NCBI RefSeq assembly: GCF_020166105.1 | Contig: NZ_JAIUJY010000005.1 | Coordinates: 248,001 to 312,000, forward strand | From: Blastococcus sp. LR1 | Lineage (GTDB): Bacteria > Actinomycetota > Actinomycetes > Mycobacteriales > Geodermatophilaceae | Length of the DNA stretch: 64,000 nt | Direction: 5' to 3' | In this document: in pieces, positions 1 to 64,000 of the stretch | Position numbering within the stretch: position 1 is the first letter of the stretch | Layout of the letters: every line of letters starts with the position of its first letter | Program-made: the position numbers and the translations under genes | Notes under the pieces: model-generated | The model's input: the letters and a program-made list of their open reading frames with translations, nothing else | What the model was told of the DNA's origin: nothing | Database searches by the model: none

Positions 1-33
1 AGGCGGGGCCCAGCCCACCGGAAGGACCTCCGC

Positions 34-429
34 GTGTTCCTGCCCGACGCACTGATCGACCTGCTCCGCCGTCCCAGCCCGTGCTTTCTCTCGACCCTCA
101 TGCCTGACGGCTCCCCGCAGATGACGCAGACCTGGGTCGACACCGACAGGCACGACGTCCTGATCAACACCGTGCGCGGGCACCAGAAGGTCCGCAATGT
201 CGAGCGCGACCCGCGGGTGGCCCTCAACGTGGCCGATCCTGACGACCCGAGCCGCTACTTCGAGGTGCGCGGCCGCGTCATCGAGGTCACCGAGGACGGC
301 GCCCGCCAGCACATCGACGAGCTCGCCCAGCGCTACATCGGCCGTCCGTACCCGTGGTTCGGCGGCCGGGACCAGGTTCGCCTGCTGGTCCGGATCTCTC
401 CGGAGAAGGTGACATCGCCGCGCGGCTGA
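34..429 (+). CDS. PPOX-class (FMN/F420-type) flavin reductase family protein
   Basis: A 131-residue protein of the pyridoxamine-5'-phosphate-oxidase-like split beta-barrel fold. The pattern is typical of the 'PPOX class F420-dependent' subgroup: an N-terminal LRRPSPCFLSTLMPDGSPQ strand pair, then NTVRGHQKVRNVERDPRVAL (the K-x-RN-x-x-x-DPRVAL cofactor segment), then YFEVRGRVIEV. The substrate cannot be read from sequence. Family members bind FMN or F420 and reduce small molecules or bind haem degradation products. The F420 option is reasonable because a cofC gene lies elsewhere in the window. The GTG start has a GGAAGG ribosome site about 9 bases upstream. The family call is firm; cofactor choice is inference. 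Confidence 0.85.
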   Translation: MFLPDALIDLLRRPSPCFLSTLMPDGSPQMTQTWVDTDRHDVLINTVRGHQKVRNVERDPRVALNVADPDDPSRYFEVRGRVIEVTEDGARQHIDELAQRYIGRPYPWFGGRDQVRLLVRISPEKVTSPRG

Positions 430-441
430 GCATCGCTGGCG

Positions 442-2373
442 TCAGAACGGCGGGGGAGCGGTGCTCGCGACCAGGCCGCTCGGCGTGGTCACCGTGAGCG
501 TGCCGCCGGCGGCGAGCTCGTGCCGCCACCCCGGCGCCTGGTGCTTGCCGCGATGGTGGCCGGTGCAGTAGCCGGTCAGGTTCTCCGCGCTCGTCGGGCC
601 GTCCGGATAGGGACGGTCGTGGTCGAGCTCCCCGCCGAGCGGCACCCGGCGCCGGCAGCCGGGGAACCGGCAGCGCCGGTCGCGGGCACGCACGAACCGG
701 TCGAGTGCCCGTCCCGGGCGGTAGCCGGCCGTCGGTCCGGGTGGACCCAGTCCGAGGCCCGCGATCGCCCGGCGGCGGAGGTCGGTGCTGTCGGTGAGCG
801 CGAGCAGCGCGCCGGTCAGCTCGTCGACCACAGCGATGCGGGGCCGGTCGAGCAGTGTTCCGCCCGCGCTCGCGTCCAGCAGCGCGGCCAGCGCCTCCCG
901 CTGCGATCGACTGGCGGCGAGGAGGGCATCGAGGTCGGTGGGTGCGGTCGTCACCCGGCCGGCGGGGCTCCGCTGCCAGGTCGCCTCGTCGTCCTCGTCG
1001 GCACGCTGGGCGTCGGCCACGCTCCGCCGGGCATGGCTCAGCGTGCGATGCAGCTGCGCCACCCCAGCGCTCGCCGCCTCGAGGGCGCGCCGAGCCGCTG
1101 TCCAACCGGCCGGTTCGGGCAGCGGTGCAGCGTCGGCGTCGGCGTCATGGGCGGAATCGGGGTCGCGGTGCGGGCCGTCATCTGAGTTGGTGTCGCCGCG
1201 AGCATCTGCGACGTCTGCGTCCGCCGGCGGTCCCTGGTCCCACCAGCGGGCGAGCACGTCGTCCGGCGGATCGTCCTCGCCGCCCCACTCGCCGCGCAGT
1301 GCACGGGCCTCAACCTCGGCCCACCAGCGCTCGTCGGCTGCCCGCCAGGCTTCCGGCCAGGTGTCGGTCGACCACTCGTCGACCGGGCCGGGGGAAGGGG
1401 CCGGCGGATCGAAGGGGTCGGCGTCTCGATCGGTGTCGGCGTCAGCAGCGGGCAGCAGACCGAGGGCGACGGCAAGGGCCCGAACCATCTCCGCGGAGAC
1501 CGGGTCCGAGCCGATCTCGCCGGGCTGGTCGCCGCCGAGCAGGGCTCGCACCCCTGCCACGACGGTCAACTGCGCCTGCACCGGCCGAAGCCCGTTCTCG
1601 CCCGGCCGCAGCACGAGGTCGAGCAGGCAGTCCGCCATCTTCTGGCCGCGGGTGCGGTGATCGTCTGGGTCGTCGAGCGCATCGGCGTACCGGCCGAGCG
1701 CATCGAGCAGCGCCTGCGCCTCGGGGATCGTCAGCAGTGCGTCGAACACCGCCATGCCCTCGCGGCGGTCGGCTCGCACACCGACGCCTCGCTCGCGCAG
1801 CGCCGCGGCCAGCCGTGCCGCTTCGTCGCGGGCGTCCCGGGCAAGGCCGAGCCGGCGCGCCTTGGCACCCAGCTGCGCCGGGGTGGTGACCCGGCCCGCC
1901 ATCCACTCCAGCAGCTCCTGCTCGACGGCGGCACGCTTCTTCGGGTCGGCGATCGGCGCGACCTTCTCGAGCATCGGCCAGAGGTGGCCGGAATGCAGCT
2001 CTCCGCGTTCCAGGGCCTCGAGCGTCCGAGGCAGGCGGTGCACGAGCGTGAGGGAGCGGACGAGCAACTGCTCGGCTGCCTGGGACGAGATGCACAGAGC
2101 GACCACCATCTCCTGGGTGACCCACTCGCTGACGTCCGCGAGCACCTGAGGTCGCGCGACGCGGCGCTCGGCGCTCATCGCGCCGGGCTGCCCGGGTTGA
2201 CGATCGGCAGAGGCAGGGTGGGCGGCGGCGAACTCAGCCACCGCACGCGCTCGCAGCGCGGTCTGATGGGCGATCTCCCGATCCGCGGCCTGCACCGCCC
2301 CGAGCGGTCCGGAGGCCCAGCCGGCGCCGGGTGCGGACAACCCGTCCACTGTGCGCGTCGCCGGCTCGCTCAT
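442..2373 (-). CDS. DUF222 / HNH endonuclease-domain protein (13E12 type)
   Basis: A 643-residue protein with an N-terminal helical DUF222 region, an acidic low-complexity middle (many D/A/P residues) and a C-terminal HNH nuclease motif (CRFPGCRRR, then LDHDRPYPDGPTSAENL and YCTGHHRGKH), with the Cys and His metal ligands present. This is the architecture of the mycobacterial 13E12 repeat family, which is usually multicopy. I chose ATG 2373 because a TTGCGC-N17-TATGAT promoter ends 7 bases before it, which would give a leaderless transcript. Upstream starts at 2385 (ATG) and 2409 (TTG) would fall within the promoter. A LexA-type palindrome overlaps the -10. The biological role of the family is unknown; nuclease activity is inferred from the motif. 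Confidence 0.9.
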   Translation of the reverse strand: MSEPATRTVDGLSAPGAGWASGPLGAVQAADREIAHQTALRARAVAEFAAAHPASADRQPGQPGAMSAERRVARPQVLADVSEWVTQEMVVALCISSQAAEQLLVRSLTLVHRLPRTLEALERGELHSGHLWPMLEKVAPIADPKKRAAVEQELLEWMAGRVTTPAQLGAKARRLGLARDARDEAARLAAALRERGVGVRADRREGMAVFDALLTIPEAQALLDALGRYADALDDPDDHRTRGQKMADCLLDLVLRPGENGLRPVQAQLTVVAGVRALLGGDQPGEIGSDPVSAEMVRALAVALGLLPAADADTDRDADPFDPPAPSPGPVDEWSTDTWPEAWRAADERWWAEVEARALRGEWGGEDDPPDDVLARWWDQGPPADADVADARGDTNSDDGPHRDPDSAHDADADAAPLPEPAGWTAARRALEAASAGVAQLHRTLSHARRSVADAQRADEDDEATWQRSPAGRVTTAPTDLDALLAASRSQREALAALLDASAGGTLLDRPRIAVVDELTGALLALTDSTDLRRRAIAGLGLGPPGPTAGYRPGRALDRFVRARDRRCRFPGCRRRVPLGGELDHDRPYPDGPTSAENLTGYCTGHHRGKHQAPGWRHELAAGGTLTVTTPSGLVASTAPPPF

Positions 2374-2377
2374 GCGT

Positions 2378-2409
2378 TCGATCATATGTTCGAACCGGAG
2401 CCGGCGCAA
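2378..2409 (-). promoter_or_regulatory. Promoter with embedded SOS (LexA-type) box
   Basis: On the minus strand, TTGCGC (2409-2404) and TATGAT (2386-2381) are 17 bases apart. Positions 2378-2393 read TCGATC-ATAT-GTTCGA on the plus strand, which is 11 of 12 matches to the actinobacterial LexA consensus TCGAAC-N4-GTTCGA. The palindrome covers the -10, so repressor binding would block RNA polymerase. DNA-damage control is inferred from the motif and from 13E12 genes with SOS boxes in mycobacteria. Confidence 0.7.
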
Positions 2410-2484
2410 GCGGAAATGTGCAGGTGGGAAGGGTGATTGCCGGGTGCCGGGTGCCCGGGACGGATGGCGGGGTGCCGAGCGCGC

Positions 2485-3159
2485 TCAGACCGGGGGCAGC
2501 TGGGCCACGGTCGCCGCGATGCCGATCAGGTGCGCCAGTCGCAGCAGCTCGGACCGGCGGAAGGCCGGGCCCCCCGACCGCCCGAGGACGACCGCCCGCC
2601 CCGCGCCGTAGGGCACCGCCATCATCTCGATGGCCATCTCCTGCCAGCGCTCGGGCAGCCACGGGTCGTCGCTGGGCAGCAGGCGCGGGCCGTCCAGCGG
2701 GAGCCACGGCAGCGTCAGGCCGACGAACGACGGCGCTGCCTCCGAGGCCGCGAGCACCGCGTCCACCGCGAGCGCTGCCGGCTGCGCGGCGCCGTCGATG
2801 ATCGCCGCCCAGCCGCTGTGGAAGACGCGGGGCAGCTCGGCGGTGAGCAGCTCGGCAGGCGCCCGGTCGCCACGGGACAGCGCGTCCAGCAGATCGAGCT
2901 CGCGGTGGGTGTCCAGCGGCCCGGCGAAGGGGCGCAGCGACTCGACCTGCACGCCGTCCACGGCCTGCGCGACGGTGATCAGGTTGTCGGGCAGCCGGTC
3001 GCCCGGCAGCTCGACGACGACGTCGTCCACGGCGATGCCGTTGCCCCGCTCGAGCACGTCCACCGAGACGATGTCGATGCCCGCGGTGCCCAGGGCGGTG
3101 GCCACCGCGCCGAGGACGCCAGGACGGTCGGGCACCACGAGGCGCAGGAGATAGGACAC
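2485..3159 (-). CDS. ACT-domain protein next to gatCAB
   Basis: A 224-residue protein starting with a clear ACT domain (residues 1 to about 75: LRLVVPDRPGVLGAVATALG, then IDIVSVDVLER). ACT domains bind amino acids and regulate enzymes. The remaining 150 residues look like a degenerate GAF-like or second ligand domain (GWAAIIDGAAQPAALAVDAV, later VVLGRSGGPAFRRSELLRL), with no catalytic motif that I recognise. The GTG start has a strong GGAGG site 4 bases away. It is divergent from gatC with about 150 bases between them. The amino acid sensed and the target are unknown. Confidence 0.75.
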   Translation of the reverse strand: MSYLLRLVVPDRPGVLGAVATALGTAGIDIVSVDVLERGNGIAVDDVVVELPGDRLPDNLITVAQAVDGVQVESLRPFAGPLDTHRELDLLDALSRGDRAPAELLTAELPRVFHSGWAAIIDGAAQPAALAVDAVLAASEAAPSFVGLTLPWLPLDGPRLLPSDDPWLPERWQEMAIEMMAVPYGAGRAVVLGRSGGPAFRRSELLRLAHLIGIAATVAQLPPV

Positions 3160-3328
3160 GGTTCCTCCGGGGGAGTCCTCGCAGGTTCGGGCCGATCTCC
3201 GTCGATCGCGGTCCGGGGCAGCCTCTCACGCTGGTCAGGACCCTGAGCGCCCCACGTACAGTGACCCGGTCACGTCCCGGCCCGAGAGCGGGCCGCCGGG
3301 CATCGCCGAAGTGGAGTTCCACCGCAGC

Positions 3329-3646
3329 ATGAGCACCCCCTCCCCGAAGGGCCAACTGACCCGCGACGAGGTGGCGCACCTGGCGCACCTGTCCCGGCTG
3401 GCGGTGAGCGACGAAGAGCTCGATCTCTTCGCCGGTCAGCTCGCAGCCGTGCTCGACGCCGTCGCGCAGGTCGGCAAGGCCGACGTCGCCGACGTCACCC
3501 CGACCACGCACGCGGTGCCGATGACGAACGTCATGCGGCCCGATGTCGCCCGTCCGAGCCTGCCGCGCGACGTCGTCCTGGCCGGTGCCCCGGCCGCCGA
3601 GGACGACCGCTTCCGCGTGCCCCGCATCCTGGGGGAGGAGGCGTGA
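3329..3646 (+). CDS. gatC: Glu-tRNA(Gln)/Asp-tRNA(Asn) amidotransferase subunit C
   Basis: GatC is the small scaffold that wraps around GatA and joins it to GatB. The family pattern is clear: [22 protein letters not shown] at the N-terminus and a C-terminal [27 protein letters not shown] segment, as expected for a protein of about 100 residues. I use ATG 3329 (105 residues), with GTGGAG as a possible ribosome site. A GTG at 3311 would add six residues. The stop overlaps the gatA start (GTGA), so the three gat genes form one operon. Confidence 0.95.
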
Positions 3647-5169
3647 GCGCCGACGTCACCTCCAGCAGCGCGGCCGACCTGAGCAGCGCGCTGCAGTCCG
3701 GCGAGCTCAGCTCCGTCGAGGTCACCCGCGCGTACCTGGACGCGATCGCCGCGCAGGACGAGTCGATCGGCGCCTACCTGCACGTGGACGCCGACGCCGC
3801 GCTGACGGCCGCGGGCGAGATCGACGCCGCCCGCGCCAAGGGCGAGGAGCTCGGCCCGCTGGCCGGCGTGCCGATGGCGCTCAAGGACGTCGTCGTCACC
3901 GAGGGCGTGCCCACCACCAGCGGCTCGAAGATCCTCGAGGGCTGGCGCCCGCCGTACGACGCGACGCTGGCCGCCCGGCTCAAGGCCGCCGGCACGGTGC
4001 TCCTCGGCAAGACCAACATGGACGAGTTCGCGATGGGCTCCTCCACCGAGAACTCCGCCTACAAGGTCACCCGCAACCCCTGGGACACCGACCGCATCCC
4101 CGGCGGCTCCTCGGGTGGTTCGTCGGCGGCGGTCGCCGCCGGGCTGGCCCCGTGGGCGATCGGCACCGACACCGGCGGTTCGATCCGCCAGCCGGCCGCC
4201 GTCACCGGCCTGGTCGGCCACAAGCCCACGTACGGCTCGGTCTCCCGCTACGGGCTCATCGCCTTCTCCTCGAGCCTGGACCAGGCCGGCCCCATGACGC
4301 GGACGGTGCTCGACGCCGCCCTGCTGCACGAGGCCATCGCCGGTCACGACCCGATGGACTCCACGAGCATCGACTCCCCGGTGCCGCTGCTCACCGAGGC
4401 GGCCCGCCGCGGCGCCGAGGGCGATCTGTCCGGTCTCAAGGTCGGCGTCGTCACCGAGCTCGGGGGCGACGGCCACGCGGGTGGCTACGACGCCGGCGTG
4501 CTGGAGCGCGTCGCCGAGGCGGTGGCGTTGCTGGAGAGCATGGGCGCGGAGGTCCGTCAGGTCTCCTGCCCGGCCTTCGACCTGGCGCTTCCCGCCTACT
4601 ACCTGATCGCCCCCAGCGAGGCCTCGTCCAACCTGGCCCGCTTCGACGGCGTCCGTTTCGGACTCCGGGTCGGCGACGACGGCAGCCGCGACCTCGACGA
4701 GGTCATGGCGATGACCCGCGAGCAGGGCTTCGGCCCCGAGGTGAAGCGCCGGATCATCCTGGGCACCTACGCCCTGTCCAGCGGCTACTACGAGGCCTAC
4801 TACGGGCAGGCGCAGAAGGTCCGCACCCTGATCACCCGGGACTTCACCACCGCCTGGGACGACGTCGACGTGCTGGTCAGCCCGACCAGCCCGACGGTCG
4901 CCTGGAACATCGGCGACCGCGTCGACGACCCGGTCGCCATGTACGCCGCCGACCTCTGCACGCTGCCCGCCAGCCTCGCGGGCGTGCCGGCCATCTCGGT
5001 GCCCTGCGGCCTGTCCGAGGGGCTGCCCGTCGGCTTCCAGGTCATGGCACCCGCACTGGCCGACGACCGCTGCTACCGCGTGGCCGCGGCGCTGGAGGCC
5101 GCGCAGGACGCCGCCCGCGGGCACGCCCTGCTGGCCGGGATCGGCACCAAGGAGAACACCCCCTCATGA
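3643..5169 (+). CDS. gatA: Glu-tRNA(Gln)/Asp-tRNA(Asn) amidotransferase subunit A
   Basis: The amidase subunit (508 residues) releases ammonia from glutamine and channels it to GatB. The amidase-signature triad is visible: Lys81 in MALKD, the cis-Ser around residue 156 in GGSSGGSS, and Ser180 in [10 protein letters not shown]. These correspond to K79/S154/S178 of the Staphylococcus enzyme. Length is typical. GTG start with GTGA overlap from gatC, and ATGA overlap into gatB, so translation is probably coupled. It acts in the cytoplasm on misacylated Glu-tRNA(Gln), which the non-discriminating GltX encoded downstream would supply. Confidence 0.97.
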
Positions 5170-6665
5170 GCGACACCCTGGTCGACTTCGACGAGGTCCT
5201 GACCCGCTACGAGCCGGTCATCGGCCTGGAGACCCACGTCGAGCTGGGCACCGCGTCGAAGATGTTCTGCGGCTGCTCGACGACGTTCGGCGCGGAGCCC
5301 AACACGCAGACCTGCCCGGTCTGCCTGGGCCTGCCCGGCTCGCTGCCGGTGGTCAACGCCGACGCCATCGAGTCCACGATCCGCATCGGCCTCGCGCTGG
5401 GCTGCCGGATCGCCTCCTGGTCGCGGTTCGCGCGGAAGAACTACTTCTACCCGGACATCCCCAAGGGCTTCCAGACCAGCCAGTACGACGAGCCGCTGTG
5501 CACCGCCGGGCACCTGGACGTCGAACTGGACGGCGAGACCTACCGGGTGGAGATCGAGCGGGTCCACATCGAGGAGGACACCGGCAAGAACCTCCACGTC
5601 GGTGGCGCCACGGGCCGGATCCACGGCGCCGACCACTCGCTGGTCGACTACAACCGCGCCGGCATCCCGCTGGTCGAGATCGTGACCCGGCCGATCCCGG
5701 GCACCGGTGCCAAGGCGCCCGAGGTGGCCCGCGCCTACGTCACCGAGCTGCGCGAGATCCTGCTCGCGCTCGGCGTCTCCGAGGTGCGGATGGAGCAGGG
5801 CAACCTGCGGTCGGACGTCAACACCTCGCTGGCCCCCATCGGCAGCCTGGACTGGGGCACCCGCACCGAGACCAAGAACGTGAACTCGCTGCGCTCGGTG
5901 GAGCGCTCGGTGCGCTACGAGATGCGCCGTCAGGCCGCGCTCCTCGACGCCGGCGAGCGCATCGTGCAGGAGACGCGGCACTTCCACGAGGACACCGGCA
6001 GCACGTCGGACGGGCGGAGCAAGGAGGAGGCCACCGACTACCGGTACTTCCCCGAGCCCGACCTGGTGCCGCTCGCCCCCGACGAGGAGTGGATCGAGAC
6101 GCTCCGGGTCGCGCTGCCCGAGCTGCCCGCCGCCCGCCGGATCCGGCTGCGCGAGGAGTGGGGCCTCTCCGACGCCGAGATGGCGTGGATCGTCAACGCC
6201 GGCGCCGTCGGCCTGGTCAGTGACACCGTCGCCGCCGGGGCCACGCCCGCCGACGCCCGCAAGTGGTGGCTGGGCGAGCTCGCCCGCCGCGCCAACGACA
6301 GCGGCGTCGAGCTGATCGAGCTGCCGGTCACGCCGAAGCAGGTCGCCGAGCTGGCCGGGCTGGTCGCGGCCGGCACGGTCAACGACCAGCTGGCCCGGCA
6401 GGCGCTGGACGGCGTCCTCGCCGGCGAGGGGAACCCGGGGGCGGTCGTCGAGTCGCGCGGGCTGGCCGTCATGGGCGACTCCGACGAGCTGGTCGCCGCG
6501 GTCGACGCCGCCATCGAGGGCAACCCCGACGTCGCCGACAAGGTGCGCGCCGGCAAGGTCCAGGCGATCGGCGCGCTCGTGGGCGCGGTCATGAAGACCA
6601 CCCGGGGCAAGGCCGACGCCGCGACCGTGAAGCGCATGCTCGAGGAGCGCCTCGTCAGCTCCTGA
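5166..6665 (+). CDS. gatB: Glu-tRNA(Gln)/Asp-tRNA(Asn) amidotransferase subunit B
   Basis: GatB (499 residues) binds the misacylated tRNA, activates the Glu/Asp side chain with ATP and adds the ammonia delivered by GatA. Seen: the N-terminal [12 protein letters not shown] signature (residues 16-27), zinc-ligand Cys35, Cys37, Cys50 and Cys53, [16 protein letters not shown], and a C-terminal YqeY-like tail domain (about 355-499, ending [15 protein letters not shown] type). ATG 5166 overlaps the gatA stop by four bases. The frame stays open upstream to 3543, but that part is only a shadow of gatC and gatA. Confidence 0.97.
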
Positions 6666-6670
6666 CGCCC

Positions 6671-6706
6671 CCGGCAGCTCCTAACCTCAGGGTGTGGAGC
6701 TGCCGG
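6671..6706. promoter_or_regulatory. Inverted repeat enclosing a leaderless promoter
   Basis: CCGGCAGCTC (6671-6680) is repeated in perfect inversion at 6697-6706. The 16-base loop contains TAACCT (6682-6687) and, six bases later, the GTG start of the acetyltransferase gene. It could act as a gatB terminator stem, an operator, or both. TAACCT-N6-GTG matches the leaderless promoter layout seen at several genes in this window. Confidence 0.5.
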
Positions 6707-7263
6707 AGGTGGAGCTGCGGCCGCTGCGGCGGTCGGACTTCCCCCTGCTGGCGCGGTGGCTCGCCGAGCCCCTGGTCGCCCGCTGGTGGAACGACGACCC
6801 CGCGGCGGTCGAGGAGCAGTACGGGCCGTCCGTCGACGGCTCTGATCCGACCGCGGTGTACCTGGGGGTGCACGCGGGGGAGCCGTTCGGGCTGGTGCAG
6901 GTCTACCGGTTCGCCGACGAGCCCGAGTCGCTGGCCGAACTGAGCGCCGTCTGCCCGGTGCCGGACGGCGCCCTGAGCATCGACTACCTGATCGGCGTGC
7001 CGGACGCCCGCGGACGAGGTCTGGCGACGGCGCTCATCGCCGCGGCGGTCGCCCGCGGCTTCGCCGACCACCCTGATGCGCAGGACGTGCTGGTCCCGGT
7101 CGCGCGCGGCAACGAGGCGTCGTGGCGGGCCCTGCGCCGCGCCGGCGCCACCCGGTACGCCGACGGCGAGCTGACCCCGGACAACCCGGTGGACGCGCGC
7201 GACCACGTCGTCCACCGATTCACGCGCGCCGAGTGGGCCCCGGAGGGGTCCGCGCAGGCGTGA
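6694..7263 (+). CDS. GNAT family N-acetyltransferase (AAC(6')-like)
   Basis: A 189-residue acetyltransferase. It has an N-terminal VELRPLRRSDFPLLARWL segment, a central IDYLIGVPDARGRGLATALI acetyl-CoA loop (motif A, R/Q-x-x-G-x-G/A is RGRGLA), and a C-terminal NEASWRALRRAGATR helix. The pattern resembles aminoglycoside 6'-N-acetyltransferase and siderophore-type GNATs. The substrate cannot be assigned and resistance should not be assumed. The GTG start lies six bases after a TAACCT -10 element, so the transcript is probably leaderless. Confidence 0.85.
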   Translation: MELPEVELRPLRRSDFPLLARWLAEPLVARWWNDDPAAVEEQYGPSVDGSDPTAVYLGVHAGEPFGLVQVYRFADEPESLAELSAVCPVPDGALSIDYLIGVPDARGRGLATALIAAAVARGFADHPDAQDVLVPVARGNEASWRALRRAGATRYADGELTPDNPVDARDHVVHRFTRAEWAPEGSAQA

Positions 7264-7304
7264 CCCAACGGCTTCACGCAGGCCGGGACGGCACATGGCC
7301 GCGG

Positions 7305-7323
7305 TGCGATCCGGAGGATCGCA
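7305..7323. terminator. Bidirectional hairpin between convergent genes
   Basis: TGCGATCC and GGATCGCA form a perfect 8-bp stem with a GGA loop in the 63-base gap between two convergent genes. There is no T-run, as is common in high-GC actinobacteria. Confidence 0.5.
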
Positions 7324-7326
7324 GTG

Positions 7327-8469
7327 TCATAGCGGCGAGGAGGCCTGACCGCCGGGGGGACGGATGCGCAGGACGCGGTCGTCGTCGGGGCCGGGGACGC
7401 CGATGCCGTCCTTGTTCGACGTGGTGATCCACAGTGCGCCCTCGGCGTCGAGCACCACTGTGCGCAGCCGGCCGTACTGGCCACCCAGCACCTCGTCGGT
7501 GGCGTCCTCGATCGGGTTGCCCTCGTCGTCGAGGGTGAGCACGTGCACGCGCTCCCCGTCGCGGGCGCCGAGGAAGACGGTGCCGTTGGCGACCGCGCAG
7601 CCGCCGAGCCCCCCCTCCTCCGGGAGCACCGAGGCGAGCGGCGGCCGCGTGGCGTCGCCCTGGTCGGTGATCACCTCGAGTTCGTCGGGGCCGTCCCGCG
7701 ACTCGTCGGTCGCGTACATCCGCTCCTCGTCCTGGCACAGCGCCGTGACGTCTCGGTGCCCGCGGCTGAACACCGGGCTGGGCCCGCCGACCGGCCGGCC
7801 GAAGACGTCGATGCGCAGGACCTTGCCGGCGAGGGACGCCGGATCCGCGGCGAGCGCGGGGTTCCCCGTGTCGCCGGTGCCGACGTAGAGGTTGCCGTCG
7901 AGGCCGGTGAGCAGGCCGCCGCCGTTGCTCACCTCGCCCCGTGGGATGCCGGTGAGCACCGCGTTCGGGACGCCGCCGATCGGGAAGCGCACCACCCGGT
8001 TGTCGGTCGCCGTCGTCAGGTAGGCGAAGAGCAGGCCGTCCTCGGGGAACGTGGGGGAGAGGGCGAGGCCGAGCAGCCCGCCGTCGCCGGCGGTGTCGAT
8101 GCCGGGCACGACCATGAGCTCCTTGGCCGGGGAGCGGTCGGGGAAGACCTGGAGCAGGCGCCCGGTCTCCCGCTCGCCCACGATCGCCGTGCCGTCGGGG
8201 AGCAGGACCAGGCCGGTGGGCACGGTGAGGCCGGAGGCGACGACGTTCGCGTCTCCCTCCTCCTCGCCCGAACCGGGCTGCGCCGGGCCGCCGGGCGCCT
8301 GGGGAGCCGGCGGACGGCCCACCTCCGGCGGCGCGCCCTCGGGGAGCGGGCGGAAGGGGCCGGCGGGCTCGTAGCCGTCGTCGCCGCAGCCGGCCAGGAG
8401 CGCGGTGGCGAGCAGGGCGGCGGCCAGTCGAGCAATCCGCGTCCGTGACCGTCCTCCCACCCGGATCAC
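7327..8469 (-). CDS. PQQ-dependent sugar dehydrogenase-like lipoprotein
   Basis: An approximately 380-residue secreted lipoprotein. A basic N-terminus and hydrophobic stretch end in a lipobox (ALLAGC, Cys about residue 27), followed by a Pro/Gly-rich linker. The beta-propeller domain of the glucose/sorbosone dehydrogenase family follows: VPTGLVLLPDGTAIVGERETGRLLQV, AGDGGLLGLALSPTF, SNGGGLLTGLDGNLYVGTGD and WITTSNKDG. Family members oxidise sugars at the outer membrane face or cell surface with PQQ, but many actinobacterial homologues are uncharacterised. I take GTG 8469 as the start. The frame runs open further upstream, but that part is antisense to the next gene. Divergent from the hydroxyacid dehydrogenase gene. 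Confidence 0.85.
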   Translation of the reverse strand: MIRVGGRSRTRIARLAAALLATALLAGCGDDGYEPAGPFRPLPEGAPPEVGRPPAPQAPGGPAQPGSGEEEGDANVVASGLTVPTGLVLLPDGTAIVGERETGRLLQVFPDRSPAKELMVVPGIDTAGDGGLLGLALSPTFPEDGLLFAYLTTATDNRVVRFPIGGVPNAVLTGIPRGEVSNGGGLLTGLDGNLYVGTGDTGNPALAADPASLAGKVLRIDVFGRPVGGPSPVFSRGHRDVTALCQDEERMYATDESRDGPDELEVITDQGDATRPPLASVLPEEGGLGGCAVANGTVFLGARDGERVHVLTLDDEGNPIEDATDEVLGGQYGRLRTVVLDAEGALWITTSNKDGIGVPGPDDDRVLRIRPPGGQASSPL

Positions 8470-8496
8470 AGTACGTGCGCCGACGGGGGTGACGCC

Positions 8497-8502
8497 TAGA
8501 GT
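8497..8502 (+). promoter_or_regulatory. TAGAGT -10 element, leaderless layout
   Basis: TAGAGT is followed by exactly six bases (CCGGGC) and then the GTG start of the dehydrogenase gene, so the transcript would begin at or next to the start codon. Confidence 0.6.
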
Positions 8503-8508
8503 CCGGGC

Positions 8509-9456
8509 GTGGCGCATCTTCCCCTGGAACCCGGCGAGACCCTGCACGTCCTCGTGCCCTCCCGCGCGATCGGTGCCGCGGTCGAGGCGGTCTCGCCCCG
8601 GGTGCGGGCCCACCGCGTCGACGCCGCGGACGGGCCGCCCATCGGGGAGGCCGCGCTGGCACAGGCGTGGGTGCCGCGTTCGGACGGCGCCGCGCTCCCC
8701 GGCCGCGAGTTCTTCGAGGCCCTGCCGCGGTTGCGACTCGTGCAGCTGCTCAGCGCGGGCGCGGAGACCTTCGTCGGCCGGCTGCCCGACGGCCTGGTGC
8801 TGTGCAACGCCCGCGGCGCGCACACGCCCTCGACGGCGGAGTGGGCGGTGGCGGCCGCGCTGGCCGCGCAGCGCGGGCTGCCCTTCTTCGTGCGGGAGCA
8901 GGACGCCGGCCGGTGGTCGTTCGGCACCCACCGGTCCCTGGTCGGCGCGCGGGTCCTGGTGGTCGGCGCGGGGGACATCGGCCGCGCGATCGGGCGGATG
9001 CTGGCCGGCTTCGACGTCGAGCTCACCTACGTCGCACGCACCGCGCGCGACGGCGTCCGGTCGACCGCGGATCTGCCCGAGCTGCTGCCCGACGCCGACG
9101 TCGTGGTCCTGATCGTGCCGGCCACCCCGGAGACCCGCGGCATGGTGGACGCCGCGTTCCTCGGCGCCATGAAGGACGGCGCGCTGCTGGTCAACGCCGC
9201 CCGCGGCGTCGTCGTGGACACCGACGCGCTGCTCGCCGAGCTCACCTCCGGCCGGCTGCGGGCCGCGCTCGACGTCACCGATCCCGAGCCGCTGCCGGAG
9301 GGGCACCCGCTGTGGTCGGCTCCGGGGCTCCTGCTCACGCCGCACGTCGGCGGCGCCGTCCCGGCCACGAACGCCCGGGCCGCGGCGGCGGTGACCGAGC
9401 AGATCGCGCGGGTGCTGGACGGCCGGCCGCTGGAGAACGTCGTCGGCGACTACTGA
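8509..9456 (+). CDS. D-2-hydroxyacid dehydrogenase, NAD-binding family
   Basis: A 315-residue member of the D-isomer-specific 2-hydroxyacid dehydrogenase family. It shows the Rossmann motif VLVVGAGDIGRAIGRML (residues about 148-164), the ALLVNAARGVVVDTDAL motif with the catalytic-region Arg, and a C-terminal LTPHVGGAVPATN with the catalytic His. It probably reduces or oxidises a small 2-keto/hydroxy acid with NAD(P); the substrate is unknown. It differs from serA in this window by lacking the ASB and ACT domains. The last 7 bases overlap the convergent PH-domain gene. The promoter layout suggests a leaderless mRNA. Confidence 0.9.
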   Translation: MAHLPLEPGETLHVLVPSRAIGAAVEAVSPRVRAHRVDAADGPPIGEAALAQAWVPRSDGAALPGREFFEALPRLRLVQLLSAGAETFVGRLPDGLVLCNARGAHTPSTAEWAVAAALAAQRGLPFFVREQDAGRWSFGTHRSLVGARVLVVGAGDIGRAIGRMLAGFDVELTYVARTARDGVRSTADLPELLPDADVVVLIVPATPETRGMVDAAFLGAMKDGALLVNAARGVVVDTDALLAELTSGRLRAALDVTDPEPLPEGHPLWSAPGLLLTPHVGGAVPATNARAAAAVTEQIARVLDGRPLENVVGDY

Positions 9457-9827
9457 GCGGACAGCGGGATCCGGCCGCCGGACAGCGCCGCCAGCTGCGG
9501 CAGGTCGCGCGCCCGCATCACCGGCAGCTTTAACTCGGTGCCGGCGGTGGTGACCAGCCAGAGGTCGCCGCGCCGGGCGACCCGGATCCCGGCGACGTCG
9601 GTCCACGGCACGCGACGCCGACCGAGGAGCGCCTGCAGGGTCAGGCCCTCGTCGTCGATGTCGACGCCGGTGCGCAGCACCCAGGCCGCGACTCCCACAG
9701 GGATCAGCAGCAGGACCGGAAGCCAGGGCGCGGCGAAGGCCAGTGGGACGACGCAGAGCGCGAGAAGCGCGACGGGGACGAGCGCGGTCCGGTTCATCCG
9801 CAGGCGGGCAGGGGCTTCCACGACCAC
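9450..9827 (-). CDS. PH-domain-like small membrane protein
   Basis: A protein of about 123-125 residues. The N-terminus holds two adjacent hydrophobic segments (LVPVALLALCVVPLAFAAPWLPVLLLIPVGVAAWVL region). The rest is a bacterial PH-like domain of the type annotated 'PH domain-containing protein' (TGVDIDDEGLTLQALLGRR, VPWTDVAGIRVARR, LWLVTTAGTELKLP). Function is unknown in this family; such proteins are usually anchored in the cytoplasmic membrane. A GGGAGG ribosome site supports GTG 9827 or GTG 9821. It lies 17 bases after the XRE regulator gene on the same strand and may be co-transcribed with it. Confidence 0.75.
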   Translation of the reverse strand: MVVEAPARLRMNRTALVPVALLALCVVPLAFAAPWLPVLLLIPVGVAAWVLRTGVDIDDEGLTLQALLGRRRVPWTDVAGIRVARRGDLWLVTTAGTELKLPVMRARDLPQLAALSGGRIPLSAQ

Positions 9828-9844
9828 CGATCCTCCCAGAGCAG

Positions 9845-10666
9845 TCAGCCGGCCAGGCGGGACAGCTTCGCGGCGGTGCCGGTGCCGTCGACGGCGGTGT
9901 AGACGACCAGCTGGATGCCCGGCGCGTCCGCGGGCGTCACCTGGTGGTGCTCCAGCACCAGCGGACCGACGTCGGGGTGCTCGAAGCGGCGCTCGGTCGA
10001 GGTGAACCGGTCGACGTCGTGGCTGGCCCAGCCCTCCCGGAAGTCGGGGCTGGCCGCCTGCAGCCGGGCCACCAGGTCGACGACGTCGGGATCGGTCAGG
10101 CGCGGGCCCACCTCGGCGCGGAACTGGGTGAGGAAGCGGCGGCTGTCGGCGGCCCAGTCGCCCAGCAGCGTCCGGACGGCAGGGTCGGTGAAGACCGCCC
10201 ACAGCAGGTTCCGGTCCCCGGGCGGCATCGCCGCCACCCCCGGGTAGAGGCGCTCGTAGGCGGAGTTCCAGCCGACGATCGACCAGCTCGAGGTGATCGC
10301 GTAGACGGGGGAGGGGATCAGTGCGTCCATCAGCCGCTGCAGGTGCGGGGGCACTCCGTCGAAGGCGGGGGAGGGCTGCGCCCCGCCGTGCCCGGAGAGG
10401 CGCAGCAGGTACTCGTGCTCGGCCGGCGAGAGCCGCAGCGTGCGGGCCAGGGCGTCCATCACCTGCCGGGAGGGGTGGATGTCCCTGCCCTGCTCCAGCC
10501 ACGTGTACCAGGTGTGGCTGACCCCGGCGAGGAGCGCGACCTCCTCCCGGCGCAGGCCCGGCGTCCGGCGGTTGCCGCCCGCGGGGAGCCCGACCGCCGC
10601 GGGGCTCACCTGGCGACGGCGGGAACCGAGGAACTCGGCCAGCTCGCGGCGGGCGGAGGAGGGCAC
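9845..10666 (-). CDS. XRE-family regulator with MmyB-like ligand domain
   Basis: A 273-residue transcription factor. The N-terminal helix-turn-helix (about residues 8-75) contains [18 protein letters not shown] and [13 protein letters not shown], the hallmark of the XRE/MmyB group. The C-terminal MmyB-like domain (about 105-265) is suggested by [22 protein letters not shown] and [13 protein letters not shown], and in homologues binds a fatty-acid-like ligand. In actinobacteria such genes often control a neighbouring oxidoreductase, but here the neighbours are a PH-domain gene and the divergent ilvD. The 83-base intergenic region carries a GATACTGG/CCAGTATC tract that could be an operator. Target genes are unknown. 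Confidence 0.88.
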
Positions 10667-10736
10667 GGCCGGCTCCGTTCGGTGGTGGTGTCGGTACCAG
10701 TATCAACGCACACTCGGCCGCCCCGGGAGACGGGCA

Positions 10737-10742
10737 TACGAT
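10737..10742 (+). promoter_or_regulatory. TACGAT -10 element of ilvD
   Basis: TACGAT lies seven bases before the ilvD GTG start, which gives a near-leaderless transcript. No leader peptide is visible here, unlike at ilvB and cimA. Confidence 0.5.
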
Positions 10743-10749
10743 CGCCGGC

Positions 10750-12462
10750 GTGACGACCGTGGAAGACCGCCCGACCGGCAGCGACACCGCCAACATGAAG
10801 CCCCGCAGCCACGAGGTGACCGACGGGGACGCGAAGGCGCCCGCGCGCGCCATGCTGCGCGCCGTCGGCATGGGCGACGACGACTTCAGCAAGCCGCAGA
10901 TCGGGGTGGCCTCGTCCTGGAACGAGATCACCCCCTGCAACCTCTCGCTGGACCGGCTGGCCAAGCGGGCCAAGGAGGGCGTGCACGCCGCCGGCGGCTT
11001 CCCGCTGGAGTTCGGCACGATCTCCGTCTCCGACGGCATCTCCATGGGTCACGAGGGCATGCGCGCCTCGCTGGTCTCCCGCGAGGTCATCGCCGACTCG
11101 GTCGAGACGGTCATGTTCGCCGAGCGGCTCGACGGCTCGGTGCTGCTGGCCGGCTGCGACAAGTCGCTGCCCGGGATGCTGATGGCCGCCGCCCGCCTCG
11201 ACCTGGCCAGCGTCTTCCTCTACTCGGGCTCGACGCTGCCCGGCAAGCTCGGCGACCGCGACGACCTGACGATCATCGACGTCTTCGAGGCCGTCGGCGC
11301 CTGCGCGCGCGGGCTGATCACCCGCGAGGAGCTGACCGCGATCGAGAAGGCGGCCTGCCCGGGTCAGGGGTCCTGCGGCGGCATGTACACCGCCAACACG
11401 ATGGCCAGCGTGGCCGAGGCGCTCGGCATGGCGCTGCCCGGCAGCGCCGCCCCGCCGGCGCCCGACAGCCGCCGCGACGCGTTCGCCGTCGCCTCCGGCG
11501 AGGCCGTGGTGAACCTGCTCCGCAAGGGCATCACCGCCCGCCAGATCATGACCAAGGAGGCGTTCGAGAACGCCATCACCGTCGTCATGGCGCTCGGCGG
11601 CTCGACCAACGCCGTCCTGCACCTGCTGGCCATCGCGCACGAGGCGCAGGTCGACCTCACGCTCGACGACTTCAACCGGATCGGCGACCGCACGCCGCAC
11701 CTGGCCGACGTGAAGCCCTTCGGCCGGTTCGTCATGACCGACATCGACCGCGTCGGCGGCGTCCCGGTCGTGCTGCGCGCGCTGCTCGACGCCGGCCTGC
11801 TGCACGGCGACGTGCTCACCGTGACCGGCAAGACCATGGCCGAGAACCTCGCCGAGATCGCCCCGCCGGACCTCGACGGCACGATCGTGCACGCGATGAA
11901 CAACCCGATCCACAAGACCGGTGGCCTGACGATCCTGCGCGGCTCGCTCTCCCCGGAGGGCGCGGTCGTGAAGTCCGCGGGCTTCGACGCCGAGGTCTTC
12001 GAGGGCACCGCCCGCGTGTTCGACGGCGAGCAGGGCGCCATGGACGCCGTCACCGAGGGCACCCTCAAGCCGAATGACGTCGTCGTCATCCGCTACGAGG
12101 GCCCCCGCGGTGGTCCGGGCATGCGCGAGATGCTCGCCGTCACCGGCGCGATCAAGGGCGCGGGCCTCGGCAAGGACGTCCTGCTGCTCACCGACGGCCG
12201 GTTCTCCGGTGGCACCACGGGCCTCTGCGTCGGGCACATCGCACCCGAGGCGGCCGACGGCGGGCCCATCGCCTACGTCCGGGACGGCGACCGGATCCGG
12301 CTGGACCTCTCGACCCGCACGCTGGACCTGCTCGTCGACGAGGCGGAGCTGGCCGAGCGGAAGGTCGGCTGGGAGCCGCTGCCGGCGCGGTACACCACCG
12401 GCGTCCTCGGCAAGTACGCCAAGCTCGTCGGCTCGGCGGCGCAGGGCGCGATCTGCGGCTGA
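10750..12462 (+). CDS. ilvD: Dihydroxy-acid dehydratase
   Basis: Catalyses the fourth step of isoleucine/valine synthesis: dehydration of 2,3-dihydroxy-3-methyl acids to the keto acids. The 570 residues show the family signatures CDKSLPGM and [16 protein letters not shown] (Fe-S ligand cysteines), [17 protein letters not shown], and [14 protein letters not shown] near the C-terminus. Length is as expected. It stands alone, with a strong hairpin after the stop, about 3 kb before ilvBNC. Products feed the final aminotransferase, which is not in this window. Confidence 0.97.
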
Positions 12463-12483
12463 CCCCTCCATGGGGTGACCCGG

Positions 12484-12515
12484 GGGCCGGGTCGGCTGCG
12501 ATGCCGACCCGGCCC
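12484..12515 (+). terminator. ilvD hairpin terminator
   Basis: A perfect 13-bp stem (GGGCCGGGTCGGC / GCCGACCCGGCCC) with a TGCGAT loop, 21 bases after the ilvD stop. No T-run follows. Confidence 0.7.
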
Positions 12516-12566
12516 TGCCGACGTCACAGGTGTGGACGGACGACGGTCGAGCTGGCGGGGTGCACG

Positions 12567-15335
12567 ATGACCCCCGTCTCGCGCCTGCGCGGCGCACCCC
12601 GGCATGCCGTCCCCGTCCCGAGCGTTCCGGCCGGCCAGGACCCGCGGTCCCGGCGTGAGTCCGTCGCCGCGCTGACCGTGCTGGGCGTGCTGACCCTGGT
12701 CGCGGTGGCGTCACGCGTCGCGCTCGTCGCGGGGACGTCCTGGATCTTCCCGCTGCTGCTCGCTCTCGCCTCGGCGCTGGCCGCCGTGGTGGTCGCGCGG
12801 CACAGTCGCCGGCTGGATCCCCGTTCCCGGCGTCCGTGGCAGGTGCTGTCCGCGATCGCGGGACTGCTCGTCGTCGCGGAACTGATCTACCTCGTCGACC
12901 CGGCCGGGTCGCAGAGCGTCGTCGCGCAGGTGCCGCAGGTCCTCGCCGCCCCCCTGGGCATCGCTGCCTGCCTGCTCCTGCTGCCGTCCCGGGCCCGCCG
13001 ACGCCCCGGGCTGCGCGAGCTGCTCGACAGCGGCATCGTCCTCCTGGCCGTCGTGCTGGTCGGGGTCCTCGTGCTGGCCGACGCGGTCGCCGGCAGTCGC
13101 GGATTCGTGGGCGCGCTCATGGTCATCGGCTATCCCGTCACCGGTGCGCTGCTGTGCGGCGTGGCGCTCATGACCGTCTCCCGCGTCGACCCTGCCCGGC
13201 GCAGGGCCGCGGTGTGGCTGCTGGTGACGGTCGCCTCCTTCGCGGTGGTGGCCGTCGCCGGCGCGCTCGCCAACGTCCTGGGCGCCGGCACCTCGCACGT
13301 GATCACGATCGTCGCCTGGACGGGGATGCTCGCTGCCGCCATTTCCGCGGTGGACAGCGACCCGGGCGCGCCGGTGGAGAGCCCGGAGGAGTCGCCGCGA
13401 CCGGCCCTGTTCGGTGTCGTCGTCGGTCAGGCGACCGCCTACGGCGTCACCGGCGTCGTCGTCGTGATGGTGAGCGCGGGCCACACCTTCTCGCTCCTGG
13501 AGCAGATCCTGATCGGCCTGGTCGTGCTGCAGACCTCGGTGCGCGGTCTGCTGTGGGCTGCCGACGGCCGCCGGCTCACCCGCCGCATGGAGCAGACGGA
13601 GGCCTACTTCCGGGCCCTGGCCGCGAGTGCGGAGGACGTCACCGTCGTCCTGGACGACGAGGGCCGGGTCCGGTGGGTCTCCGGCTCCGCCTCGACCCAG
13701 CTCGGCTGGTCCGCGCGCGAGCTGACCGACCGCGTCGTCGCCGACCTCGTCGATCCCGCCGACCACGCCGTCCTCGGCCGGGTGCTCTCCGGTGGCGGCG
13801 CCGCAGCCGCGGCGCCGCCCGTCGTCCGGCTCCGCACCCGCACGGGGGAGTGGCGCGACGTGGAGCTCTCCGGTGCCGCGCGCGCCGGTGTTCCGGGCAC
13901 GGGGCTGCGCGAGGGTCTCGTGCTGCACCTCCGCGACGTCACCGCCCGCCGCTCCGACCAGCGCGAGCTCGAGCGCATGGCCTACACCGACTACCTGACC
14001 GGGCTGCCGAACCGGGCCCGCTTCATGGCCGACCTGCAGGAGGCGCACGTCCGGGCGGCGGCCGGCGAGGCCGCCTGCGTGCTGCTGGTCGACCTCGACG
14101 GCTTCAAGGCGGTCAACGACGTCGCCGGACACGAGGCGGGCGACCAGGTGCTGGTCCAGGTGGCCGAGCTGCTGCGGGCCGGCGCACGGGAGCAGGACCT
14201 GGTGGCCCGGCTCGGCGGGGACGAGTTCGCCCTGCTGGTTCCCGGTAGCCCCGAGGAGGCCGAGGGACTGGCCGAGCGGCTCGTCGTCGTCCTGGACCGC
14301 ACGTTCCGTGCCTCCTCGCCCGGCGCGGAAGGCGCCGGCCCGCTCTTCGCGGTCTCCGGCAGCATCGGGCTGGCCCGGCTCGACGGCTCCGGCGACGCGC
14401 CGGCCGCCGTCCGGCAGGCAGACCTCGCTCTGCGTGCGGCGAAGGCCGCCGGCAAGCGCTGCGTGCGCTCCTCCGGCGACGCCGTCGACGCCGCGATCGG
14501 CCGGCGCACCCGCCTCGCCCGCGACCTGCCCGCGGCTCTGGCCGAGGGCCAGCTGCGGGTGCTCTACCAGCCCGTCGTCGGCGTGCACGACCGGCGGATC
14601 CTCGGGCTGGAGGCGCTCGTGCGGTGGGAGCACCCGCTGCTCGGGATCGTGCCGCCGGACGAGTTCATCCCGCTCGCGGAGGAGGACGGCCTGATCGTCC
14701 CGCTGGAGCGCTGGGTGCTCGGCGTCGCGACGCGGCACGCGGCCGTCCTGCTGGCCGACGGGTGGGACGTCCAGATGGGCGTCAACGTCTCGGTGCGGCA
14801 CCTGCAGGCCGGCTGCCTGGCCCCCGACGTCGCCGCTGCTCTGGCGGCCGCCCAGCTCCCGCCGGGCAAGCTGGTCCTCGAGCTGACCGAGTCGGTGCTG
14901 CTGGACACCCACGACGCACTGCTCAGCGACCTGGAGACGGTCCGGGGGATGGGCGTCGTGCTGGCGCTCGACGACTTCGGACGGGGCTGGTCCTCGCTGG
15001 CCTACCTCGCGCGGCTGCCCGTGCAGGTGCTCAAGATGGACAAGGAGTTCATCGCCGGCATCGAGACCGGCCCCCGCGGTCGCGCCCTGGTGGCCAGCGT
15101 CGTCGAGCTGGGCCGCACCCTGGGCATGGACGTCGTCGCCGAGGGCGTGGAGACCGAGGAGCAGCTGGTCGAGCTGCAGTCGATGAACTGCACCTTCCTG
15201 CAGGGCTACCTCTTCGGGCGGCCCATGCCGTTCGACGACCTGGTCGCCCTGCTGGACTCCTTCGATCCCACGGTCCTGGACGCCGACGTCGCAGAAATGG
15301 ACGCGGGTGTCCACGTGGTGGGACACGGCGGTTGA
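12567..15335 (+). CDS. Membrane-anchored PAS-GGDEF-EAL cyclic-di-GMP protein
   Basis: A protein of about 922 residues. The N-terminal third (to about residue 335) is a series of hydrophobic segments, probably eight to ten membrane helices. A PAS domain follows (about 345-455, from YFRALAASAEDV), then GGDEF (about 465-645) and EAL (about 660-905). The GGDEF motif is intact (residues 550-554), with an inhibitory RxxD site (REQD) five residues before it. The EAL motif (682-684), the ELTES and DDFG motifs and EGVETEEQ are also intact. Both cyclase and phosphodiesterase activity are therefore possible; which dominates cannot be read from sequence. ATG 12567 was chosen over an upstream in-frame start because of the GGCGGGG ribosome site. 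The ilvB promoter begins at its stop codon. Confidence 0.93.
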   Translation: MTPVSRLRGAPRHAVPVPSVPAGQDPRSRRESVAALTVLGVLTLVAVASRVALVAGTSWIFPLLLALASALAAVVVARHSRRLDPRSRRPWQVLSAIAGLLVVAELIYLVDPAGSQSVVAQVPQVLAAPLGIAACLLLLPSRARRRPGLRELLDSGIVLLAVVLVGVLVLADAVAGSRGFVGALMVIGYPVTGALLCGVALMTVSRVDPARRRAAVWLLVTVASFAVVAVAGALANVLGAGTSHVITIVAWTGMLAAAISAVDSDPGAPVESPEESPRPALFGVVVGQATAYGVTGVVVVMVSAGHTFSLLEQILIGLVVLQTSVRGLLWAADGRRLTRRMEQTEAYFRALAASAEDVTVVLDDEGRVRWVSGSASTQLGWSARELTDRVVADLVDPADHAVLGRVLSGGGAAAAAPPVVRLRTRTGEWRDVELSGAARAGVPGTGLREGLVLHLRDVTARRSDQRELERMAYTDYLTGLPNRARFMADLQEAHVRAAAGEAACVLLVDLDGFKAVNDVAGHEAGDQVLVQVAELLRAGAREQDLVARLGGDEFALLVPGSPEEAEGLAERLVVVLDRTFRASSPGAEGAGPLFAVSGSIGLARLDGSGDAPAAVRQADLALRAAKAAGKRCVRSSGDAVDAAIGRRTRLARDLPAALAEGQLRVLYQPVVGVHDRRILGLEALVRWEHPLLGIVPPDEFIPLAEEDGLIVPLERWVLGVATRHAAVLLADGWDVQMGVNVSVRHLQAGCLAPDVAAALAAAQLPPGKLVLELTESVLLDTHDALLSDLETVRGMGVVLALDDFGRGWSSLAYLARLPVQVLKMDKEFIAGIETGPRGRALVASVVELGRTLGMDVVAEGVETEEQLVELQSMNCTFLQGYLFGRPMPFDDLVALLDSFDPTVLDADVAEMDAGVHVVGHGG

Positions 15336-15361
15336 CGCAGCGGCGTCCTGAGGCGCACAGT
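15332..15361 (+). promoter_or_regulatory. Promoter of the ilvB leader
   Basis: TTGACG (15332-15337) and CACAGT (15356-15361) are 18 bases apart. CACAGT is followed by six bases and then the leader-peptide GTG, so the leader itself would be translated from a leaderless 5' end. The -35 overlaps the stop codon of the GGDEF-EAL gene. Confidence 0.5.
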
Positions 15362-15367
15362 GTCGGA

Positions 15368-15427
15368 GTGCCTCGCACCAGCATGCCCGCAGACGCCCGC
15401 ACCAGCGGCGTCCTCGTACTCGCCTAG
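15368..15427 (+). CDS. ilvB leader peptide (attenuator peptide)
   Basis: A 19-residue open frame, VPRTSMPADARTSGVLVLA, starting at GTG and ending at TAG. Its last codons are GTC-CTC-GTA-CTC-GCC, i.e. Val-Leu-Val-Leu-Ala. GTA is a rare codon in this genome, which would sensitise the ribosome to charged tRNA-Val. The stop codon is next to the first of two hairpins, the second being a textbook terminator. This arrangement is that of a ribosome-mediated attenuator controlling acetohydroxyacid synthase by valine and leucine. Too short for routine gene calls. Function is inferred from the layout. Confidence 0.75.
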   Translation: MPRTSMPADARTSGVLVLA

Positions 15428-15490
15428 CGCGTCCGGTCACCGACCGACGCGCTGACCCTTCGTGCCCGCGGGCACGAGGGGTTTTTTGTT
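15426..15490 (+). terminator. ilvB attenuator: two hairpins and T-run
   Basis: The first hairpin is AGCGCGT-C-CGGTC (15426-15438) paired with GACCG-ACGCGCT (15442-15453). The second is ACCCTTCGTGCCCG (15455-15468) paired with CGGGCACGAGGGGT (15469-15482), a 14-bp stem with one G-U, followed by TTTTTTG. T-runs are rare in this genome, so a regulated terminator is likely. The segment AGCGGCGTC in the leader codons could pair with GACGCGCT at 15446-15453 as an alternative fold. Confidence 0.8.
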
Positions 15491-15570
15491 GGCCGTGACC
15501 TGCCGCGCAGCGAGCACGCTGTCCGTCGCACCAGCCCGAACCACGCCGCAAGGCACAGGAGATCCGCGCG

Positions 15571-17439
15571 ATGACCACCACCCCCACCGAGGCCGCCAGC
15601 CGGGAGGCTGCCGAAGCCCTGACCGGCGTCGAGACGACGGCCCGCTCCGTCGCCGAGAGCGCCGCCGAGCCCGCCACCGGCATCACCGGGGCCCAGAGCC
15701 TCGTCCGCTCCCTCGAGGCAGTCGGCGTCGAGGTCATCTTCGGGATCCCCGGCGGCGCGATCCTGCCGGCCTATGACCCGCTGTTCGACTCCGCCGTCCG
15801 CCACGTGCTCGTCCGGCACGAGCAGGGCGCCGGCCACGCCGCCACCGGCTACGCGCAGGCGACCGGCCGCGTCGGCGTCTGCATCGCCACCTCCGGCCCC
15901 GGCGCGACCAACCTGGTCACCCCGCTGGCCGACGCCTACATGGACTCGGTGCCGATGGTCGCGATCACCGGGCAGGTGCCCAGCGCGGCGATCGGGACGG
16001 ACGCCTTCCAGGAGGCGGACATCCGCGGCATCACGATGCCGGTCACCAAGCACAACTTCCTGGTCACCACCGCCGAGGAGATTCCGCAGCGCATCGCCGA
16101 GGCGTTCCACCTGGCCTCCACCGGGCGCCCCGGGCCGGTCCTGGTCGACATCCCCAAGGACGTCCTCCAGGCGACGACCGACTTCTCCTGGCCGCCGCGG
16201 CTGGACCTGCCGGGCTACAAGCCGACCACCCGGCCGCACGGCAAGCAGGTGCGCGAGGCGGCGACCCTGATCGCCGGCGCCTCCCGCCCGGTGCTCTACG
16301 TCGGCGGCGGCGTGCTCAAGGCCCAGGCGACCGAGGAGCTGGCCGCGCTGGCCGAGCTCACCGGCGCCCCCGTCGTCACCACGCTCATGGCGCGCGGCGC
16401 CTTCCCCGACAGCAGCCCGCAGCACCTGGGCATGCCCGGCATGCACGGCACCGTCGCCGCGGTGACGGCGCTGCAGAAGTCCGACGTCATCGTCGCCCTG
16501 GGCGCCCGCTTCGACGACCGCGTGACCGGCCAGCTCTCGAGCTTCGCGCCGGAGGCGCTGGTCGTGCACGCCGACATCGACCCGGCCGAGATCGGCAAGA
16601 ACCGCAAGGCCGACGTGCCGATCGTCGGTGACGCCAAGGAGACGATCGCCCAGCTCGTCGACGCCCTGCGGGCCGAGCACGCCGCCGGGCGCACCCCCGA
16701 CCTGGCCGTCTGGTGGACCCAGCTCGACGACTGGCGCGACCGCTACCCGCTCGGTTACGACTGGCCGGAGGACGGCGCGCTGTCGCCGCAGTACGTCATC
16801 GAGCGGCTGGGCGCGATCGCCGGCCCGGACGCGATCTACACCTCCGGCGTCGGCCAGCACCAGATGTGGGCCGCGCAGTTCATCAAGTACGAGAAGCCCG
16901 GCACCTGGCTCAACAGCGGCGGGCTCGGGACGATGGGCTACTCCGTCCCGGCCGCCATGGGCGCCAAGTACGGCATGCCGGAGACGACGGTCTGGGCCAT
17001 CGACGGCGACGGCTGCTTCCAGATGACCAACCAGGAGCTGGCCACCTGCGCCATCGAGGGGATCCCGATCAAGGTCGCCGTCATCAACAACGGCAACCTC
17101 GGCATGGTCCGGCAGTGGCAGACCCTCTTCTACGAGGGCCGGTACTCCAACACCAAGCTGCACGCCCAGGAGGCCGACGGCACCCCCAAGAAGGTGCGCA
17201 TCCCCGACTTCGTCGCGCTCGCCGAGGCGCTGGGCTGCGTCGGGCTGCGGTGCGAGTCGAAGGACGACGTCGACGCCGTGATCGAGAAGGCCATGGCGAT
17301 CAACGACGCCCCGGTGGTCATCGACTTCGTCGTCGGCGCCGACGCCCAGGTGTGGCCCATGGTCGCCGCGGGCGCCAGCAACGACGCCATCCTGGCCGCG
17401 CGCGACCTGCGGCCCGTCTTCGGAGAGGGACAGGTGTAG
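15571..17439 (+). CDS. ilvB: Acetolactate synthase large (catalytic) subunit
   Basis: A thiamine-diphosphate enzyme that joins pyruvate to pyruvate or 2-oxobutyrate, the first common step to valine, leucine and isoleucine. 622 residues, with an Ala/Glu-rich N-terminal extension of about 35 residues before the usual [23 protein letters not shown] start. Catalytic Glu in [10 protein letters not shown]; central FAD-binding region; TPP motif [15 protein letters not shown] through [12 protein letters not shown]. First gene of ilvB-ilvN-ilvC, preceded by a leader peptide and terminator that probably attenuate the operon. The small regulatory subunit is encoded 95 bases downstream. Confidence 0.97.
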
Positions 17440-17500
17440 CGGAAGGACGCCGTCCTCCTCACCCCTCGCAGGCTCGGGGCGAGCCTCTGGACGGAGCCAT
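17440..17500 (+). repeat. Intergenic GC-rich repeat element, copy A
   Basis: GGAAGGAC followed by CCGTCC and, 33 bases later, GGACGG, around a CACCCCTCGCAGGCTCG core. The core is shared with the element after recG and, more loosely, with those before smc and after gpsA. It fills the ilvB-ilvN gap and could form an RNA hairpin in the operon mRNA. Confidence 0.5.
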
Positions 17501-17534
17501 CCCGGTCCCGTTGATCCCTGAAAGGAACGTTGGC

Positions 17535-19137
<1,603 letters not shown>

Positions 19138-19149
19138 TCGCTCCGCCAC

Positions 19150-19183
19150 AGGGCCCCCGTGACCGACCGGTCGCGGGGGCTCT
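19150..19183. terminator. Hairpin between ilvC and convergent gene
   Basis: AGGGCCCCCGTGACC pairs with GGTCGCGGGGGCTCT around a GACC loop (15 bp with two G-U pairs). It sits between two convergent genes and could serve both. Confidence 0.7.
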
Positions 19184-19205
19184 GTCGCGTTCTGGGGTCG
19201 CGTTC

Positions 19206-19775
19206 TCAGTACGTGATGCCGCGAGCGGCGTAGTGCTGCTTCGCGTCCGGCTGGCGCAGCAGGTACACGATCGCGGCCGGGAGCAGGAAGCCGAGGAAGT
19301 TGCCGAACAGGAACCCCCATCCGCTGACCAGCCCCCAGACGAGCGTGAGCAGCTGGACGGCCACCGAGGCGTAACTGCCGAGGATCAGCAGCTGGGGCGA
19401 CTTGCCCTGCAGCACCTGGATGCCGCCGACGAGCAGCACGATGCCGGCGGCGACCGACAGCAGGGCGAGAACCCCGAGGAACCCGCCGAACGCGAACAGC
19501 AGTCCCAGGCCGAACAGGCTGAGCAGCGCCAGCCCGCCGATGACGATGCCGATGATCGCGGCGGCCATCACGCCACCAGGACGGTCATTCATGGTGCCGG
19601 GACCGCCCGTGTGCGAGGGGCCCGGGCCGTAGCCGGGCGCCTGCTGGCCGTACCCGGAGACGGGGGGCCGGCCCTGCGGAGGGGGAGGTCCCCAGGCGGG
19701 CTGACCCTGCGGTGCGCCACCAGGAACGGGGCCAGGGGCCGGACCGGGATCGGGGCCTGCACTGGAGCTGGACAT
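19206..19775 (-). CDS. Pro/Gly-rich membrane protein, paralogue 1 of 3
   Basis: A 189-residue protein. Residues 1 to about 65 are disordered, rich in P, G, Q and Y (PQGQPAWGPPPPQGRP, GYGQQAPGYGPG). About four hydrophobic helices follow from IIGIVIGGLALLSLFG onward, with GIVLLVGGIQVLQGKSPQLL as a strongly conserved segment shared with paralogue 2. The C-terminus is short and basic (LLRQPDAKQHYAARG). No enzymatic motif is visible. The cytoplasmic low-complexity tail suggests a scaffold or protein-interaction role, which is inference. AGGAGGGAG ribosome site about nine bases before the ATG. Confidence 0.75.
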   Translation of the reverse strand: MSSSSAGPDPGPAPGPVPGGAPQGQPAWGPPPPQGRPPVSGYGQQAPGYGPGPSHTGGPGTMNDRPGGVMAAAIIGIVIGGLALLSLFGLGLLFAFGGFLGVLALLSVAAGIVLLVGGIQVLQGKSPQLLILGSYASVAVQLLTLVWGLVSGWGFLFGNFLGFLLPAAIVYLLRQPDAKQHYAARGITY

Positions 19776-19935
19776 CGGGCACTCCCTCCTGGGGCGGCCG
19801 CCCCGGTCGGAGCGACCGTGGCGCGCAGTGTAGGGACGCCGGGGCCGCAGCGGGGGTCCTCCGCGTGCGGTGCGGACGACGACGGCCCCCGCTGCTGAGC
19901 AGTAGGGGCCGTCGACGTGAGGGTGGTGCGGCAGG

Positions 19936-20556
19936 TCAGGCGGTGCCCTTCTGCCCGGCGTACCACTGCTGGGCGGCCCGGCCGCGCAGGAGCGAGACGA
20001 TGACCGCCGCCCCGATCAGGAGCAGCAGCCCCGAGCCGGCCGGGATGTCCTCGTCCGACAGCGCGACGATGAAGTTGAACACCCAGATCGCGGCGGTCGC
20101 ATAGGCGGCGTACAGGAGGATCGTCGGCGCGGCACCCCGGAGCACCTGGATGCCGCCCACGAGCAGGGCGATGCCGACGGCGATCGCGAGCACGCTCAGC
20201 AGGACGTCGACGGCAGTGACCTCGACGCCGACGCTGTCCACGAGCGCGAGACCGCCCAGGTTGGTCAGCGCGATCAGGGCGCCGACGACGATCCCGACGA
20301 TCCCGGCGGCGGTCACCGTGCCCGGGCGCTTCGCACCTGGGCCCCAGCCGGGCTGCTGGCCGTATCCGGGCTGGGGCTGACCGTAGGGCTGGCCGTATCC
20401 GGGCTGGGGCTGGCCGTAACCGGGCTGCTGGCCGTACGGCTGGGGCTGGCCGTAGCCCGGCTGCTGGCCGTAGCCGGGCTGCTGGCCCTGGGGCGGGGGT
20501 GGCCCCCAGCCGGGCTGCGGCTGCTGCTGGGAGGGGTCGGGCGTGGGGTTGGACAT
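19936..20556 (-). CDS. GYGQP-repeat membrane protein, paralogue 2 of 3
   Basis: A 206-residue protein. The N-terminal 80 residues are built from PGYGQP / QPQPGYGQ / GYGQQPG units, with at least eight tyrosines evenly spaced. About four membrane helices follow (TAAGIVGIVVGALIALTN onward), including GIALLVGGIQVLRGAAPTIL, near-identical to paralogue 1. It ends in a basic LLRGRAAQQWYAG tail, matching the LLRQPDAKQHYA ending of paralogue 1. I chose ATG 20556; the frame is open to 20664 but the added residues have no family resemblance. Function unknown. Confidence 0.75.
   Translation of the reverse strand: MSNPTPDPSQQQPQPGWGPPPPQGQQPGYGQQPGYGQPQPYGQQPGYGQPQPGYGQPYGQPQPGYGQQPGWGPGAKRPGTVTAAGIVGIVVGALIALTNLGGLALVDSVGVEVTAVDVLLSVLAIAVGIALLVGGIQVLRGAAPTILLYAAYATAAIWVFNFIVALSDEDIPAGSGLLLLIGAAVIVSLLRGRAAQQWYAGQKGTA
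20340..20515 (-). repeat. Coding tandem repeats for GYGQP units
   Basis: Imperfect direct repeats of units such as GGGCTGGCCGTAGCCGGGCT encode the PGYGQP-type segments. Units vary in length by whole codons, as expected for a repeat that expands and contracts in frame. Confidence 0.7.
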
Positions 20557-20669
20557 CGGGAGAACGGCCTCCTGGTCGTCGGTCGCACTCGTGGCGTCCG
20601 ATGGCGGAACGTACTGATCGTCACACCGATCGTCGCCGGAGGCAGGCGGGCCCGCCCGGACCACCCGGT

Positions 20670-21392
20670 TCAGCGACCGGTGCGGTTGAACCGGTGCGCG
20701 GCGTAGAACTCCGCCGCACGGCGGCCGGCGAGCAGCACCACGATGGCGATCGCTGCGGCGAACATGAGCAGCACCACCACCATTGCGCCGGCGTCGCCGT
20801 CGCTCAACGCGCCGAGGAGGCCCAGGCCGGTGAAGAAGATGGTGAGCGAGCCGCCCACCAGGAGGAGGACGCGGCTGCGCCCGGTCAGCGCCAGGATCGA
20901 TCCCCAGATCATCACGACCGTGTAGGCCAGGATGAAGAAGCCGGCGATGACCAGCCCGGCGTTCACGGCGTCACCCGTCTCGCTGGTGTACCCCGGGATG
21001 TCGCCGCTCAGCTCCGTGATCAGGCTCCCGGCGGCCACGACGCCGACCAGGCCCAGCAGGCCCAGGGCGCCGAAGAGGAACCCGAACACGGCCGCGACGA
21101 TGACCGACGGGGGGCGGGCGGGGACGGCGGTAGGTCCGTAGCCACCGTAGGGCTGGCCGTACCCCGGCTGGCCGTAGGGCTGCTGCCCGTACTGCTGCTC
21201 CTGCCCGTAGGAGGGCTGTCCGTACGGGGGCTGCGCCTGCGGGTCGGCCCCGTACTGGGGCTGCCCGTACTGCGGTTGTCCGTACTGGGGCTGTCCGTAC
21301 TGGGGCTGGCCGTAGCCGGGCTGCTCCGGGGACTTCTCGCCGTGGGGCGGTGTGCCGGGGGCGGGACGGTACGGGTCGTCTGACTGGCTCAT
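20670..21392 (-). CDS. [10 protein letters not shown]-repeat membrane protein, paralogue 3 of 3
   Basis: A 240-residue protein. The first 95 residues include five consecutive near-identical five-residue units (QPQYG) and further [14 protein letters not shown] units. Four to five membrane helices follow, starting [22 protein letters not shown], with a longer extracytoplasmic segment ([18 protein letters not shown]). The C-terminus, [15 protein letters not shown], again resembles the two preceding paralogues. GGAGGGAATC just before ATG 21392 fixes the start. Together the three genes form an array on one strand between ilvC and serA. Function unknown. Confidence 0.78.
21135..21325 (-). repeat. 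Coding tandem repeats for QPQYG units
   Basis: Repeated GCCGTACTGGGGCT-type 15-base units (plus strand) encode QPQYG/QPSYG segments. The four most regular copies lie at about 21245-21310. Confidence 0.7.
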
Positions 21393-21523
21393 GATTCCCT
21401 CCGGTCGGCACCGGTCGGGTCGGTGCGGCAGTGAAACCCCAGCATTCACGGCCCCGTCGTGGGCGGGCAAGGCGACCGGCCGCGGAACGCGCCTCCCCGC
21501 CCGGATCCCTAGGCTCTGTGGCC

Positions 21524-23125
21524 GTGACCTCGACCACGCCCGTCGTCCTGATCGCCGAAGAGCTCGCGCCGAGTGTCCTCGAGGTGCTCGGGACCGACGT
21601 CGAGATCCGGCACGTCGACGGCGCCGACCGGGCCGCGCTGCTGCCCGCGCTCGCCGACGCAGCGGCGGTGATGATCCGCAGCGCGACGCAGATCGACGCG
21701 GAGGCCCTCGCCGCGGCGCCGAACCTGAAGGTGGTGGCCCGCGCCGGCATCGGCCTCGACAACGTCGACGTCGCGGCGGCCACCGAGCGCGGCGTCATGG
21801 TCGTCAACGCTCCGACGGCCAACATCGTCAGCGCCGCCGAGCACGCCGTCGCCCTCCTCCTGGCCGCTGCCCGGCGCATCCCCGCGGCGGACGCCTCCCT
21901 GCGCGAGGGCAGGTGGGCCCGCTCGTCGTTCACCGGCGTCGAGGTCACCGGGAAGACCGTCGGCGTCGTCGGCCTCGGCCGCATCGGTCAGCTGGTGGCG
22001 CAGCGCCTGGCCGCCTTCGACGTCGAGCTGATCGCCTACGACCCCTACATCCAGCCGGGCCGCGCCGCCCAGCTCGGCGTGCGGATGGTCTCCCTGGAGG
22101 AGCTGCTCCAGCAGGCGGACTTCCTCACCATCCACCTGCCGAAGACTGCCGAGACCCTCGGGCTCATCGGTGCCACCGAGCTGGCCACCACCAAGCGCGG
22201 CGTCATCATCGTCAACGCCGCCCGCGGCGGCCTGGTCGACGAGGCCGCCCTGGCCGAGGCGCTCCGCTCGGGGCAGGTCGGCGCGGCCGGCATCGACGTC
22301 TACGCCACGGAGCCCTGCACCGACAGCCCGCTCTTCGGCCTGTCGAACACTGTCGTCACCCCGCACCTGGGCGCCTCCACCACCGAGGCGCAGGACAAGG
22401 CCGGCGCCTCGGTCGCCCGCTCCGTGCGGCTGGCGCTGCAGGGCGAGTTCGTGCCCGACGCCGTCAACGTCCAGGCCGGTGGCGTCGTCGCCGAGGACGT
22501 GCGCCCCGGTCTCCCGCTCGCCGAGAAGCTCGGTCGCGTCTTCACCGCCGTCGCCGGTGGGCTGGCCCAGTCGGTCACCGTCGACGTCCGCGGCAAGCTC
22601 GGCGAGTTCGACGCCTCGGTGCTCCAGCTGGCTGCCCTCAAGGGCGTCTTCTCCGACGTCGTCGAGGAGCAGGTCACCTACGTCAACGCGCCGCTGTTCG
22701 CCGAGCAGCGCGGGCTCGAGGTCGCGCTGACCACCGACCCGGAGAGCCCGACCTACCGGAACCTGATCACCCTGCGCGGGGCCATGGCCGACGGTCGCGC
22801 CGTCGCGGTCTCCGGCACCCTGTTCGGCAAGAACCAGGTGCCGCGGCTGACCGAGGTCGCCGGCTTCGAGATCGACCTGGCGGCGTCGGGCCACCTGCTC
22901 TTCTTCGTCTACGCCGACCGGCCGGGCGTCGTGGGCGCGGTCGGGGCGGCGCTGGGGGAGGCCGGCATCAACATCGCCGGTGCCCAGGTCAGCCCGGCCG
23001 GGGACGGCGACGAGGCGCTGATGGCGGTCACGGTCAGCAGCCCCGCGCCTCCCGAGCTGCTCGAGGCCATCGCCGGCCGGATCGGCGCGCGGGCCGCCCG
23101 GGCTGCCGACCTCACGACCCTCTGA
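21524..23125 (+). CDS. serA: D-3-phosphoglycerate dehydrogenase
   Basis: First enzyme of serine synthesis: oxidises 3-phosphoglycerate with NAD. 533 residues, the long actinobacterial type with an N-terminal catalytic domain, an intervening ASB domain and a C-terminal ACT domain. Seen: [12 protein letters not shown], Rossmann [42 protein letters not shown], and the ACT start [18 protein letters not shown], where serine is expected to bind. GTG 21524 is the likely start (GTG 21518 is an alternative). A TAGGCT element ends eight bases before, so the 5' UTR is zero or a few bases. Confidence 0.96.
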
Positions 23126-23127
23126 CC

Positions 23128-23133
23128 TAGGGT
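23128..23133 (+). promoter_or_regulatory. TAGGGT -10 element of leuB
   Basis: TAGGGT overlaps the serA 3' end and ends eight bases before the leuB ATG, suggesting leuB has its own promoter with a 5' UTR of at most a couple of bases. Confidence 0.4.
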
Positions 23134-23141
23134 TCCCGACC

Positions 23142-24164
23142 ATGCGCCTGGCAGTGATCCCCGGAGACGGCATCGGTCCCGAGGTGGTGGCGGAGGGCCT
23201 CAAGGTCCTGCGCGCCGTCGCCCCCGATCTGGAGACGACGCCGTACGACCTCGGCGCCGCGCGGTGGCAGGCCACCGGGGAGCTGCTGCCGGACACGGTG
23301 GTCGACGAGCTCCGCCAGCACGACGCGATCCTGCTGGGTGCCATCGGTGACCCGGGCGTTCCGCCGGGGATCTTGGAGCGCGGCCTGCTGCTGCGGCTGC
23401 GCTTCGAGCTCGACCACCACGTCAACCTCCGGCCGGCGCGGCTCTTCGACGGCGTGCGCAGCCCGCTCGCGTCGCCCGGGCCGATCGACATGCTGTGCGT
23501 GCGCGAGGGCACCGAGGGGCCCTATGTGGGCAACGGCGGGGTGCTCCGCAAGGACACCCCGAACGAGGTCGCCACCGAGGTCAGCCTCAACACCGCGTTC
23601 GGCGTCGAGCGGGTGGTCCGGTACGCCTTCGAGCGGGCCACCGCCCGCCCCCGCAAGCACCTGACGCTGATCCACAAGACCAACGTGCTCACCCACGCCG
23701 GCGGTCTCTGGTCGCGGATCGTCGAGGAGGTGTCGGTCGAGTTCCCGGAGGTGACCGTCGCCTACCAGCACGTCGACGCCGCCTCGATGTTCTTCATCAC
23801 CGACCCCGGCCGGTACGACGTGATCGTCACCGACAACCTGTTCGGCGACATCGTCACCGACGTCGCCGCGGCCGTGACCGGTGGCATCGGCCTGGCGGCC
23901 AGCGGGAACCTCGACGCCTCGGGCACCAACCCGAGCATGTTCGAGCCGGTGCACGGCTCGGCGCCCGACATCGCCGGCCAGGGCATCGCCGACCCCACGG
24001 CCGCCGTGCTGTCGGTCGGGCTGCTGCTGCAGCACCTGGGCCGCACCGAGCAGGCCCGCAAGGTCGACGCCGCCGTCGCCTTCGACCTCTCCACCCGGGA
24101 CCCGCAGGCGACGATCCGCACCACCGACGTCGGCGACCGGCTCGCCGCCCTCGCGGGGGGCTGA
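23142..24164 (+). CDS. leuB: 3-isopropylmalate dehydrogenase
   Basis: Oxidatively decarboxylates 3-isopropylmalate (leucine route) and, in the citramalate route, 3-methylmalate to 2-oxobutyrate. 340 residues, short actinobacterial type. Seen: [16 protein letters not shown] at the N-terminus, [23 protein letters not shown] with the catalytic Lys, [28 protein letters not shown], and [15 protein letters not shown] for NAD binding. It follows serA by 16 bases. Both its usual uses fit the leuCD and cimA genes in this window. Confidence 0.96.
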
Positions 24165-24168
24165 GCGC

Positions 24169-25137
24169 GTGCGCCTGTTCCGGCGTCCGCTCGCCGAGGA
24201 CGACTTCTGGGGGCTGATCGCGGTGGCGGAGGGGCGCACCGACGAGGCGGCGATCGGCCGTCTGACCGACGCCCTCAGCGCACGGCGCGCCAAGGACGTC
24301 GTCGCATTCCAGGAGCGGCTGGCCCGAGTGCTGTTCGAGCTGGACCGCGAGGTCCTCGCCGACCAGCCGGTGCGGTTCGGCGACGATCCGCCCGACGAGG
24401 AGCCGATCCCGCTCAGCGACGACGGTTTCCTGTATCTCCGCGCCGGGATCGTCCTCGCGGGCAGGGAGACCTACGACCGGGTGCTCCGCGATCCTGCCGT
24501 CCTCGCCCAGGGCGAGTGGGACGAGTGCGAGGACCTGCTGTACGTGGCCGAGGAGGTCCTGGGCGACGACATCGACACCAAGGTGTCGTACGAGACGGCC
24601 TCCAACCTGCAGCACTGGACGCCGCGGGCAGAGCCAGAACGCGAGCCGTGGGACCAGGGGCTCCGCTCGGTCTCCGTGGATGCCCATGACATGGCCGACC
24701 CCATCGAGGCGGAGCGGCCCACCGCGGACGGCGGCTGGGAACCGGAGATCATGTACGTCGCTCCCAGATTTCTCGGGAGCAGCCTCCTCTACGACGTCTC
24801 CACCGATCTCGCCCGGATCGTGACCACGAACGGTGGGCTGCCGGGGGAGCTGGCCGCCGGGCACGTGGTGGCGGTGGTGGAGCTCGGCGAGTCCTGGCGA
24901 CTCGAGCCGCAGGTGGGAGAGCCGACCCGCTCGGAGCTCGGTGACCACCGCGAGCTCACGGTGCGCGTCGCCGTGCCCACCGCCACGGTCCGCGGCTGGA
25001 CGACCGGGGAGCGCCGGACCGGGTTCGCCTCCCTGGCGGCCGCGTGCCTCCTCGCGGTCCTGCCGACGACCCATGCCGCCGTCCCCGGGCTGGAACGACT
25101 GCGTGCGGCGGGCGAAGGACTGCTCGCCGGCGGCTGA
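24169..25137 (+). CDS. DUF4240-domain protein with unassigned C-terminal half
   Basis: A 322-residue protein directly after leuB (4 bases). The first 130 residues fit DUF4240: DDFWGLIAVAEGRTDE, VVAFQERLARVLFELDREVL, then DDGFLYLRAGIVLAGRETYDRVLRDP and LLYVAEEVLG. The second half (about 150-322), with LLYDVSTDLARIVTTNGG and RTGFASLAAACLLAVLP, matches nothing I recognise; it ends in an Ala/Leu-rich helix. The GTG start has no convincing ribosome site and may depend on leuB translation. Role unknown. Confidence 0.75.
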   Translation: MRLFRRPLAEDDFWGLIAVAEGRTDEAAIGRLTDALSARRAKDVVAFQERLARVLFELDREVLADQPVRFGDDPPDEEPIPLSDDGFLYLRAGIVLAGRETYDRVLRDPAVLAQGEWDECEDLLYVAEEVLGDDIDTKVSYETASNLQHWTPRAEPEREPWDQGLRSVSVDAHDMADPIEAERPTADGGWEPEIMYVAPRFLGSSLLYDVSTDLARIVTTNGGLPGELAAGHVVAVVELGESWRLEPQVGEPTRSELGDHRELTVRVAVPTATVRGWTTGERRTGFASLAAACLLAVLPTTHAAVPGLERLRAAGEGLLAGG

Positions 25138-25138
25138 G

Positions 25139-25519
25139 TCACCCCTGGGGCGGCTCCGTCAGCAGGAGGTCCCCGACCGGCACGGGCAGCAGCGCGCGGC
25201 CGGTCTCACCGGGTGCGGGCCACTCCGGGCGCACTGTGCAGCCGGTGGGGGAGGACTCGACCAGCACCACCGGCTGCCAGTTCCAGTCCGCCTTCGGCTC
25301 GTCGGCCGGCAGGACGCCGGGTGGCAGCGGAGCGGGCAGCCGGGCCCACCAGCGACGGTCGAGCGCGGCCAGCCCGTGCGCCCGCAGCAGCTCGACGCCG
25401 TCCCCGGCCGGCGCGGGCAGCAGCGCCCCGGTCAGCAGGCGGGGGCCGCCGGTGGCGTCCAGCCAGCCCACCTGTTCGCCGTCGGCGCGGTGCACAGCGG
25501 TCCAGTCCGGGGGGAACAC
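25139..25519 (-). CDS. Small conserved-type protein of unknown function
   Basis: A 126-residue protein with no signal peptide or membrane helix. Trp/Pro-rich segments (DWTAVHRADGEQVGWLDATG, WWARLPAPLPPGVL, WNWQPVVLVES, VRPEWPAPGETGRALLPVP) suggest a beta-rich fold. Convergent with the DUF4240 gene, one base between the stop codons. GTG start. I do not recognise the family. Codon use is normal for the window, which supports it being a real gene. Confidence 0.55.
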   Translation of the reverse strand: MFPPDWTAVHRADGEQVGWLDATGGPRLLTGALLPAPAGDGVELLRAHGLAALDRRWWARLPAPLPPGVLPADEPKADWNWQPVVLVESSPTGCTVRPEWPAPGETGRALLPVPVGDLLLTEPPQG

Positions 25520-25573
25520 CGCCGGAGCCTCTCAGGGACGGAGGTCGCCGCGCGCGTGCTTTACTCGTCGGCG

Positions 25574-25603
25574 ATGACCGCTCCCAGCACGATTATCACC
25601 TAG
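25574..25603 (+). CDS. cimA leader peptide with Ile-Ile codons
   Basis: A nine-residue frame, MTAPSTIIT, ATG to TAG. It carries two adjacent isoleucine codons, ATT-ATC, just before the stop. ATT is very rare in this GC-rich genome. A perfect 8-bp hairpin starts at the stop codon, and a terminator with a T-run follows, 94 bases before the cimA start. This is the layout of a ribosome-mediated attenuator sensing isoleucine, and supports reading the downstream gene as citramalate synthase. Inferred from layout. Confidence 0.7.
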   Translation: MTAPSTIIT

Positions 25604-25657
25604 CGCGCAGTTCCCTCCGACTGCGCGCAGACCTCCCGTACCCGGGGGGTCTTTTTG
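25603..25657 (+). terminator. cimA attenuator: two hairpins and T-run
   Basis: GCGCGCAG (25603-25610) pairs with CTGCGCGC (25621-25628) around a 10-base pyrimidine-rich loop. AGACCTCCC (25629-25637) pairs with GGGGGGTCT (25644-25652), nine pairs with one G-U, followed by TTTTT. The same order (leader, hairpin, terminator) is seen before ilvB. Confidence 0.78.
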
Positions 25658-25696
25658 TTTTCCGGGACAGCCCCCACCCGATCCGAGGAGCCCTCC

Positions 25697-27298
25697 GTGC
25701 CCAGCGATCCCGAGTTCCAGGTCTTCGACACCACGCTGCGCGACGGCGCCCAGCGCGAGGGCATCAGCTACTCGGTCGCGGACAAGCTCGCGGTCGCCCG
25801 GCTGCTCGACGAGATCGGCGTGGGGTTCATCGAGGGCGGTTGGCCGGGGGCGCTGCCCAAGGACACCGAGTTCTTCGCCCGCGCGCGCACCGAGCTCTCG
25901 CTGCAGCACGCCCAGCTGGTCGCGTTCGGCGCCACCCGCAAGGCCGGCGTGCCGGTGGAGGACGACCTCCAGGTGCGGGCCCTGCTCGACGCCGGCACGC
26001 CGGTGGTCTGCCTGGTCGCCAAGTCCGACGTCCGGCACGTGCGGGAGGCGCTGCGGACCACGCCGGAGGAGAACCTCGCGATGGTGGCCGACACCGTCGC
26101 CTTCCTGGTGGCGCAGGGCCGCCGGGTCTTCCTCGACTGCGAGCACTTCTTCGACGGCTACGCGGCCGACCGTGACTACGGCGTGCAGGTGCTGGAGACG
26201 GCGTTCGCGGCGGGCGCGGAGGTCGGCGTCCTCTGCGACACCAACGGCGGGATGCTGCCGATGGGCGTGGGCCGGGTGGTCGCCGACGTGCGGGCCCGCA
26301 CCACGGGGAAGCTCGGCATCCACTGCCAGGACGACACCGGCTGCGCGGTGGCCAACACCCTCGCCGCCGTCGAAGCCGGGGTCACCCACGTGCAGGGGAC
26401 GGCGAACGGCTACGGCGAGCGCGCGGGCAACGCCGACACGTTCGCGCTGATCGCCAACCTGGTCACCAAGATGGGCATCCCGGCGGTGCCGGCGGACTGC
26501 CTGCCGGAACTGCAGCGGGTCAGTCACGCCATCGCCGAGCTCGCCAACATCGCCCCCGACGACCACCAGCCCTACGTCGGGGCGTCGGCGTTCGCGCACA
26601 AGGCCGGCCTGCACGCCAGCGCCATCAAGGTGAGCCCCGAGCTCTACAACCACCTCGACCCCGCCGTCGTCGGCAACGACATGCGCATCCTGGTCACCGA
26701 GATGGCCGGCCGGGCCTCGATCGAGCTCAAGGGCCGGGAGCTCGGCGTCGACCTGTCCGGCCAGGCCGACGCGATCGGGCGGGTCGTGGACCAGGTCAAG
26801 GTGCTCGAGGCCGACGGCTGGTCCTTCGAGGCTGCCGACGCCTCCTTCGAGCTGCTGCTGCGCGCCCAGCTGCCCGACGCCCCGGCGCCGCTGTTCGAGC
26901 TGGAGAGCTATCGGACCTCCGTCGAGCACTGGGGCAACGGGGTCGTGGTCAGCGAGGCCACCGTGAAGGTGCACCTCCGGAACGACGACGGGACCAGCGA
27001 GCGGATCATCAGCACCGGCGAGGGCAACGGGCCGGTGAACGCCCTCGACAACGCGCTGCGCCAGGCGCTGGTCGGCCGGTACCCGCAGCTGGCCGGGGTC
27101 TCGCTGGCCGACTACAAGGTCCGCATCCTCGGCTGGAAGGGCGGGACCAGCGCGACCACCCGCGTGCTCATCGACACGACCGACGGGGTGGGCACGTGGA
27201 CCACCGTCGGCGTGCACGCCAACATCGTCGAGGCGTCCTGGCACGCCCTCGTGGACGCGCTCGCCTACGCGGTCCTCCGCCGGCCCGCTCAGCCGTAG
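25697..27298 (+). CDS. cimA: Citramalate synthase (2-isopropylmalate-synthase family)
   Basis: Condenses pyruvate with acetyl-CoA to (R)-citramalate, entry to threonine-independent isoleucine synthesis. 533 residues. N-terminal HMGL-like TIM barrel (VFDTTLRDGAQREG with the metal and catalytic residues at about 10-22; CDTNGG; HCQDDTGCAVANTLAAVEAG), then a LeuA dimerisation domain (about 410-530) that binds the regulatory amino acid. The citramalate rather than isopropylmalate assignment rests on the subfamily pattern and on the Ile codons of the leader. GTG 25697 has GAGGAG six bases upstream; an in-frame TTG at 25655 lies in the T-run and is rejected. Confidence 0.9.
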   Translation: MPSDPEFQVFDTTLRDGAQREGISYSVADKLAVARLLDEIGVGFIEGGWPGALPKDTEFFARARTELSLQHAQLVAFGATRKAGVPVEDDLQVRALLDAGTPVVCLVAKSDVRHVREALRTTPEENLAMVADTVAFLVAQGRRVFLDCEHFFDGYAADRDYGVQVLETAFAAGAEVGVLCDTNGGMLPMGVGRVVADVRARTTGKLGIHCQDDTGCAVANTLAAVEAGVTHVQGTANGYGERAGNADTFALIANLVTKMGIPAVPADCLPELQRVSHAIAELANIAPDDHQPYVGASAFAHKAGLHASAIKVSPELYNHLDPAVVGNDMRILVTEMAGRASIELKGRELGVDLSGQADAIGRVVDQVKVLEADGWSFEAADASFELLLRAQLPDAPAPLFELESYRTSVEHWGNGVVVSEATVKVHLRNDDGTSERIISTGEGNGPVNALDNALRQALVGRYPQLAGVSLADYKVRILGWKGGTSATTRVLIDTTDGVGTWTTVGVHANIVEASWHALVDALAYAVLRRPAQP

Positions 27299-28032
27299 CG
27301 GGCGACGAAGTTCGCCAGGACCCGGGCGGGCTCGTGAACCTCGGCCGCCTCGGCCAGCGCGACGACCTGGTCGAGTTCGTCCGGCGGGAAGTACCCGGCG
27401 TGCTGGTAGATGCGCGCCCGCGCCACCAGCCCGTCGACGTCGAGCTCCGGGTGGAACTGGGTGGCGTAGACGTTCTGCCGGACCCGGAACATCTGGACCG
27501 GGCAGGTCGCCGACGAGGCCAGCAGCACGGCGCCCGGGGGCAGCTCGCGGCAGGCCTCCTTGTGCCCGACGAAGGCGCCGAACCGCTCGGGGACCCCGGC
27601 CAGCAGCGGGTCGCGCCGGCCCTCCTCGGTCAGGGACACCTCGACGGCGGAGACCGGTTCGCCGTAGGTGCGGTCGACGACCCCGCCCAGGTGCGTGCCC
27701 AGCGTGCCGATGCCGTAGCAGGCGCCGAGGAAGGGGACGTCGCGCGCCACCACCTCGCCGAGCAGCGCGTCGACCTCGCGCTCCACCCGCAGCTGGACCG
27801 CCGACTTCGACTCCGGCGGATCGCTGGAGTTGAACGGGCTGCCGCCGAGCACGACGCCGGCGTACGCGTCGAGGTCCAGCTCCGGCAGCGGCCCCGCCTC
27901 CAGCCGGATGCGGTGCAGCCGGTCCGCGGGCAGGCCGGTGAACCGGAGGAAGGAGGCGTGCTCCTGCTCCGCGGCGGCGTCCTCGGGGCGGGAGGACAGC
28001 AGGAGGAACGGGCGCCCGGCGACGGCGTTCAG
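27289..28032 (-). CDS. Class I glutamine amidotransferase-like protein, probable CTG start
   Basis: A protein of about 247 residues with a class I GATase domain: YAGVVLGGSPFNSSD, VPFLGACYGIGTLGTHLGG with the nucleophile Cys, and TQFHPELD with the catalytic His. This is the stand-alone type annotated 'glutamine amidotransferase'; its partner or substrate is unknown. There is no ATG, GTG or TTG near the expected N-terminus (GRPFLLLSSRPEDAAA). The only plausible initiator is CTG 28032, which overlaps the stop codon of the upstream monooxygenase gene as CTGA. The overlap suggests translational coupling. The last 10 bases overlap the cimA end. Confidence 0.8.
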   Translation of the reverse strand: MNAVAGRPFLLLSSRPEDAAAEQEHASFLRFTGLPADRLHRIRLEAGPLPELDLDAYAGVVLGGSPFNSSDPPESKSAVQLRVEREVDALLGEVVARDVPFLGACYGIGTLGTHLGGVVDRTYGEPVSAVEVSLTEEGRRDPLLAGVPERFGAFVGHKEACRELPPGAVLLASSATCPVQMFRVRQNVYATQFHPELDVDGLVARARIYQHAGYFPPDELDQVVALAEAAEVHEPARVLANFVARYG

Positions 28033-28355
28033 CGGGGCTGGATCTCGCCCATCGGGCCCCAGCCCGGGACGTCGGGGGCGTCGACGTAGATGATCTGCGG
28101 CTGCGCCGACACCAGGTCCGGGCCCTTCTCGACGAACTGCTTGAAGGCGTCGGTGGCGGTGTGCGAGGCGCCCGCGTCGGCGTCGCGGAAGCCCTCGATG
28201 CAGATCCAGGTGTCGGGCTCCTCGAGGCTCCGCGACCACTCGAAGAAGAGCGAGCCCTCCTCGGCGTTCACCGAGCGGGCGTAGTCGGCGGCGAGGCCGG
28301 CCCACTCGTCGGCGCGTTCGGGGCGGATGGGCATCTTCACGACGATCAAGATCAT
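28029..28355 (-). CDS. Putative quinol monooxygenase (ABM domain)
   Basis: A 108-residue antibiotic-biosynthesis-monooxygenase-domain protein: ILIVVKMPIRPERADEW, GSLFFEWSRSLEEPDTW, HTATDAFKQFVEKG. Such dimeric ferredoxin-like proteins act on quinols or other small aromatic substrates, often without cofactor; the substrate here is unknown. ATG 28355 with GAGAGGAT upstream. It is probably the first gene of a two-gene unit with the amidotransferase, whose start overlaps its stop. Confidence 0.85.
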   Translation of the reverse strand: MILIVVKMPIRPERADEWAGLAADYARSVNAEEGSLFFEWSRSLEEPDTWICIEGFRDADAGASHTATDAFKQFVEKGPDLVSAQPQIIYVDAPDVPGWGPMGEIQPR

Positions 28356-28425
28356 GGGGAGATCCTCTCAGCTGGATCGTCCCGAGTGGGCCCCGCAGGG
28401 GTCCGCGCAGGGACGATGGGTGGGC

Positions 28426-28845
28426 TCAGCGCGACGGGGGGACGGCTCCTGGTCGCGGTGGGAGCCCGGAGGGCGACAGTGTGCGCCGCAACAGGCAGAA
28501 CTCGTTGCCCTCGGGGTCGGCCAGCACGTGCCAGGTCTCGTCGCCCGTCTGGCCCACGTCGGCCGGGGTCGCGCCCAGGTCCAGCAGCCGCCGCAGCTCG
28601 GCGTCCTGGTCGCGGTCGGTGGGGCTGACGTCGATGTGCAGGCGGAGCTTGCCCGGCGTCGGATCGGCGACCGGCGCGAACACCAGCGTCGGGGCCGCGC
28701 CGCCGAACCCCTCCTCGGGGCCGATCTCCACCTCGCCGCCGTCCTCCCGGCCGAGCACGCGGTAGTCCAGCACCGCGGCCCAGAAGGCGGCGAGCGCCTC
28801 GGGGTCGCGGCTGTCGATCACGAGCTCGGAGAAGCGGCAGGCCAT
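28426..28845 (-). CDS. VOC-family (glyoxalase-like) protein
   Basis: A 139-residue vicinal-oxygen-chelate fold protein: [18 protein letters not shown] at the N-terminus, [22 protein letters not shown], and [15 protein letters not shown] at the C-terminus, the last motif being typical of glyoxalase/bleomycin-resistance-like proteins. Substrate unknown. ATG 28845 is exactly six bases after a TACCGT element on the minus strand, so the transcript is probably leaderless. It diverges from the FAH-family gene with only 42 bases between start codons. Confidence 0.85.
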
Positions 28846-28851
28846 GGCGGA

Positions 28852-28881
28852 ACGGTAGGCGAATGCGGGCGCGACTAACCT
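28852..28881. promoter_or_regulatory. Divergent leaderless promoter pair
   Basis: TACCGT (28857-28852, minus) and TAACCT (28876-28881, plus) each sit six bases before a start codon (ATG 28845 minus, GTG 28888 plus). The -10 elements are 18 bases apart, so the two -35 regions must overlap the opposing promoter. Confidence 0.6.
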
Positions 28882-28887
28882 CGGTCT

Positions 28888-29700
28888 GTGCGCATCGTTC
28901 GTTTCGCCTCACCCCAGGGCATGTCCTTCGGCGTTCTCGACGGAGACGGCCAGATCGCCCAGATCGAGGGCCATCCCTTCGGCCAGATCTCCTTCACCGG
29001 CACGCGCTACGCGCAGGCCGACGTCCGCCTGCTCTCGCCGATCCTGCCGAGCAAGGTCGTGTGCGTCGGCAAGAACTACGCCGACCACGTGAAGGAGATG
29101 AACACCGGCGACGCTCCGAAGGAGCCGCTGCTGTTCCTCAAGCCGTCGACGGCGGTGCTCGGCCCCGGCGACGCCATCCGCATCCCGGCGGGCAGCACCA
29201 ACGTGCACCACGAGGCCGAGCTGGCCGTCGTCATCGGCGCGCGCGGCGCCCGGAACGTGTCGCCCGAGCAGGCCCTCGCCAGCGTCTTCGGCTACACGAT
29301 CGGCAACGACGTGACCGAGCGGGACATGCAGAAGAGCGACGGCCAGTGGACCCGCGCCAAGGGCTTCGACTCGTTCTGCCCGCTGGGCCCCTGGATCGAG
29401 ACCGACCTGCCGGGTCTGGGCCTGGACGCCGCCGACCTCGAGGTCACCTGCACCGTCGACGGCGAGCCCCGCCAGCAGGGCCGCACCAGCCAGCTGCTGT
29501 TCGGCATCCCGACGCTGATCTCCTACATCTCCCGCGTGATGACGCTGCTGCCCGGCGACGTCGTGCTCACCGGCACCCCGTCCGGCGTCGGCCCGATCCG
29601 CCCCGGCCAGCAGGTCGTGTGCGCGATCCAGGGCCTCGGTTCGCTGACCAACTCGGTCACCGCCGCCGACGGCGTCTCCACCGCGGGCGGTGGCGCGTGA
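28888..29700 (+). CDS. Fumarylacetoacetate hydrolase family protein
   Basis: A 270-residue FAH-fold protein: [48 protein letters not shown] with metal ligands, [14 protein letters not shown], and [15 protein letters not shown]. Typical of the actinobacterial FAH homologue next to gltX (also seen in mycobacteria). Family activities include acylpyruvate hydrolysis and oxaloacetate decarboxylation; which applies here is not known. It overlaps the gltX start by GTGA, so gltX translation is coupled to it. Confidence 0.93.
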
Positions 29701-31187
29701 CCGCACCGGGGTCCGAGGTCCGCACCCGGTTCTGCCCGTCGCCGACGGGCATGGTGCACGTCGGCCTGATGCGGACGGCGCTGTTCAACTGGGCGCACGC
29801 CCGGCACACCGGCGGGACCTTCGTCTTCCGCATCGAGGACACCGACGCCGCGCGCGACTCCGAGGAGTCCTACCGGCACCTGCTCGACTGCCTGCGCTGG
29901 ATGGGCCTCGAGTGGGACGAGGGGCCCGAGGTCGGCGGCCCGCACGGCCCGTACCGGCAGTCCGAGCGCTCCGAGATCTACCGCGACGTCGCGGCCAAGC
30001 TGCTCGAGTCGGGGCACGCCTACGAGTCGTTCTCCACGAACGAGGAGGTCGATGCCCGCCGGCGGGCGGCCGGCCAGGACCCGAAGCTCGGTTACGACAA
30101 CCACGACCGGTTCCTCACCGACGCGCAGAAGGCCGCCTTCCGCGACGAGGGCCGCTCTCCGGTGCTCCGGCTGAAGATGCCCGACGAGGACCTGGTCTGG
30201 ACCGACCTCGTCCGCGGTGAGATCCGCTTCGCCGCGGGCTCGGTGCCCGACTTCGTGCTGGTGCGCGGCAACGGCGCCCCGCTCTATCCGTTCGTGAACC
30301 CGGTCGACGACGCGCTGATGAAGATCACCGACGTGCTCCGTGGCGAGGACCTGCTGCCCTCGACCCCGCGTCAGCTGGCGCTCTACGCCGCGCTCACCGA
30401 CATCGGTGTCGCCGAGGGCACCCCGCGCTTCGGCCACCTGCCCTACGTCACCGGTGAGGGCAGCAAGAAGCTCTCCAAGCGCGACCCGCAGTCCAACCTC
30501 GACGTCTACCGGGATCGCGGCTTCCTGCCCGAGGGGTTCGGCAACTACCTGGCGCTGCTCGGCTGGTCGATCGCCGAGGACCGCGACATCTTCTCGATGC
30601 GGGAGATGGTCGAGGCCTTCGACGTCACCCGGGTGAGCCCCAACCCGGCCCGCTTCGACCTGAAGAAGGCCGAGGCGATCAACGCCACCCACCTGCGCGC
30701 CCTGCCGGTCGAGGAGTTCGTCGACCGCGTCGTGCCCCACCTGGCTGCGGAGGGGCTCGTCGCCCAGCCGCCGACCCCCGAGCAGGACCGGGTGCTTCGG
30801 GCGATCGCGCCGCTGGCGCAGGAGCGGATGGTCGTGCTGTCGGAGGCGGTCGGGCTGCTGCGCTTCCTCTTCGTCGAGAAAGTGGAGATCGAGCCGGCGG
30901 CGGCGGAGAAGCAGCTCTCCGGCGAGAACGCGGTCGCAGTGCTCGACGCGGCGACCGCCGTGCTCGGGGACCTGGCCGAGTGGTCGACCCCGGCGATCGA
31001 GCAGGCGCTCAAGGACTCGCTCGTCGAGGGGCTCGGCCTGAAGCCGCGACTGGCGTTCGGGCCGGTGCGGGTCGCCGTCAGCGGCCGGACCGTCTCGCCC
31101 CCGCTGTACGAGTCGATGGAGCTGCTCGGCCGGGAGCGCTCGCTGGCCCGGCTGGCCGCGGCGCGCGAGGTGGCGACGGCGGGATGA
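29697..31187 (+). CDS. gltX: Glutamyl-tRNA synthetase (probably non-discriminating)
   Basis: Class I aminoacyl-tRNA synthetase, 496 residues. HIGH-type motif in [19 protein letters not shown] (residues 14-32), the RFSP/KMSKS-type KKLSKRDPQ near 257, and a C-terminal helical anticodon-binding domain. The window has gatCAB and tRNA-Gln but no glnS, so this enzyme probably charges both tRNA-Glu and tRNA-Gln with glutamate. GTG start overlaps the FAH gene stop. tRNA-Gln and tRNA-Glu lie about 1.2 kb downstream in the same direction. Confidence 0.96.
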
Positions 31188-32287
31188 GCCTGCCGGGGAC
31201 CGGCGCCGCGCCGGACGACGCGTACGCCGGTCCGCCGCCGTTCCAGCGCCCGGGAGCCGACCAGCTCCCGCCCGCCCCATGGGCCATGGCGCCGCCGCCC
31301 GGCTGGGTTCCGGCCGGGCCGCCACAGGTGCCCATGGCGCCGCCGCCGGGGACACCGCCGCACGACGAGCCGAAGCCCTATCTGCACGCCATGCGGGCTC
31401 GGGACTGGGGCTGGTGGCGGCCGGTCGTCGGGCTGCTCCTGCTCGCGGTGGTCTTCCTCGTGGCCGGCGCGGTGCTGGCGGTCGTCGGCATCCTCACCGG
31501 GATCAGCCCCGACCTGACCATGGGCGACCTCACCGACCCCGGTGTCCTGCTGGTCACGAACGCGACGCTCGTCGTCGGCATCCCGGTCGTCTGGCTGGCC
31601 TGGGCGGTGGCGCACGGGATGAGTCCGGGCTGGTCGTCCTCGGTGCTGGCCCGGCTGCGCTGGCGGCTGCTGCCCCGCTACACCCTGCTGGCGTTCTGCT
31701 CGCTGGGGCTGGCGATCGGGCTCGCGGTGGTGCTGGACCTCGTGACGGGGGAGGGCGACGTCGAGGGTCCGGTGCCCGGCTGGGGCTGGCTGCTCGCCGT
31801 CGTCCTGCTGACCACGCCGCTGCAGTCGGCGGCGGAGGAGTACCTGTTCCGCGGCTATCTGAGCCAGGCGATCGCGGGCTGGGTCCGGAGCCCGTCGGTG
31901 GGCGCGGTGCTGGCGGCCCTGATCACCGCCACGCTGTTCTCGCTGGCGCACCTGCCGCCGGACCTCGCCACGTTCCTCGACCGGTTCGCCTTCGCCCTCG
32001 CCGCCTCGGCGGTGGTGTGGCTGACCGGTGGCCTGGAGGCGGCGATCGTCCTGCACGCGGTCAACAACGTCGTGGTGTTCCTGCTCGCGGCCCTGCTGGG
32101 CGGGGGAGTGGCGACCGAGTCGCTGCCCGAGGGCGCCAGCGTCCTCCCGATGCTGATCGGGCTCGCGGGCACGGCCGCGTACGTCGCCCTGGTGGCGCGC
32201 TCGCGTCGCCGGGGCCGGCCGGAGACGCGGACGGCGGCCCAGGACCTGCGCGAGCCGTTCCTGCCGGCTCCCGTCGCGGCGGGCTGA
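31184..32287 (+). CDS. CPBP-family intramembrane protease
   Basis: A 367-residue membrane protein. The first 70 residues are Pro-rich and cytoplasmic ([28 protein letters not shown]). About eight membrane helices follow. The CPBP (Abi/Rce1) motif is intact: EEYLFRG (EExxxR) at about residue 222, then FSLAHL, and a final HAVNN. Family members cleave membrane peptides or prenylated proteins; some confer bacteriocin immunity. The substrate here is unknown. ATG overlaps the gltX stop (ATGA), so it is translated with gltX. Confidence 0.9.
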
Positions 32288-32331
32288 CCCGCCGGGCAGG
32301 GGGTGGTGCGACGACCTCCGGAGGCATCAGG

Positions 32332-32337
32332 TAGTGT
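32332..32337 (+). promoter_or_regulatory. TAGTGT -10 element before tRNA-Gln
   Basis: TAGTGT lies 29 bases upstream of the tRNA-Gln 5' end in the 79-base gap after the protease gene. No good -35 is visible at 17-18 bases. Confidence 0.4.
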
Positions 32338-32366
32338 CTTCGACGGCGCCGCGAGGCGTTCACCCA

Positions 32367-32438
32367 TGGGGTATGGGGTAATTGGCAGCCCGACGGTTTC
32401 TGGTTCCGTTAGTCTAGGTTCGAGTCCTGGTACCCCAG
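32367..32438 (+). tRNA. tRNA-Gln (CTG)
   Basis: A 72-base cloverleaf. Acceptor TGGGGTA/TACCCCA with a U1-A72 pair, which GatCAB uses to recognise tRNA-Gln. TTCGAGT T-loop, anticodon CTG at 32400-32402. Discriminator G. The CCA end is not encoded. One T-T mismatch at the base of the anticodon stem. Confidence 0.95.
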
Positions 32439-32483
32439 CGAGGAATCCTGGTGTTCCTCCCGCACCACCCAGCACCACTGCAC

Positions 32484-32556
32484 GGCCCCGTCGTCTAGCG
32501 GCCCAGGACGCCGCCCTCTCACGGCGGTAGCGAGGGTTCGAATCCCTTCGGGGCTA
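32484..32556 (+). tRNA. tRNA-Glu (CTC), copy 1
   Basis: A 73-base cloverleaf. Acceptor GGCCCCG/CGGGGCT, with a G1-U72 wobble; anticodon stem CCGCC/GGCGG; anticodon CTC at 32518-32520; T-loop TTCGAAT; discriminator A. CCA not encoded. Followed at once by a strong hairpin. Confidence 0.96.
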
Positions 32557-32563
32557 CGCGATC

Positions 32564-32595
32564 GAGAGCCCCCGACCATCTGGTCGGGGGCTCTC
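32564..32595 (+). terminator. Terminator after tRNA-Glu copy 1
   Basis: GAGAGCCCCCGACC and GGTCGGGGGCTCTC form a perfect 14-bp stem with an ATCT loop. No T-run. Confidence 0.8.
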
Positions 32596-32662
32596 GCCGT
32601 CTCCGGGGCCCGGACCCCGCACTCCGGAGGCGATTCAGGGCATGGCAAAATGTTCTCCGTCC

Positions 32663-32735
32663 GGCCCCGTCGTCTAGCGGCCCAGGACGCCGCCCTCTCA
32701 CGGCGGTAGCGAGGGTTCGAATCCCTTCGGGGCTA
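32663..32735 (+). tRNA. tRNA-Glu (CTC), copy 2
   Basis: Identical to copy 1 over all 73 bases, 179 bases downstream. Anticodon CTC at 32697-32699. The flanking sequence upstream differs from copy 1, while the downstream hairpin is nearly the same, so the tRNA was duplicated together with its terminator. Confidence 0.96.
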
Positions 32736-32742
32736 CAGGATC

Positions 32743-32776
32743 GAGAGCCCCCGACCACGTCCGGTCGGGGGCTCTC
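32743..32776 (+). terminator. Terminator after tRNA-Glu copy 2
   Basis: The same 14-bp stem as after copy 1, with the loop changed to ACGTCC. From 32777 to galT (about 150 bases) no gene or clear signal is visible. Confidence 0.8.
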
Positions 32777-32928
32777 GCCGTTTCCGGCCCCGTTTCTCGG
32801 GCTGTCGCCGGCACCCGATCGGGCGTCGCGTAGATCGCATGATCTCCGGTGGCTGGTGATTCCGGCCGGGGCTACGGTCGGTCACGCCGCTCACGCTGGG
32901 TGACGACGGCGGAAAGGCGGTCGGCGCG

Positions 32929-34014
32929 GTGATCAGGTCGACGCGGCAGCTGTCCGACGGCCGCGAGATCCTCTACTTCGACGACGACCGGAACGCACCG
33001 GCCCGCGAGGCGACCGACACCCGCGACCTGCCGGCCGTGACCACCCGCTCCGAGCTGCGGTTCGACCCGCTGCTGGGGGAGTGGGTCGTGGTGGCCGCGC
33101 ACCGGCAGACCCGCACCTTCCTGCCGCCGGCCGACCAGTGCCCGCTGTGCCCCTCGCGGCCCGGCCGGCCCAGTGAGATACCGGAGAGCGACTACCAGGT
33201 CGTCGTCTTCGAGAACCGCTTCCCCTCACTGGCGCTCGATGTCGTGCGCGACGTCCCGCCCGCGGTCCCCGGCAACCCGCTGGCCGAGCTGCGGCCCGGG
33301 TTCGGTCGGTGCGAGGTCGTCTGCTTCACCAGCGACCACGACCGCGACTTCTTCCAGCTGGGCCGCGATCGGGCGCGGCTCGTGGTCGACGTCTGGGCCG
33401 AGCGCACCGCCGAGCTCTCCGCCATCGACGGCGTGCAGCAGGTGTTCTGCTTCGAGAACCACGGCGAGGAGATCGGGGTGACGCTGTCGCACCCCCACGG
33501 TCAGATCTACGCCTACCCGTTCGTGACGCCGCGGGTGGCGACGGTGCTGGGATCGGTGCGGCGGCACCGGGAGGCGACCGGCGGGGACCTCTTCGCCGAC
33601 GTCGTCGCCGCAGAGCGCTCGGGGCCCCGCGTGGTGGCTGACAACGAGCACTGGACGGCGTTCGTGCCGGCCGCCGCCCGCTGGCCGTACGAGGTGCAGC
33701 TCTTCCCGACCCGCAAGGTCCCCGACCTGCCCGCGCTGACCGGCGAGGAGCGGGACGCCTTCGTCGAGGTCTACCTGGACGTCCTGGGCCGGTTCGCGCA
33801 CCGCTTCGACACCCGGATGCCCTACATCGCGTCCTGGAACCAGGCTCCGGCGCAGGCGCGCGAGGACTGGTGGCTGCACCTGCAGCTGTTCTCGTTCCGG
33901 CGGGCGCCGGGCAAGCTCAAGTACCTCGCGGGCTCCGAGTCCGGCATGGGTGCCTTCGTGACCGACACGAACCCCGAGGACGTCGCCGAGCAGCTCAGAG
34001 CCGTGACGTGGTGA
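32929..34014 (+). CDS. galT: Galactose-1-phosphate uridylyltransferase
   Basis: Leloir-pathway enzyme that swaps UMP between UDP-glucose and galactose-1-phosphate. 361 residues. Seen: zinc/iron ligand segment CPLCPS, the RFGRCEVVCFTSDHD region, NHGEEIGVTLSHPHGQIYAYP with the catalytic His in HPHGQ, and the C-terminal WWLHLQLFSFRR zinc site. GTG start with GGAAAGG about 13 bases upstream. First gene of galT-galK-symporter, with overlapping galT/galK (GTGA). No galE is in the window. Confidence 0.95.
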   Translation: MIRSTRQLSDGREILYFDDDRNAPAREATDTRDLPAVTTRSELRFDPLLGEWVVVAAHRQTRTFLPPADQCPLCPSRPGRPSEIPESDYQVVVFENRFPSLALDVVRDVPPAVPGNPLAELRPGFGRCEVVCFTSDHDRDFFQLGRDRARLVVDVWAERTAELSAIDGVQQVFCFENHGEEIGVTLSHPHGQIYAYPFVTPRVATVLGSVRRHREATGGDLFADVVAAERSGPRVVADNEHWTAFVPAAARWPYEVQLFPTRKVPDLPALTGEERDAFVEVYLDVLGRFAHRFDTRMPYIASWNQAPAQAREDWWLHLQLFSFRRAPGKLKYLAGSESGMGAFVTDTNPEDVAEQLRAVTW

Positions 34015-35177
34015 GCGACGCCGAGGCCGCGCGCATCGCTGCCGAGGCCTTCGCCGAGCGGTTCGGGCAGCAGCCGGACGGGGTCTGGGCCGCGCCCGGC
34101 CGGGTCAACGTCATCGGCGAGCACACCGACTACAACGGCGGGTTCGTCCTCCCGGTCGCCCTGCCGCACACCACCCGCGCCGCCGTGGCCCGCCGCGACG
34201 ACGGGCTGCTCGTGCTCGCGTCCGTCCAACACCCGGGCGAGGACGCCGAGGTCGCGGTCGGTGACCTCGAGCCCGGCCGTCCCGGCGGCTGGGCCGGATA
34301 CGCCGCCGGGGTCGTGCACGGGCTCGCCGGCTCCGTGCCCGGAGGGTTGAGCATCCTGGTCGACGGCGACGTCCCCTCGGGGGCCGGGCTGTCCTCGTCC
34401 GCGGCGCTCTCCTGCTCGGTCGCGCTGGCCGTCCGCGACCTGCTCGGCCTGGACCTGGACGCGGACGCGCTGATCGACGTCGCCCGGCGGGCCGAGAACG
34501 ACTTCGTCGGGGCGCCCACCGGAGTGCTGGACCAGTCGGCGTCGGTCCTGTGCCGTGCCGGTTCCGCGCTGTTCCTGGACACCCGCGACGGCACCCGCGA
34601 GCAGGTCCCGCTGGATCTCGCCGCCGCGGGACTGGCGCTGCTGGTGATCGACACCGGCACCACCCACGACCACGCCGAGGGCGGGTACCGCGAGCGCCGC
34701 CGGCAGTGCGAGGAGGCCGCGAAGGCCCTCGGTGTGGACCTGCTCCGCGAGATCGACGACGTCGCCGCCCTGGCGCCGCCCCTGGCCGGTGCCCCGGACG
34801 GCGACGTGCTGCTGCGCCGGGCCCGGCACGTCGTGACCGAGGACGCCCGGGTGCTGCAGGTCGTGGCCGCGCTGCGCGAGGACGCCGACCCGCGCGCGAT
34901 CGGCCCGGTGCTCACCGCGGGGCACGCCTCGTTGCGCGACGACTTCGAGGTGTCCGTCCCCCTCATCGACGTCTGCGTCGACGCCGCCCTGGACGCGGGC
35001 GCCCACGGCGCCCGGATGGTCGGCGGGGGCTTCGGCGGCAGCGTCGTGGCGCTGGTCGACGCCGACGCGGTCGACGCCGTCACAGCCGCCGTCACCGACC
35101 GATTCGCGGGAGAGTCGCAGCCCGCCCCGCGCACCTTCGTCGTCGTTCCGTCCGCCGGCGCCCGCCGCCTGGCCTGA
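34011..35177 (+). CDS. galK: Galactokinase
   Basis: Phosphorylates galactose with ATP (GHMP kinase family). 388 residues. The galactokinase signature GRVNVIGEHTDYNGGFVLP lies at about residues 30-48, the ATP-loop motif VPSGAGLSSSAALSCSVALA at about 122-141, and GARMVGGGFGGSVVALV (third GHMP motif) near the C-terminus. GTG start overlapping galT by four bases. Followed by a sodium/solute symporter 25 bases later, so uptake and activation are co-expressed. Confidence 0.96.
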   Translation: MSDAEAARIAAEAFAERFGQQPDGVWAAPGRVNVIGEHTDYNGGFVLPVALPHTTRAAVARRDDGLLVLASVQHPGEDAEVAVGDLEPGRPGGWAGYAAGVVHGLAGSVPGGLSILVDGDVPSGAGLSSSAALSCSVALAVRDLLGLDLDADALIDVARRAENDFVGAPTGVLDQSASVLCRAGSALFLDTRDGTREQVPLDLAAAGLALLVIDTGTTHDHAEGGYRERRRQCEEAAKALGVDLLREIDDVAALAPPLAGAPDGDVLLRRARHVVTEDARVLQVVAALREDADPRAIGPVLTAGHASLRDDFEVSVPLIDVCVDAALDAGAHGARMVGGGFGGSVVALVDADAVDAVTAAVTDRFAGESQPAPRTFVVVPSAGARRLA

Positions 35178-35202
35178 GCCGCACCCCGAGAAGAGGAACT
35201 CC

Positions 35203-36867
35203 GTGGACGATCAGCTGAGGCTCGATGCCTCCTTCGTCGACTACGCCCTGGTCGCCGCCTACTTCGCCGTCGTCCTGCTGATCGGCGTCGCCGCCCGCCG
35301 CCGGGTCTCCGACAGCCTGGACTTCTTCCTGTCCGGCCGGTCGCTGCCGGCGTGGGTGACCGGGCTGGCGTTCATCTCGGCCAACCTCGGCGCGGTCGAG
35401 ATCGTCGGGATGTCGGCCAACGGCGCGCAGTACGGCATGGCGACGATGCACTACTTCTGGATCGGCGCCGTGCCCGCCATGCTCTTCCTGGGCGTCGTGA
35501 TGATGCCCTTCTACTACGGCTCCAAAGTGCGCAGCGTCCCGGAGTTCATGCGCCGCCGGTTCGGCACCGGCGCGCACCTGGTCAACGCGATCAGCTTCGC
35601 CGTGGCGCAGATCCTCATCGCCGGCATCAACCTCTACCTGCTCGCCACCATCGTGGAGGCGCTGCTCGGCTGGCCGCTGTGGATCTCGCTGATCGCCGCC
35701 GCGGCGGTGGTGCTCAGCTACATCACCCTCGGCGGGCTGTCGGCGGCGATCTACAACGAGGTGCTGCAGTTCTTCGTCATCGTCGCCGCACTCCTGCCGC
35801 TGACTCTGATCGGCCTGCACCGGGTCGGCGGGGTCGGGGGACTGGTCGACAGGGTCACCGAGTCCAGTGGCGAGGAGATGCTCTCCTCCTGGCCGGCCAC
35901 GGAGCTCTCCGGCTTCGAGAACCCGGTGTGGTCGGCCATCGGGATCGTCTTCGGTCTGGGCTTCGTGCTCTCGTTCGGCTACTGGACGACGAACTTCGTC
36001 GAGGTCCAGCGGGCCATGGCGACCAACTCGATGTCGGCCGCGCGGAGCACGCCGATCATCGGCGCCTTCCCGAAGATGTTCATCCCGTTCATCGTGGTGA
36101 TCCCGGGGCTGATCGCCACGGTGCTGGTGCCCGAGGTCATCGAGGCCAAGGCCAGCGCCGACGCGGACTTCGACTACAACAGCTCGATCCTGCTGCTGAT
36201 CCGCGACGTGCTGCCGAACGGTCTGCTGGGGGTGGCGCTGGCCGGCCTGCTCGCGGCCTTCATGGCCGGCATGGCGGCCAACATCTCCGCCTTCAACACC
36301 GTCTTCAGCTACGACCTGTGGCAGCAGTACGTGAAGAAGGACCGGCCCGACGGCTACTACCTGGCGGTCGGCCGGTGGGCGACCGTCGGCGCCACCGTCG
36401 CCGCCATCGGGACGGCGCTGATCGCGTCGGGCTACACGAACCTGATGGACTACCTGCAGACGCTGTTCGGGTTCTTCAACGCCCCGCTGTTCGCCACGTT
36501 CATCCTCGGCATGTTCTGGAAGCGGATGACGCCGACCGCCGGATGGGCGGGCCTGGTCTCGGGGACGAGCGCCGCGATCGTCGTCTTCGTCATGGTCGAG
36601 ACCGGCGTCCTCGACCTGCCCGGTCAGGGCGGGGCGTTCGTCGCGGCGGGGGCGGCCTTCGTCGTCGACATCGTGGTGAGCGTGGTCGTGAGCAAGGTGA
36701 CCGCGCCCAAGCCGGTGTCCGAGCTGGCCGGGCTCGTCTACTCCGAGACCCCGCGCGAGGTGCGCACCGACCCCGAGGCGCACACGCTGCCCTGGTACCG
36801 ATCGCCGGTGCCGCTGGCCGGGATCGCGCTGGCCATGGTCATCGTCCTGAACGTCATCTTCCGGTGA
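35203..36867 (+). CDS. Sodium/solute symporter (SSS family), probably galactose
   Basis: A 554-residue polytopic membrane protein of the SGLT-like solute:sodium symporter family, with about 14 helices. Seen: the N-terminal DFFLSGRSLPAWVTGLAFISANLGAVE, QYGMATMHYFWIGAVPAM, RRRFGTGAHLVNAISFAVAQ, and FAGLLAAFMAGMAANISAFNTVF type segment. It resembles vSGLT sugar carriers, and the position after galTK argues for galactose or a related sugar. GTG start with AGAGGA about seven bases before. A small membrane protein gene follows directly. Confidence 0.92.
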   Translation: MDDQLRLDASFVDYALVAAYFAVVLLIGVAARRRVSDSLDFFLSGRSLPAWVTGLAFISANLGAVEIVGMSANGAQYGMATMHYFWIGAVPAMLFLGVVMMPFYYGSKVRSVPEFMRRRFGTGAHLVNAISFAVAQILIAGINLYLLATIVEALLGWPLWISLIAAAAVVLSYITLGGLSAAIYNEVLQFFVIVAALLPLTLIGLHRVGGVGGLVDRVTESSGEEMLSSWPATELSGFENPVWSAIGIVFGLGFVLSFGYWTTNFVEVQRAMATNSMSAARSTPIIGAFPKMFIPFIVVIPGLIATVLVPEVIEAKASADADFDYNSSILLLIRDVLPNGLLGVALAGLLAAFMAGMAANISAFNTVFSYDLWQQYVKKDRPDGYYLAVGRWATVGATVAAIGTALIASGYTNLMDYLQTLFGFFNAPLFATFILGMFWKRMTPTAGWAGLVSGTSAAIVVFVMVETGVLDLPGQGGAFVAAGAAFVVDIVVSVVVSKVTAPKPVSELAGLVYSETPREVRTDPEAHTLPWYRSPVPLAGIALAMVIVLNVIFR

Positions 36868-36878
36868 GGGGAGAACCC

Positions 36879-37130
36879 GTGAGCAAGCGAGAGAAGGCCG
36901 GGGCGTTCGACGTCCGCAACGTCATCGCCGAGCTGATCGGCCTGTACGGCGTGGTGCTGGTCGTGGTGGGACTGCTCGACGACTCGGCCGAGGCCATGGC
37001 CAAGACCGGCGGGGTGAACGCCAACCTGTGGGCCGGCATCGGCATGCTGGTCGTGGCGGTGGCCTTCGCCCTGTGGTCGTGGCTGCGCCCGACGGTCGTG
37101 CAGGCGCCGAAGGCCGACGCCGGCGACTGA
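36879..37130 (+). CDS. Small two-helix membrane protein after SSS symporter
   Basis: An 83-residue protein: basic start (MSKREKAGAFDVRN), helix one ELIGLYGVVLVVVGLLD, a short loop, helix two WAGIGMLVVAVAFALWSWL, and a short Lys/Asp tail. GTG start with GAGGGGAG upstream and only 11 bases after the symporter stop. I do not recognise a named family. Its size and position recall the small accessory subunits seen with other SSS carriers, which is inference. Confidence 0.75.
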   Translation: MSKREKAGAFDVRNVIAELIGLYGVVLVVVGLLDDSAEAMAKTGGVNANLWAGIGMLVVAVAFALWSWLRPTVVQAPKADAGD

Positions 37131-37136
37131 TCCGGC

Positions 37137-38243
37137 TCAAGCCTCCAGCACGGTGACCTGGACGCGCTGGACCAGGTTGTTCGCCATGCCCTGGCGGTTC
37201 CACTCGGCCTCGACCGGCTGGGTGCCCTCGGCGTCGGTGGCCCGCACGAGCAGCTCGCAGGCCCCCGGCGTCGCGGTCCAGTCGTGGGTCCAGCCGCGCC
37301 AGGCGAAGGGGTGCGCAGGGTCGGCCGGGGCCAGCTCGGCCGCCTCCCACGTCCGGCCGCCGTCGGTGCTCACGTCGACGGCGGTGAGCGGTGCGCGGCC
37401 GGACCAGGCGCGGCCCGCCAGCGGTACGGCGCCGGCGCGGACGAACCGCTCCCGGGTCATGAAGTCGGGCCAGCCGGGCGGGGCCATCAGTGCCCGAGGA
37501 CGGATGCGGGTGACCGGCTCCCCGGGGTCGTCGGCGTCGACCTCCAGCCGGTAGGCCCTCGCGTTCTGGTAGCCGGTGAACGGCTCGGTCAGCACCTCGA
37601 TGCGGGTCAGCCACTTCACGTGCGCCATCCCGTACCAGCCGGGGACGACGAGCCGCAGCGGGGCGCCGTGCTGCGGGAGCAGCGGCATCCCGTTCATGCC
37701 CCAGACCAGCAGCACCTCCGGGCGCAGCGCCTCGGCCAGGGGCAGGCCGCGGGCGTAGTCCTGCTCGACGCCGCGCTCCACCCCGTGGTCGGCGCCGGTG
37801 AAGGCGACGTCGACGGCGTCGGGGGAGAGGCCCGCCTCTTCGAGCAACGGCGCCAGCGGCGTGCCGGTCCACTCCGCGGTGCCGACCGCCTCCAGCAGCC
37901 ACGGCTGGCTGACCGGGCGCGGCTCCAGGCGGGCCCGGCCGTTGCCGGCGCACTCGAGCAGCACCCGCGAGGTGACGGCGGGACGGCGCATCAGGTCGTC
38001 GAGGCCGAGGGTGAGCGGCCGCTCGACCGCGCCGCCGATCGCCAGCTGCCAGGTCGCCGGATCGGCGGCCGGGATGTCGAAGTGCGTGAGGACGTAGTGC
38101 AGCCCGGGCGGCGTCACGTCGTAGCGCAGCGCCTCGAGCGGCAGGCCGTGGTTGCGCGCGGCCAGCGCCAGCTCGTCCAGTCCGATGCCCTCGCCCGGCT
38201 CGGCGACGCGGGCGCGGCCGGACAGGTTCTCCGTGGCGGTCAT
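37137..38243 (-). CDS. Sulfite-oxidase-like molybdopterin oxidoreductase
   Basis: A 368-residue member of the sulfite oxidase family: the LLECAGNGR segment carries the Mo-coordinating Cys; VWGMNGMPLLPQHGAPLRLVVPGWYGMAHVKWL binds molybdopterin; a C-terminal Mo-co dimerisation domain (from about residue 255) contains AWSGRAPLTAVDVSTDGGRTWE and WNRQGMANNLVQ. No haem domain, no signal peptide, so it is cytoplasmic with an unknown electron acceptor. A CAGACT element six bases before the ATG would fit the leaderless layout but has one changed base. Convergent with the symporter operon. Confidence 0.9.
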   Translation of the reverse strand: MTATENLSGRARVAEPGEGIGLDELALAARNHGLPLEALRYDVTPPGLHYVLTHFDIPAADPATWQLAIGGAVERPLTLGLDDLMRRPAVTSRVLLECAGNGRARLEPRPVSQPWLLEAVGTAEWTGTPLAPLLEEAGLSPDAVDVAFTGADHGVERGVEQDYARGLPLAEALRPEVLLVWGMNGMPLLPQHGAPLRLVVPGWYGMAHVKWLTRIEVLTEPFTGYQNARAYRLEVDADDPGEPVTRIRPRALMAPPGWPDFMTRERFVRAGAVPLAGRAWSGRAPLTAVDVSTDGGRTWEAAELAPADPAHPFAWRGWTHDWTATPGACELLVRATDAEGTQPVEAEWNRQGMANNLVQRVQVTVLEA

Positions 38244-38258
38244 GCCACGAGTCTGCCG

Positions 38259-38960
38259 CTACCGGGCGGCGCGGGAGATGGCGGCCGCGGCATCCAGCAC
38301 GGCGCCGATGACCTCGGCGCCGGGCCGGCGGCCGAGCCGCTCGACCGGGCCGGAGATCGAGACCGCGCCGAGGACGGCTCCAGTGCCGTCCCGCACCGGG
38401 GAGGAGAGCGAGGCGACGCCGGGCTCCCGCTCGGCCACGCTGTGCGCCCAGCCGCGACGGCGGACGTCGAGCAGGGTGCGCGCGGTGAAGCTCGCCGAGG
38501 GCAGCAGGCGGGTGACCTCGTCGGCCGGCATGAAGGCCAGCAGCGCGTGGGCGGCGGAGCCGGCCGTCATGGGCAGCCGCGCGCCGACCGGAACGGTGTC
38601 GCGCAGACCGCTGGTCCGCTCGGCGGCGGCCACGCAGACGCGGGTCGCCCCGTCGCGCACGTAGAACTGCGCGCTCTCACCGGTCGCGTCGCGCAGGCTC
38701 ACCAGGTGCCGGCCGGCGATCTCGCCGATGTCGGCGGTGGCTCGGCCGAGCTCGGCCAGCGCCGGGCCGGGGGCCCAGCTGCCGCCGTCGGTGCGGCGCA
38801 CCAGGCGGTGTCCCTCGAGCGCGACCGCCAGCCGGTGCGCCGTCGCACGCGGCAGACCTGTGCGCGCCACGAGCTCGGCGAGGGTCGCCGGCTCCTGCGC
38901 CACGGCATGCAGGATCGACACCGCTTTGTCCAGAACCGCTACCGGGTTAGGCTGTCCCAC
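38259..38960 (-). CDS. IclR-family regulator of leuCD (NdgR/LtbR type)
   Basis: A 233-residue IclR protein. Winged helix-turn-helix at residues about 8-70 ([41 protein letters not shown]) and a C-terminal effector domain ([58 protein letters not shown]). In actinobacteria the IclR gene divergent from leuCD represses or activates leuCD and other amino acid genes (LtbR in Corynebacterium, NdgR in Streptomyces). I use GTG 38960, where homology begins; an in-frame start at 38984 would add eight Cys-rich residues that the family lacks. Confidence 0.92.
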
Positions 38961-38963
38961 ACA

Positions 38964-38974
38964 GCAATACTTGC
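38964..38974. promoter_or_regulatory. Candidate IclR operator between leuC and regulator
   Basis: GCAA-TAC-TTGC is an 11-base palindrome just upstream of the IclR GTG and 60 bases before leuC. Its position suits a site for autoregulation and leuCD control; binding is inferred. Confidence 0.35.
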
Positions 38975-39034
38975 ATCTCAGCATGTGGGATCGCTACCGC
39001 GATCACCCCGGCGGGTGCCCGGAGAGGAGAAACC

Positions 39035-40441
<1,407 letters not shown>

Positions 40442-40446
40442 CCGCC

Positions 40447-41052
40447 ATGGACGCCTTCACCACGCACACCGGGACCGCCGCGCCCCTGCGTCGCTCCGCC
40501 GTCGACACCGACCAGATCATCCCGGCCGAGTACCTGAAGCGGATCACCCGCACCGGTTTCGAGGACGGGCTGTTCATCGCCTGGCGGACGAACGAGCCGG
40601 ACTTCGTGCTCAACCAGCCGCAGTACGCCGACGCGTCGATCCTGGTCGCCGGCCCCGACTTCGGCACCGGCTCCTCCCGCGAGCACGCCAACTGGGCGCT
40701 GCTCGACGGCGGCTTCCGCGTGGTCATCAGCTCGCGGTTCGCCGACATCTTCCGCAACAACTCGACCAAGTCCGGGCTGCTCACCGTCGTCCTCCCGCAG
40801 GCCGACGTCGAGGCGCTCTGGGCGGCGGTCGAGGCCGACCCGGCCCTGCAGGTGACCGTCGACCTGCAGGCGAAGACGGTCTCCTACGCCGGCACGACCG
40901 TGCCGTTCGAGGTCGACGACTACGTGCGGTGGCGGCTGCTCGAGGGGCTCGACGACGTCGGCCTGACCGAGCGGCACCTCGACGACATCCAGGGCTTCGA
41001 GGACCGGCGGCCGGCCTGGCTGCCGAAGGCTTTGCCGGCCCTGCCCTCCTGA
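40447..41052 (+). CDS. leuD: 3-isopropylmalate dehydratase small subunit
   Basis: The 201-residue swivelling subunit of isopropylmalate isomerase. Seen: [15 protein letters not shown] with the substrate-recognition region, [21 protein letters not shown], and [18 protein letters not shown]. Typical length. ATG 40447 is five bases after the leuC stop. In mycobacteria hupB follows leuD, but here the next gene is a convergent mutT1 one base away. Confidence 0.97.
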
Positions 41053-41053
41053 G

Positions 41054-41971
41054 CTACGGGGCGTCCGGGTCGGGGCCGAGGTCGCGGTAGTAGTCCGCGC
41101 TCAGCCCGCCCGGGCGCCCGCCCAGGACCCACACGCTGCCCTTGGCGGCGGGCGCCGGCAGCCCCGGAACCCCGTGCCCGTGCACGCCCAGTGCGCCGAG
41201 CACGGTGGGGATGGTCCCGCCCTGGCTGCAGACGACGGTGACGCCCGGCCCCTCCAGCAGGCCGAGCGCGGTCTCCACGGCCCGGTGCGGATCGCCGCCG
41301 AACTCCGGCTCGCCGAACTCGACCAGCTCCTCGATCTCGTAGCCGAGGGCCTCGGCCAGCGGGGTGACCGTCTGGCGGCAGCGCAGCGGGGTGGCGCTGG
41401 CGATCCGGGTCGGACCGAACAGCGGCAGCACCGCCGCCAGCTGCCGCGCCTGCTCCTGCCCGTTGGGCGTGAGCGGCCGCTCGGCGTCGGGTCCCTCCCA
41501 CTTGTCGCCGCTGCCGGCCTTGCCGTGCCGCACCAGGATCAGCGCCGGCTCCCGCGGCACGTCGGTGCGCACCAGGTCGGCCAGCACCTCCCGGTCGGCG
41601 TCGTGGGTGCACAGCGCGGCGGCCTCTGCGGGGGAGAGCCAGCGGAGCTCGTCCACCTCGTCGTTCGCGGCGAACTCGCCGCCGGTCACGCGCATCAGCC
41701 AGTAGTCGACCCGCTTGTCGCCCTCGGGCACCCGGTAGCGGCTGGTGACGCTGCGCCGTCCGGCCACCGCCGTCAGCCCGGTCTCCTCGACCACCTCGCG
41801 GACCGCGGCGGTCAGGGAGTGCTCGCCCGGATCGAGCTTGCCCTTGGGCAGCGACCAGTCGTCGTACCGCGGGCGGTGCACCACGGCGGTCTCGACAGCG
41901 CCCCCGCCGGCGGGCCGCCAGAGCGCTCCGCCGGCGGCGACGACGGTGCGCGCCTCAGCCGGTGAGCTCAT
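41054..41971 (-). CDS. mutT1: Nudix hydrolase-histidine phosphatase fusion (MutT1 type)
   Basis: A 305-residue fusion. The N-terminal Nudix domain (about 1-135) has the Nudix box [20 protein letters not shown] (G-x5-E-x7-REVxEExGL). The C-terminal histidine-phosphatase domain (about 140-300) starts [11 protein letters not shown] (RHG). In mycobacteria MutT1 cleaves 8-oxo-dGTP and diadenosine polyphosphates, the phosphatase domain finishing the hydrolysis. ATG overlaps the ppk end by 17 bases on the same strand, so ppk-mutT1 are co-translated. Confidence 0.93.
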
Positions 41972-44057
41972 GGATCCGGTGCAGGAGCTCGTCCTGGTAG
42001 TCGCGGCCCTCGAGGCGCTCCCAGCGCCCGTCGCTGCGCAGCTCCCAGCAGCGCACGCCCGGCTCCATGGCCGGCGCCAGGGTCTCGTGCAGCTGGGTGC
42101 GGGCCGCCTCGTCGCACACCCGGAGCAGCACCTCGACGCGGCGGTCCAGGTTGCGGTGCATCAGGTCGGCGCTGCCGATCCACCACTCGGGCTCGCCGCC
42201 GTTGAGGAAGGAGATCACCCGCGAGTGCTCGAGGAACCGGCCGACGATGGAGCGCACCCGGATGGTCTCCGACAGGCCCGGGACGCCGGGGCGCAGCGCA
42301 CAGATGCCGCGGACGAAGAGCTCCACCGGCACGCCGGCCTGCGACGCCTCGTAGAGGGCGTCGATGATCTTCTCGTCGACCAGCGAGTTCACCTTGATCC
42401 GGATGCCGGAGGGGCGGCCGTCGGCCGCGTTGCGGGCCTCGCGGCGGATCTTCTCGACCAGTCCGGCGCGGATGCCGTGCGGCGCGACCATCAGCTGCCG
42501 GTAGTTGGTCTGCCGCGAGTAGCCGGTGAGGGTGTTGAACAGGTCGGTGAGGTCCGCGCCGACGCGCGGGTCGGCGGTCAGGATGCCGACGTCCTCGTAG
42601 ATGCGCGCCGTCTTCGGGTTGTAGTTGCCCGTGCCGATGTGGCAGTAGCGCCGGATCACGCCCTGCTCGCGGCGGACGACCAGCGCCGTCTTGCAGTGGG
42701 TCTTCAGGCCCACCAGCCCGTAGACGACGTGGCAGCCGGCCCGCTCCAGCGATCGGGCCCAGCTGATGTTGGCCTCCTCGTCGAACCGCGCCTTGATCTC
42801 GACCAGGACCACGACCTGCTTGCCGGCCTGGGCGGCCTCGATGAGCGCGTGGACGATGGGGGAGTCGCCGGAGGTCCGGTACAGCGTCTGCTTGATCGCC
42901 AGCACGTTGGGATCGGCGGCGGCCTGCTCGATGAACCGCTGCACGCTGGTCGCGAACGAGTGGTACGGGTGGTGCAGCAGCACGTCGCCGTCGCGGAGTG
43001 TGGCGAAGACGCTCTTGGGGGTCTCGCCCTCGCTCAGCCGGGGATGCGTCGCCGGGACGAAGGGTTCGTCCTTGAGCTCGGGCCGGTCGAGGTCGTAGAG
43101 CGCCCACAGCGACGCGAGGTCCAGCAGGCCGGGCACGTGGACGACGTCGTCCGGGGAGACCTCGAGCTCGGAGACGAGCACCTCGAGGATCCGCGGATCC
43201 ATCGGCTCGGCGACCTCCAGCCGCACGGCGGGGCCGAAGCGGCGGCGGGCGAGCTCCCGCTCCAGGGCCTGGAGCAGGTCCTCGTCGCGGTCCTCCTCGA
43301 CCTCCAGGTCGGCGTTGCGGGTGACCCGGAAGATGTGGTGGTCGATGACCTCCAGGCCGGGGAACAGCTGCGGCAGGTGCGCGGCGATGAGGTCCTCGAG
43401 GGGGAGGAAGGTGGCGGTGCCGACCGCGTCCTGCCCCGGGGCGGTCGCCACCCGAACGAAGCGCGGCACGTTGTTGGGCACCTTGAGCCGGGCGAAGCGG
43501 GGCGCGCCGGTGTCGGGGTCGCGCACCGACACGGCGAGGTTGAGCGACAGGCCGCTGATGTAGGGGAACGGGTGCGCCGGGTCGACCGCCAGCGGGGTGA
43601 GCACGGGGAACACCTGGTCGCGGAAGTACTCGCGCAGCCGGATGGTCGCCTCGTCCGCCAGCTGCTCCCAGCGGACGATCCGGATGCCCGCCTCCTCCAG
43701 CCGGGGGAGGACGTCGTCGTTGAAGACGTCGGAGTGCCGCTGCACCAGCTCCTGGGTGCGCGCGGTGACCCGCTCGAGCTGCTCGCGGATGGTCAGGCCG
43801 TCGGGGGAGCGGACGGTGAGGCCGGTGCTCTGCCGGCGCTTCAGCCCGGCGATGCGGACCATGAAGAACTCGTCGAGGTTGCTGGCGAAGATCGCGAGGT
43901 ACTTGACCCGCTCCAGCAGGGGCAGGGCCTCGTCCTCGGCCAGCTCCAGGACACGCGCGTTGAAGTCCAGCCAGGACAGCTCGCGGTTCAGGTAGCAGTC
44001 GGTTGTCGGGCCCGTGCGGTTCGCGGTCTCGGAGGGCACCCGGTCATCGTGCCGCAC
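41955..44057 (-). CDS. ppk: Polyphosphate kinase 1
   Basis: Reversibly polymerises the gamma-phosphate of ATP into polyphosphate. 700 residues, typical PPK1. Seen: [20 protein letters not shown] at the N-terminus, the [18 protein letters not shown] motif, [28 protein letters not shown] carrying the autophosphorylated His, and [27 protein letters not shown]. The 14-base overlap with the cofC end and the 17-base overlap with mutT1 make one tightly packed operon. Cytoplasmic or membrane-peripheral. Confidence 0.97.
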
Positions 44058-44697
44058 CGAGGTGAACGGCGAGAGTCGACGAGGCGCTCAGCAGCTCCGT
44101 GGTCCGGTGTCCGACGCCCAGGGACAGCGCGGCGCGCAGGTCGTCGGGGGTGTCGACGTCACGCAGCAGCCCCGGCCAGTCGCCGGTGAGCGGCACCGCG
44201 CCGTCGGCCCGGTGGGCTGCGGCGGAGCCCCCGCCGAACCGGGGGCGGAGCGCCGCGCCCCGGGAAGTGAGCAGGGTCGTGCCGGTGCCCTGGGCGTCGG
44301 CGACGAAGCCGTGCGTCGTCCCGGCCGCCGACTCCAGGGCGGCGGCGAGCTCGGCCGGGCGGAGCGCGGGCAGGTCGGAGGAGAGGGCGGCGACGGCGCT
44401 GCCGCCGGCCTCCCGCGCCCCGTGCTCCAGGGCCGGGTTCAGCCCCCGGTCGGGCTCGTCGGGCACGGTCCGGGCGCCGAGCGCCCGCACCAGGTCCGCG
44501 GCCGCCGGCTCGTCGGTGACGACGACGACCGTGCCGACCAGCGGGCAGGCCAGCGCGGCGGTGACGGTGTCGGCCAGCAGGGCCAGCACGAGGGCGGCGT
44601 GGTCCCCGCCGGGCATGCCGGTGAGCGGCTGCAGCCGGGTCTTGGCGACGGCGAGCCGCTTCGCCGGGACCACGACCGACCAGCTGGGCACGGCCAC
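44044..44697 (-). CDS. cofC: 2-phospho-L-lactate/PEP guanylyltransferase (F420 synthesis)
   Basis: A 217-residue nucleotidyltransferase that activates phospholactate or phosphoenolpyruvate with GTP in cofactor F420 biosynthesis. Seen: [17 protein letters not shown] (NTP-binding start with Lys/Arg), [30 protein letters not shown] (metal Asp pair), [17 protein letters not shown]. The GTG start sits divergent from plsC. The presence of cofC implies the cell makes F420; other cof/fbi genes are not in the window. Confidence 0.92.
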
Positions 44698-44807
44698 AAT
44701 GTGAGCACACCGCGGCTGCGGCGGGTGGCGGCCGGGACCCCGGTGGCCCCGGGCCGGGGGTGCGGGTCGATCATGGGCTGGCTCACAGGGAGAAGGAGGC
44801 GGGGCCG

Positions 44808-45575
44808 TTGTCGCTGGGAAGATGGCGCAGCCGCGGGCAGATCCCCTTCGCGCTGTGGCTCTGCATCGTCGTCGTGTATCCGGTGGCCTCGCTGCTGTTC
44901 CGGCTCCGCTACCGCCACGCCGAGCGCATCCCTCCCACCGGGCCGGTGCTGCTCGTGGCCAACCACGTGTCCGTGCTCGACCCGCTGGCCTGCGCCCGCC
45001 TGGTCTTCGACGCCGGCCGGATGCCGCACTTCCTGGCCAAGGAATCGGTCTTCCGCGGGCCGGCCGGCACGATCCTGCGGGCCGCCGGCCAGATTCCGGT
45101 GGCCCGGTTCTCCACCGCCGCCCGCAGTGCGCTCGCCGCCGCGGAGGCCGCCCTGCGCGCCGGCAAGGTGGTCGTCGTCTACCCCGAGGGCTCGGTCACC
45201 CGTGACCCCGACTGGTGGCCGATGGCCGCCCGCACGGGTGCGGCACACCTGGCGCTCACCAGCGACGCCGTCGTCCTGCCGGTCGCCCAGTGGGGGCCGC
45301 AGCGGGTGCACGACTACCACACCAAGAAGCTCCACCTGCGGTTCCGCGTGCCCGCCGAGTACCTCGTCGGCGAGCCGATCGACCTCTCCGCCCGGCGGAC
45401 CGAGGTCAGGACGGGCCGTTCCATCGATGCCGAGCTGCTGCGGGAGACGACCGAGTTGATGATGTCCCGGATCCGCTTCCAACTGGCCGAGCTGCGCGGG
45501 GAACCCGCGCCCCTCGCGGTCCACCCCGCTCCCCGCCGCGAGCGGCGCGGCGACATCAGCGGGAGCGCGGCGTGA
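44808..45575 (+). CDS. plsC: 1-acyl-sn-glycerol-3-phosphate acyltransferase
   Basis: A 255-residue membrane acyltransferase that makes phosphatidic acid. One N-terminal membrane helix ([20 protein letters not shown]), then the catalytic motif [10 protein letters not shown] (H-x4-D), [11 protein letters not shown], and the glycerol-phosphate-binding [12 protein letters not shown] 44808 is chosen because AGGAGG lies nine bases before; a GTG at 44760 would add unrelated residues. Followed by gpsA with a GTGA overlap, linking acylation and glycerol-3-phosphate supply in one phospholipid operon. Confidence 0.92.
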
Positions 45576-46567
45576 CGCGCGCGGCGGTGCTGGGCGCCGG
45601 TTCCTGGGGGACGACGTTCGCCAAGGTCCTCGCCGACGCCGGCTGCGACGTCGTCCTGCACGCGCGGCGGTCGGAGCTGGCGAAGGCGATCACCGCCGAC
45701 GGCGAGAACGCCGACTACCTGCCCGGTGTGCGGCTGCCCGACCGGCTGCGCGCCACGTCGGACGCCGCGGAGGCGCTGCTGGACGCCGAGATCGTCGTCC
45801 TCGCGGTCCCCTCGCAGTCGCTGCGCGACAACCTCACCGAGTGGCGCGGCCTGCTGCCGGCGGACGCGACCCTGCTGTCGCTCATGAAGGGCATCGAGCT
45901 CGGCACCACCAAGCGCATGAGCGAGGTGATCTGCGAGATCACCGGCGCCGGTCCTGACCGGGTGGCCGCGCTCTCCGGGCCCAACCTGGCCCGGGAGATC
46001 GCCGAGGAGCAGCCGGCGGCAACGGTGATCGCCTGCTCCGACACCGACCGCGCCGCCCAGCTGCAGGCCGCCTGCCACACCCGGTACTTCCGGCCGTACA
46101 CGAACCCCGACCTGGTCGGCTGCGAGCTCGGGGGTGCGATCAAGAACGTGATCGCGCTCTCCTGCGGCATCGCCGAGGGGCTGGGCTTCGGCGACAACAC
46201 CCGGGCCTCGCTGATCACCCGCGGGCTGGCCGAGACCGCCCGGCTGGGCATGGCCCTGGGCGCGGAGCTGACCACCTTCGCCGGACTGGCCGGCCTCGGC
46301 GACCTGGTCGCGACCTGCAGCTCGCCGCTGTCCCGGAACCGCACCTTCGGCGAGAAGCTCGGCCGAGGGATGAGCGTCGAGGAGGTGCAGCAGAGCACCC
46401 GGCAGACCGCCGAGGGAGTGAAGAGCTGCCGCTCGGTGCTGGACCTGGCGCGGGCGCACGGCGTCGACGTGCCGATCACCGAGGCCGTCGTGCGCGTCTG
46501 CCACGAAGGAGAGGCCCCCGCGCAGATGGTGCGGGAGATCATGTCGCGAGAGGCGAAGAGCGAGTGA
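45572..46567 (+). CDS. gpsA: Glycerol-3-phosphate dehydrogenase [NAD(P)+]
   Basis: Reduces dihydroxyacetone phosphate to sn-glycerol-3-phosphate for phospholipids. 331 residues. Seen: the N-terminal dinucleotide motif [81 protein letters not shown] with the catalytic Lys, and [23 protein letters not shown] overlaps the plsC stop by four bases. A repeat element follows the stop. Confidence 0.97.
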
Positions 46568-46641
46568 GTGGACAGGACCGTGAGCATCGCAGCGAGGAAC
46601 GAGCGAGGAGCGGAGCGGTCCGCGGGAGCGAACGGGATGCA
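46568..46641 (+). repeat. Intergenic GC-rich repeat element, copy D
   Basis: A G/A-biased stretch (GCAGCGAGGAACGAGCGAGG, AGCGGAGCGGTCCGCGGG) between gpsA and the cystathionine enzyme gene. The GAGCGAGG/AGCGGAGCG part is close to the reverse complement of the core in the element before smc. It stays open in the frame of the downstream gene, which blurs the true start. Confidence 0.4.
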
Positions 46642-47775
46642 ATGAGCGAGCTGTCTGGTTACGGGGACGGGACGCGGTCGGTGCGGGCGGGGGAGGACCC
46701 TGCCGTGCCCGGGGCGCCGCTGCGGCCCTCGCCGGTGTTCGCCGCGCCCTTCCACCTGGGCGACCAGCCGCCGAACGGCGCCGTCGACTTCTACGCCCGC
46801 ACCGGGCAGCCCACGCTGCGGGTGTTCGAGGACGCCGTCGGCGAGCTGGACGGCGGTCGCTGCCTCTCGTTCGCCACCGGCATGGCCGCGCTCACCGCCG
46901 CCGTGCTCGCCTGCGCGCGCAGCGGGGACCGCGTCGTCCTGCCCTCGGACGGCTACTACGCGACCCGCCTGCTGGCCGCCGAGGAGCTGACCCGCTTCGG
47001 CATCGAGGTGCAGTACGTGCCGACTCCGGAGATCGGGCGGGTGGCCGCCGACGGCGGGCTGGCCGGTGCGTCCATGGTGCTGCTGGAGACCCCGAGCAAC
47101 CCGCAGCTCGACGTCTGCGACATCGCCGCCGTCGCCACCGCGGCGCACGCGGCCGGAGCGCTCGTCGCCGTCGACAACACCACCGCCACCCCGCTGGGCC
47201 AGCGGCCGCTGGCCCTCGGCGCCGACATGACCGTCGGCAGCGACACCAAGGCGCTCACCGGGCACAGCGACGTCCTGCTGGGGCACGTGTCGGTCACCGA
47301 CGACGCGCTGTACGCCCGGGTGAAGGGGTTCCGTGACCGCACCGGCGGCACGCCGGGGCCCTTCGAGGCGTGGCTCGGGCACCGCTCGATGAGCACGCTG
47401 GACCTGCGGCTGGCGCGTCAGGCGGCCAACGCCGCCGCCGTCGTGGAGCTGCTCGCCGGGCACCCCGCAGTGTCGAACCTGCGCTGGCCGTGGCGCCCGG
47501 AGGACCCGTCCTTCGCCCTGGCGTCGCGGCAGATGCTGCGCCCGAACGGTGTCGTGTCCCTCGAACTGGCCGACGAGGCCGCCGTCTCCCGGCTGCTGGG
47601 GGCGAGCCGGCTGTGGGCCGCGGCGACGAGCTTCGGCGGGGTGCACAGCACGATCGACCGGCGGGCGCAGTGGGGCGGCGACGACGTCCCCGCGGGATTC
47701 GTCCGGTTGTCGTGCGGCATCGAGGACACCGCCGACCTGGTCGCGGACCTACGCGGCGCTCTCGACCGCCTCTGA
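46642..47775 (+). CDS. Cystathionine gamma-synthase/lyase family enzyme
   Basis: A 377-residue PLP enzyme of the Cys/Met-metabolism family. Seen: FYARTGQPTLRVFEDAVGELD, FATGMAALTAAVLAC, LLETPSNPQLDVCDIAA, VDNTTATPLGQRPL, and the PLP-lysine motif GSDTKALTGHSDVLLG. Whether it makes (gamma-synthase) or breaks (gamma-lyase) cystathionine is not clear from sequence. I prefer ATG 46642; the GTG at 46564 overlaps the gpsA stop and would encode the repeat element. The last 27 bases overlap the convergent phosphatidyltransferase gene. Confidence 0.9.
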   Translation: MSELSGYGDGTRSVRAGEDPAVPGAPLRPSPVFAAPFHLGDQPPNGAVDFYARTGQPTLRVFEDAVGELDGGRCLSFATGMAALTAAVLACARSGDRVVLPSDGYYATRLLAAEELTRFGIEVQYVPTPEIGRVAADGGLAGASMVLLETPSNPQLDVCDIAAVATAAHAAGALVAVDNTTATPLGQRPLALGADMTVGSDTKALTGHSDVLLGHVSVTDDALYARVKGFRDRTGGTPGPFEAWLGHRSMSTLDLRLARQAANAAAVVELLAGHPAVSNLRWPWRPEDPSFALASRQMLRPNGVVSLELADEAAVSRLLGASRLWAAATSFGGVHSTIDRRAQWGGDDVPAGFVRLSCGIEDTADLVADLRGALDRL

Positions 47776-48516
47776 CGCCGGGCGCCGGCGGGTGCCGGCC
47801 ACGGTCAGCCAGATGCTGACGCCGAAGTAGTAGACGAGGTAGGCCAGGCTCAGCACGACGACCAGCGGGTGCGGGTCGGGGTACTCCACCAGCAGCACCG
47901 CGGAGCTGATTAGCCAGACGGCGGACAGCCCCAGGTTGAGGCCGCGCAGCAGCTTCGTGCGGGACGGGTAGACGTACTTGACCGGCACGAAGACCAGCAC
48001 GGTCAGGATGGCGAGGGTGATGCCGACGCCGGTCGGGCCGATGTCCAGCACGATCACGTAGAAGGCGACCACGTTCCAGTAGCTCGGGAAGCCCAGGAAG
48101 TAGTGGTCGTCGGTCTTCGCGTCGACCCGGCAGAACTGGTAGCAGGAGGCCAGCAGCGGGAGTGCGGCGAGCAGCCACCCCCAGGCCCCGTCCGGCAGCC
48201 GGTCGGTCGTCCACAGCAGGACGACGGCCGCGAAGACGTAGGTGAGGTAGTCGACGATGTCGTCCATCCGGGCGCCGTCGAACCACGGGATCGTCTCCTT
48301 GACCCGGAAACGGCGGGCGAGCATCCCGTCGGTGCCGTCGACGAACAGCGTCGCCAGCACCAGCCACAGGGCGGTCACCGCCTCGCCCTCGATGGCCGCG
48401 AGGACGATGAGCAGCCCCAGCACCGACCCGCTGGCGGTGTAGAGGTGCACCGCGGCACCGGCGAGCCGGAAGCCGCGGGAGAACGCCTCCGTCGGGGGAG
48501 CTGCCTGATCCTGCAC
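47749..48516 (-). CDS. CDP-alcohol phosphatidyltransferase, phosphatidylcholine-synthase type
   Basis: A protein of about 255 residues with about seven to eight membrane helices. The CDP-alcohol motif is present in the variant DGTDGMLARRF ... DGARMDDIVDY, where the spacing between the AR and the G-x3-D-x3-D parts is longer than usual. That spacing, and YLTYVFAAVVLLW after it, recall bacterial phosphatidylcholine synthase (Pcs), which joins choline directly to CDP-diacylglycerol. Substrate identity is inferred. GTG 48516 is the likely start (GTG 48534 possible). It overlaps the convergent cystathionine enzyme gene by 27 bases. Confidence 0.85.
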   Translation of the reverse strand: MQDQAAPPTEAFSRGFRLAGAAVHLYTASGSVLGLLIVLAAIEGEAVTALWLVLATLFVDGTDGMLARRFRVKETIPWFDGARMDDIVDYLTYVFAAVVLLWTTDRLPDGAWGWLLAALPLLASCYQFCRVDAKTDDHYFLGFPSYWNVVAFYVIVLDIGPTGVGITLAILTVLVFVPVKYVYPSRTKLLRGLNLGLSAVWLISSAVLLVEYPDPHPLVVVLSLAYLVYYFGVSIWLTVAGTRRRPASEAVESAA

Positions 48517-48600
48517 GCGACGAGGCTGCCACACCGGCGTCGGAGAGGCGCGGACGACGGGGACGCCGACGTCTCTCCGAGGGGCCGGGGCCGCCTCCGT

Positions 48601-48606
48601 TAGGGT
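48601..48606 (+). promoter_or_regulatory. TAGGGT -10 element of ddl
   Basis: TAGGGT-N7-ATG, a near-leaderless layout like that of ilvD. Confidence 0.5.
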
Positions 48607-48613
48607 CGCGGGG

Positions 48614-49750
48614 ATGAGCGGACAGCCGGGCAAGGTGCGGGTCGCGGTCGTGTTCGGCGGGCGCAGCGAGGAGCACGCGATCTCCTGCGTCTCCGGCGGA
48701 GCCGTGATGGCCGCCCTCGATCCCGAGCGCTACGAGGTGGTCCCCGTCGGCATCGCGCGGGACGGGCGCTGGGTGCTGCCCGACCCCGGCCAGCGGCTGA
48801 CGATCACCGACGGTGCGCTGCCGGAGGTCACCGGCGGAACCCCGGTCGCCCTGGTCGGCGATCCGGAGGCGCGGGGGCTGGCCGTCCTCGACGCCGGCTC
48901 GGCCGTGGGCGCCGCGCTGACCGAGATCGACGTCGTCTTCCCGGTGCTGCACGGCACCTACGGGGAGGACGGCACGGTCCAGGGGCTGCTGGAGATGACC
49001 GGGCTGCCCTACGTGGGCTCCGGGGTGTTCGCCAGCGCCGCCTCGATGGACAAGGAGTTCACCAAGAAGCTGCTGGCCGCTGCGGGGCTCCCGCAGGGGG
49101 ACCACGAGGTGCTGCGCGACGCCGACGGCGCGGTCTGCGCCGACCCGGGGTTCCTCGACGAGGCCGCTCGCGAGCGGCTCGGTCTGCCGGTCTTCGTGAA
49201 GCCCGCCCGCGCCGGCTCCAGCATCGGCATCACCAGGGTCACCGACTGGTCGCAGTTCCCGGCCGCGGTCGCCGAGGCCGCCGCGGTCGATCCCAAGGTG
49301 ATCGTCGAGGCCGCCGTTCCCGGGCGGGAGATCGAGTGCGGCGTGCTGGCCGCGCGCGGCTCCGGACTGCCCGAGGCCAGCCTTCCCGCGGAGATCCGGC
49401 TGCGCCCCGGCGTCGACTGGTACGACTTCGCGGCCAAGTACCTCGACGACGCCGCCGACTTCGACATCCCCGCCGACCTCACGCCCGAGCAGACGGCGGC
49501 CGTGCAGAAGGCCGCCCGCCGGGCGTACCTGGCGATGGACTGCCAGGGGCTGGCCCGCGTCGACTTCTTCCTCACCGAGGGTCCGGACGGCGAGGACGAG
49601 CTGGTGATCAACGAGGTCAACACCATGCCGGGGTTCACCCCGATCTCCATGTTCGCCCGGATGTGGGCGGCCAGCGGCGTGGAGTTCGCCGAGATCGTCG
49701 ACCGCCTGGTCACCGGCGCCCTGGCCGGCGCCGCACGGCCGGCCCGGTGA
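48614..49750 (+). CDS. ddl: D-alanine-D-alanine ligase
   Basis: Makes D-Ala-D-Ala for peptidoglycan with ATP; the target of D-cycloserine. 378 residues, ATP-grasp. Seen: VAVVFGGRSEEHAISCVSGG, FPVLHGTYGEDGTVQGLLEM, GLPYVGSGVFASAASMDKEFTK, KPARAGSSIGITRV, and the C-terminal RVDFFLTEG and NEVNTMPGFTPISMF Mg-binding motif. ATG start. The stop overlaps the next gene by GTGA. Confidence 0.97.
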   Translation: MSGQPGKVRVAVVFGGRSEEHAISCVSGGAVMAALDPERYEVVPVGIARDGRWVLPDPGQRLTITDGALPEVTGGTPVALVGDPEARGLAVLDAGSAVGAALTEIDVVFPVLHGTYGEDGTVQGLLEMTGLPYVGSGVFASAASMDKEFTKKLLAAAGLPQGDHEVLRDADGAVCADPGFLDEAARERLGLPVFVKPARAGSSIGITRVTDWSQFPAAVAEAAAVDPKVIVEAAVPGREIECGVLAARGSGLPEASLPAEIRLRPGVDWYDFAAKYLDDAADFDIPADLTPEQTAAVQKAARRAYLAMDCQGLARVDFFLTEGPDGEDELVINEVNTMPGFTPISMFARMWAASGVEFAEIVDRLVTGALAGAARPAR

Positions 49751-50397
49751 CGAGGGGGCGGTCCGCCGCCCTGCTGACCGGCGCGCTCGTCGTCGGGCTG
49801 ACGCTGTCCGGCTGCGGTTCCGTGGTCGAGGGCACCTCCACGGCCGCGCTGCCGTCGGACCGGCCCGCCGACCTCGGGGAGCTGGAACGGTTGCTGGTCA
49901 GCGAGGTGCCGTCGGGGCTGCCGCGGCTGCCCGACCACGAGGTGCAGCCCCCCGCCGGGGCCAAGCGGCCGGAGGACGTCGCCGGGTACTCGACCGACCC
50001 GGCCCGCGAGCTCGCCGTGCTCGCCGACTACGGGTACCGCTTCGGCTGGGAGCGCTTCTGGGGCCGCGGCGGAGGACCCATGACCGGCGTCTTCGTGGAC
50101 CAGTTCGAGCGGCGGGCCGGCGCCCGGAAGTACGCCGGGGACCTCGCGGTGAACAAGGCCGAGCTGGTCGGCCGCGCGCTGAGCGAGGACCCGCCCGACC
50201 TGCCCGCCAACTGCCGCGAGCTGACGGTCGCCGAGCCGGTTCCCGAGGCGGAGCTGGGCGAGCCGGCCGCGTTCGCCTGGTGCTGGCACGGGGTCTTCAG
50301 CGTGGCGGTGACCGCCGTGGGCCCGACGGTGGACGACGCGCTCGCCGAGGTCAGCTCGGTGATGGGCCGGCAGCTGGCGCAGCTGCCACCGGGATGA
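49747..50397 (+). CDS. Putative lipoprotein of unknown function
   Basis: A 216-residue protein. Signal peptide with lipobox (ALVVGLTLSGCGS, Cys about residue 22), then a soluble domain: YSTDPARELAVLADYGYRFGWERFW, GVFVDQFERRAGARKYAGDL, ANCRELTVAEPVPEAELGE, FAWCWHGVFSVAVTAVG. The last region resembles actinobacterial lipoproteins of the DUF4853/LppX-neighbour type only loosely, so no family is assigned. The GTG start overlaps the ddl stop; translational coupling suggests a cell-envelope role. Two Cys residues in the domain could form a disulfide. Confidence 0.75.
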   Translation: MTRGRSAALLTGALVVGLTLSGCGSVVEGTSTAALPSDRPADLGELERLLVSEVPSGLPRLPDHEVQPPAGAKRPEDVAGYSTDPARELAVLADYGYRFGWERFWGRGGGPMTGVFVDQFERRAGARKYAGDLAVNKAELVGRALSEDPPDLPANCRELTVAEPVPEAELGEPAAFAWCWHGVFSVAVTAVGPTVDDALAEVSSVMGRQLAQLPPG

Positions 50398-50405
50398 GCG
50401 CGGGC

Positions 50406-51002
50406 TCAGGGCCCGGGGGAGGGCTCCTGGTAGGGCAGCGCCTCGGCCAGCGGAACCGTGAGCGCGGTGACCGGGGCGCTGTCCACGCCGGACGGCAGCC
50501 GCACCTCGACGTACACGGGGCGGTCGACGGCCGTCCAGACGGTGGCCTCGGGATCGGTCGTGTCGACGTACCACTGGACGCCGTTGATCTGGATCGCCGA
50601 GGCGGTCACCGTCCAGCCGGCGGGGCGCTCGACGCCGCACCTCAGGACCACCGGCGGCTCGCCCCAGGCGTAGACGTAGGGAGTGTCGGACTGCACCCGG
50701 CGGGACGGCTCCCCGGCCAGCTCCAGGGGCAGCTTCTCCATGACCGCGGGGCAGGACGCCTCGGTCTCGGGCGTCACCGCCGGCACGTCCAGCGGGAGCA
50801 CCGGCAGGTCCTCGGGACGGACGGGAGCCGCGCCCTCGACCTCGGCCGGAGCGCGCTCGCGCTCACCGGGGTCACCGGTGTCGCCCTCGGTCGACGCGCC
50901 GAGCACGTTGACCAGCACGACGAGCGCGATCACCACCGGCAGGGTGATCGCGGTGAGCAGCAGTGCGGCCCGGCGCAGCGGGTCCGCAGGCCGAGCGGTC
51001 AG
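50406..51002 (-). CDS. DUF3515 protein, probable CTG start
   Basis: A protein of about 198 residues. DUF3515 pattern: CPAVMEKLPLELAG, YVYAWGEPPVVLRCGVERP, INGVQWYVDTT, TVWTAVDRPVYVEVRLP. It has one N-terminal membrane helix (AALLLTAITLPVVIALVVLVNVLG) and is otherwise outside the membrane. The helix lies in frame only if translation begins before the first ATG/GTG/TTG (GTG 50936, which would cut it). The sole candidate is CTG 51002 in a CTGA overlap with the Lrp-like gene stop. The same gene order (ddl, DUF3515, thiL) occurs in mycobacteria. Function unknown. Confidence 0.8.
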   Translation of the reverse strand: MTARPADPLRRAALLLTAITLPVVIALVVLVNVLGASTEGDTGDPGERERAPAEVEGAAPVRPEDLPVLPLDVPAVTPETEASCPAVMEKLPLELAGEPSRRVQSDTPYVYAWGEPPVVLRCGVERPAGWTVTASAIQINGVQWYVDTTDPEATVWTAVDRPVYVEVRLPSGVDSAPVTALTVPLAEALPYQEPSPGP

Positions 51003-51232
51003 ATGTTCACGACCGGGCAGGTGAGCGTGCGGGTGATCCCGTCGACGGACTGGACACGGGCGACGACCAGGCGGCCGAGCTCGTCGACGGTGTCGGCCTC
51101 GGCGCGCACGATCACGTCGTACGGGCCGGTCACGTCCTCGGCCTTGGTGACGCCGCTGATCTCGCTGATGGTCGAAGCGACCTGGGCGGCCTTGCCGACT
51201 TCGGTCTGGATCAGGATGTAGGCGTGGACCAC
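50999..51232 (-). CDS. Lrp/AsnC ligand-binding-domain protein without HTH
   Basis: A 77-residue stand-alone RAM (Lrp/AsnC effector) domain: VVHAYILIQTEVGKAAQVAS, ISGVTKAEDVTGPYDVIVRAEAD, LVVARVQSVDGITRTLTCPVVN. The DNA-binding domain of Lrp is absent. Such single-domain forms assemble as rings and bind amino acids. GTG 51232 has GGAAGG seven bases upstream. Its stop codon overlaps the apparent CTG start of the DUF3515 gene. Divergent from thiL. Confidence 0.88.
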   Translation of the reverse strand: MVHAYILIQTEVGKAAQVASTISEISGVTKAEDVTGPYDVIVRAEADTVDELGRLVVARVQSVDGITRTLTCPVVNI

Positions 51233-51324
51233 GGGAGATCCTTCCTCCGGCAACAGTGCCGAGACGTCGTCCCCGCCGGCTGGCGAGCTCGTCGGCAACC
51301 TACCGCAGCAGCAGGAGTGCACCG

Positions 51325-52368
51325 ATGAGTCGGCCCCGACCGCTCGTACCCCGAAGTGATCCAGCCGACAGCGTGCGCGTCGTCGGCGAGTTCGGCGTGA
51401 TCGCCCGCGTGCTCGCGCGTGCGGGCACCGCCGCAGCCGCCGAGGTCGGCCCCGGTGACGACGCCGCCGTGGTGCGGGCCGCCGACGGGCGGGTCGTCGT
51501 CACCACCGACGTCCTGGTCGAGGGCCGGCACTTCCGGCGGGACTGGTCGACCGCCGAGGACATCGGGCACAAGGCCGCCGCGGCCAACCTCGCCGACGTC
51601 GCCGCGATGGGCGCGACGACGACGGCGCTCGTCGTCGGCCTCGCCTGCCCGCCGGACACCCCGACCAGCTGGCTGGAGGGGATCGCCTCGGGCCTCGCCG
51701 CCGAGTGCGCTCCCATGGGCGCCGCCGTCGTCGGCGGCGACACGGTGGCGTCGTCCCCCGACAGCACCGGCGTGGTCCTCTCCGTCACCGCGCTCGGCGA
51801 CCTCGGTGGCCGCGCCCCCGTGCGCCGCTCCGGGGCCCGGGCCGGGCAGGTCGTGGCGCTCGCCGGGAAGCTCGGCTGGTCGGCGGCGGGCCTGGCCGTG
51901 CTGCGCCGGGGGTTCACCAGCCCGCACTCGGTGGTGGCGGCGCACCGTCGCCCGACGCCGCCCTACGCCGCCGGACCCGCCGCGGCCGATGTGCGGGCCA
52001 GCGCCATGTGCGACGTGAGCGACGGACTGGTGGCCGACGCCGGGCACCTGGCGCGGGACAGCGGGGTCGTGCTCGACCTGGACAGCGCCGCGCTGGCGCA
52101 GGCCTGCCTGGAGCCCGTGGGGCCCCTGCAGCAGGTCGGCTCGGCGCTGGGGGTCGACCCGATGGCCTGGGTCCTGACCGGGGGTGAGGACCACGCGCTG
52201 CTGGCGACGTTCCCGCCGAACGCGGTGCTGCCCTACGGGTGGTCGGTCATCGGCTCGGTGCGGGCGCCGGGCCGCCGCGAACCCGGAGTGCGGGTGGACG
52301 GGAAGCCTGCCGCCGACGTGCTGCAGGCCGTCGGCGCGGAGAGGCCGGGACATGTCCACTTCGGCTGA
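51325..52368 (+). CDS. thiL: Thiamine-monophosphate kinase
   Basis: Phosphorylates thiamine monophosphate to thiamine diphosphate with ATP. 347 residues. Seen: VGEFGVIARVLARAG, GPGDDAAVVRAADG (metal-binding), VVTTDVLVEGRHF, GHKAAAANLADVAAMGA, GGDTVASS, CDVSDGLVADAGHLA and GGEDHALLATF. GCAGGAG upstream supports ATG 51325. The last 17 bases overlap the GNAT gene. It supplies the cofactor of IlvB, which is encoded in the same window. Confidence 0.96.
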   Translation: MSRPRPLVPRSDPADSVRVVGEFGVIARVLARAGTAAAAEVGPGDDAAVVRAADGRVVVTTDVLVEGRHFRRDWSTAEDIGHKAAAANLADVAAMGATTTALVVGLACPPDTPTSWLEGIASGLAAECAPMGAAVVGGDTVASSPDSTGVVLSVTALGDLGGRAPVRRSGARAGQVVALAGKLGWSAAGLAVLRRGFTSPHSVVAAHRRPTPPYAAGPAAADVRASAMCDVSDGLVADAGHLARDSGVVLDLDSAALAQACLEPVGPLQQVGSALGVDPMAWVLTGGEDHALLATFPPNAVLPYGWSVIGSVRAPGRREPGVRVDGKPAADVLQAVGAERPGHVHFG

Positions 52369-52882
52369 GCGGGTGCTCCGCGACGGCTCCGTCGTGCGGC
52401 TGCGTCCGCTGCGCTACGACGACCCGCTGGCCCAGCGTCTGGTCGAGGAGGTCCAGCAGGAGTACGTGGTCCGGTACGGGGGCCGTGACGCAGCGCCCGT
52501 CGATCCCGCCGACTTCCTCCCGCCCGAGGGGCTGTTCCTCGTCGCCGAGGTGGACGGCGAGCCGGCCGGCTGCGGGGCGTGGCGGGCGTACCCGCGGGGT
52601 GGCGTGGAGATCAAGCGGGTCTACGTGGTGCCCGGCTTCCGGCGCCGCGGCGTGGCCCAGGTGGTGATGGCCGAGCTCGAGGCGACGGCGGCGCGCGCCG
52701 GTCACCGCTCCGTGGTGCTCAACACCGGGGACAAGCAGCCGGAGGCGGTCGAGCTCTACCGGGCCCTCGGCTACACCTCCGTTCCGGGATACGGCGTGTA
52801 CGCCTGCTCGCCGGACGCCGTCTTCCTGGGCAAGGATCTGGCGCTACCGGACGAGGACGAGGAGCAGTCGTGGGCATCGTGA
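52352..52882 (+). CDS. GNAT family N-acetyltransferase
   Basis: A 176-residue acetyltransferase: VVRLRPLRYDDPLAQRLVEEV, LFLVAEVDGEPAGCGAWRAY, VEIKRVYVVPGFRRRGVAQVVM (acetyl-CoA loop RRRGVA), VVLNTGDKQPEAVELYRALGYT. This pattern is a common single-domain GNAT; the substrate is unknown. ATG overlaps the thiL end by 17 bases. In mycobacteria ung sits at this place; here the slot holds this gene and a cytidylate-kinase-like gene. Confidence 0.88.
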   Translation: MSTSAERVLRDGSVVRLRPLRYDDPLAQRLVEEVQQEYVVRYGGRDAAPVDPADFLPPEGLFLVAEVDGEPAGCGAWRAYPRGGVEIKRVYVVPGFRRRGVAQVVMAELEATAARAGHRSVVLNTGDKQPEAVELYRALGYTSVPGYGVYACSPDAVFLGKDLALPDEDEEQSWAS

Positions 52883-53499
52883 CCGTGTCGGCCCCGTACG
52901 GCGCCGCGGGGGCGGAGATCGCTCCTGCCGTGGCGGAGGCCCTGGGCCTGCCGTTCCACGACCGGGCCATCCCGGGGCAGGTGGCCGGCCGGCTGGGCGT
53001 GCCGGTGGCCGAGGCGGAGGCCAACGACGAGACGGTCGTGCGGGGGCTCTGGCGCCTCGTCGCCTCGCTGGGCACCATGCCCGACCCCGTGGGCGCCGTC
53101 GTGCCCGGGACGGCGTCGTCACCGGACGCCCGCGCCTACCGCGAGCAGACCGAGCGGGTGCTGAGGGAGATCGCCGCGGGGGAGGGCGGCGTCGTCCTGG
53201 GCAGGGCCGCGGCCCTGGTGCTCAAGGACCGCCCCGACGCGCTGCACGTGCGGCTCGACGGCCCGCCCGAGCGGCGCCTGACCGCGGCGATCGAGCGGTC
53301 GGGACGGCCGCGCGAGGAGGTCGCGCGGGAGATGGCGAGCGCCGACCGGGGGCGGGAGGCCTACGTCCGGCACTTCTACCGTCGCGATCCTGCCGACGCC
53401 CGGCTCTACCACCTGGTGGTGGACACCACCGCGCTCCCGTTGGAGACGGCGATCCGGCTCGTGCTCACGGCCGCGCGGGCGCGGGGCATCGGGAGCTGA
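52870..53499 (+). CDS. Cytidylate kinase-like family protein
   Basis: A 209-residue P-loop-type protein of the cytidylate-kinase-like group (cytidylate kinase 2 type). Seen: VTVSAPYGAAGAEIAPAVAEALG in place of a classic GxxGxGKS loop, FHDRAIPGQVAGRLG, GGVVLGRAAALVLKDRPDALHVRL, REAYVRHFYRRDPADARLYHLVVDT. The weak P-loop makes kinase activity uncertain, and other members serve unknown roles. GTG start overlaps the GNAT gene by 13 bases, so the two are co-translated after thiL. Ended by a 15-bp hairpin. Confidence 0.85.
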   Translation: MGIVTVSAPYGAAGAEIAPAVAEALGLPFHDRAIPGQVAGRLGVPVAEAEANDETVVRGLWRLVASLGTMPDPVGAVVPGTASSPDARAYREQTERVLREIAAGEGGVVLGRAAALVLKDRPDALHVRLDGPPERRLTAAIERSGRPREEVAREMASADRGREAYVRHFYRRDPADARLYHLVVDTTALPLETAIRLVLTAARARGIGS

Positions 53500-53505
53500 A
53501 CGCGA

Positions 53506-53538
53506 AGAACCCCGGAGGTCGATGACCTCCGGGGTTCT
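53506..53538. terminator. Bidirectional hairpin terminator
   Basis: AGAACCCCGGAGGTC and GACCTCCGGGGTTCT form a perfect 15-bp stem with a GAT loop between the convergent kinase-like gene and rpmB. Confidence 0.8.
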
Positions 53539-53559
53539 CCGGCGTTCGGGCGGCGTCCG

Positions 53560-53751
53560 CTATGCGCGGACGACCTTGCCGGCGCGGATGCACGAGGTGC
53601 ACGCGTTGATCCGACGACGGTTTCCGGGGGCGATCAGCGCCCGCACGGACTGGATGTTCGGGTTCCAACGGCGCGGCGTGCGGCGGTGCGAGTGCGACAC
53701 CGACATACCGAAACCGGGGCCCTTGCCACACACATCGCAGTTGGCAGCCAC
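53560..53751 (-). CDS. rpmB: 50S ribosomal protein L28
   Basis: A 63-residue L28. It keeps both Cys pairs, CDVC near the N-terminus and CTSC near the C-terminus, so it is the zinc-containing (C+) form. SVSHSHRRTPRRWNPNIQSV is the conserved rRNA-binding core. GTG 53751 has GGGAGTGA upstream. Divergent from the fakA-like gene with about 185 bases between; that gap holds the TAGCCT promoter of the latter and nothing else I can identify. Confidence 0.97.
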   Translation of the reverse strand: MAANCDVCGKGPGFGMSVSHSHRRTPRRWNPNIQSVRALIAPGNRRRINACTSCIRAGKVVRA

Positions 53752-53924
53752 GGTTGATCACTCCCAGAAGAATCGTTCACAGACGGCGGGGCAAGGCTGC
53801 ACCCGCAACAAGACCGTCCAGCAGTCTAACCGCTCCAGCGGAGGGACGTCGCAGGGGCCTCCGGACGCACCCGGATCGGGCGGTCCCACCGCTCATCATG
53901 CCCGGTCCTGTCGGTGCGGGTGGG

Positions 53925-53930
53925 TAGCCT
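53925..53930 (+). promoter_or_regulatory. TAGCCT -10 element, leaderless layout
   Basis: TAGCCT-N6-GTG at the DAK2-domain gene. Confidence 0.6.
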
Positions 53931-53936
53931 TCCCCC

Positions 53937-55532
53937 GTGCTGACGGCGCTGGACGAGGCCGCGGTCGGTGAGTGGTGCCGCGCCGCGGTCGAGGCGCTGT
54001 CCGCGTCCAGGAGCCGGCTCGACGAGCTGAACGTGTTCCCGGTGCCCGACGGCGACACCGGGACCAACCTGCTGCACACCGCCGAGGGCGCGCTCGCGGC
54101 CCTGGAATCGGCTCCTCCGGGGGAGCCGGTGTGGGCCGCCCTGGCCCGCGGCGCCGTGCTGGCCGCGCGGGGGAACTCCGGAACGATCCTGGCCCAGCTG
54201 CTGCGCGGCCTCGGCGACCAGCTGGCCGGTCAGCCGCCGGCCGGGGGCCCCGCGCTCGCCGCCGCGCTGCAGAAGGCGGCCGACGGCGCCTACGCCGCGG
54301 TCGCCGATCCCGAGGAGGGCACCTTCCTCACCGTGGCCCGCGCGAGCGGCGACTCCGCCGTCGCCGCCGCCGAGGAGGGGCGCGACTCGCTCTCCGACGT
54401 GGTGATCGCCGCCGCCGAGGGGGCCCGCGCCGCCTTGGAGCGCACGCCCGGCCAGCTCGCCGTCCTGCGCGAGGCGGGTGTGGTGGATGCCGGTGGCGCC
54501 GGGCTGTGCCTGGTGCTCGACGCGCTCGTGCGCACGGTCACCGGCGTCGAGCCGGTCCGTCCCGCGCTGGCGCTGCCCACCCACCACCACCGGCACGAGC
54601 ACGCACCGCACCAGCCCCCGCCCGGCCCCGGCAGCGAGGTCCAGTACCTGCTCGCCGACTCCGACGAGGCCGCGGTCGAGCGGTTGCAGCGGCGGCTGGC
54701 CGCCCTGGGCGACAGCCTGGTCGTGGTCGGCGTCGACACCCCGACCGGCCGCGAGTGGAACGTGCACGTGCACGTCTCCGACGTCGGCGCCGCCATCGAG
54801 GCCGGGGTCGAGGCCGGCCGCCCGCACCGCATCTCGGTCACCCCGCTGGCGCCGGTCCGCCCGCCGCAGCCGGTCGCGGGGACCCGGGCCGTCGTCGCGG
54901 TCGTGCCCGGCGACGGCGTCGCCGGCCTCTTCGTCGCCGAGGGCGTCCGCGTCGTCGTCTGCGGCGAGCACGGGGTCACCGAGGACGACATCCACGCCGA
55001 GATCGACGCCTCCGGCGCGGAGGAGGTCGCCGTCCTGCCCAACGACCCGTCCCTGCTGCCGGTCGCGGCACGGGCCGCCACGCGCGCCCGGGAGAACGGG
55101 CGGGAGGTGGGGGTGGTCCCCACGCGGTCGCTGGTCCAGGGGCTCGCCGCCGTGGCGGTCGCCGATCCCGAGCGGCGCTTCGGCGACGACGTCATCGCCA
55201 TGGCCGAGGCCGCGGCCGCTACCCGCTGGGCCGAGGTCACCGTCGCCGATCAGGAGGCGCTCACCTCGGCCGGCCGCTGCCAGCCGGGCGACGCGCTCGG
55301 CGCCGCGGAGGGCGACGTCGTCGTGATCGGCGCCGACCTGGCGGCGGTCGCCTGCGAGCTGCTCGACCGGTTGCTCTCGGCCGGCGGTGAGATGGCGACC
55401 CTCCTGGTCGGGCCGGACGAGGAGCTCGGCGCGACGGTCTGCGCCCACCTCTCCTCCGCGCACCCCACGGTGGAGGTGGTCCGGTACGGCGGCGGTCCCG
55501 GTGCCCTGCCCCTCCAGATCGGGGTGGAGTGA
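53937..55532 (+). CDS. DAK2-domain protein (FakA-like kinase)
   Basis: A 531-residue protein. The N-terminal DAK2/DhaL domain (about 1-200) contains ELNVFPVPDGDTGTNLLHTAEG, with the ADP/Mg-binding Asp residues, and AARGNSGTILAQLLRGL. A central and C-terminal DegV-like/FakA domain (about 230-531) follows, with EVAVLPNDPSLLPVAARAA. Firmicute FakA phosphorylates fatty acids bound to FakB; the actinobacterial homologue next to recG may do the same, but no fakB is visible here. It starts six bases after a TAGCCT element and overlaps recG by GTGA. Confidence 0.9.
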   Translation: MLTALDEAAVGEWCRAAVEALSASRSRLDELNVFPVPDGDTGTNLLHTAEGALAALESAPPGEPVWAALARGAVLAARGNSGTILAQLLRGLGDQLAGQPPAGGPALAAALQKAADGAYAAVADPEEGTFLTVARASGDSAVAAAEEGRDSLSDVVIAAAEGARAALERTPGQLAVLREAGVVDAGGAGLCLVLDALVRTVTGVEPVRPALALPTHHHRHEHAPHQPPPGPGSEVQYLLADSDEAAVERLQRRLAALGDSLVVVGVDTPTGREWNVHVHVSDVGAAIEAGVEAGRPHRISVTPLAPVRPPQPVAGTRAVVAVVPGDGVAGLFVAEGVRVVVCGEHGVTEDDIHAEIDASGAEEVAVLPNDPSLLPVAARAATRARENGREVGVVPTRSLVQGLAAVAVADPERRFGDDVIAMAEAAAATRWAEVTVADQEALTSAGRCQPGDALGAAEGDVVVIGADLAAVACELLDRLLSAGGEMATLLVGPDEELGATVCAHLSSAHPTVEVVRYGGGPGALPLQIGVE

Positions 55533-57721
55533 CGGTGGCGGTCACCCTGGAGACGCCGCTGGCGAAGGTCCTCGGACCCAAGACCGCGACCGGCATGGCC
55601 GACTCGCTCGGCCTGCACACGGTCCGGCACCTGCTCCGGCACTATCCGCGCGGCTACGCCTCCCGTGGAGAGCAGGCGGACCTCGCCGACGTGCAGGTCG
55701 GGGACCGGGTGACGGTGCTGGCGCAGATCAGGAGCGTGACCACCCGGCCCATGCGCAACCGCCGCGGATCGCTGACCGAGGTGGTCGTGGGCGACGGCAG
55801 CGGGCGGATGAAGCTGGTCTTCTTCAACCACCGGCACGGGCACCTCAAGGTGAACGAGTGGGGGATGTTCGCCGGCACGGTGGGGGAGTACCGCGGCGAG
55901 AAGCAGTTCGCCCATCCCGACATGCACCTGATGGACCCCGACGGTGACGACACCGACTGGGCCCGCGCGCTCGTGCCGATCTACCCGGCCAGCAAGGACG
56001 TCTCCAGCTGGGTCATCCAGAAGTCGGTGAAGCTGCTGCTGGGTGCCGGTGGTGGGTTCGGGGAGCTCATCGACGATCCGCTGCCCGAGGAGATCCGCTC
56101 CCGCCACGGCCTGCTGCCGCTGGCGGCGGCGCTGCTCGACATCCACCGCCCGACCACGATGGAGGACGTCGAGCGCGCGCGACGCCGGCTCAAGTGGGAC
56201 GAGGCGCTCACCCTCCAGCTCACCCTCGCCGCCCGTCGGCGGGCAGCGGCCCTCGAGCCCGGCATCGCCCGGCCCCGGAAGGCCGGCGGCCTGCTCGATG
56301 CCGTCGACGCGGCGCTGCCGTTCGCGCTGACCGAGGGGCAGCGGGACGTGGGGGAGGAGCTCGCCGCCGAGCTCGACCGCGACCAGCCGATGCACCGGCT
56401 GCTCCAGGGCGAGGTCGGTTCGGGCAAGACCGTCGTCGCGCTGCGCGCCATGGCCCAGGTGGTCGACGCCGGGGGGCAGGCCGCGCTGCTGGCGCCCACC
56501 GAGGTGCTCGCCGCGCAGCACGTCCGGGGCATCCGTGCCCTGCTGGGGCCGCTCGGCCGCGCCGGTGAGCTGGACGGCGATGCCTCCGGTACCCGGGTCA
56601 CGCTGCTCACCGGTTCGCTCAAGGCGGCGGCCAAGCGCCAGGCGCTGGCCGAGGTCGCCGACGGCAGCGCCGGCATCGTCGTCGGCACGCACGCGCTGCT
56701 GCAGCAGACCGTGGAGTTCACCGATCTCGGCCTCGTCGTCGTCGACGAGCAGCACCGCTTCGGCGTGGAGCAGCGCGACGCGCTGCGTGCGAAGGGCAAC
56801 CGGCCGCCGCACGTGCTCGTCATGACCGCCACCCCCATCCCGCGGACCGTGGCGATGACCGTCTACGGCGACCTGGAGATCTCCACGCTGCGCCAGCTGC
56901 CCAGCGGCCGCGGCGGAGTGTCCAGCTCGGTCGTTCCGCTGACCGAGAAGCCGGCCTGGCTCGACCGCGCCTGGGAACGGCTCCGCGAGGAGGTCGCCGC
57001 CGGGCGCCAGGCCTACGTGGTCTGCCCGCGCATCGGTGACCTCCCCGGCGACGAGCCGGAGGACGCCGACGGCGCACCGCCGGAGGAGGACGGGCGCAGC
57101 GACCGACGCCCGCCGCTCGCGGTGCTCGACGTGGCCGAGGCCCTGCGCGCCGGGCCGCTGGCCGGTTTGCGGCTCGACGTGCTGCACGGGCGGATGACCC
57201 CCGAGGAGAAGGACGGCGTGATGGCCGCCTTCGCGGCGGGCGAGACCCAGGTGCTGGTCGCGACCACCGTCGTCGAGGTCGGCGTCGACGTCCCCAATGC
57301 CACCGTGATGGTGGTCATGGACGCCGACCGGTTCGGCGTCAGCCAGTTGCACCAGCTGCGCGGGCGGGTGGCCCGGGGCAAGCACGCGGGCCTGTGCCTG
57401 CTGGTCACCGAGGCGCCGACCGCCTCGCCCACGGGTGAGCGCCTGGCCGCGGTCGCCGCCACCTCCGACGGGTTCGAGCTCGCCCGCCTGGACCTGGAGA
57501 CCCGCCGGGAGGGCGACGTCCTGGGCGCCGCCCAGTCCGGCAAGCGCTCAGGCATCCGGCTGCTGTCCCTCCTGGCGGACGAGGAGCTCATCGCCGAGGC
57601 CCGCGGCGAGGCGACGGCGCTGCTGTCCACCGACCGGGGCCTGGCCGACCATCCGGGGCTGGCCGCCGAGGTGGCGGCCCTGGCCAGTGACGAGCGCGCG
57701 GAATGGCTGGAGAAGGCGTGA
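55529..57721 (+). CDS. recG: ATP-dependent DNA helicase RecG
   Basis: Branch-migration helicase that processes stalled forks and Holliday junctions. 730 residues. Wedge/OB domain at about 60-160 (GDRVTVLAQIRSV, RRGSLTEVVVGDGSGRMKLVFFN), Walker A GEVGSGKTVVALRAM, DEQH box VVVDEQHRFGVEQRDAL, TATPIPRTVAMTVYGDLEIS, and the C-terminal helicase half LHGRMTPEEKDGVM ... VVEVGVDVPNATVMVV and QLRGRVARGKHAGLCLLV. GTG overlaps the DAK2 gene. A repeat element separates it from rsmD. Confidence 0.97.
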   Translation: MTVAVTLETPLAKVLGPKTATGMADSLGLHTVRHLLRHYPRGYASRGEQADLADVQVGDRVTVLAQIRSVTTRPMRNRRGSLTEVVVGDGSGRMKLVFFNHRHGHLKVNEWGMFAGTVGEYRGEKQFAHPDMHLMDPDGDDTDWARALVPIYPASKDVSSWVIQKSVKLLLGAGGGFGELIDDPLPEEIRSRHGLLPLAAALLDIHRPTTMEDVERARRRLKWDEALTLQLTLAARRRAAALEPGIARPRKAGGLLDAVDAALPFALTEGQRDVGEELAAELDRDQPMHRLLQGEVGSGKTVVALRAMAQVVDAGGQAALLAPTEVLAAQHVRGIRALLGPLGRAGELDGDASGTRVTLLTGSLKAAAKRQALAEVADGSAGIVVGTHALLQQTVEFTDLGLVVVDEQHRFGVEQRDALRAKGNRPPHVLVMTATPIPRTVAMTVYGDLEISTLRQLPSGRGGVSSSVVPLTEKPAWLDRAWERLREEVAAGRQAYVVCPRIGDLPGDEPEDADGAPPEEDGRSDRRPPLAVLDVAEALRAGPLAGLRLDVLHGRMTPEEKDGVMAAFAAGETQVLVATTVVEVGVDVPNATVMVVMDADRFGVSQLHQLRGRVARGKHAGLCLLVTEAPTASPTGERLAAVAATSDGFELARLDLETRREGDVLGAAQSGKRSGIRLLSLLADEELIAEARGEATALLSTDRGLADHPGLAAEVAALASDERAEWLEKA

Positions 57722-57785
57722 AGAAGGACCCTCCTGCCCCCCACCACTCGCAGGCTCGCGGCGGGACCCTGCGCGTGGGCCGTTC
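57722..57785 (+). repeat. Intergenic GC-rich repeat element, copy B
   Basis: AGAAGGACCCTCCTGCCCCC then CACCACTCGCAGGCTCG between recG and rsmD. The core matches the element between ilvB and ilvN at 14 of 15 bases (CTCGCAGGCTCG exactly), and the AGAAGGACC start also matches the element before smc. Confidence 0.5.
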
Positions 57786-57800
57786 CGATCGGATGATGAC

Positions 57801-58355
57801 GTGACCCGTCTGATCGCGGGGCTCGCGGGCGGGCGACGGCTCCAGGTGCCCAGGGTCGGGGTCCGGCCCACCGGCGACAAGGCGCGCGGAGCGCTGTTCA
57901 ACTCGCTGGGGTCGCTGGTCGACCTCGAGGGCGCCGCGGTGCTCGACCTGTACGCGGGCTCCGGCGCGCTGGGTCTGGAGGCGCTCTCCCGCGGTGCGTC
58001 GTCCGCCGTCTTCGTGGAGTCCTCGTCCGGCGTGCTCCCGGTGCTGCGGTCGAACCTCGACACCGTCGGGCTGCCCGGCGGCCGGGTGGTGGCCGGTTCC
58101 GTCGCCTCCGTGGTCGCGGGGCCGGCCCCCGCGGAGTTCGACGTCGTGCTGGCCGATCCGCCCTACGACGTGCCCGCCGACGAGGTGCTGACGGTGCTCC
58201 GCGCGCTGGTGTCCGGGGGCTGGCTGGCCCCCGGTGGCGTGGTCGTCGTCGAGCGTTCCAGCCGCGAGACGCCATGGGAGTGGCCGACACCGCTGGAAGG
58301 GCTGCGCGACCGGCGCTACGGCGAGGCCGTGCTCCGGTACGGTCGGCGACCGTGA
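57801..58355 (+). CDS. rsmD: 16S rRNA (guanine(966)-N2)-methyltransferase
   Basis: A 184-residue SAM methyltransferase acting on 16S rRNA in the small subunit. Seen: LIAGLAGGRRLQVP, RPTGDKARGALFNSLGSL, the SAM motif VLDLYAGSGALGLEALSRGA, and the catalytic VVLADPPYDVP (N-DPPY type). Typical length. GTG start. The stop overlaps the coaD start (GTGA); the rsmD-coaD pair is conserved in many bacteria. Confidence 0.95.
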   Translation: MTRLIAGLAGGRRLQVPRVGVRPTGDKARGALFNSLGSLVDLEGAAVLDLYAGSGALGLEALSRGASSAVFVESSSGVLPVLRSNLDTVGLPGGRVVAGSVASVVAGPAPAEFDVVLADPPYDVPADEVLTVLRALVSGGWLAPGGVVVVERSSRETPWEWPTPLEGLRDRRYGEAVLRYGRRP

Positions 58356-58837
58356 GACGAGCCGTCTGCCCAGGTTCCTTCGACCCGGTGACCAACGGGC
58401 ACGTCGACGTCATCAGCCGGGCCGCGACGCTCTACGACGAACTCGTCGTGGCCGTGCTGGTCAATCCCGGCAAGGCGGGGCTGTTCACGGTCGAGGAGCG
58501 CATGGAGCTGCTGCGCGAGGCCGTGACCGACCTGCCGAACGTCACCGTCGACAGCTTCTCCGGCCTGCTCGTCGACTACTGCCGCGCCCGGGAGATCCCC
58601 GTGATCGTCAAGGGGCTGCGGGCTGTGAGCGACTTCGAGTACGAGCTGCAGATGGCCCAGATGAACCGCGAGCTGGCCGCGATCGAGACGCTCTTCGTGC
58701 CGACCGCGCCCCAGGTGGGTCACCTCTCCTCCAGCCTGGTGAAGCAGATCGCCACCTTCGGGGGCGACGTCTCCCGGCTGGTGCCCAAGGCGGTCAACGA
58801 CCGGCTGGCCGAGCACGCACGGCGGTCGCAGAAGTGA
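58352..58837 (+). CDS. coaD: Phosphopantetheine adenylyltransferase
   Basis: Fourth step of coenzyme A synthesis: transfers AMP from ATP to 4'-phosphopantetheine. 161 residues, bacterial type. Seen: CPGSFDPVTNGHVDVISRAA with the T/H-x-G-H nucleotidyl motif, VIVKGLRAVSDFEYELQMAQMN, and APQVGHLSSSLVKQIA. GTG overlaps rsmD; the stop overlaps the next gene. Likely hexameric and cytoplasmic. Confidence 0.97.
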   Translation: MRRAVCPGSFDPVTNGHVDVISRAATLYDELVVAVLVNPGKAGLFTVEERMELLREAVTDLPNVTVDSFSGLLVDYCRAREIPVIVKGLRAVSDFEYELQMAQMNRELAAIETLFVPTAPQVGHLSSSLVKQIATFGGDVSRLVPKAVNDRLAEHARRSQK

Positions 58838-59511
58838 CCCGTCCGTCGCGCAAGCCCAACCCCGAGGTGGTCTACCGCCTCTACGAGACCGTCGACGAGC
58901 TCACCCAGGTCATCGAGAACGCCCGCGGCGTGCCCATGTCGAGCTCCTGCATGGTGCCCCGCGACCTCGTCCTGGACCTGCTGGACGACCTGCGCGAGTC
59001 GCTGCCCGAGGACGTCCAGGCCGCCGGCGCCATCGTGGAGCAGCGCACCGAGATCCTGCAGCAGGCGCAGGCCGAGGCCGAGCGCCTGACCGGACGCACC
59101 CGCACCGAGAGCGAGCAGCTGCTCGTCCAGGCCCGCCGCCAGCGGGACGAGATCCTGGGCACCGCCCGTCGCCAGCGCGACGACCTGCTGACCCGGACGC
59201 AGGAGGAGGCCGAGCAGATCGTCCTCGAGGCGGAGGCCGAGGCAGAGGCGCTGCTGGCCGAGGGGCGGCAGCTGCGGGCGCAGATGCTGGCCGAGGCCCA
59301 GGCCGAGCACGAGCGGCTCATCACCGAGACCGAGGTCTACCAGACCGCGGTGGACCGGGCCGACGAGCTCGGCGCCCAGTCCCACACCGACGCCGCGCGC
59401 ATGCGGGCCGAGGTCGACGAGTACGTCGACACCCGGCTGGCCGAGTTCGGGACGAACCTGGAGCGCATGCTTCGCTCCGTGGAGAAGGCTCGCTCCACCC
59501 TCCGGGAGTGA
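58834..59511 (+). CDS. DivIVA-like coiled-coil protein (SepIVA type)
   Basis: A 225-residue protein. Residues about 1-60 include EVVYRLYETVDELTQVIENARGVPMSS and VPRDLVLDLLDDLRESLPED. From about 65 to 215 it is one long heptad-rich coiled coil (ILQQAQAEAERLTGRTR, EEAEQIVLEAEAEAEALLAEG). The order coaD, this gene, DUF177, rpmF, rnc matches the mycobacterial locus with SepIVA (Rv2927c), a division/elongation scaffold. Homology is judged by position and architecture. GTG overlaps coaD. Confidence 0.85.
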   Translation: MTRPSRKPNPEVVYRLYETVDELTQVIENARGVPMSSSCMVPRDLVLDLLDDLRESLPEDVQAAGAIVEQRTEILQQAQAEAERLTGRTRTESEQLLVQARRQRDEILGTARRQRDDLLTRTQEEAEQIVLEAEAEAEALLAEGRQLRAQMLAEAQAEHERLITETEVYQTAVDRADELGAQSHTDAARMRAEVDEYVDTRLAEFGTNLERMLRSVEKARSTLRE

Positions 59512-59557
59512 AAGGGGCCGTTCCCGTCCCTCACCTCGGTCGCCCTCGGGGATCGGG

Positions 59558-59563
59558 TAGTCT
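59558..59563 (+). promoter_or_regulatory. TAGTCT -10 element of DUF177-rpmF-rnc
   Basis: TAGTCT lies about 75 bases before ATG 59638, implying a normal 5' leader of about 65 bases. A short TTCCCGTCCCTCACC tract lies near the -35 position. Confidence 0.4.
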
Positions 59564-59637
59564 TGCTCCCTGGTCCGACTGCCGTGGGTTCTTCCCCGGC
59601 CGGCCTCCTTTCCCCGCTCCCGACCGCGAGTACTGAC

Positions 59638-60288
59638 ATGCCTGCCACTCAGCCGCACCGCACCGGCGCCCCGTCCTCCAGGCCAATGGCCTCGCAGGCC
59701 CGGCGTCCCGCTGCCGACCCCTGGAATCTCGATCTCCGGGAGCTGGGCCGGCGCGCGGGCTCGATGCAGGAGATCGACCGCACGGTCCCGGCGCCCGGTG
59801 ACTGGCGGGTCGAGCTCATCGGCGTTCCGGAGAAGGCCGACGTGCACCTGCGGCTGCGGCTGGAGTCGGTCATGGAGGGCGTCCTGGTCACCGGCTCGAT
59901 GGACGTGCCCGTCGTCGGCTCGTGCGCGCGCTGCCTGGAGCCGATCGAGGACACCCTCGGGCTCGCCGTCCAGGAGCTGTACGCCTACGAGGGCAGCACC
60001 ACCGAGGCGACCAGCGAGGAGGACGAGGTGCGCCGCATCGACGGTGACTTCCTCGACCTCGAGCCGCTGGCGCGCGACACCGTCGTCCTGAACCTGCCGC
60101 TGGCGCCGGTCTGCACCGAGGACTGCGCCGGGCTCTGCGTCGACTGCGGCGAGCGACTCAACGATCTGCCCGCCGACCACTCGCACGAGATCGTCGACGC
60201 CCGCTGGGCCGGTCTCGCCGCGAAGTTCGGCACCACTGCTTCCTCGTCGGGCACCCCCGGCGAGCCCACCACCCCAGAGGAGAACTGA
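59638..60288 (+). CDS. DUF177 / YceD-family protein
   Basis: A 216-residue YceD/DUF177 protein, which in most bacteria precedes rpmF and is tied to 23S rRNA or L32 biogenesis. Cys pairs SCARCLEP and [16 protein letters not shown] suggest a zinc site. Conserved [18 protein letters not shown] and [28 protein letters not shown] 59638 is the working start; ATG 59686 (RBS unclear) is nearer the conserved region, and the frame is open back to 59563. One base ahead of rpmF. Confidence 0.9.
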
Positions 60289-60289
60289 C

Positions 60290-60469
60290 GTGGCTGTTCC
60301 GAAGAGGAAGATGTCGCGGGCCAACACCCGCATGCGCCGGTCGCAGTGGAAGGCCACCGCGCCGACCCTGTCGCCGTGCCCGAACCGCGCCTGCGGCGAG
60401 CTCAAGCCCCCGCACATCGCGTGCCCGACCTGTGGCCAGTACGCCGGCCGCCAGGTCCTCTCCGTCTGA
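60290..60469 (+). CDS. rpmF: 50S ribosomal protein L32
   Basis: A 59-residue L32: [20 protein letters not shown], then a zinc ribbon with CPNRAC and CPTC, so the zinc-containing form. GTG start one base after the DUF177 stop, with a GAGGAG site before it. A frame shorter than 60 codons, easily missed. It is followed after 19 bases by rnc, completing the conserved DUF177-rpmF-rnc order. Confidence 0.97.
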
Positions 60470-60488
60470 TCTGCTCGAGGTAACCGCC

Positions 60489-61256
60489 GTGGGGACGACG
60501 GCCGCGATGCACCCTCCCGAGGGTGCTGTCGACGGACGTCCCCCGGGCGGACCCGAGCACGCCCAGCGCTCCGCCGCCTGGCTGTCCGACGCCCTCGGCG
60601 TCGAGCTGCCCGGCGGCTTGCTGTCGTTGGCGCTGACCCACCGGTCGTTCGCCTACGAGAACGGCGGACTGCCCACCAACGAGCGCCTGGAGTTCCTCGG
60701 CGACTCGGTGCTGGGCCTGGTGGTCACCGACGAGCTCTACCGCAGCCAGCCCGACCTCCCCGAGGGCCAGCTGGCCAAGCTGCGGGCCTCGGTGGTCAAC
60801 ATGACGTCGCTGGCCAAGGTCGCCCGCCGGCTCGGCGCCGGCGGCCTGGGCGCGTACATCCTGCTGGGGCGCGGCGAGGAGACCACGGGTGGCCGGGAGA
60901 AGGACTCGATCCTGGCCGATGCGCTCGAGGCGCTGATCGGCGCGATCCACCTCGGCTGCGGCCTGGACACCGCCTCGGCGATCGTCCACCGGCTCTTCGA
61001 CCCGCTGCTGGTCGAGGCCGCCACCCGCGGAGCCGGACTGGACTGGAAGACCAGCCTCCAGGAGCTGGGGGCGGCGGCCGGTCTCGGTGCGCCGGTCTAC
61101 CAGGTCGCCGACGAGGGCCCCGACCACGCCAAGACCTTCACCGCCGACGTGCTGCTGGCCGGGATCGTCCGCGGCCACGGCTCGGGGCGCACCAAGAAGG
61201 CCGCCGAGCAGGAGGCCGCCGAGGCCGCCTGGCGGGCCCTGTCCGCCGACTCCTGA
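60489..61256 (+). CDS. rnc: Ribonuclease III
   Basis: Cleaves double-stranded RNA, chiefly rRNA precursors. 255 residues. The catalytic signature [16 protein letters not shown] lies at about residue 63-78, a second acidic motif is in [17 protein letters not shown], and a double-stranded-RNA-binding domain follows (about 180-250, [20 protein letters not shown] ... [16 protein letters not shown]). GTG 60489 has GAGG eight bases before. There is a 40-residue poorly conserved N-terminal extension. Twelve bases separate it from mutM. Confidence 0.96.
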
Positions 61257-61268
61257 TCGGCGCGAGCC

Positions 61269-62147
61269 ATGCCTGAACTCCCCGAGGTCGAGGTGGTCCG
61301 CCGCGGGCTGGACCAGTGGGTCACCGGGCGGACCGTGACGGCCGTCGAGGTGCACCACCCGCGAGCCGTCCGCCGGCACCTCGAGGGCGTCGACCACTTC
61401 GTGCAGACGCTCACCGGCCGCACGTTCACCGCCGCGCACCGGCGCGGAAAGTACCTGTGGCTGCCGCTGGCGGAGCCGGACGGCACCCCCTCCGACCGGG
61501 CGCTGGTCGGGCACCTGGGCATGAGCGGCCAGCTGCTCGTGGAGAAGCCGTCGGCGCCGGACGAGACGCATCTGCGGGCCCGGTTCACCTTCGCCGACGG
61601 CGGGCGGGAGCTGCGCTTCGTCGACCAGCGCACCTTCGGCGGACTGGCGGTCGAGGAGAGCACCGGGGACGGCATCCCGCCGCGCCTGGCGCACATCGCC
61701 ATCGACCCGTTGGATCCGTCGTTCGACACCGCGGCCTTCGCGGCGGCGCTCCGCCGTCGTCGCACCGAGGTCAAGCGGGCGCTGCTGGACCAGACGCTCA
61801 TCGGTGGCGTCGGGAACATCTACGCCGACGAGTCGCTGTGGCGGGCCCGCCTCCACGGCGCCCGGCCCACCGACAAGCTGACCAACGCGCAGGTCGGCGA
61901 GCTGCTCGACGGCATCCGCGACGTCCTGGGGGAGGCGCTGGCACAGGGTGGGACGTCCTTCGACTCCCTCTACGTGGACGTCAACGGCCAGAGCGGGTAC
62001 TTCTCCCGGTTCCTCGCCGTCTACGGGCAGGCGGACCGGCCGTGTCCCCGCTGCGGGACCCCGATCCGGCGCGAGGCGTTCATGAACCGGTCGAGCTACA
62101 GCTGCCCGACGTGCCAGCCGCGACCGAGGGCCCGGCGCAAGGCCTGA
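61269..62147 (+). CDS. mutM: Formamidopyrimidine-DNA glycosylase
   Basis: Removes 8-oxoguanine and related oxidised bases. 292 residues. Begins [14 protein letters not shown], with the catalytic Pro2 and Glu3; [12 protein letters not shown] region, [28 protein letters not shown], and a C-terminal zinc ribbon (CPRCGTPI ... YSCPTCQ). ATG start. Follows rnc directly. With MutT1 in this window it gives two parts of the GO system against oxidised guanine. Confidence 0.97.
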
Positions 62148-62315
62148 CCCTGGTGCGGGAACGTGACGAACGCGACACCACCCCGTTCCGGGAGGCCCGT
62201 TGCGCCGCCGTTGACCTGCGTGTCCGGGGCTGTCACCCTGGGAGAACCAGACCGCGCCGACCGTTCATCGGGGCGCCGGTCGCACCCTCCCGCTGTCTGA
62301 AAGGCCGTTACAGCC

Positions 62316-62507
62316 ATGGCCAAGGCCCTCTTCGGTCACGTCGTCACCTCCGCGGAACTCCGAGTGGTCGAGGAGAACGCGTTCCTGCGAACCAAGGTCC
62401 GCCGGCTCGAGCAGGAGCTCGAGGAGCTCCGCGCCCAGCGTGACGCCGCGATCGCCCACGAGCTGCTCTCGATGACCGGCGACGCCGCCGAGCCCGCGCT
62501 CGCCTGA
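62316..62507 (+). CDS. Small coiled-coil protein between mutM and smc
   Basis: A 63-residue acidic protein: MAKALFGHVVTSAELRVVEENAFL, then a short coiled coil (VRRLEQELEELRAQRDAAI) and a flexible tail. ATG with GAAAGG about nine bases upstream. The 168-base gap before it holds TTGACC at 62211 and no convincing -10. I have seen proteins like this annotated as hypothetical in the same place in actinobacteria. Function unknown, possibly linked to smc by position. Confidence 0.8.
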   Translation: MAKALFGHVVTSAELRVVEENAFLRTKVRRLEQELEELRAQRDAAIAHELLSMTGDAAEPALA

Positions 62508-62572
62508 AGAAGGACCTCGCCGCCCCCCACCCCTCGCTCCGCTCGGTGCGGTCCCCTACGGCGAGGCCGTTA
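62508..62572 (+). repeat. Intergenic GC-rich repeat element, copy C
   Basis: CCTCGCCG (62515-62522) is repeated in inversion at 62559-62566, enclosing CCCCCCACCCCTCGCTCCGC. It begins AGAAGGACC like copy B. As RNA it would form a stem-loop and could end transcription of the small coiled-coil gene before smc. Confidence 0.5.
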
Positions 62573-62602
62573 CAGTGGCCGCCTGTCGTCGTTACCGGCG
62601 GT

Positions 62603-62608
62603 TAAGGT
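62603..62608 (+). promoter_or_regulatory. TAAGGT -10 element of smc
   Basis: TAAGGT-N6-GTG, a textbook leaderless layout directly upstream of smc. Confidence 0.6.
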
Positions 62609-62614
62609 TCCTCT

Positions 62615-64000
62615 GTGCACCTCTCCAGCCTGACGCTCAAGGGCTTCAAGTCCTTCGCGTCCGCGACGACGCTCCGGCTGGAGCCCGGCATCACCGCCGT
62701 CGTCGGTCCCAACGGGTCGGGCAAGTCCAACGTCGTCGACGCCATCTCCTGGGTCCTCGGAGAGCAGGGCGCGAAGAGCCTGCGCGGCGGCAAGATGGAG
62801 GACGTCATCTTCGCCGGCACCGCCGGCCGCCCCGCCCTCGGCCGGGCCGAGGTGACGCTCACGATCGACAACACCGACGGCGCGCTGCCGATCGAGTACA
62901 CCGAGGTGTCGATCACCCGCCGCATGTACCGCTCCGGTGAGAGCGAGTACGAGATCAACGGCGACAAGGTGCGTCTGCTCGACGTCCAGGAGCTGCTCAG
63001 CGACTCCGGCATCGGCCGCGAGATGCACGTCATCGTCGGCCAGGGGCAGCTCGACGCCGTTCTCTCCGGCCGCCCGGAGGATCGCCGCGCCTTCATCGAG
63101 GAGGCCGCCGGCGTCCTCAAGCACCGCAAGCGCAAGGAGAAGGCGCTCCGCAAGCTCGACGGGATGCAGGCCAACCTCGACCGGCTGGCCGACCTCACCG
63201 CCGAGCTCCGCCGCCAGCTCAAGCCGCTGGGCCGCCAGGCCGAGGTCGCGCGCCGTGCCGCCGGTGTGCAGGCCGATCTGCGCGACGCGCGGCTGCGACT
63301 GCTCGCCGACGATCTCGTGCAGCTGCGCGACGCGCTGAACCGGGACGTCGCCGACGAGACGGCGGCCCGCGAGCGCCGCAGCACCGTCGAGCGGGAGCTC
63401 TCCGTCGTCGGCAAGCGGGAGTCGGAGCTGGAGCGCGAGCTGGCCGCAGGGGCGCCGCAGCTGCAGACGGCGTCGGACACCTGGTACCGGCTCTCCGCCC
63501 TGGGCGAGCGCTTCCGCAGCGTCGCCCAGCTGGCCGCCGAACGACACCGGCACCTCTCCGCGGCGGCACCGGCCGCAGCCGCCGGACGGGATCCCGACCA
63601 GCTCGACGCCGAGGCCGACCGGGTGGCCGCCACCGAGGCCGAACTCGCCGCCGGGCTGGCTGCCGAGCGGGAGCGGCTCGCCGCGGTCGTCGCCGGGCGG
63701 GCAGAGCTGGAGACCGCGCTGACCGCCGCCGAGAAGGCCTGGGTCGCCGCCGCACGCGCGCTCGCCGACCGCCGGGAAGGGCTCGCCCGGCTCTCCGGTC
63801 AGGTCGCCGCCGCCCGGTCCCGGGTCGGCGCCGGACAGGCGGAGATCGACCGGCTCACCCTCGCCGCGAGCGAGGCCGCGGACCGCGCGGAGGTCGCCGC
63901 CGACAAGCTCGCCGACCGGCGCGGCTCGGTGGCCGAGCTGGAGGACACCGACCTCGCGCTGGTGGCCGCGCACGAGGACGCGCTCGCCGCGCACGCCGCC
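62615..64000 (+). CDS. smc: Chromosome segregation protein SMC (5' part)
   Basis: The first 462 codons of smc; the gene runs off the right edge. SMC dimers with ScpAB organise and separate chromosomes. Seen: the N-terminal ATPase start LKGFKSFASATTLRLEPG, Walker A VVGPNGSGKSNVVDAI, the GQGQLDAVLSGRPEDRRAFIEEAAGV signature-adjacent region, and then the start of the long coiled-coil arm (heptads rich in A, E, R, L). The hinge and C-terminal ATPase half are not in the window. GTG start six bases after TAAGGT, no ribosome site. Confidence 0.96.
   Translation, partial: MHLSSLTLKGFKSFASATTLRLEPGITAVVGPNGSGKSNVVDAISWVLGEQGAKSLRGGKMEDVIFAGTAGRPALGRAEVTLTIDNTDGALPIEYTEVSITRRMYRSGESEYEINGDKVRLLDVQELLSDSGIGREMHVIVGQGQLDAVLSGRPEDRRAFIEEAAGVLKHRKRKEKALRKLDGMQANLDRLADLTAELRRQLKPLGRQAEVARRAAGVQADLRDARLRLLADDLVQLRDALNRDVADETAARERRSTVERELSVVGKRESELERELAAGAPQLQTASDTWYRLSALGERFRSVAQLAAERHRHLSAAAPAAAAGRDPDQLDAEADRVAATEAELAAGLAAERERLAAVVAGRAELETALTAAEKAWVAAARALADRREGLARLSGQVAAARSRVGAGQAEIDRLTLAASEAADRAEVAADKLADRRGSVAELEDTDLALVAAHEDALAAHAA

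Follow-up and report, generated by a model that had tools for sequence, protein, structure and literature searches.

In the trp, his and ilv attenuators of enterobacteria, a leader peptide with codons for the end product precedes a terminator, the position of the translating ribosome acts as the sensor, and an antiterminator shares a strand with the terminator. In actinobacteria, Seliverstov et al. (2005, PMC1262725) described leader peptides and terminators upstream of ilvB in Corynebacterium, Mycobacterium and Streptomyces, and the part of that paper covered here states that the mode of ilvB regulation is unclear. The same source presents the LEU element of actinobacterial leuA as a pseudoknot, in which the run of leucine codons pairs with the Shine-Dalgarno box to form the base stem. 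For Corynebacterium, Narunsky et al. (2023, PMC10272879) described the ilvB-II motif, with a reporter expressed strongly in minimal medium and weakly in rich medium according to the accessible sections of the article. Furthermore, eight leader peptides of Streptomyces lividans TK24 (leuS, leuA, trpE, trpS, alaS, ilvB, metN and thrS) appear in the available part of PMC8079986, and PMC12452182, as far as its accessible text goes, deals with the T-boxes of Bacillota.

In the window, i.e., the whole 64,000-nucleotide stretch of Blastococcus sp. LR1 analysed here, a leader comparable to these systems precedes cimA (Table 1). It resembles the ilvB leaders of PMC1262725, going by the part of that paper covered, in its short ORF, branched-chain codons, U-run terminator and actinobacterial host, but the gene is ilvB in those systems and the leader described here carries a run of Ile codons. 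Similarly, it shares with ilvB-II, as presented in the accessible sections of PMC10272879, an upstream ORF with branched-chain codons, a hairpin (P1) and a terminator (P2); however, the ORF of ilvB-II spans most of P1, whereas the cimA hairpin begins at the stop or shortly after the Ile codons. The loop-shoulder antiterminator of ilvB-II is also not general among the cimA leaders, where C-rich loops are found in the family of the window and in a few others. The leuA LEU leader, in the portion of PMC1262725 covered, has end-product codons and belongs to the same pathway family, but is described as a pseudoknot, unlike the cimA leader. The TK24 leader ORFs, in the part of PMC8079986 available, are like that of cimA in being short, mostly leaderless and furnished with cognate codons. 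The words cimA and citramalate are absent from the texts of PMC1262725 and PMC8079986. The sequence-only reading knew of no description of a cimA leader and, coherently, none was found in the searched literature, which covers few subscription journals.

Table 1. Positions of the cimA leader, its ilvB counterpart and the neighbouring genes in the window
Feature	Position	Strand	Basis or remark
Probable extended -10 promoter element, TG-C-TTTACT	25557..25565	+	sequence reading
Leader ORF, MTAPSTIIT and stop	25574..25603	+	read directly; 9 codons and stop
Hairpin 1, GCGCGCAGTT / GACTGCGCGC, loop CCCTCC	25603..25628	+	folding, alignment covariation; proposed to be sensed by the ribosome
Predicted intrinsic terminator, AGACCTCCCG-TACC-CGGGGGGTCT then TTTTGTTTT	25629..25661	+	sequence, folding, covariation
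cimA, citramalate synthase, GTG start	25697..27298	+	TIGR00977 protein model
DUF4240 protein gene	24163-25134	+	between leuB and cimA
Divergent ORF	25139-25519	opposite	no Pfam or NCBIfam match; between leuB and cimA
ilvB leader, same layout (ORF, hairpin, terminator)	15368..15488	+	R1 match, E 1.6e-7

The leader reads ATG ACC GCT CCC AGC ACG ATT ATC ACC from 25574, with the stop TAG at 25601-25603, and its two Ile codons are adjacent (ATT 25592-25594, ATC 25595-25597). Hairpin 1 consists of 10 bp (25603-25612 with 25619-25628) and opens on the G of TAG, the last base of the leader stop. The terminator adjoins it directly, with a spacer of 0 nt, and has a stem of 10 bp (25629-25638 with 25643-25652) followed by the T-run stretch TTTTGTTTT. 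The three elements that the sequence-only reading had placed here, namely a nine-residue frame with neighbouring ATT-ATC codons, a hairpin at its stop codon and a terminator with a T-run ahead of cimA, are indeed present, the terminator by sequence and folding.

The promoter element sits 8 nt 5' of the leader ATG, and motifs like it precede the leader in many members of the genus of the window. Among 123 leaders (L100, L130, L044 and L138 excluded, as in the codon-swap counts below), a [TC]ANNNT hexamer was found 3-12 nt 5' of a start in 81, of which 57 at 6-8 nt. Up to four starts were tried per leader, while the control used one displaced position per leader and found between 5 and 25 cases among 122 leaders at most, so the test and its control are not fully equal. 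The hexamer of the window itself deviates from the placement seen in the wider set. On the basis of the promoter-like element, the leader transcript is expected to be leaderless or near-leaderless.

The composition of this DNA makes such an arrangement conspicuous by chance standards, as had been argued from the rarity of both the ATT codon and T-runs. ATT accounts for 0 of the 76 Ile codons in five hand-chosen ORFs of the window and for 15/466 in the ORFs of 31 cimA genes, against which it is enriched in the cimA leaders (102/257). Runs of at least five T occur only twice in the 64 kb, both strands considered: at 25652, in the cimA leader, and at 15482, in the ilvB leader. The core pattern TAGCGCG-N(8-26)-GCGCAGACC is found once in the window, with 0.00 occurrences expected from 100 shuffles, and the same holds for GGGGTCTTTTT (one occurrence, 0.00 expected by shuffling). 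The region 25530-25720 folds with a z of −3.47, and none of 200 shuffles was equally stable. A chance origin is, as supposed, unlikely.

The gene behind the leader is a citramalate synthase and not LeuA. Its product, read from the GTG at 25697 that GAGGAG precedes, matches TIGR00977 at 2.8e-180 and 600 bits (cut-off 450), whereas the 2-isopropylmalate synthase (LeuA) models reach at most 233 bits, with their own cut-offs at 455 or above. The preference for CimA over LeuA, which had been drawn from the leader, is therefore backed independently by the protein model. The Streptomyces cimA gene is presumably the one with locus tag SCO5529.

Then, we evaluated the conservation of the leader among relatives. 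A cimA match over the cut-off was present in 84 of the 97 genomes searched, and these, together with a split gene (G087), gave 85 upstream stretches; one match below the cut-off (G069) was left out. A TAGCGCG-type hairpin start with at least one Ile codon within the last six codons was found in 67/85 stretches. The model R1, built solely from 16 cimA leaders that are also among its matches, recognised 70/85 stretches at 47 bits or more, adding L081, L084 and L086 to the leaders found by pattern; one stretch gave a weak match (L065, 23.5 bits) and 14 gave none. In the genome of the window itself, the only significant R1 matches were the cimA leader and the ilvB leader. Six order-level relatives (L005, L006, L007, L009, L036 and L053) have a single Ile codon in the last six, a point against the attenuator reading. 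In nine of the 14 stretches with no leader, only 26-91 nt separate the stop codon of leuB from the conserved TTLRDG motif of cimA; in four others the gap is 143-240 nt, and the last showed no leuB stop. In the stretches with a leader that also showed leuB (25/71), the distance was 192-443 nt; leuB was detected by a loose motif, so all these distances are approximate. This pattern would fit a loss of the leader when cimA joins a leuB operon.

The position of the Ile codons relative to the hairpin is strongly conserved. Taking S as the first paired base of hairpin 1, an Ile triplet is found at S-8 in 86, at S-11 in 95 and at S-14 in 57 of 119 distinct leaders (L100 and L130 excluded), while no other offset between 3 and 30 has one in more than 10. 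When S was taken from the model alignment, Ile stood at these offsets in 63, 77 and 36 of 95 leaders and in nine at most elsewhere, and all 95 have an Ile triplet within the 17 nt preceding S. The stop falls inside the hairpin in some families, as in MFYGLLIIGRRAG followed by its stop (L107-L110), with the Ile-to-S distance unchanged; thus, what is conserved is the position of the codons relative to the hairpin and not that of the stop.

Both helices covary. In the alignment A4 (95 distinct sequences), which was fitted to the structure and so leans toward it, two-sided changes affect 14 of 21 pairs (6/10 model pairs in hairpin 1 and 8/11 in the terminator) and 95.7% of cells pair; none of 500 shuffles reached either value. 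The structure-free MAFFT alignment A2 showed two-sided changes in 7/21 pairs, again with 0/500 shuffles, while the number of further pair types in A2 was no excess over shuffles, 423 of 500 reaching it. The locus thus carries a conserved short ORF with end-product codons at fixed in-frame offsets before cimA, and a terminator, by sequence and folding, between this ORF and the gene, as in leader-peptide attenuators. The sequence-only reading had proposed aligning the regions upstream of cimA and would have been contradicted by a lack of conserved frame and hairpins in relatives. This did not occur, since frame and hairpins are kept in 70/85 stretches, the helices covary and the Ile codons are fixed in position.

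A second leader of the same layout lies in front of ilvB in the window. Its ORF, which has two candidate in-frame starts, ends in GTC CTC GTA CTC GCC TAG (stop 15425-15427), and the R1 alignment spans 15410-15488. The model, in whose training no ilvB leader took part, found a full leader (E up to 1.7e-4) at all 30 of the best-scoring ilvB loci, that of the window included, taken from 60 genomes searched. At S-11, 25 of 26 distinct ilvB leaders have Val, mostly the rare GTA, and one has Leu, whereas the cimA leaders have Ile in 105/117, Val or Leu in 6/117 and other residues in 6/117. A Fisher test of this contrast, leaving out the six cimA leaders with other residues, gives 1.3e-22, a value that cannot be taken as a real probability because the sequences are related. 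Ten leaders of the codon-swap set, without Ile at S-8, S-11 or S-14, were read one base shifted, which biases the set toward Ile; the offsets derived from the model alignment do not involve this choice and give the same picture. At S-8 the 26 ilvB leaders show no such uniformity, with Leu in 10, Val in 8, Ile in 6 and another residue in 2. The codons therefore track the pathway, since leaders of the same layout hold mostly Val or Leu where those of cimA hold Ile. The match between the encoded amino acid and the product of the citramalate route, pointed out from the sequence alone, is borne out, and amino-acid-specific sensing draws its strongest support from this natural exchange of codons. 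A leuA-like gene of the same genome, named by eye (L002, about 600-647), is also preceded by a GTG-started frame, VRGSLLLTRRGEALS and stop. With this frame, three branched-chain genes of the genome (cimA, ilvB and the leuA-like gene) each have a leader with fitting codons.

At the level of the class, R1 matches (E up to 0.01, ilvB-type matches counted too) were obtained in 228/394 genomes and 95/137 genera. The best 29 ranked loci (L097-L125, three genomes of which had been seen before) all precede a cimA-type TTLRDG start, and so do 36 of 40 further loci hand-chosen across families from the listed ranking, the other four (L135, L148, L154 and L159) being without the cimA motif by pattern. In one genus (L126, L151 and L164) hairpin 1 is far longer, about 70 nt, and still abuts the terminator. 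An exact pattern scan of named genome contigs, free of any codon requirement, returned at least 118 stretches. Among the 118 matches listed, 102 precede cimA; each of these has Ile among its last five codons, with two or more Ile codons in 100 of them. Five of the 16 other listed matches have at least two Ile codons and a T-run, and were perhaps cut before the gene, while the remaining 11 look like chance.

In the phylum sample, R1 matched 43/296 genomes (E up to 0.001). Twenty places outside the class were inspected, and 13 were assigned to genes by eye and motif. They include a leader with four Ile codons before cimA (L323), Leu-coded leaders before leuA-like genes (L315 and L332) and at least six ilvB-like genes behind leaders (L314, L317, L318, L319, L329 and L331). 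Ile/Val-coded leaders of the same layout were also observed before leuB-like genes (L322, L325, L328 and L330), which possibly belong to leuB-cimA operons; pieces of two of these leuB-like genes match the 3-isopropylmalate dehydrogenase model, under its whole-protein cut-off.

Taken as a whole, the element is very probably a ribosome-mediated transcription attenuator, through which the transcription of cimA would follow the availability of charged tRNA-Ile. The comparisons above give good support to attenuation controlled by the ribosome, and control by charged tRNA-Ile is what we infer from the codons. Transcription would start at or just 5' of the leader ATG, and the ribosome would translate the nine codons. 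With Ile scarce, it would stall at the ATT/ATC pair, its front edge close to the base of hairpin 1, and this hairpin could stay folded; with Ile plentiful, it would reach TAG and cover the 5' arm, so that hairpin 1 would open and the terminator would form freely. Given the usual ribosome footprint, a ribosome held between S-8 and S-14 would extend to about S+4 to S-2, and one at the leader stop would cover the entire 5' arm of hairpin 1.

How a folded hairpin 1 would prevent termination is a separate matter. Hairpin 1 and the terminator have no common base and are compatible helices that can coexist, so the textbook switch is missing: in the enterobacterial trp, his and ilv leaders the two structures share a strand, whereas here they merely abut. 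An antiterminator sharing a strand with the terminator, as in the classical trp type, was looked for across the leaders as a class-wide feature and was not found; the sequence-only reading had not named one either. Pairwise column covariation in A4 likewise returned the two known helices and isolated column pairs only (e.g., 9-84), with no further helix. Two other pairings were considered and rejected by eye: an antiterminator made by lengthening hairpin 1 into the terminator (CU/AG, with one A bulged), the 3' side of which is altered without compensation in L048, L076 and others, and a pairing of the upstream GGACGGAGGTC with the 5' arm of the terminator. The element GGACGGAGGTC lies 5' of where transcription probably starts, and the relatives compared did not show it.

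We favour the reading in which the abutting hairpin 1 itself would block the terminator: folded and without a spacer, it would take up room at the RNA exit channel and impede the closing of the terminator base. The proposal comes from the geometry: hairpin 1 is placed as an antiterminator should be, and would be folded at the stall and open at the stop. Of 134 parsed leaders, 116 have a spacer of 0 nt between hairpin 1 and terminator, 11 one of 1 nt and 7 one of 2 nt (the parser allowing 0-4 nt, and at least three rows, L100, L130 and L044, being misparsed); among the 109 distinct leaders left once the misparsed rows are removed, the corresponding counts are 92, 11 and 6. In L138, the same parse places the Ile codons at S-10 and S-13. 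The ilvB leaders count against this step: their spacer is 0, 1 and 2 nt in 4, 9 and 4 of 17 leaders (17 of the 26 distinct), thus an exact zero spacer is not required there. Against the attenuator reading, in the S. coelicolor ilvB leader substitutions of the candidate codons were without effect on regulation, according to the part of PMC1262725 covered. No published effect of an abutting hairpin on terminators was found, including in the accessible parts of PMC11087558 and PMC8355165. More broadly, it is conceivable, and we advance it tentatively, that Actinomycetota share one attenuator module for cimA, ilvB, leuB and leuA, in which an abutting hairpin folded at the stall would block terminator closure at the RNA exit channel without an alternative fold, and specificity would change by swapping the codon cassette alone.

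For this last step only, an antiterminator of the ilvB-II type would be an alternative, with the loop of hairpin 1 pairing with the right shoulder of the terminator during the stall, a model published for Corynebacterium (PMC10272879, in the sections available). In the window, the loop CCCTCC and the 3' arm pair with the G-run of the terminator at −13.5 kcal/mol, the terminator duplex being at −18.6. Against random loops, the z of the pairing is −4.9 in the window and falls as low as −6.1 among its family members, where the real loops of L017, L022, L035, L042, L062 and L072 beat their own shuffles by 3 to 4 kcal/mol; outside the family, the loops of L010, L069, L125 and L158 stand out (z −2.3 to −2.8). 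However, the mean z over 110 distinct leaders (L100 and L130 excluded) is −0.8, with C-rich loops mainly in the family of the window; many loops of 3-5 nt have no complement to the shoulder, and no covariation favours the pairing. In the window itself, shuffled loops do equally well (−13.8), so its signal is one of C-richness. We consider this pairing unlikely as the general solution of the last step, although it may operate in the family of the window and in a few other leaders. A main action on translation or pausing (coupling, a polymerase pause or a ribosome brake) in place of termination is much less probable still. Judging from the usual footprint and the offsets, hairpin 1 would indeed be the first structure encountered by a ribosome at the Ile codons, and it could pause RNA polymerase, a role compatible with termination; but the predicted T-run terminator is conserved together with the leader, 5' of the cimA start.

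The remaining explanations leave out the leader peptide altogether. A T-box, a riboswitch or a protein-binding leader might account for helices whose sequence is conserved along with their pairing. Nevertheless, when the whole window was searched with the Rfam covariance models, three tRNAs alone reached the gathering score, and no T-box or other cis-regulatory family of Rfam scored above its gathering cut-off; relaxing E to 10 brought up six unrelated families, with 12-16 bits against cut-offs of 41-55. The conserved in-frame codon run also points to translation, and such a leader is highly improbable. The DUF4240 gene is on the same strand and ends at about 25134-25137, roughly 490 nt 5' of the terminator, which could then simply close an upstream transcript and have a short ORF beside it by chance. 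We give this almost no credence: an ORF on the opposite strand lies between that gene and the leader, and frame, codons and helices are jointly conserved before cimA in other families and classes. Ribosome-mediated attenuation is thus the reading we retain.

If it is true, the citramalate route of actinobacterial isoleucine synthesis would gain a control at the RNA level for which we found no description. The leader also marks cimA genes independently of the protein, which is useful where CimA and LeuA are confused. Furthermore, a genome that has both leaders, that of cimA and that of ilvB, would offer a ready-made natural codon-swap experiment.
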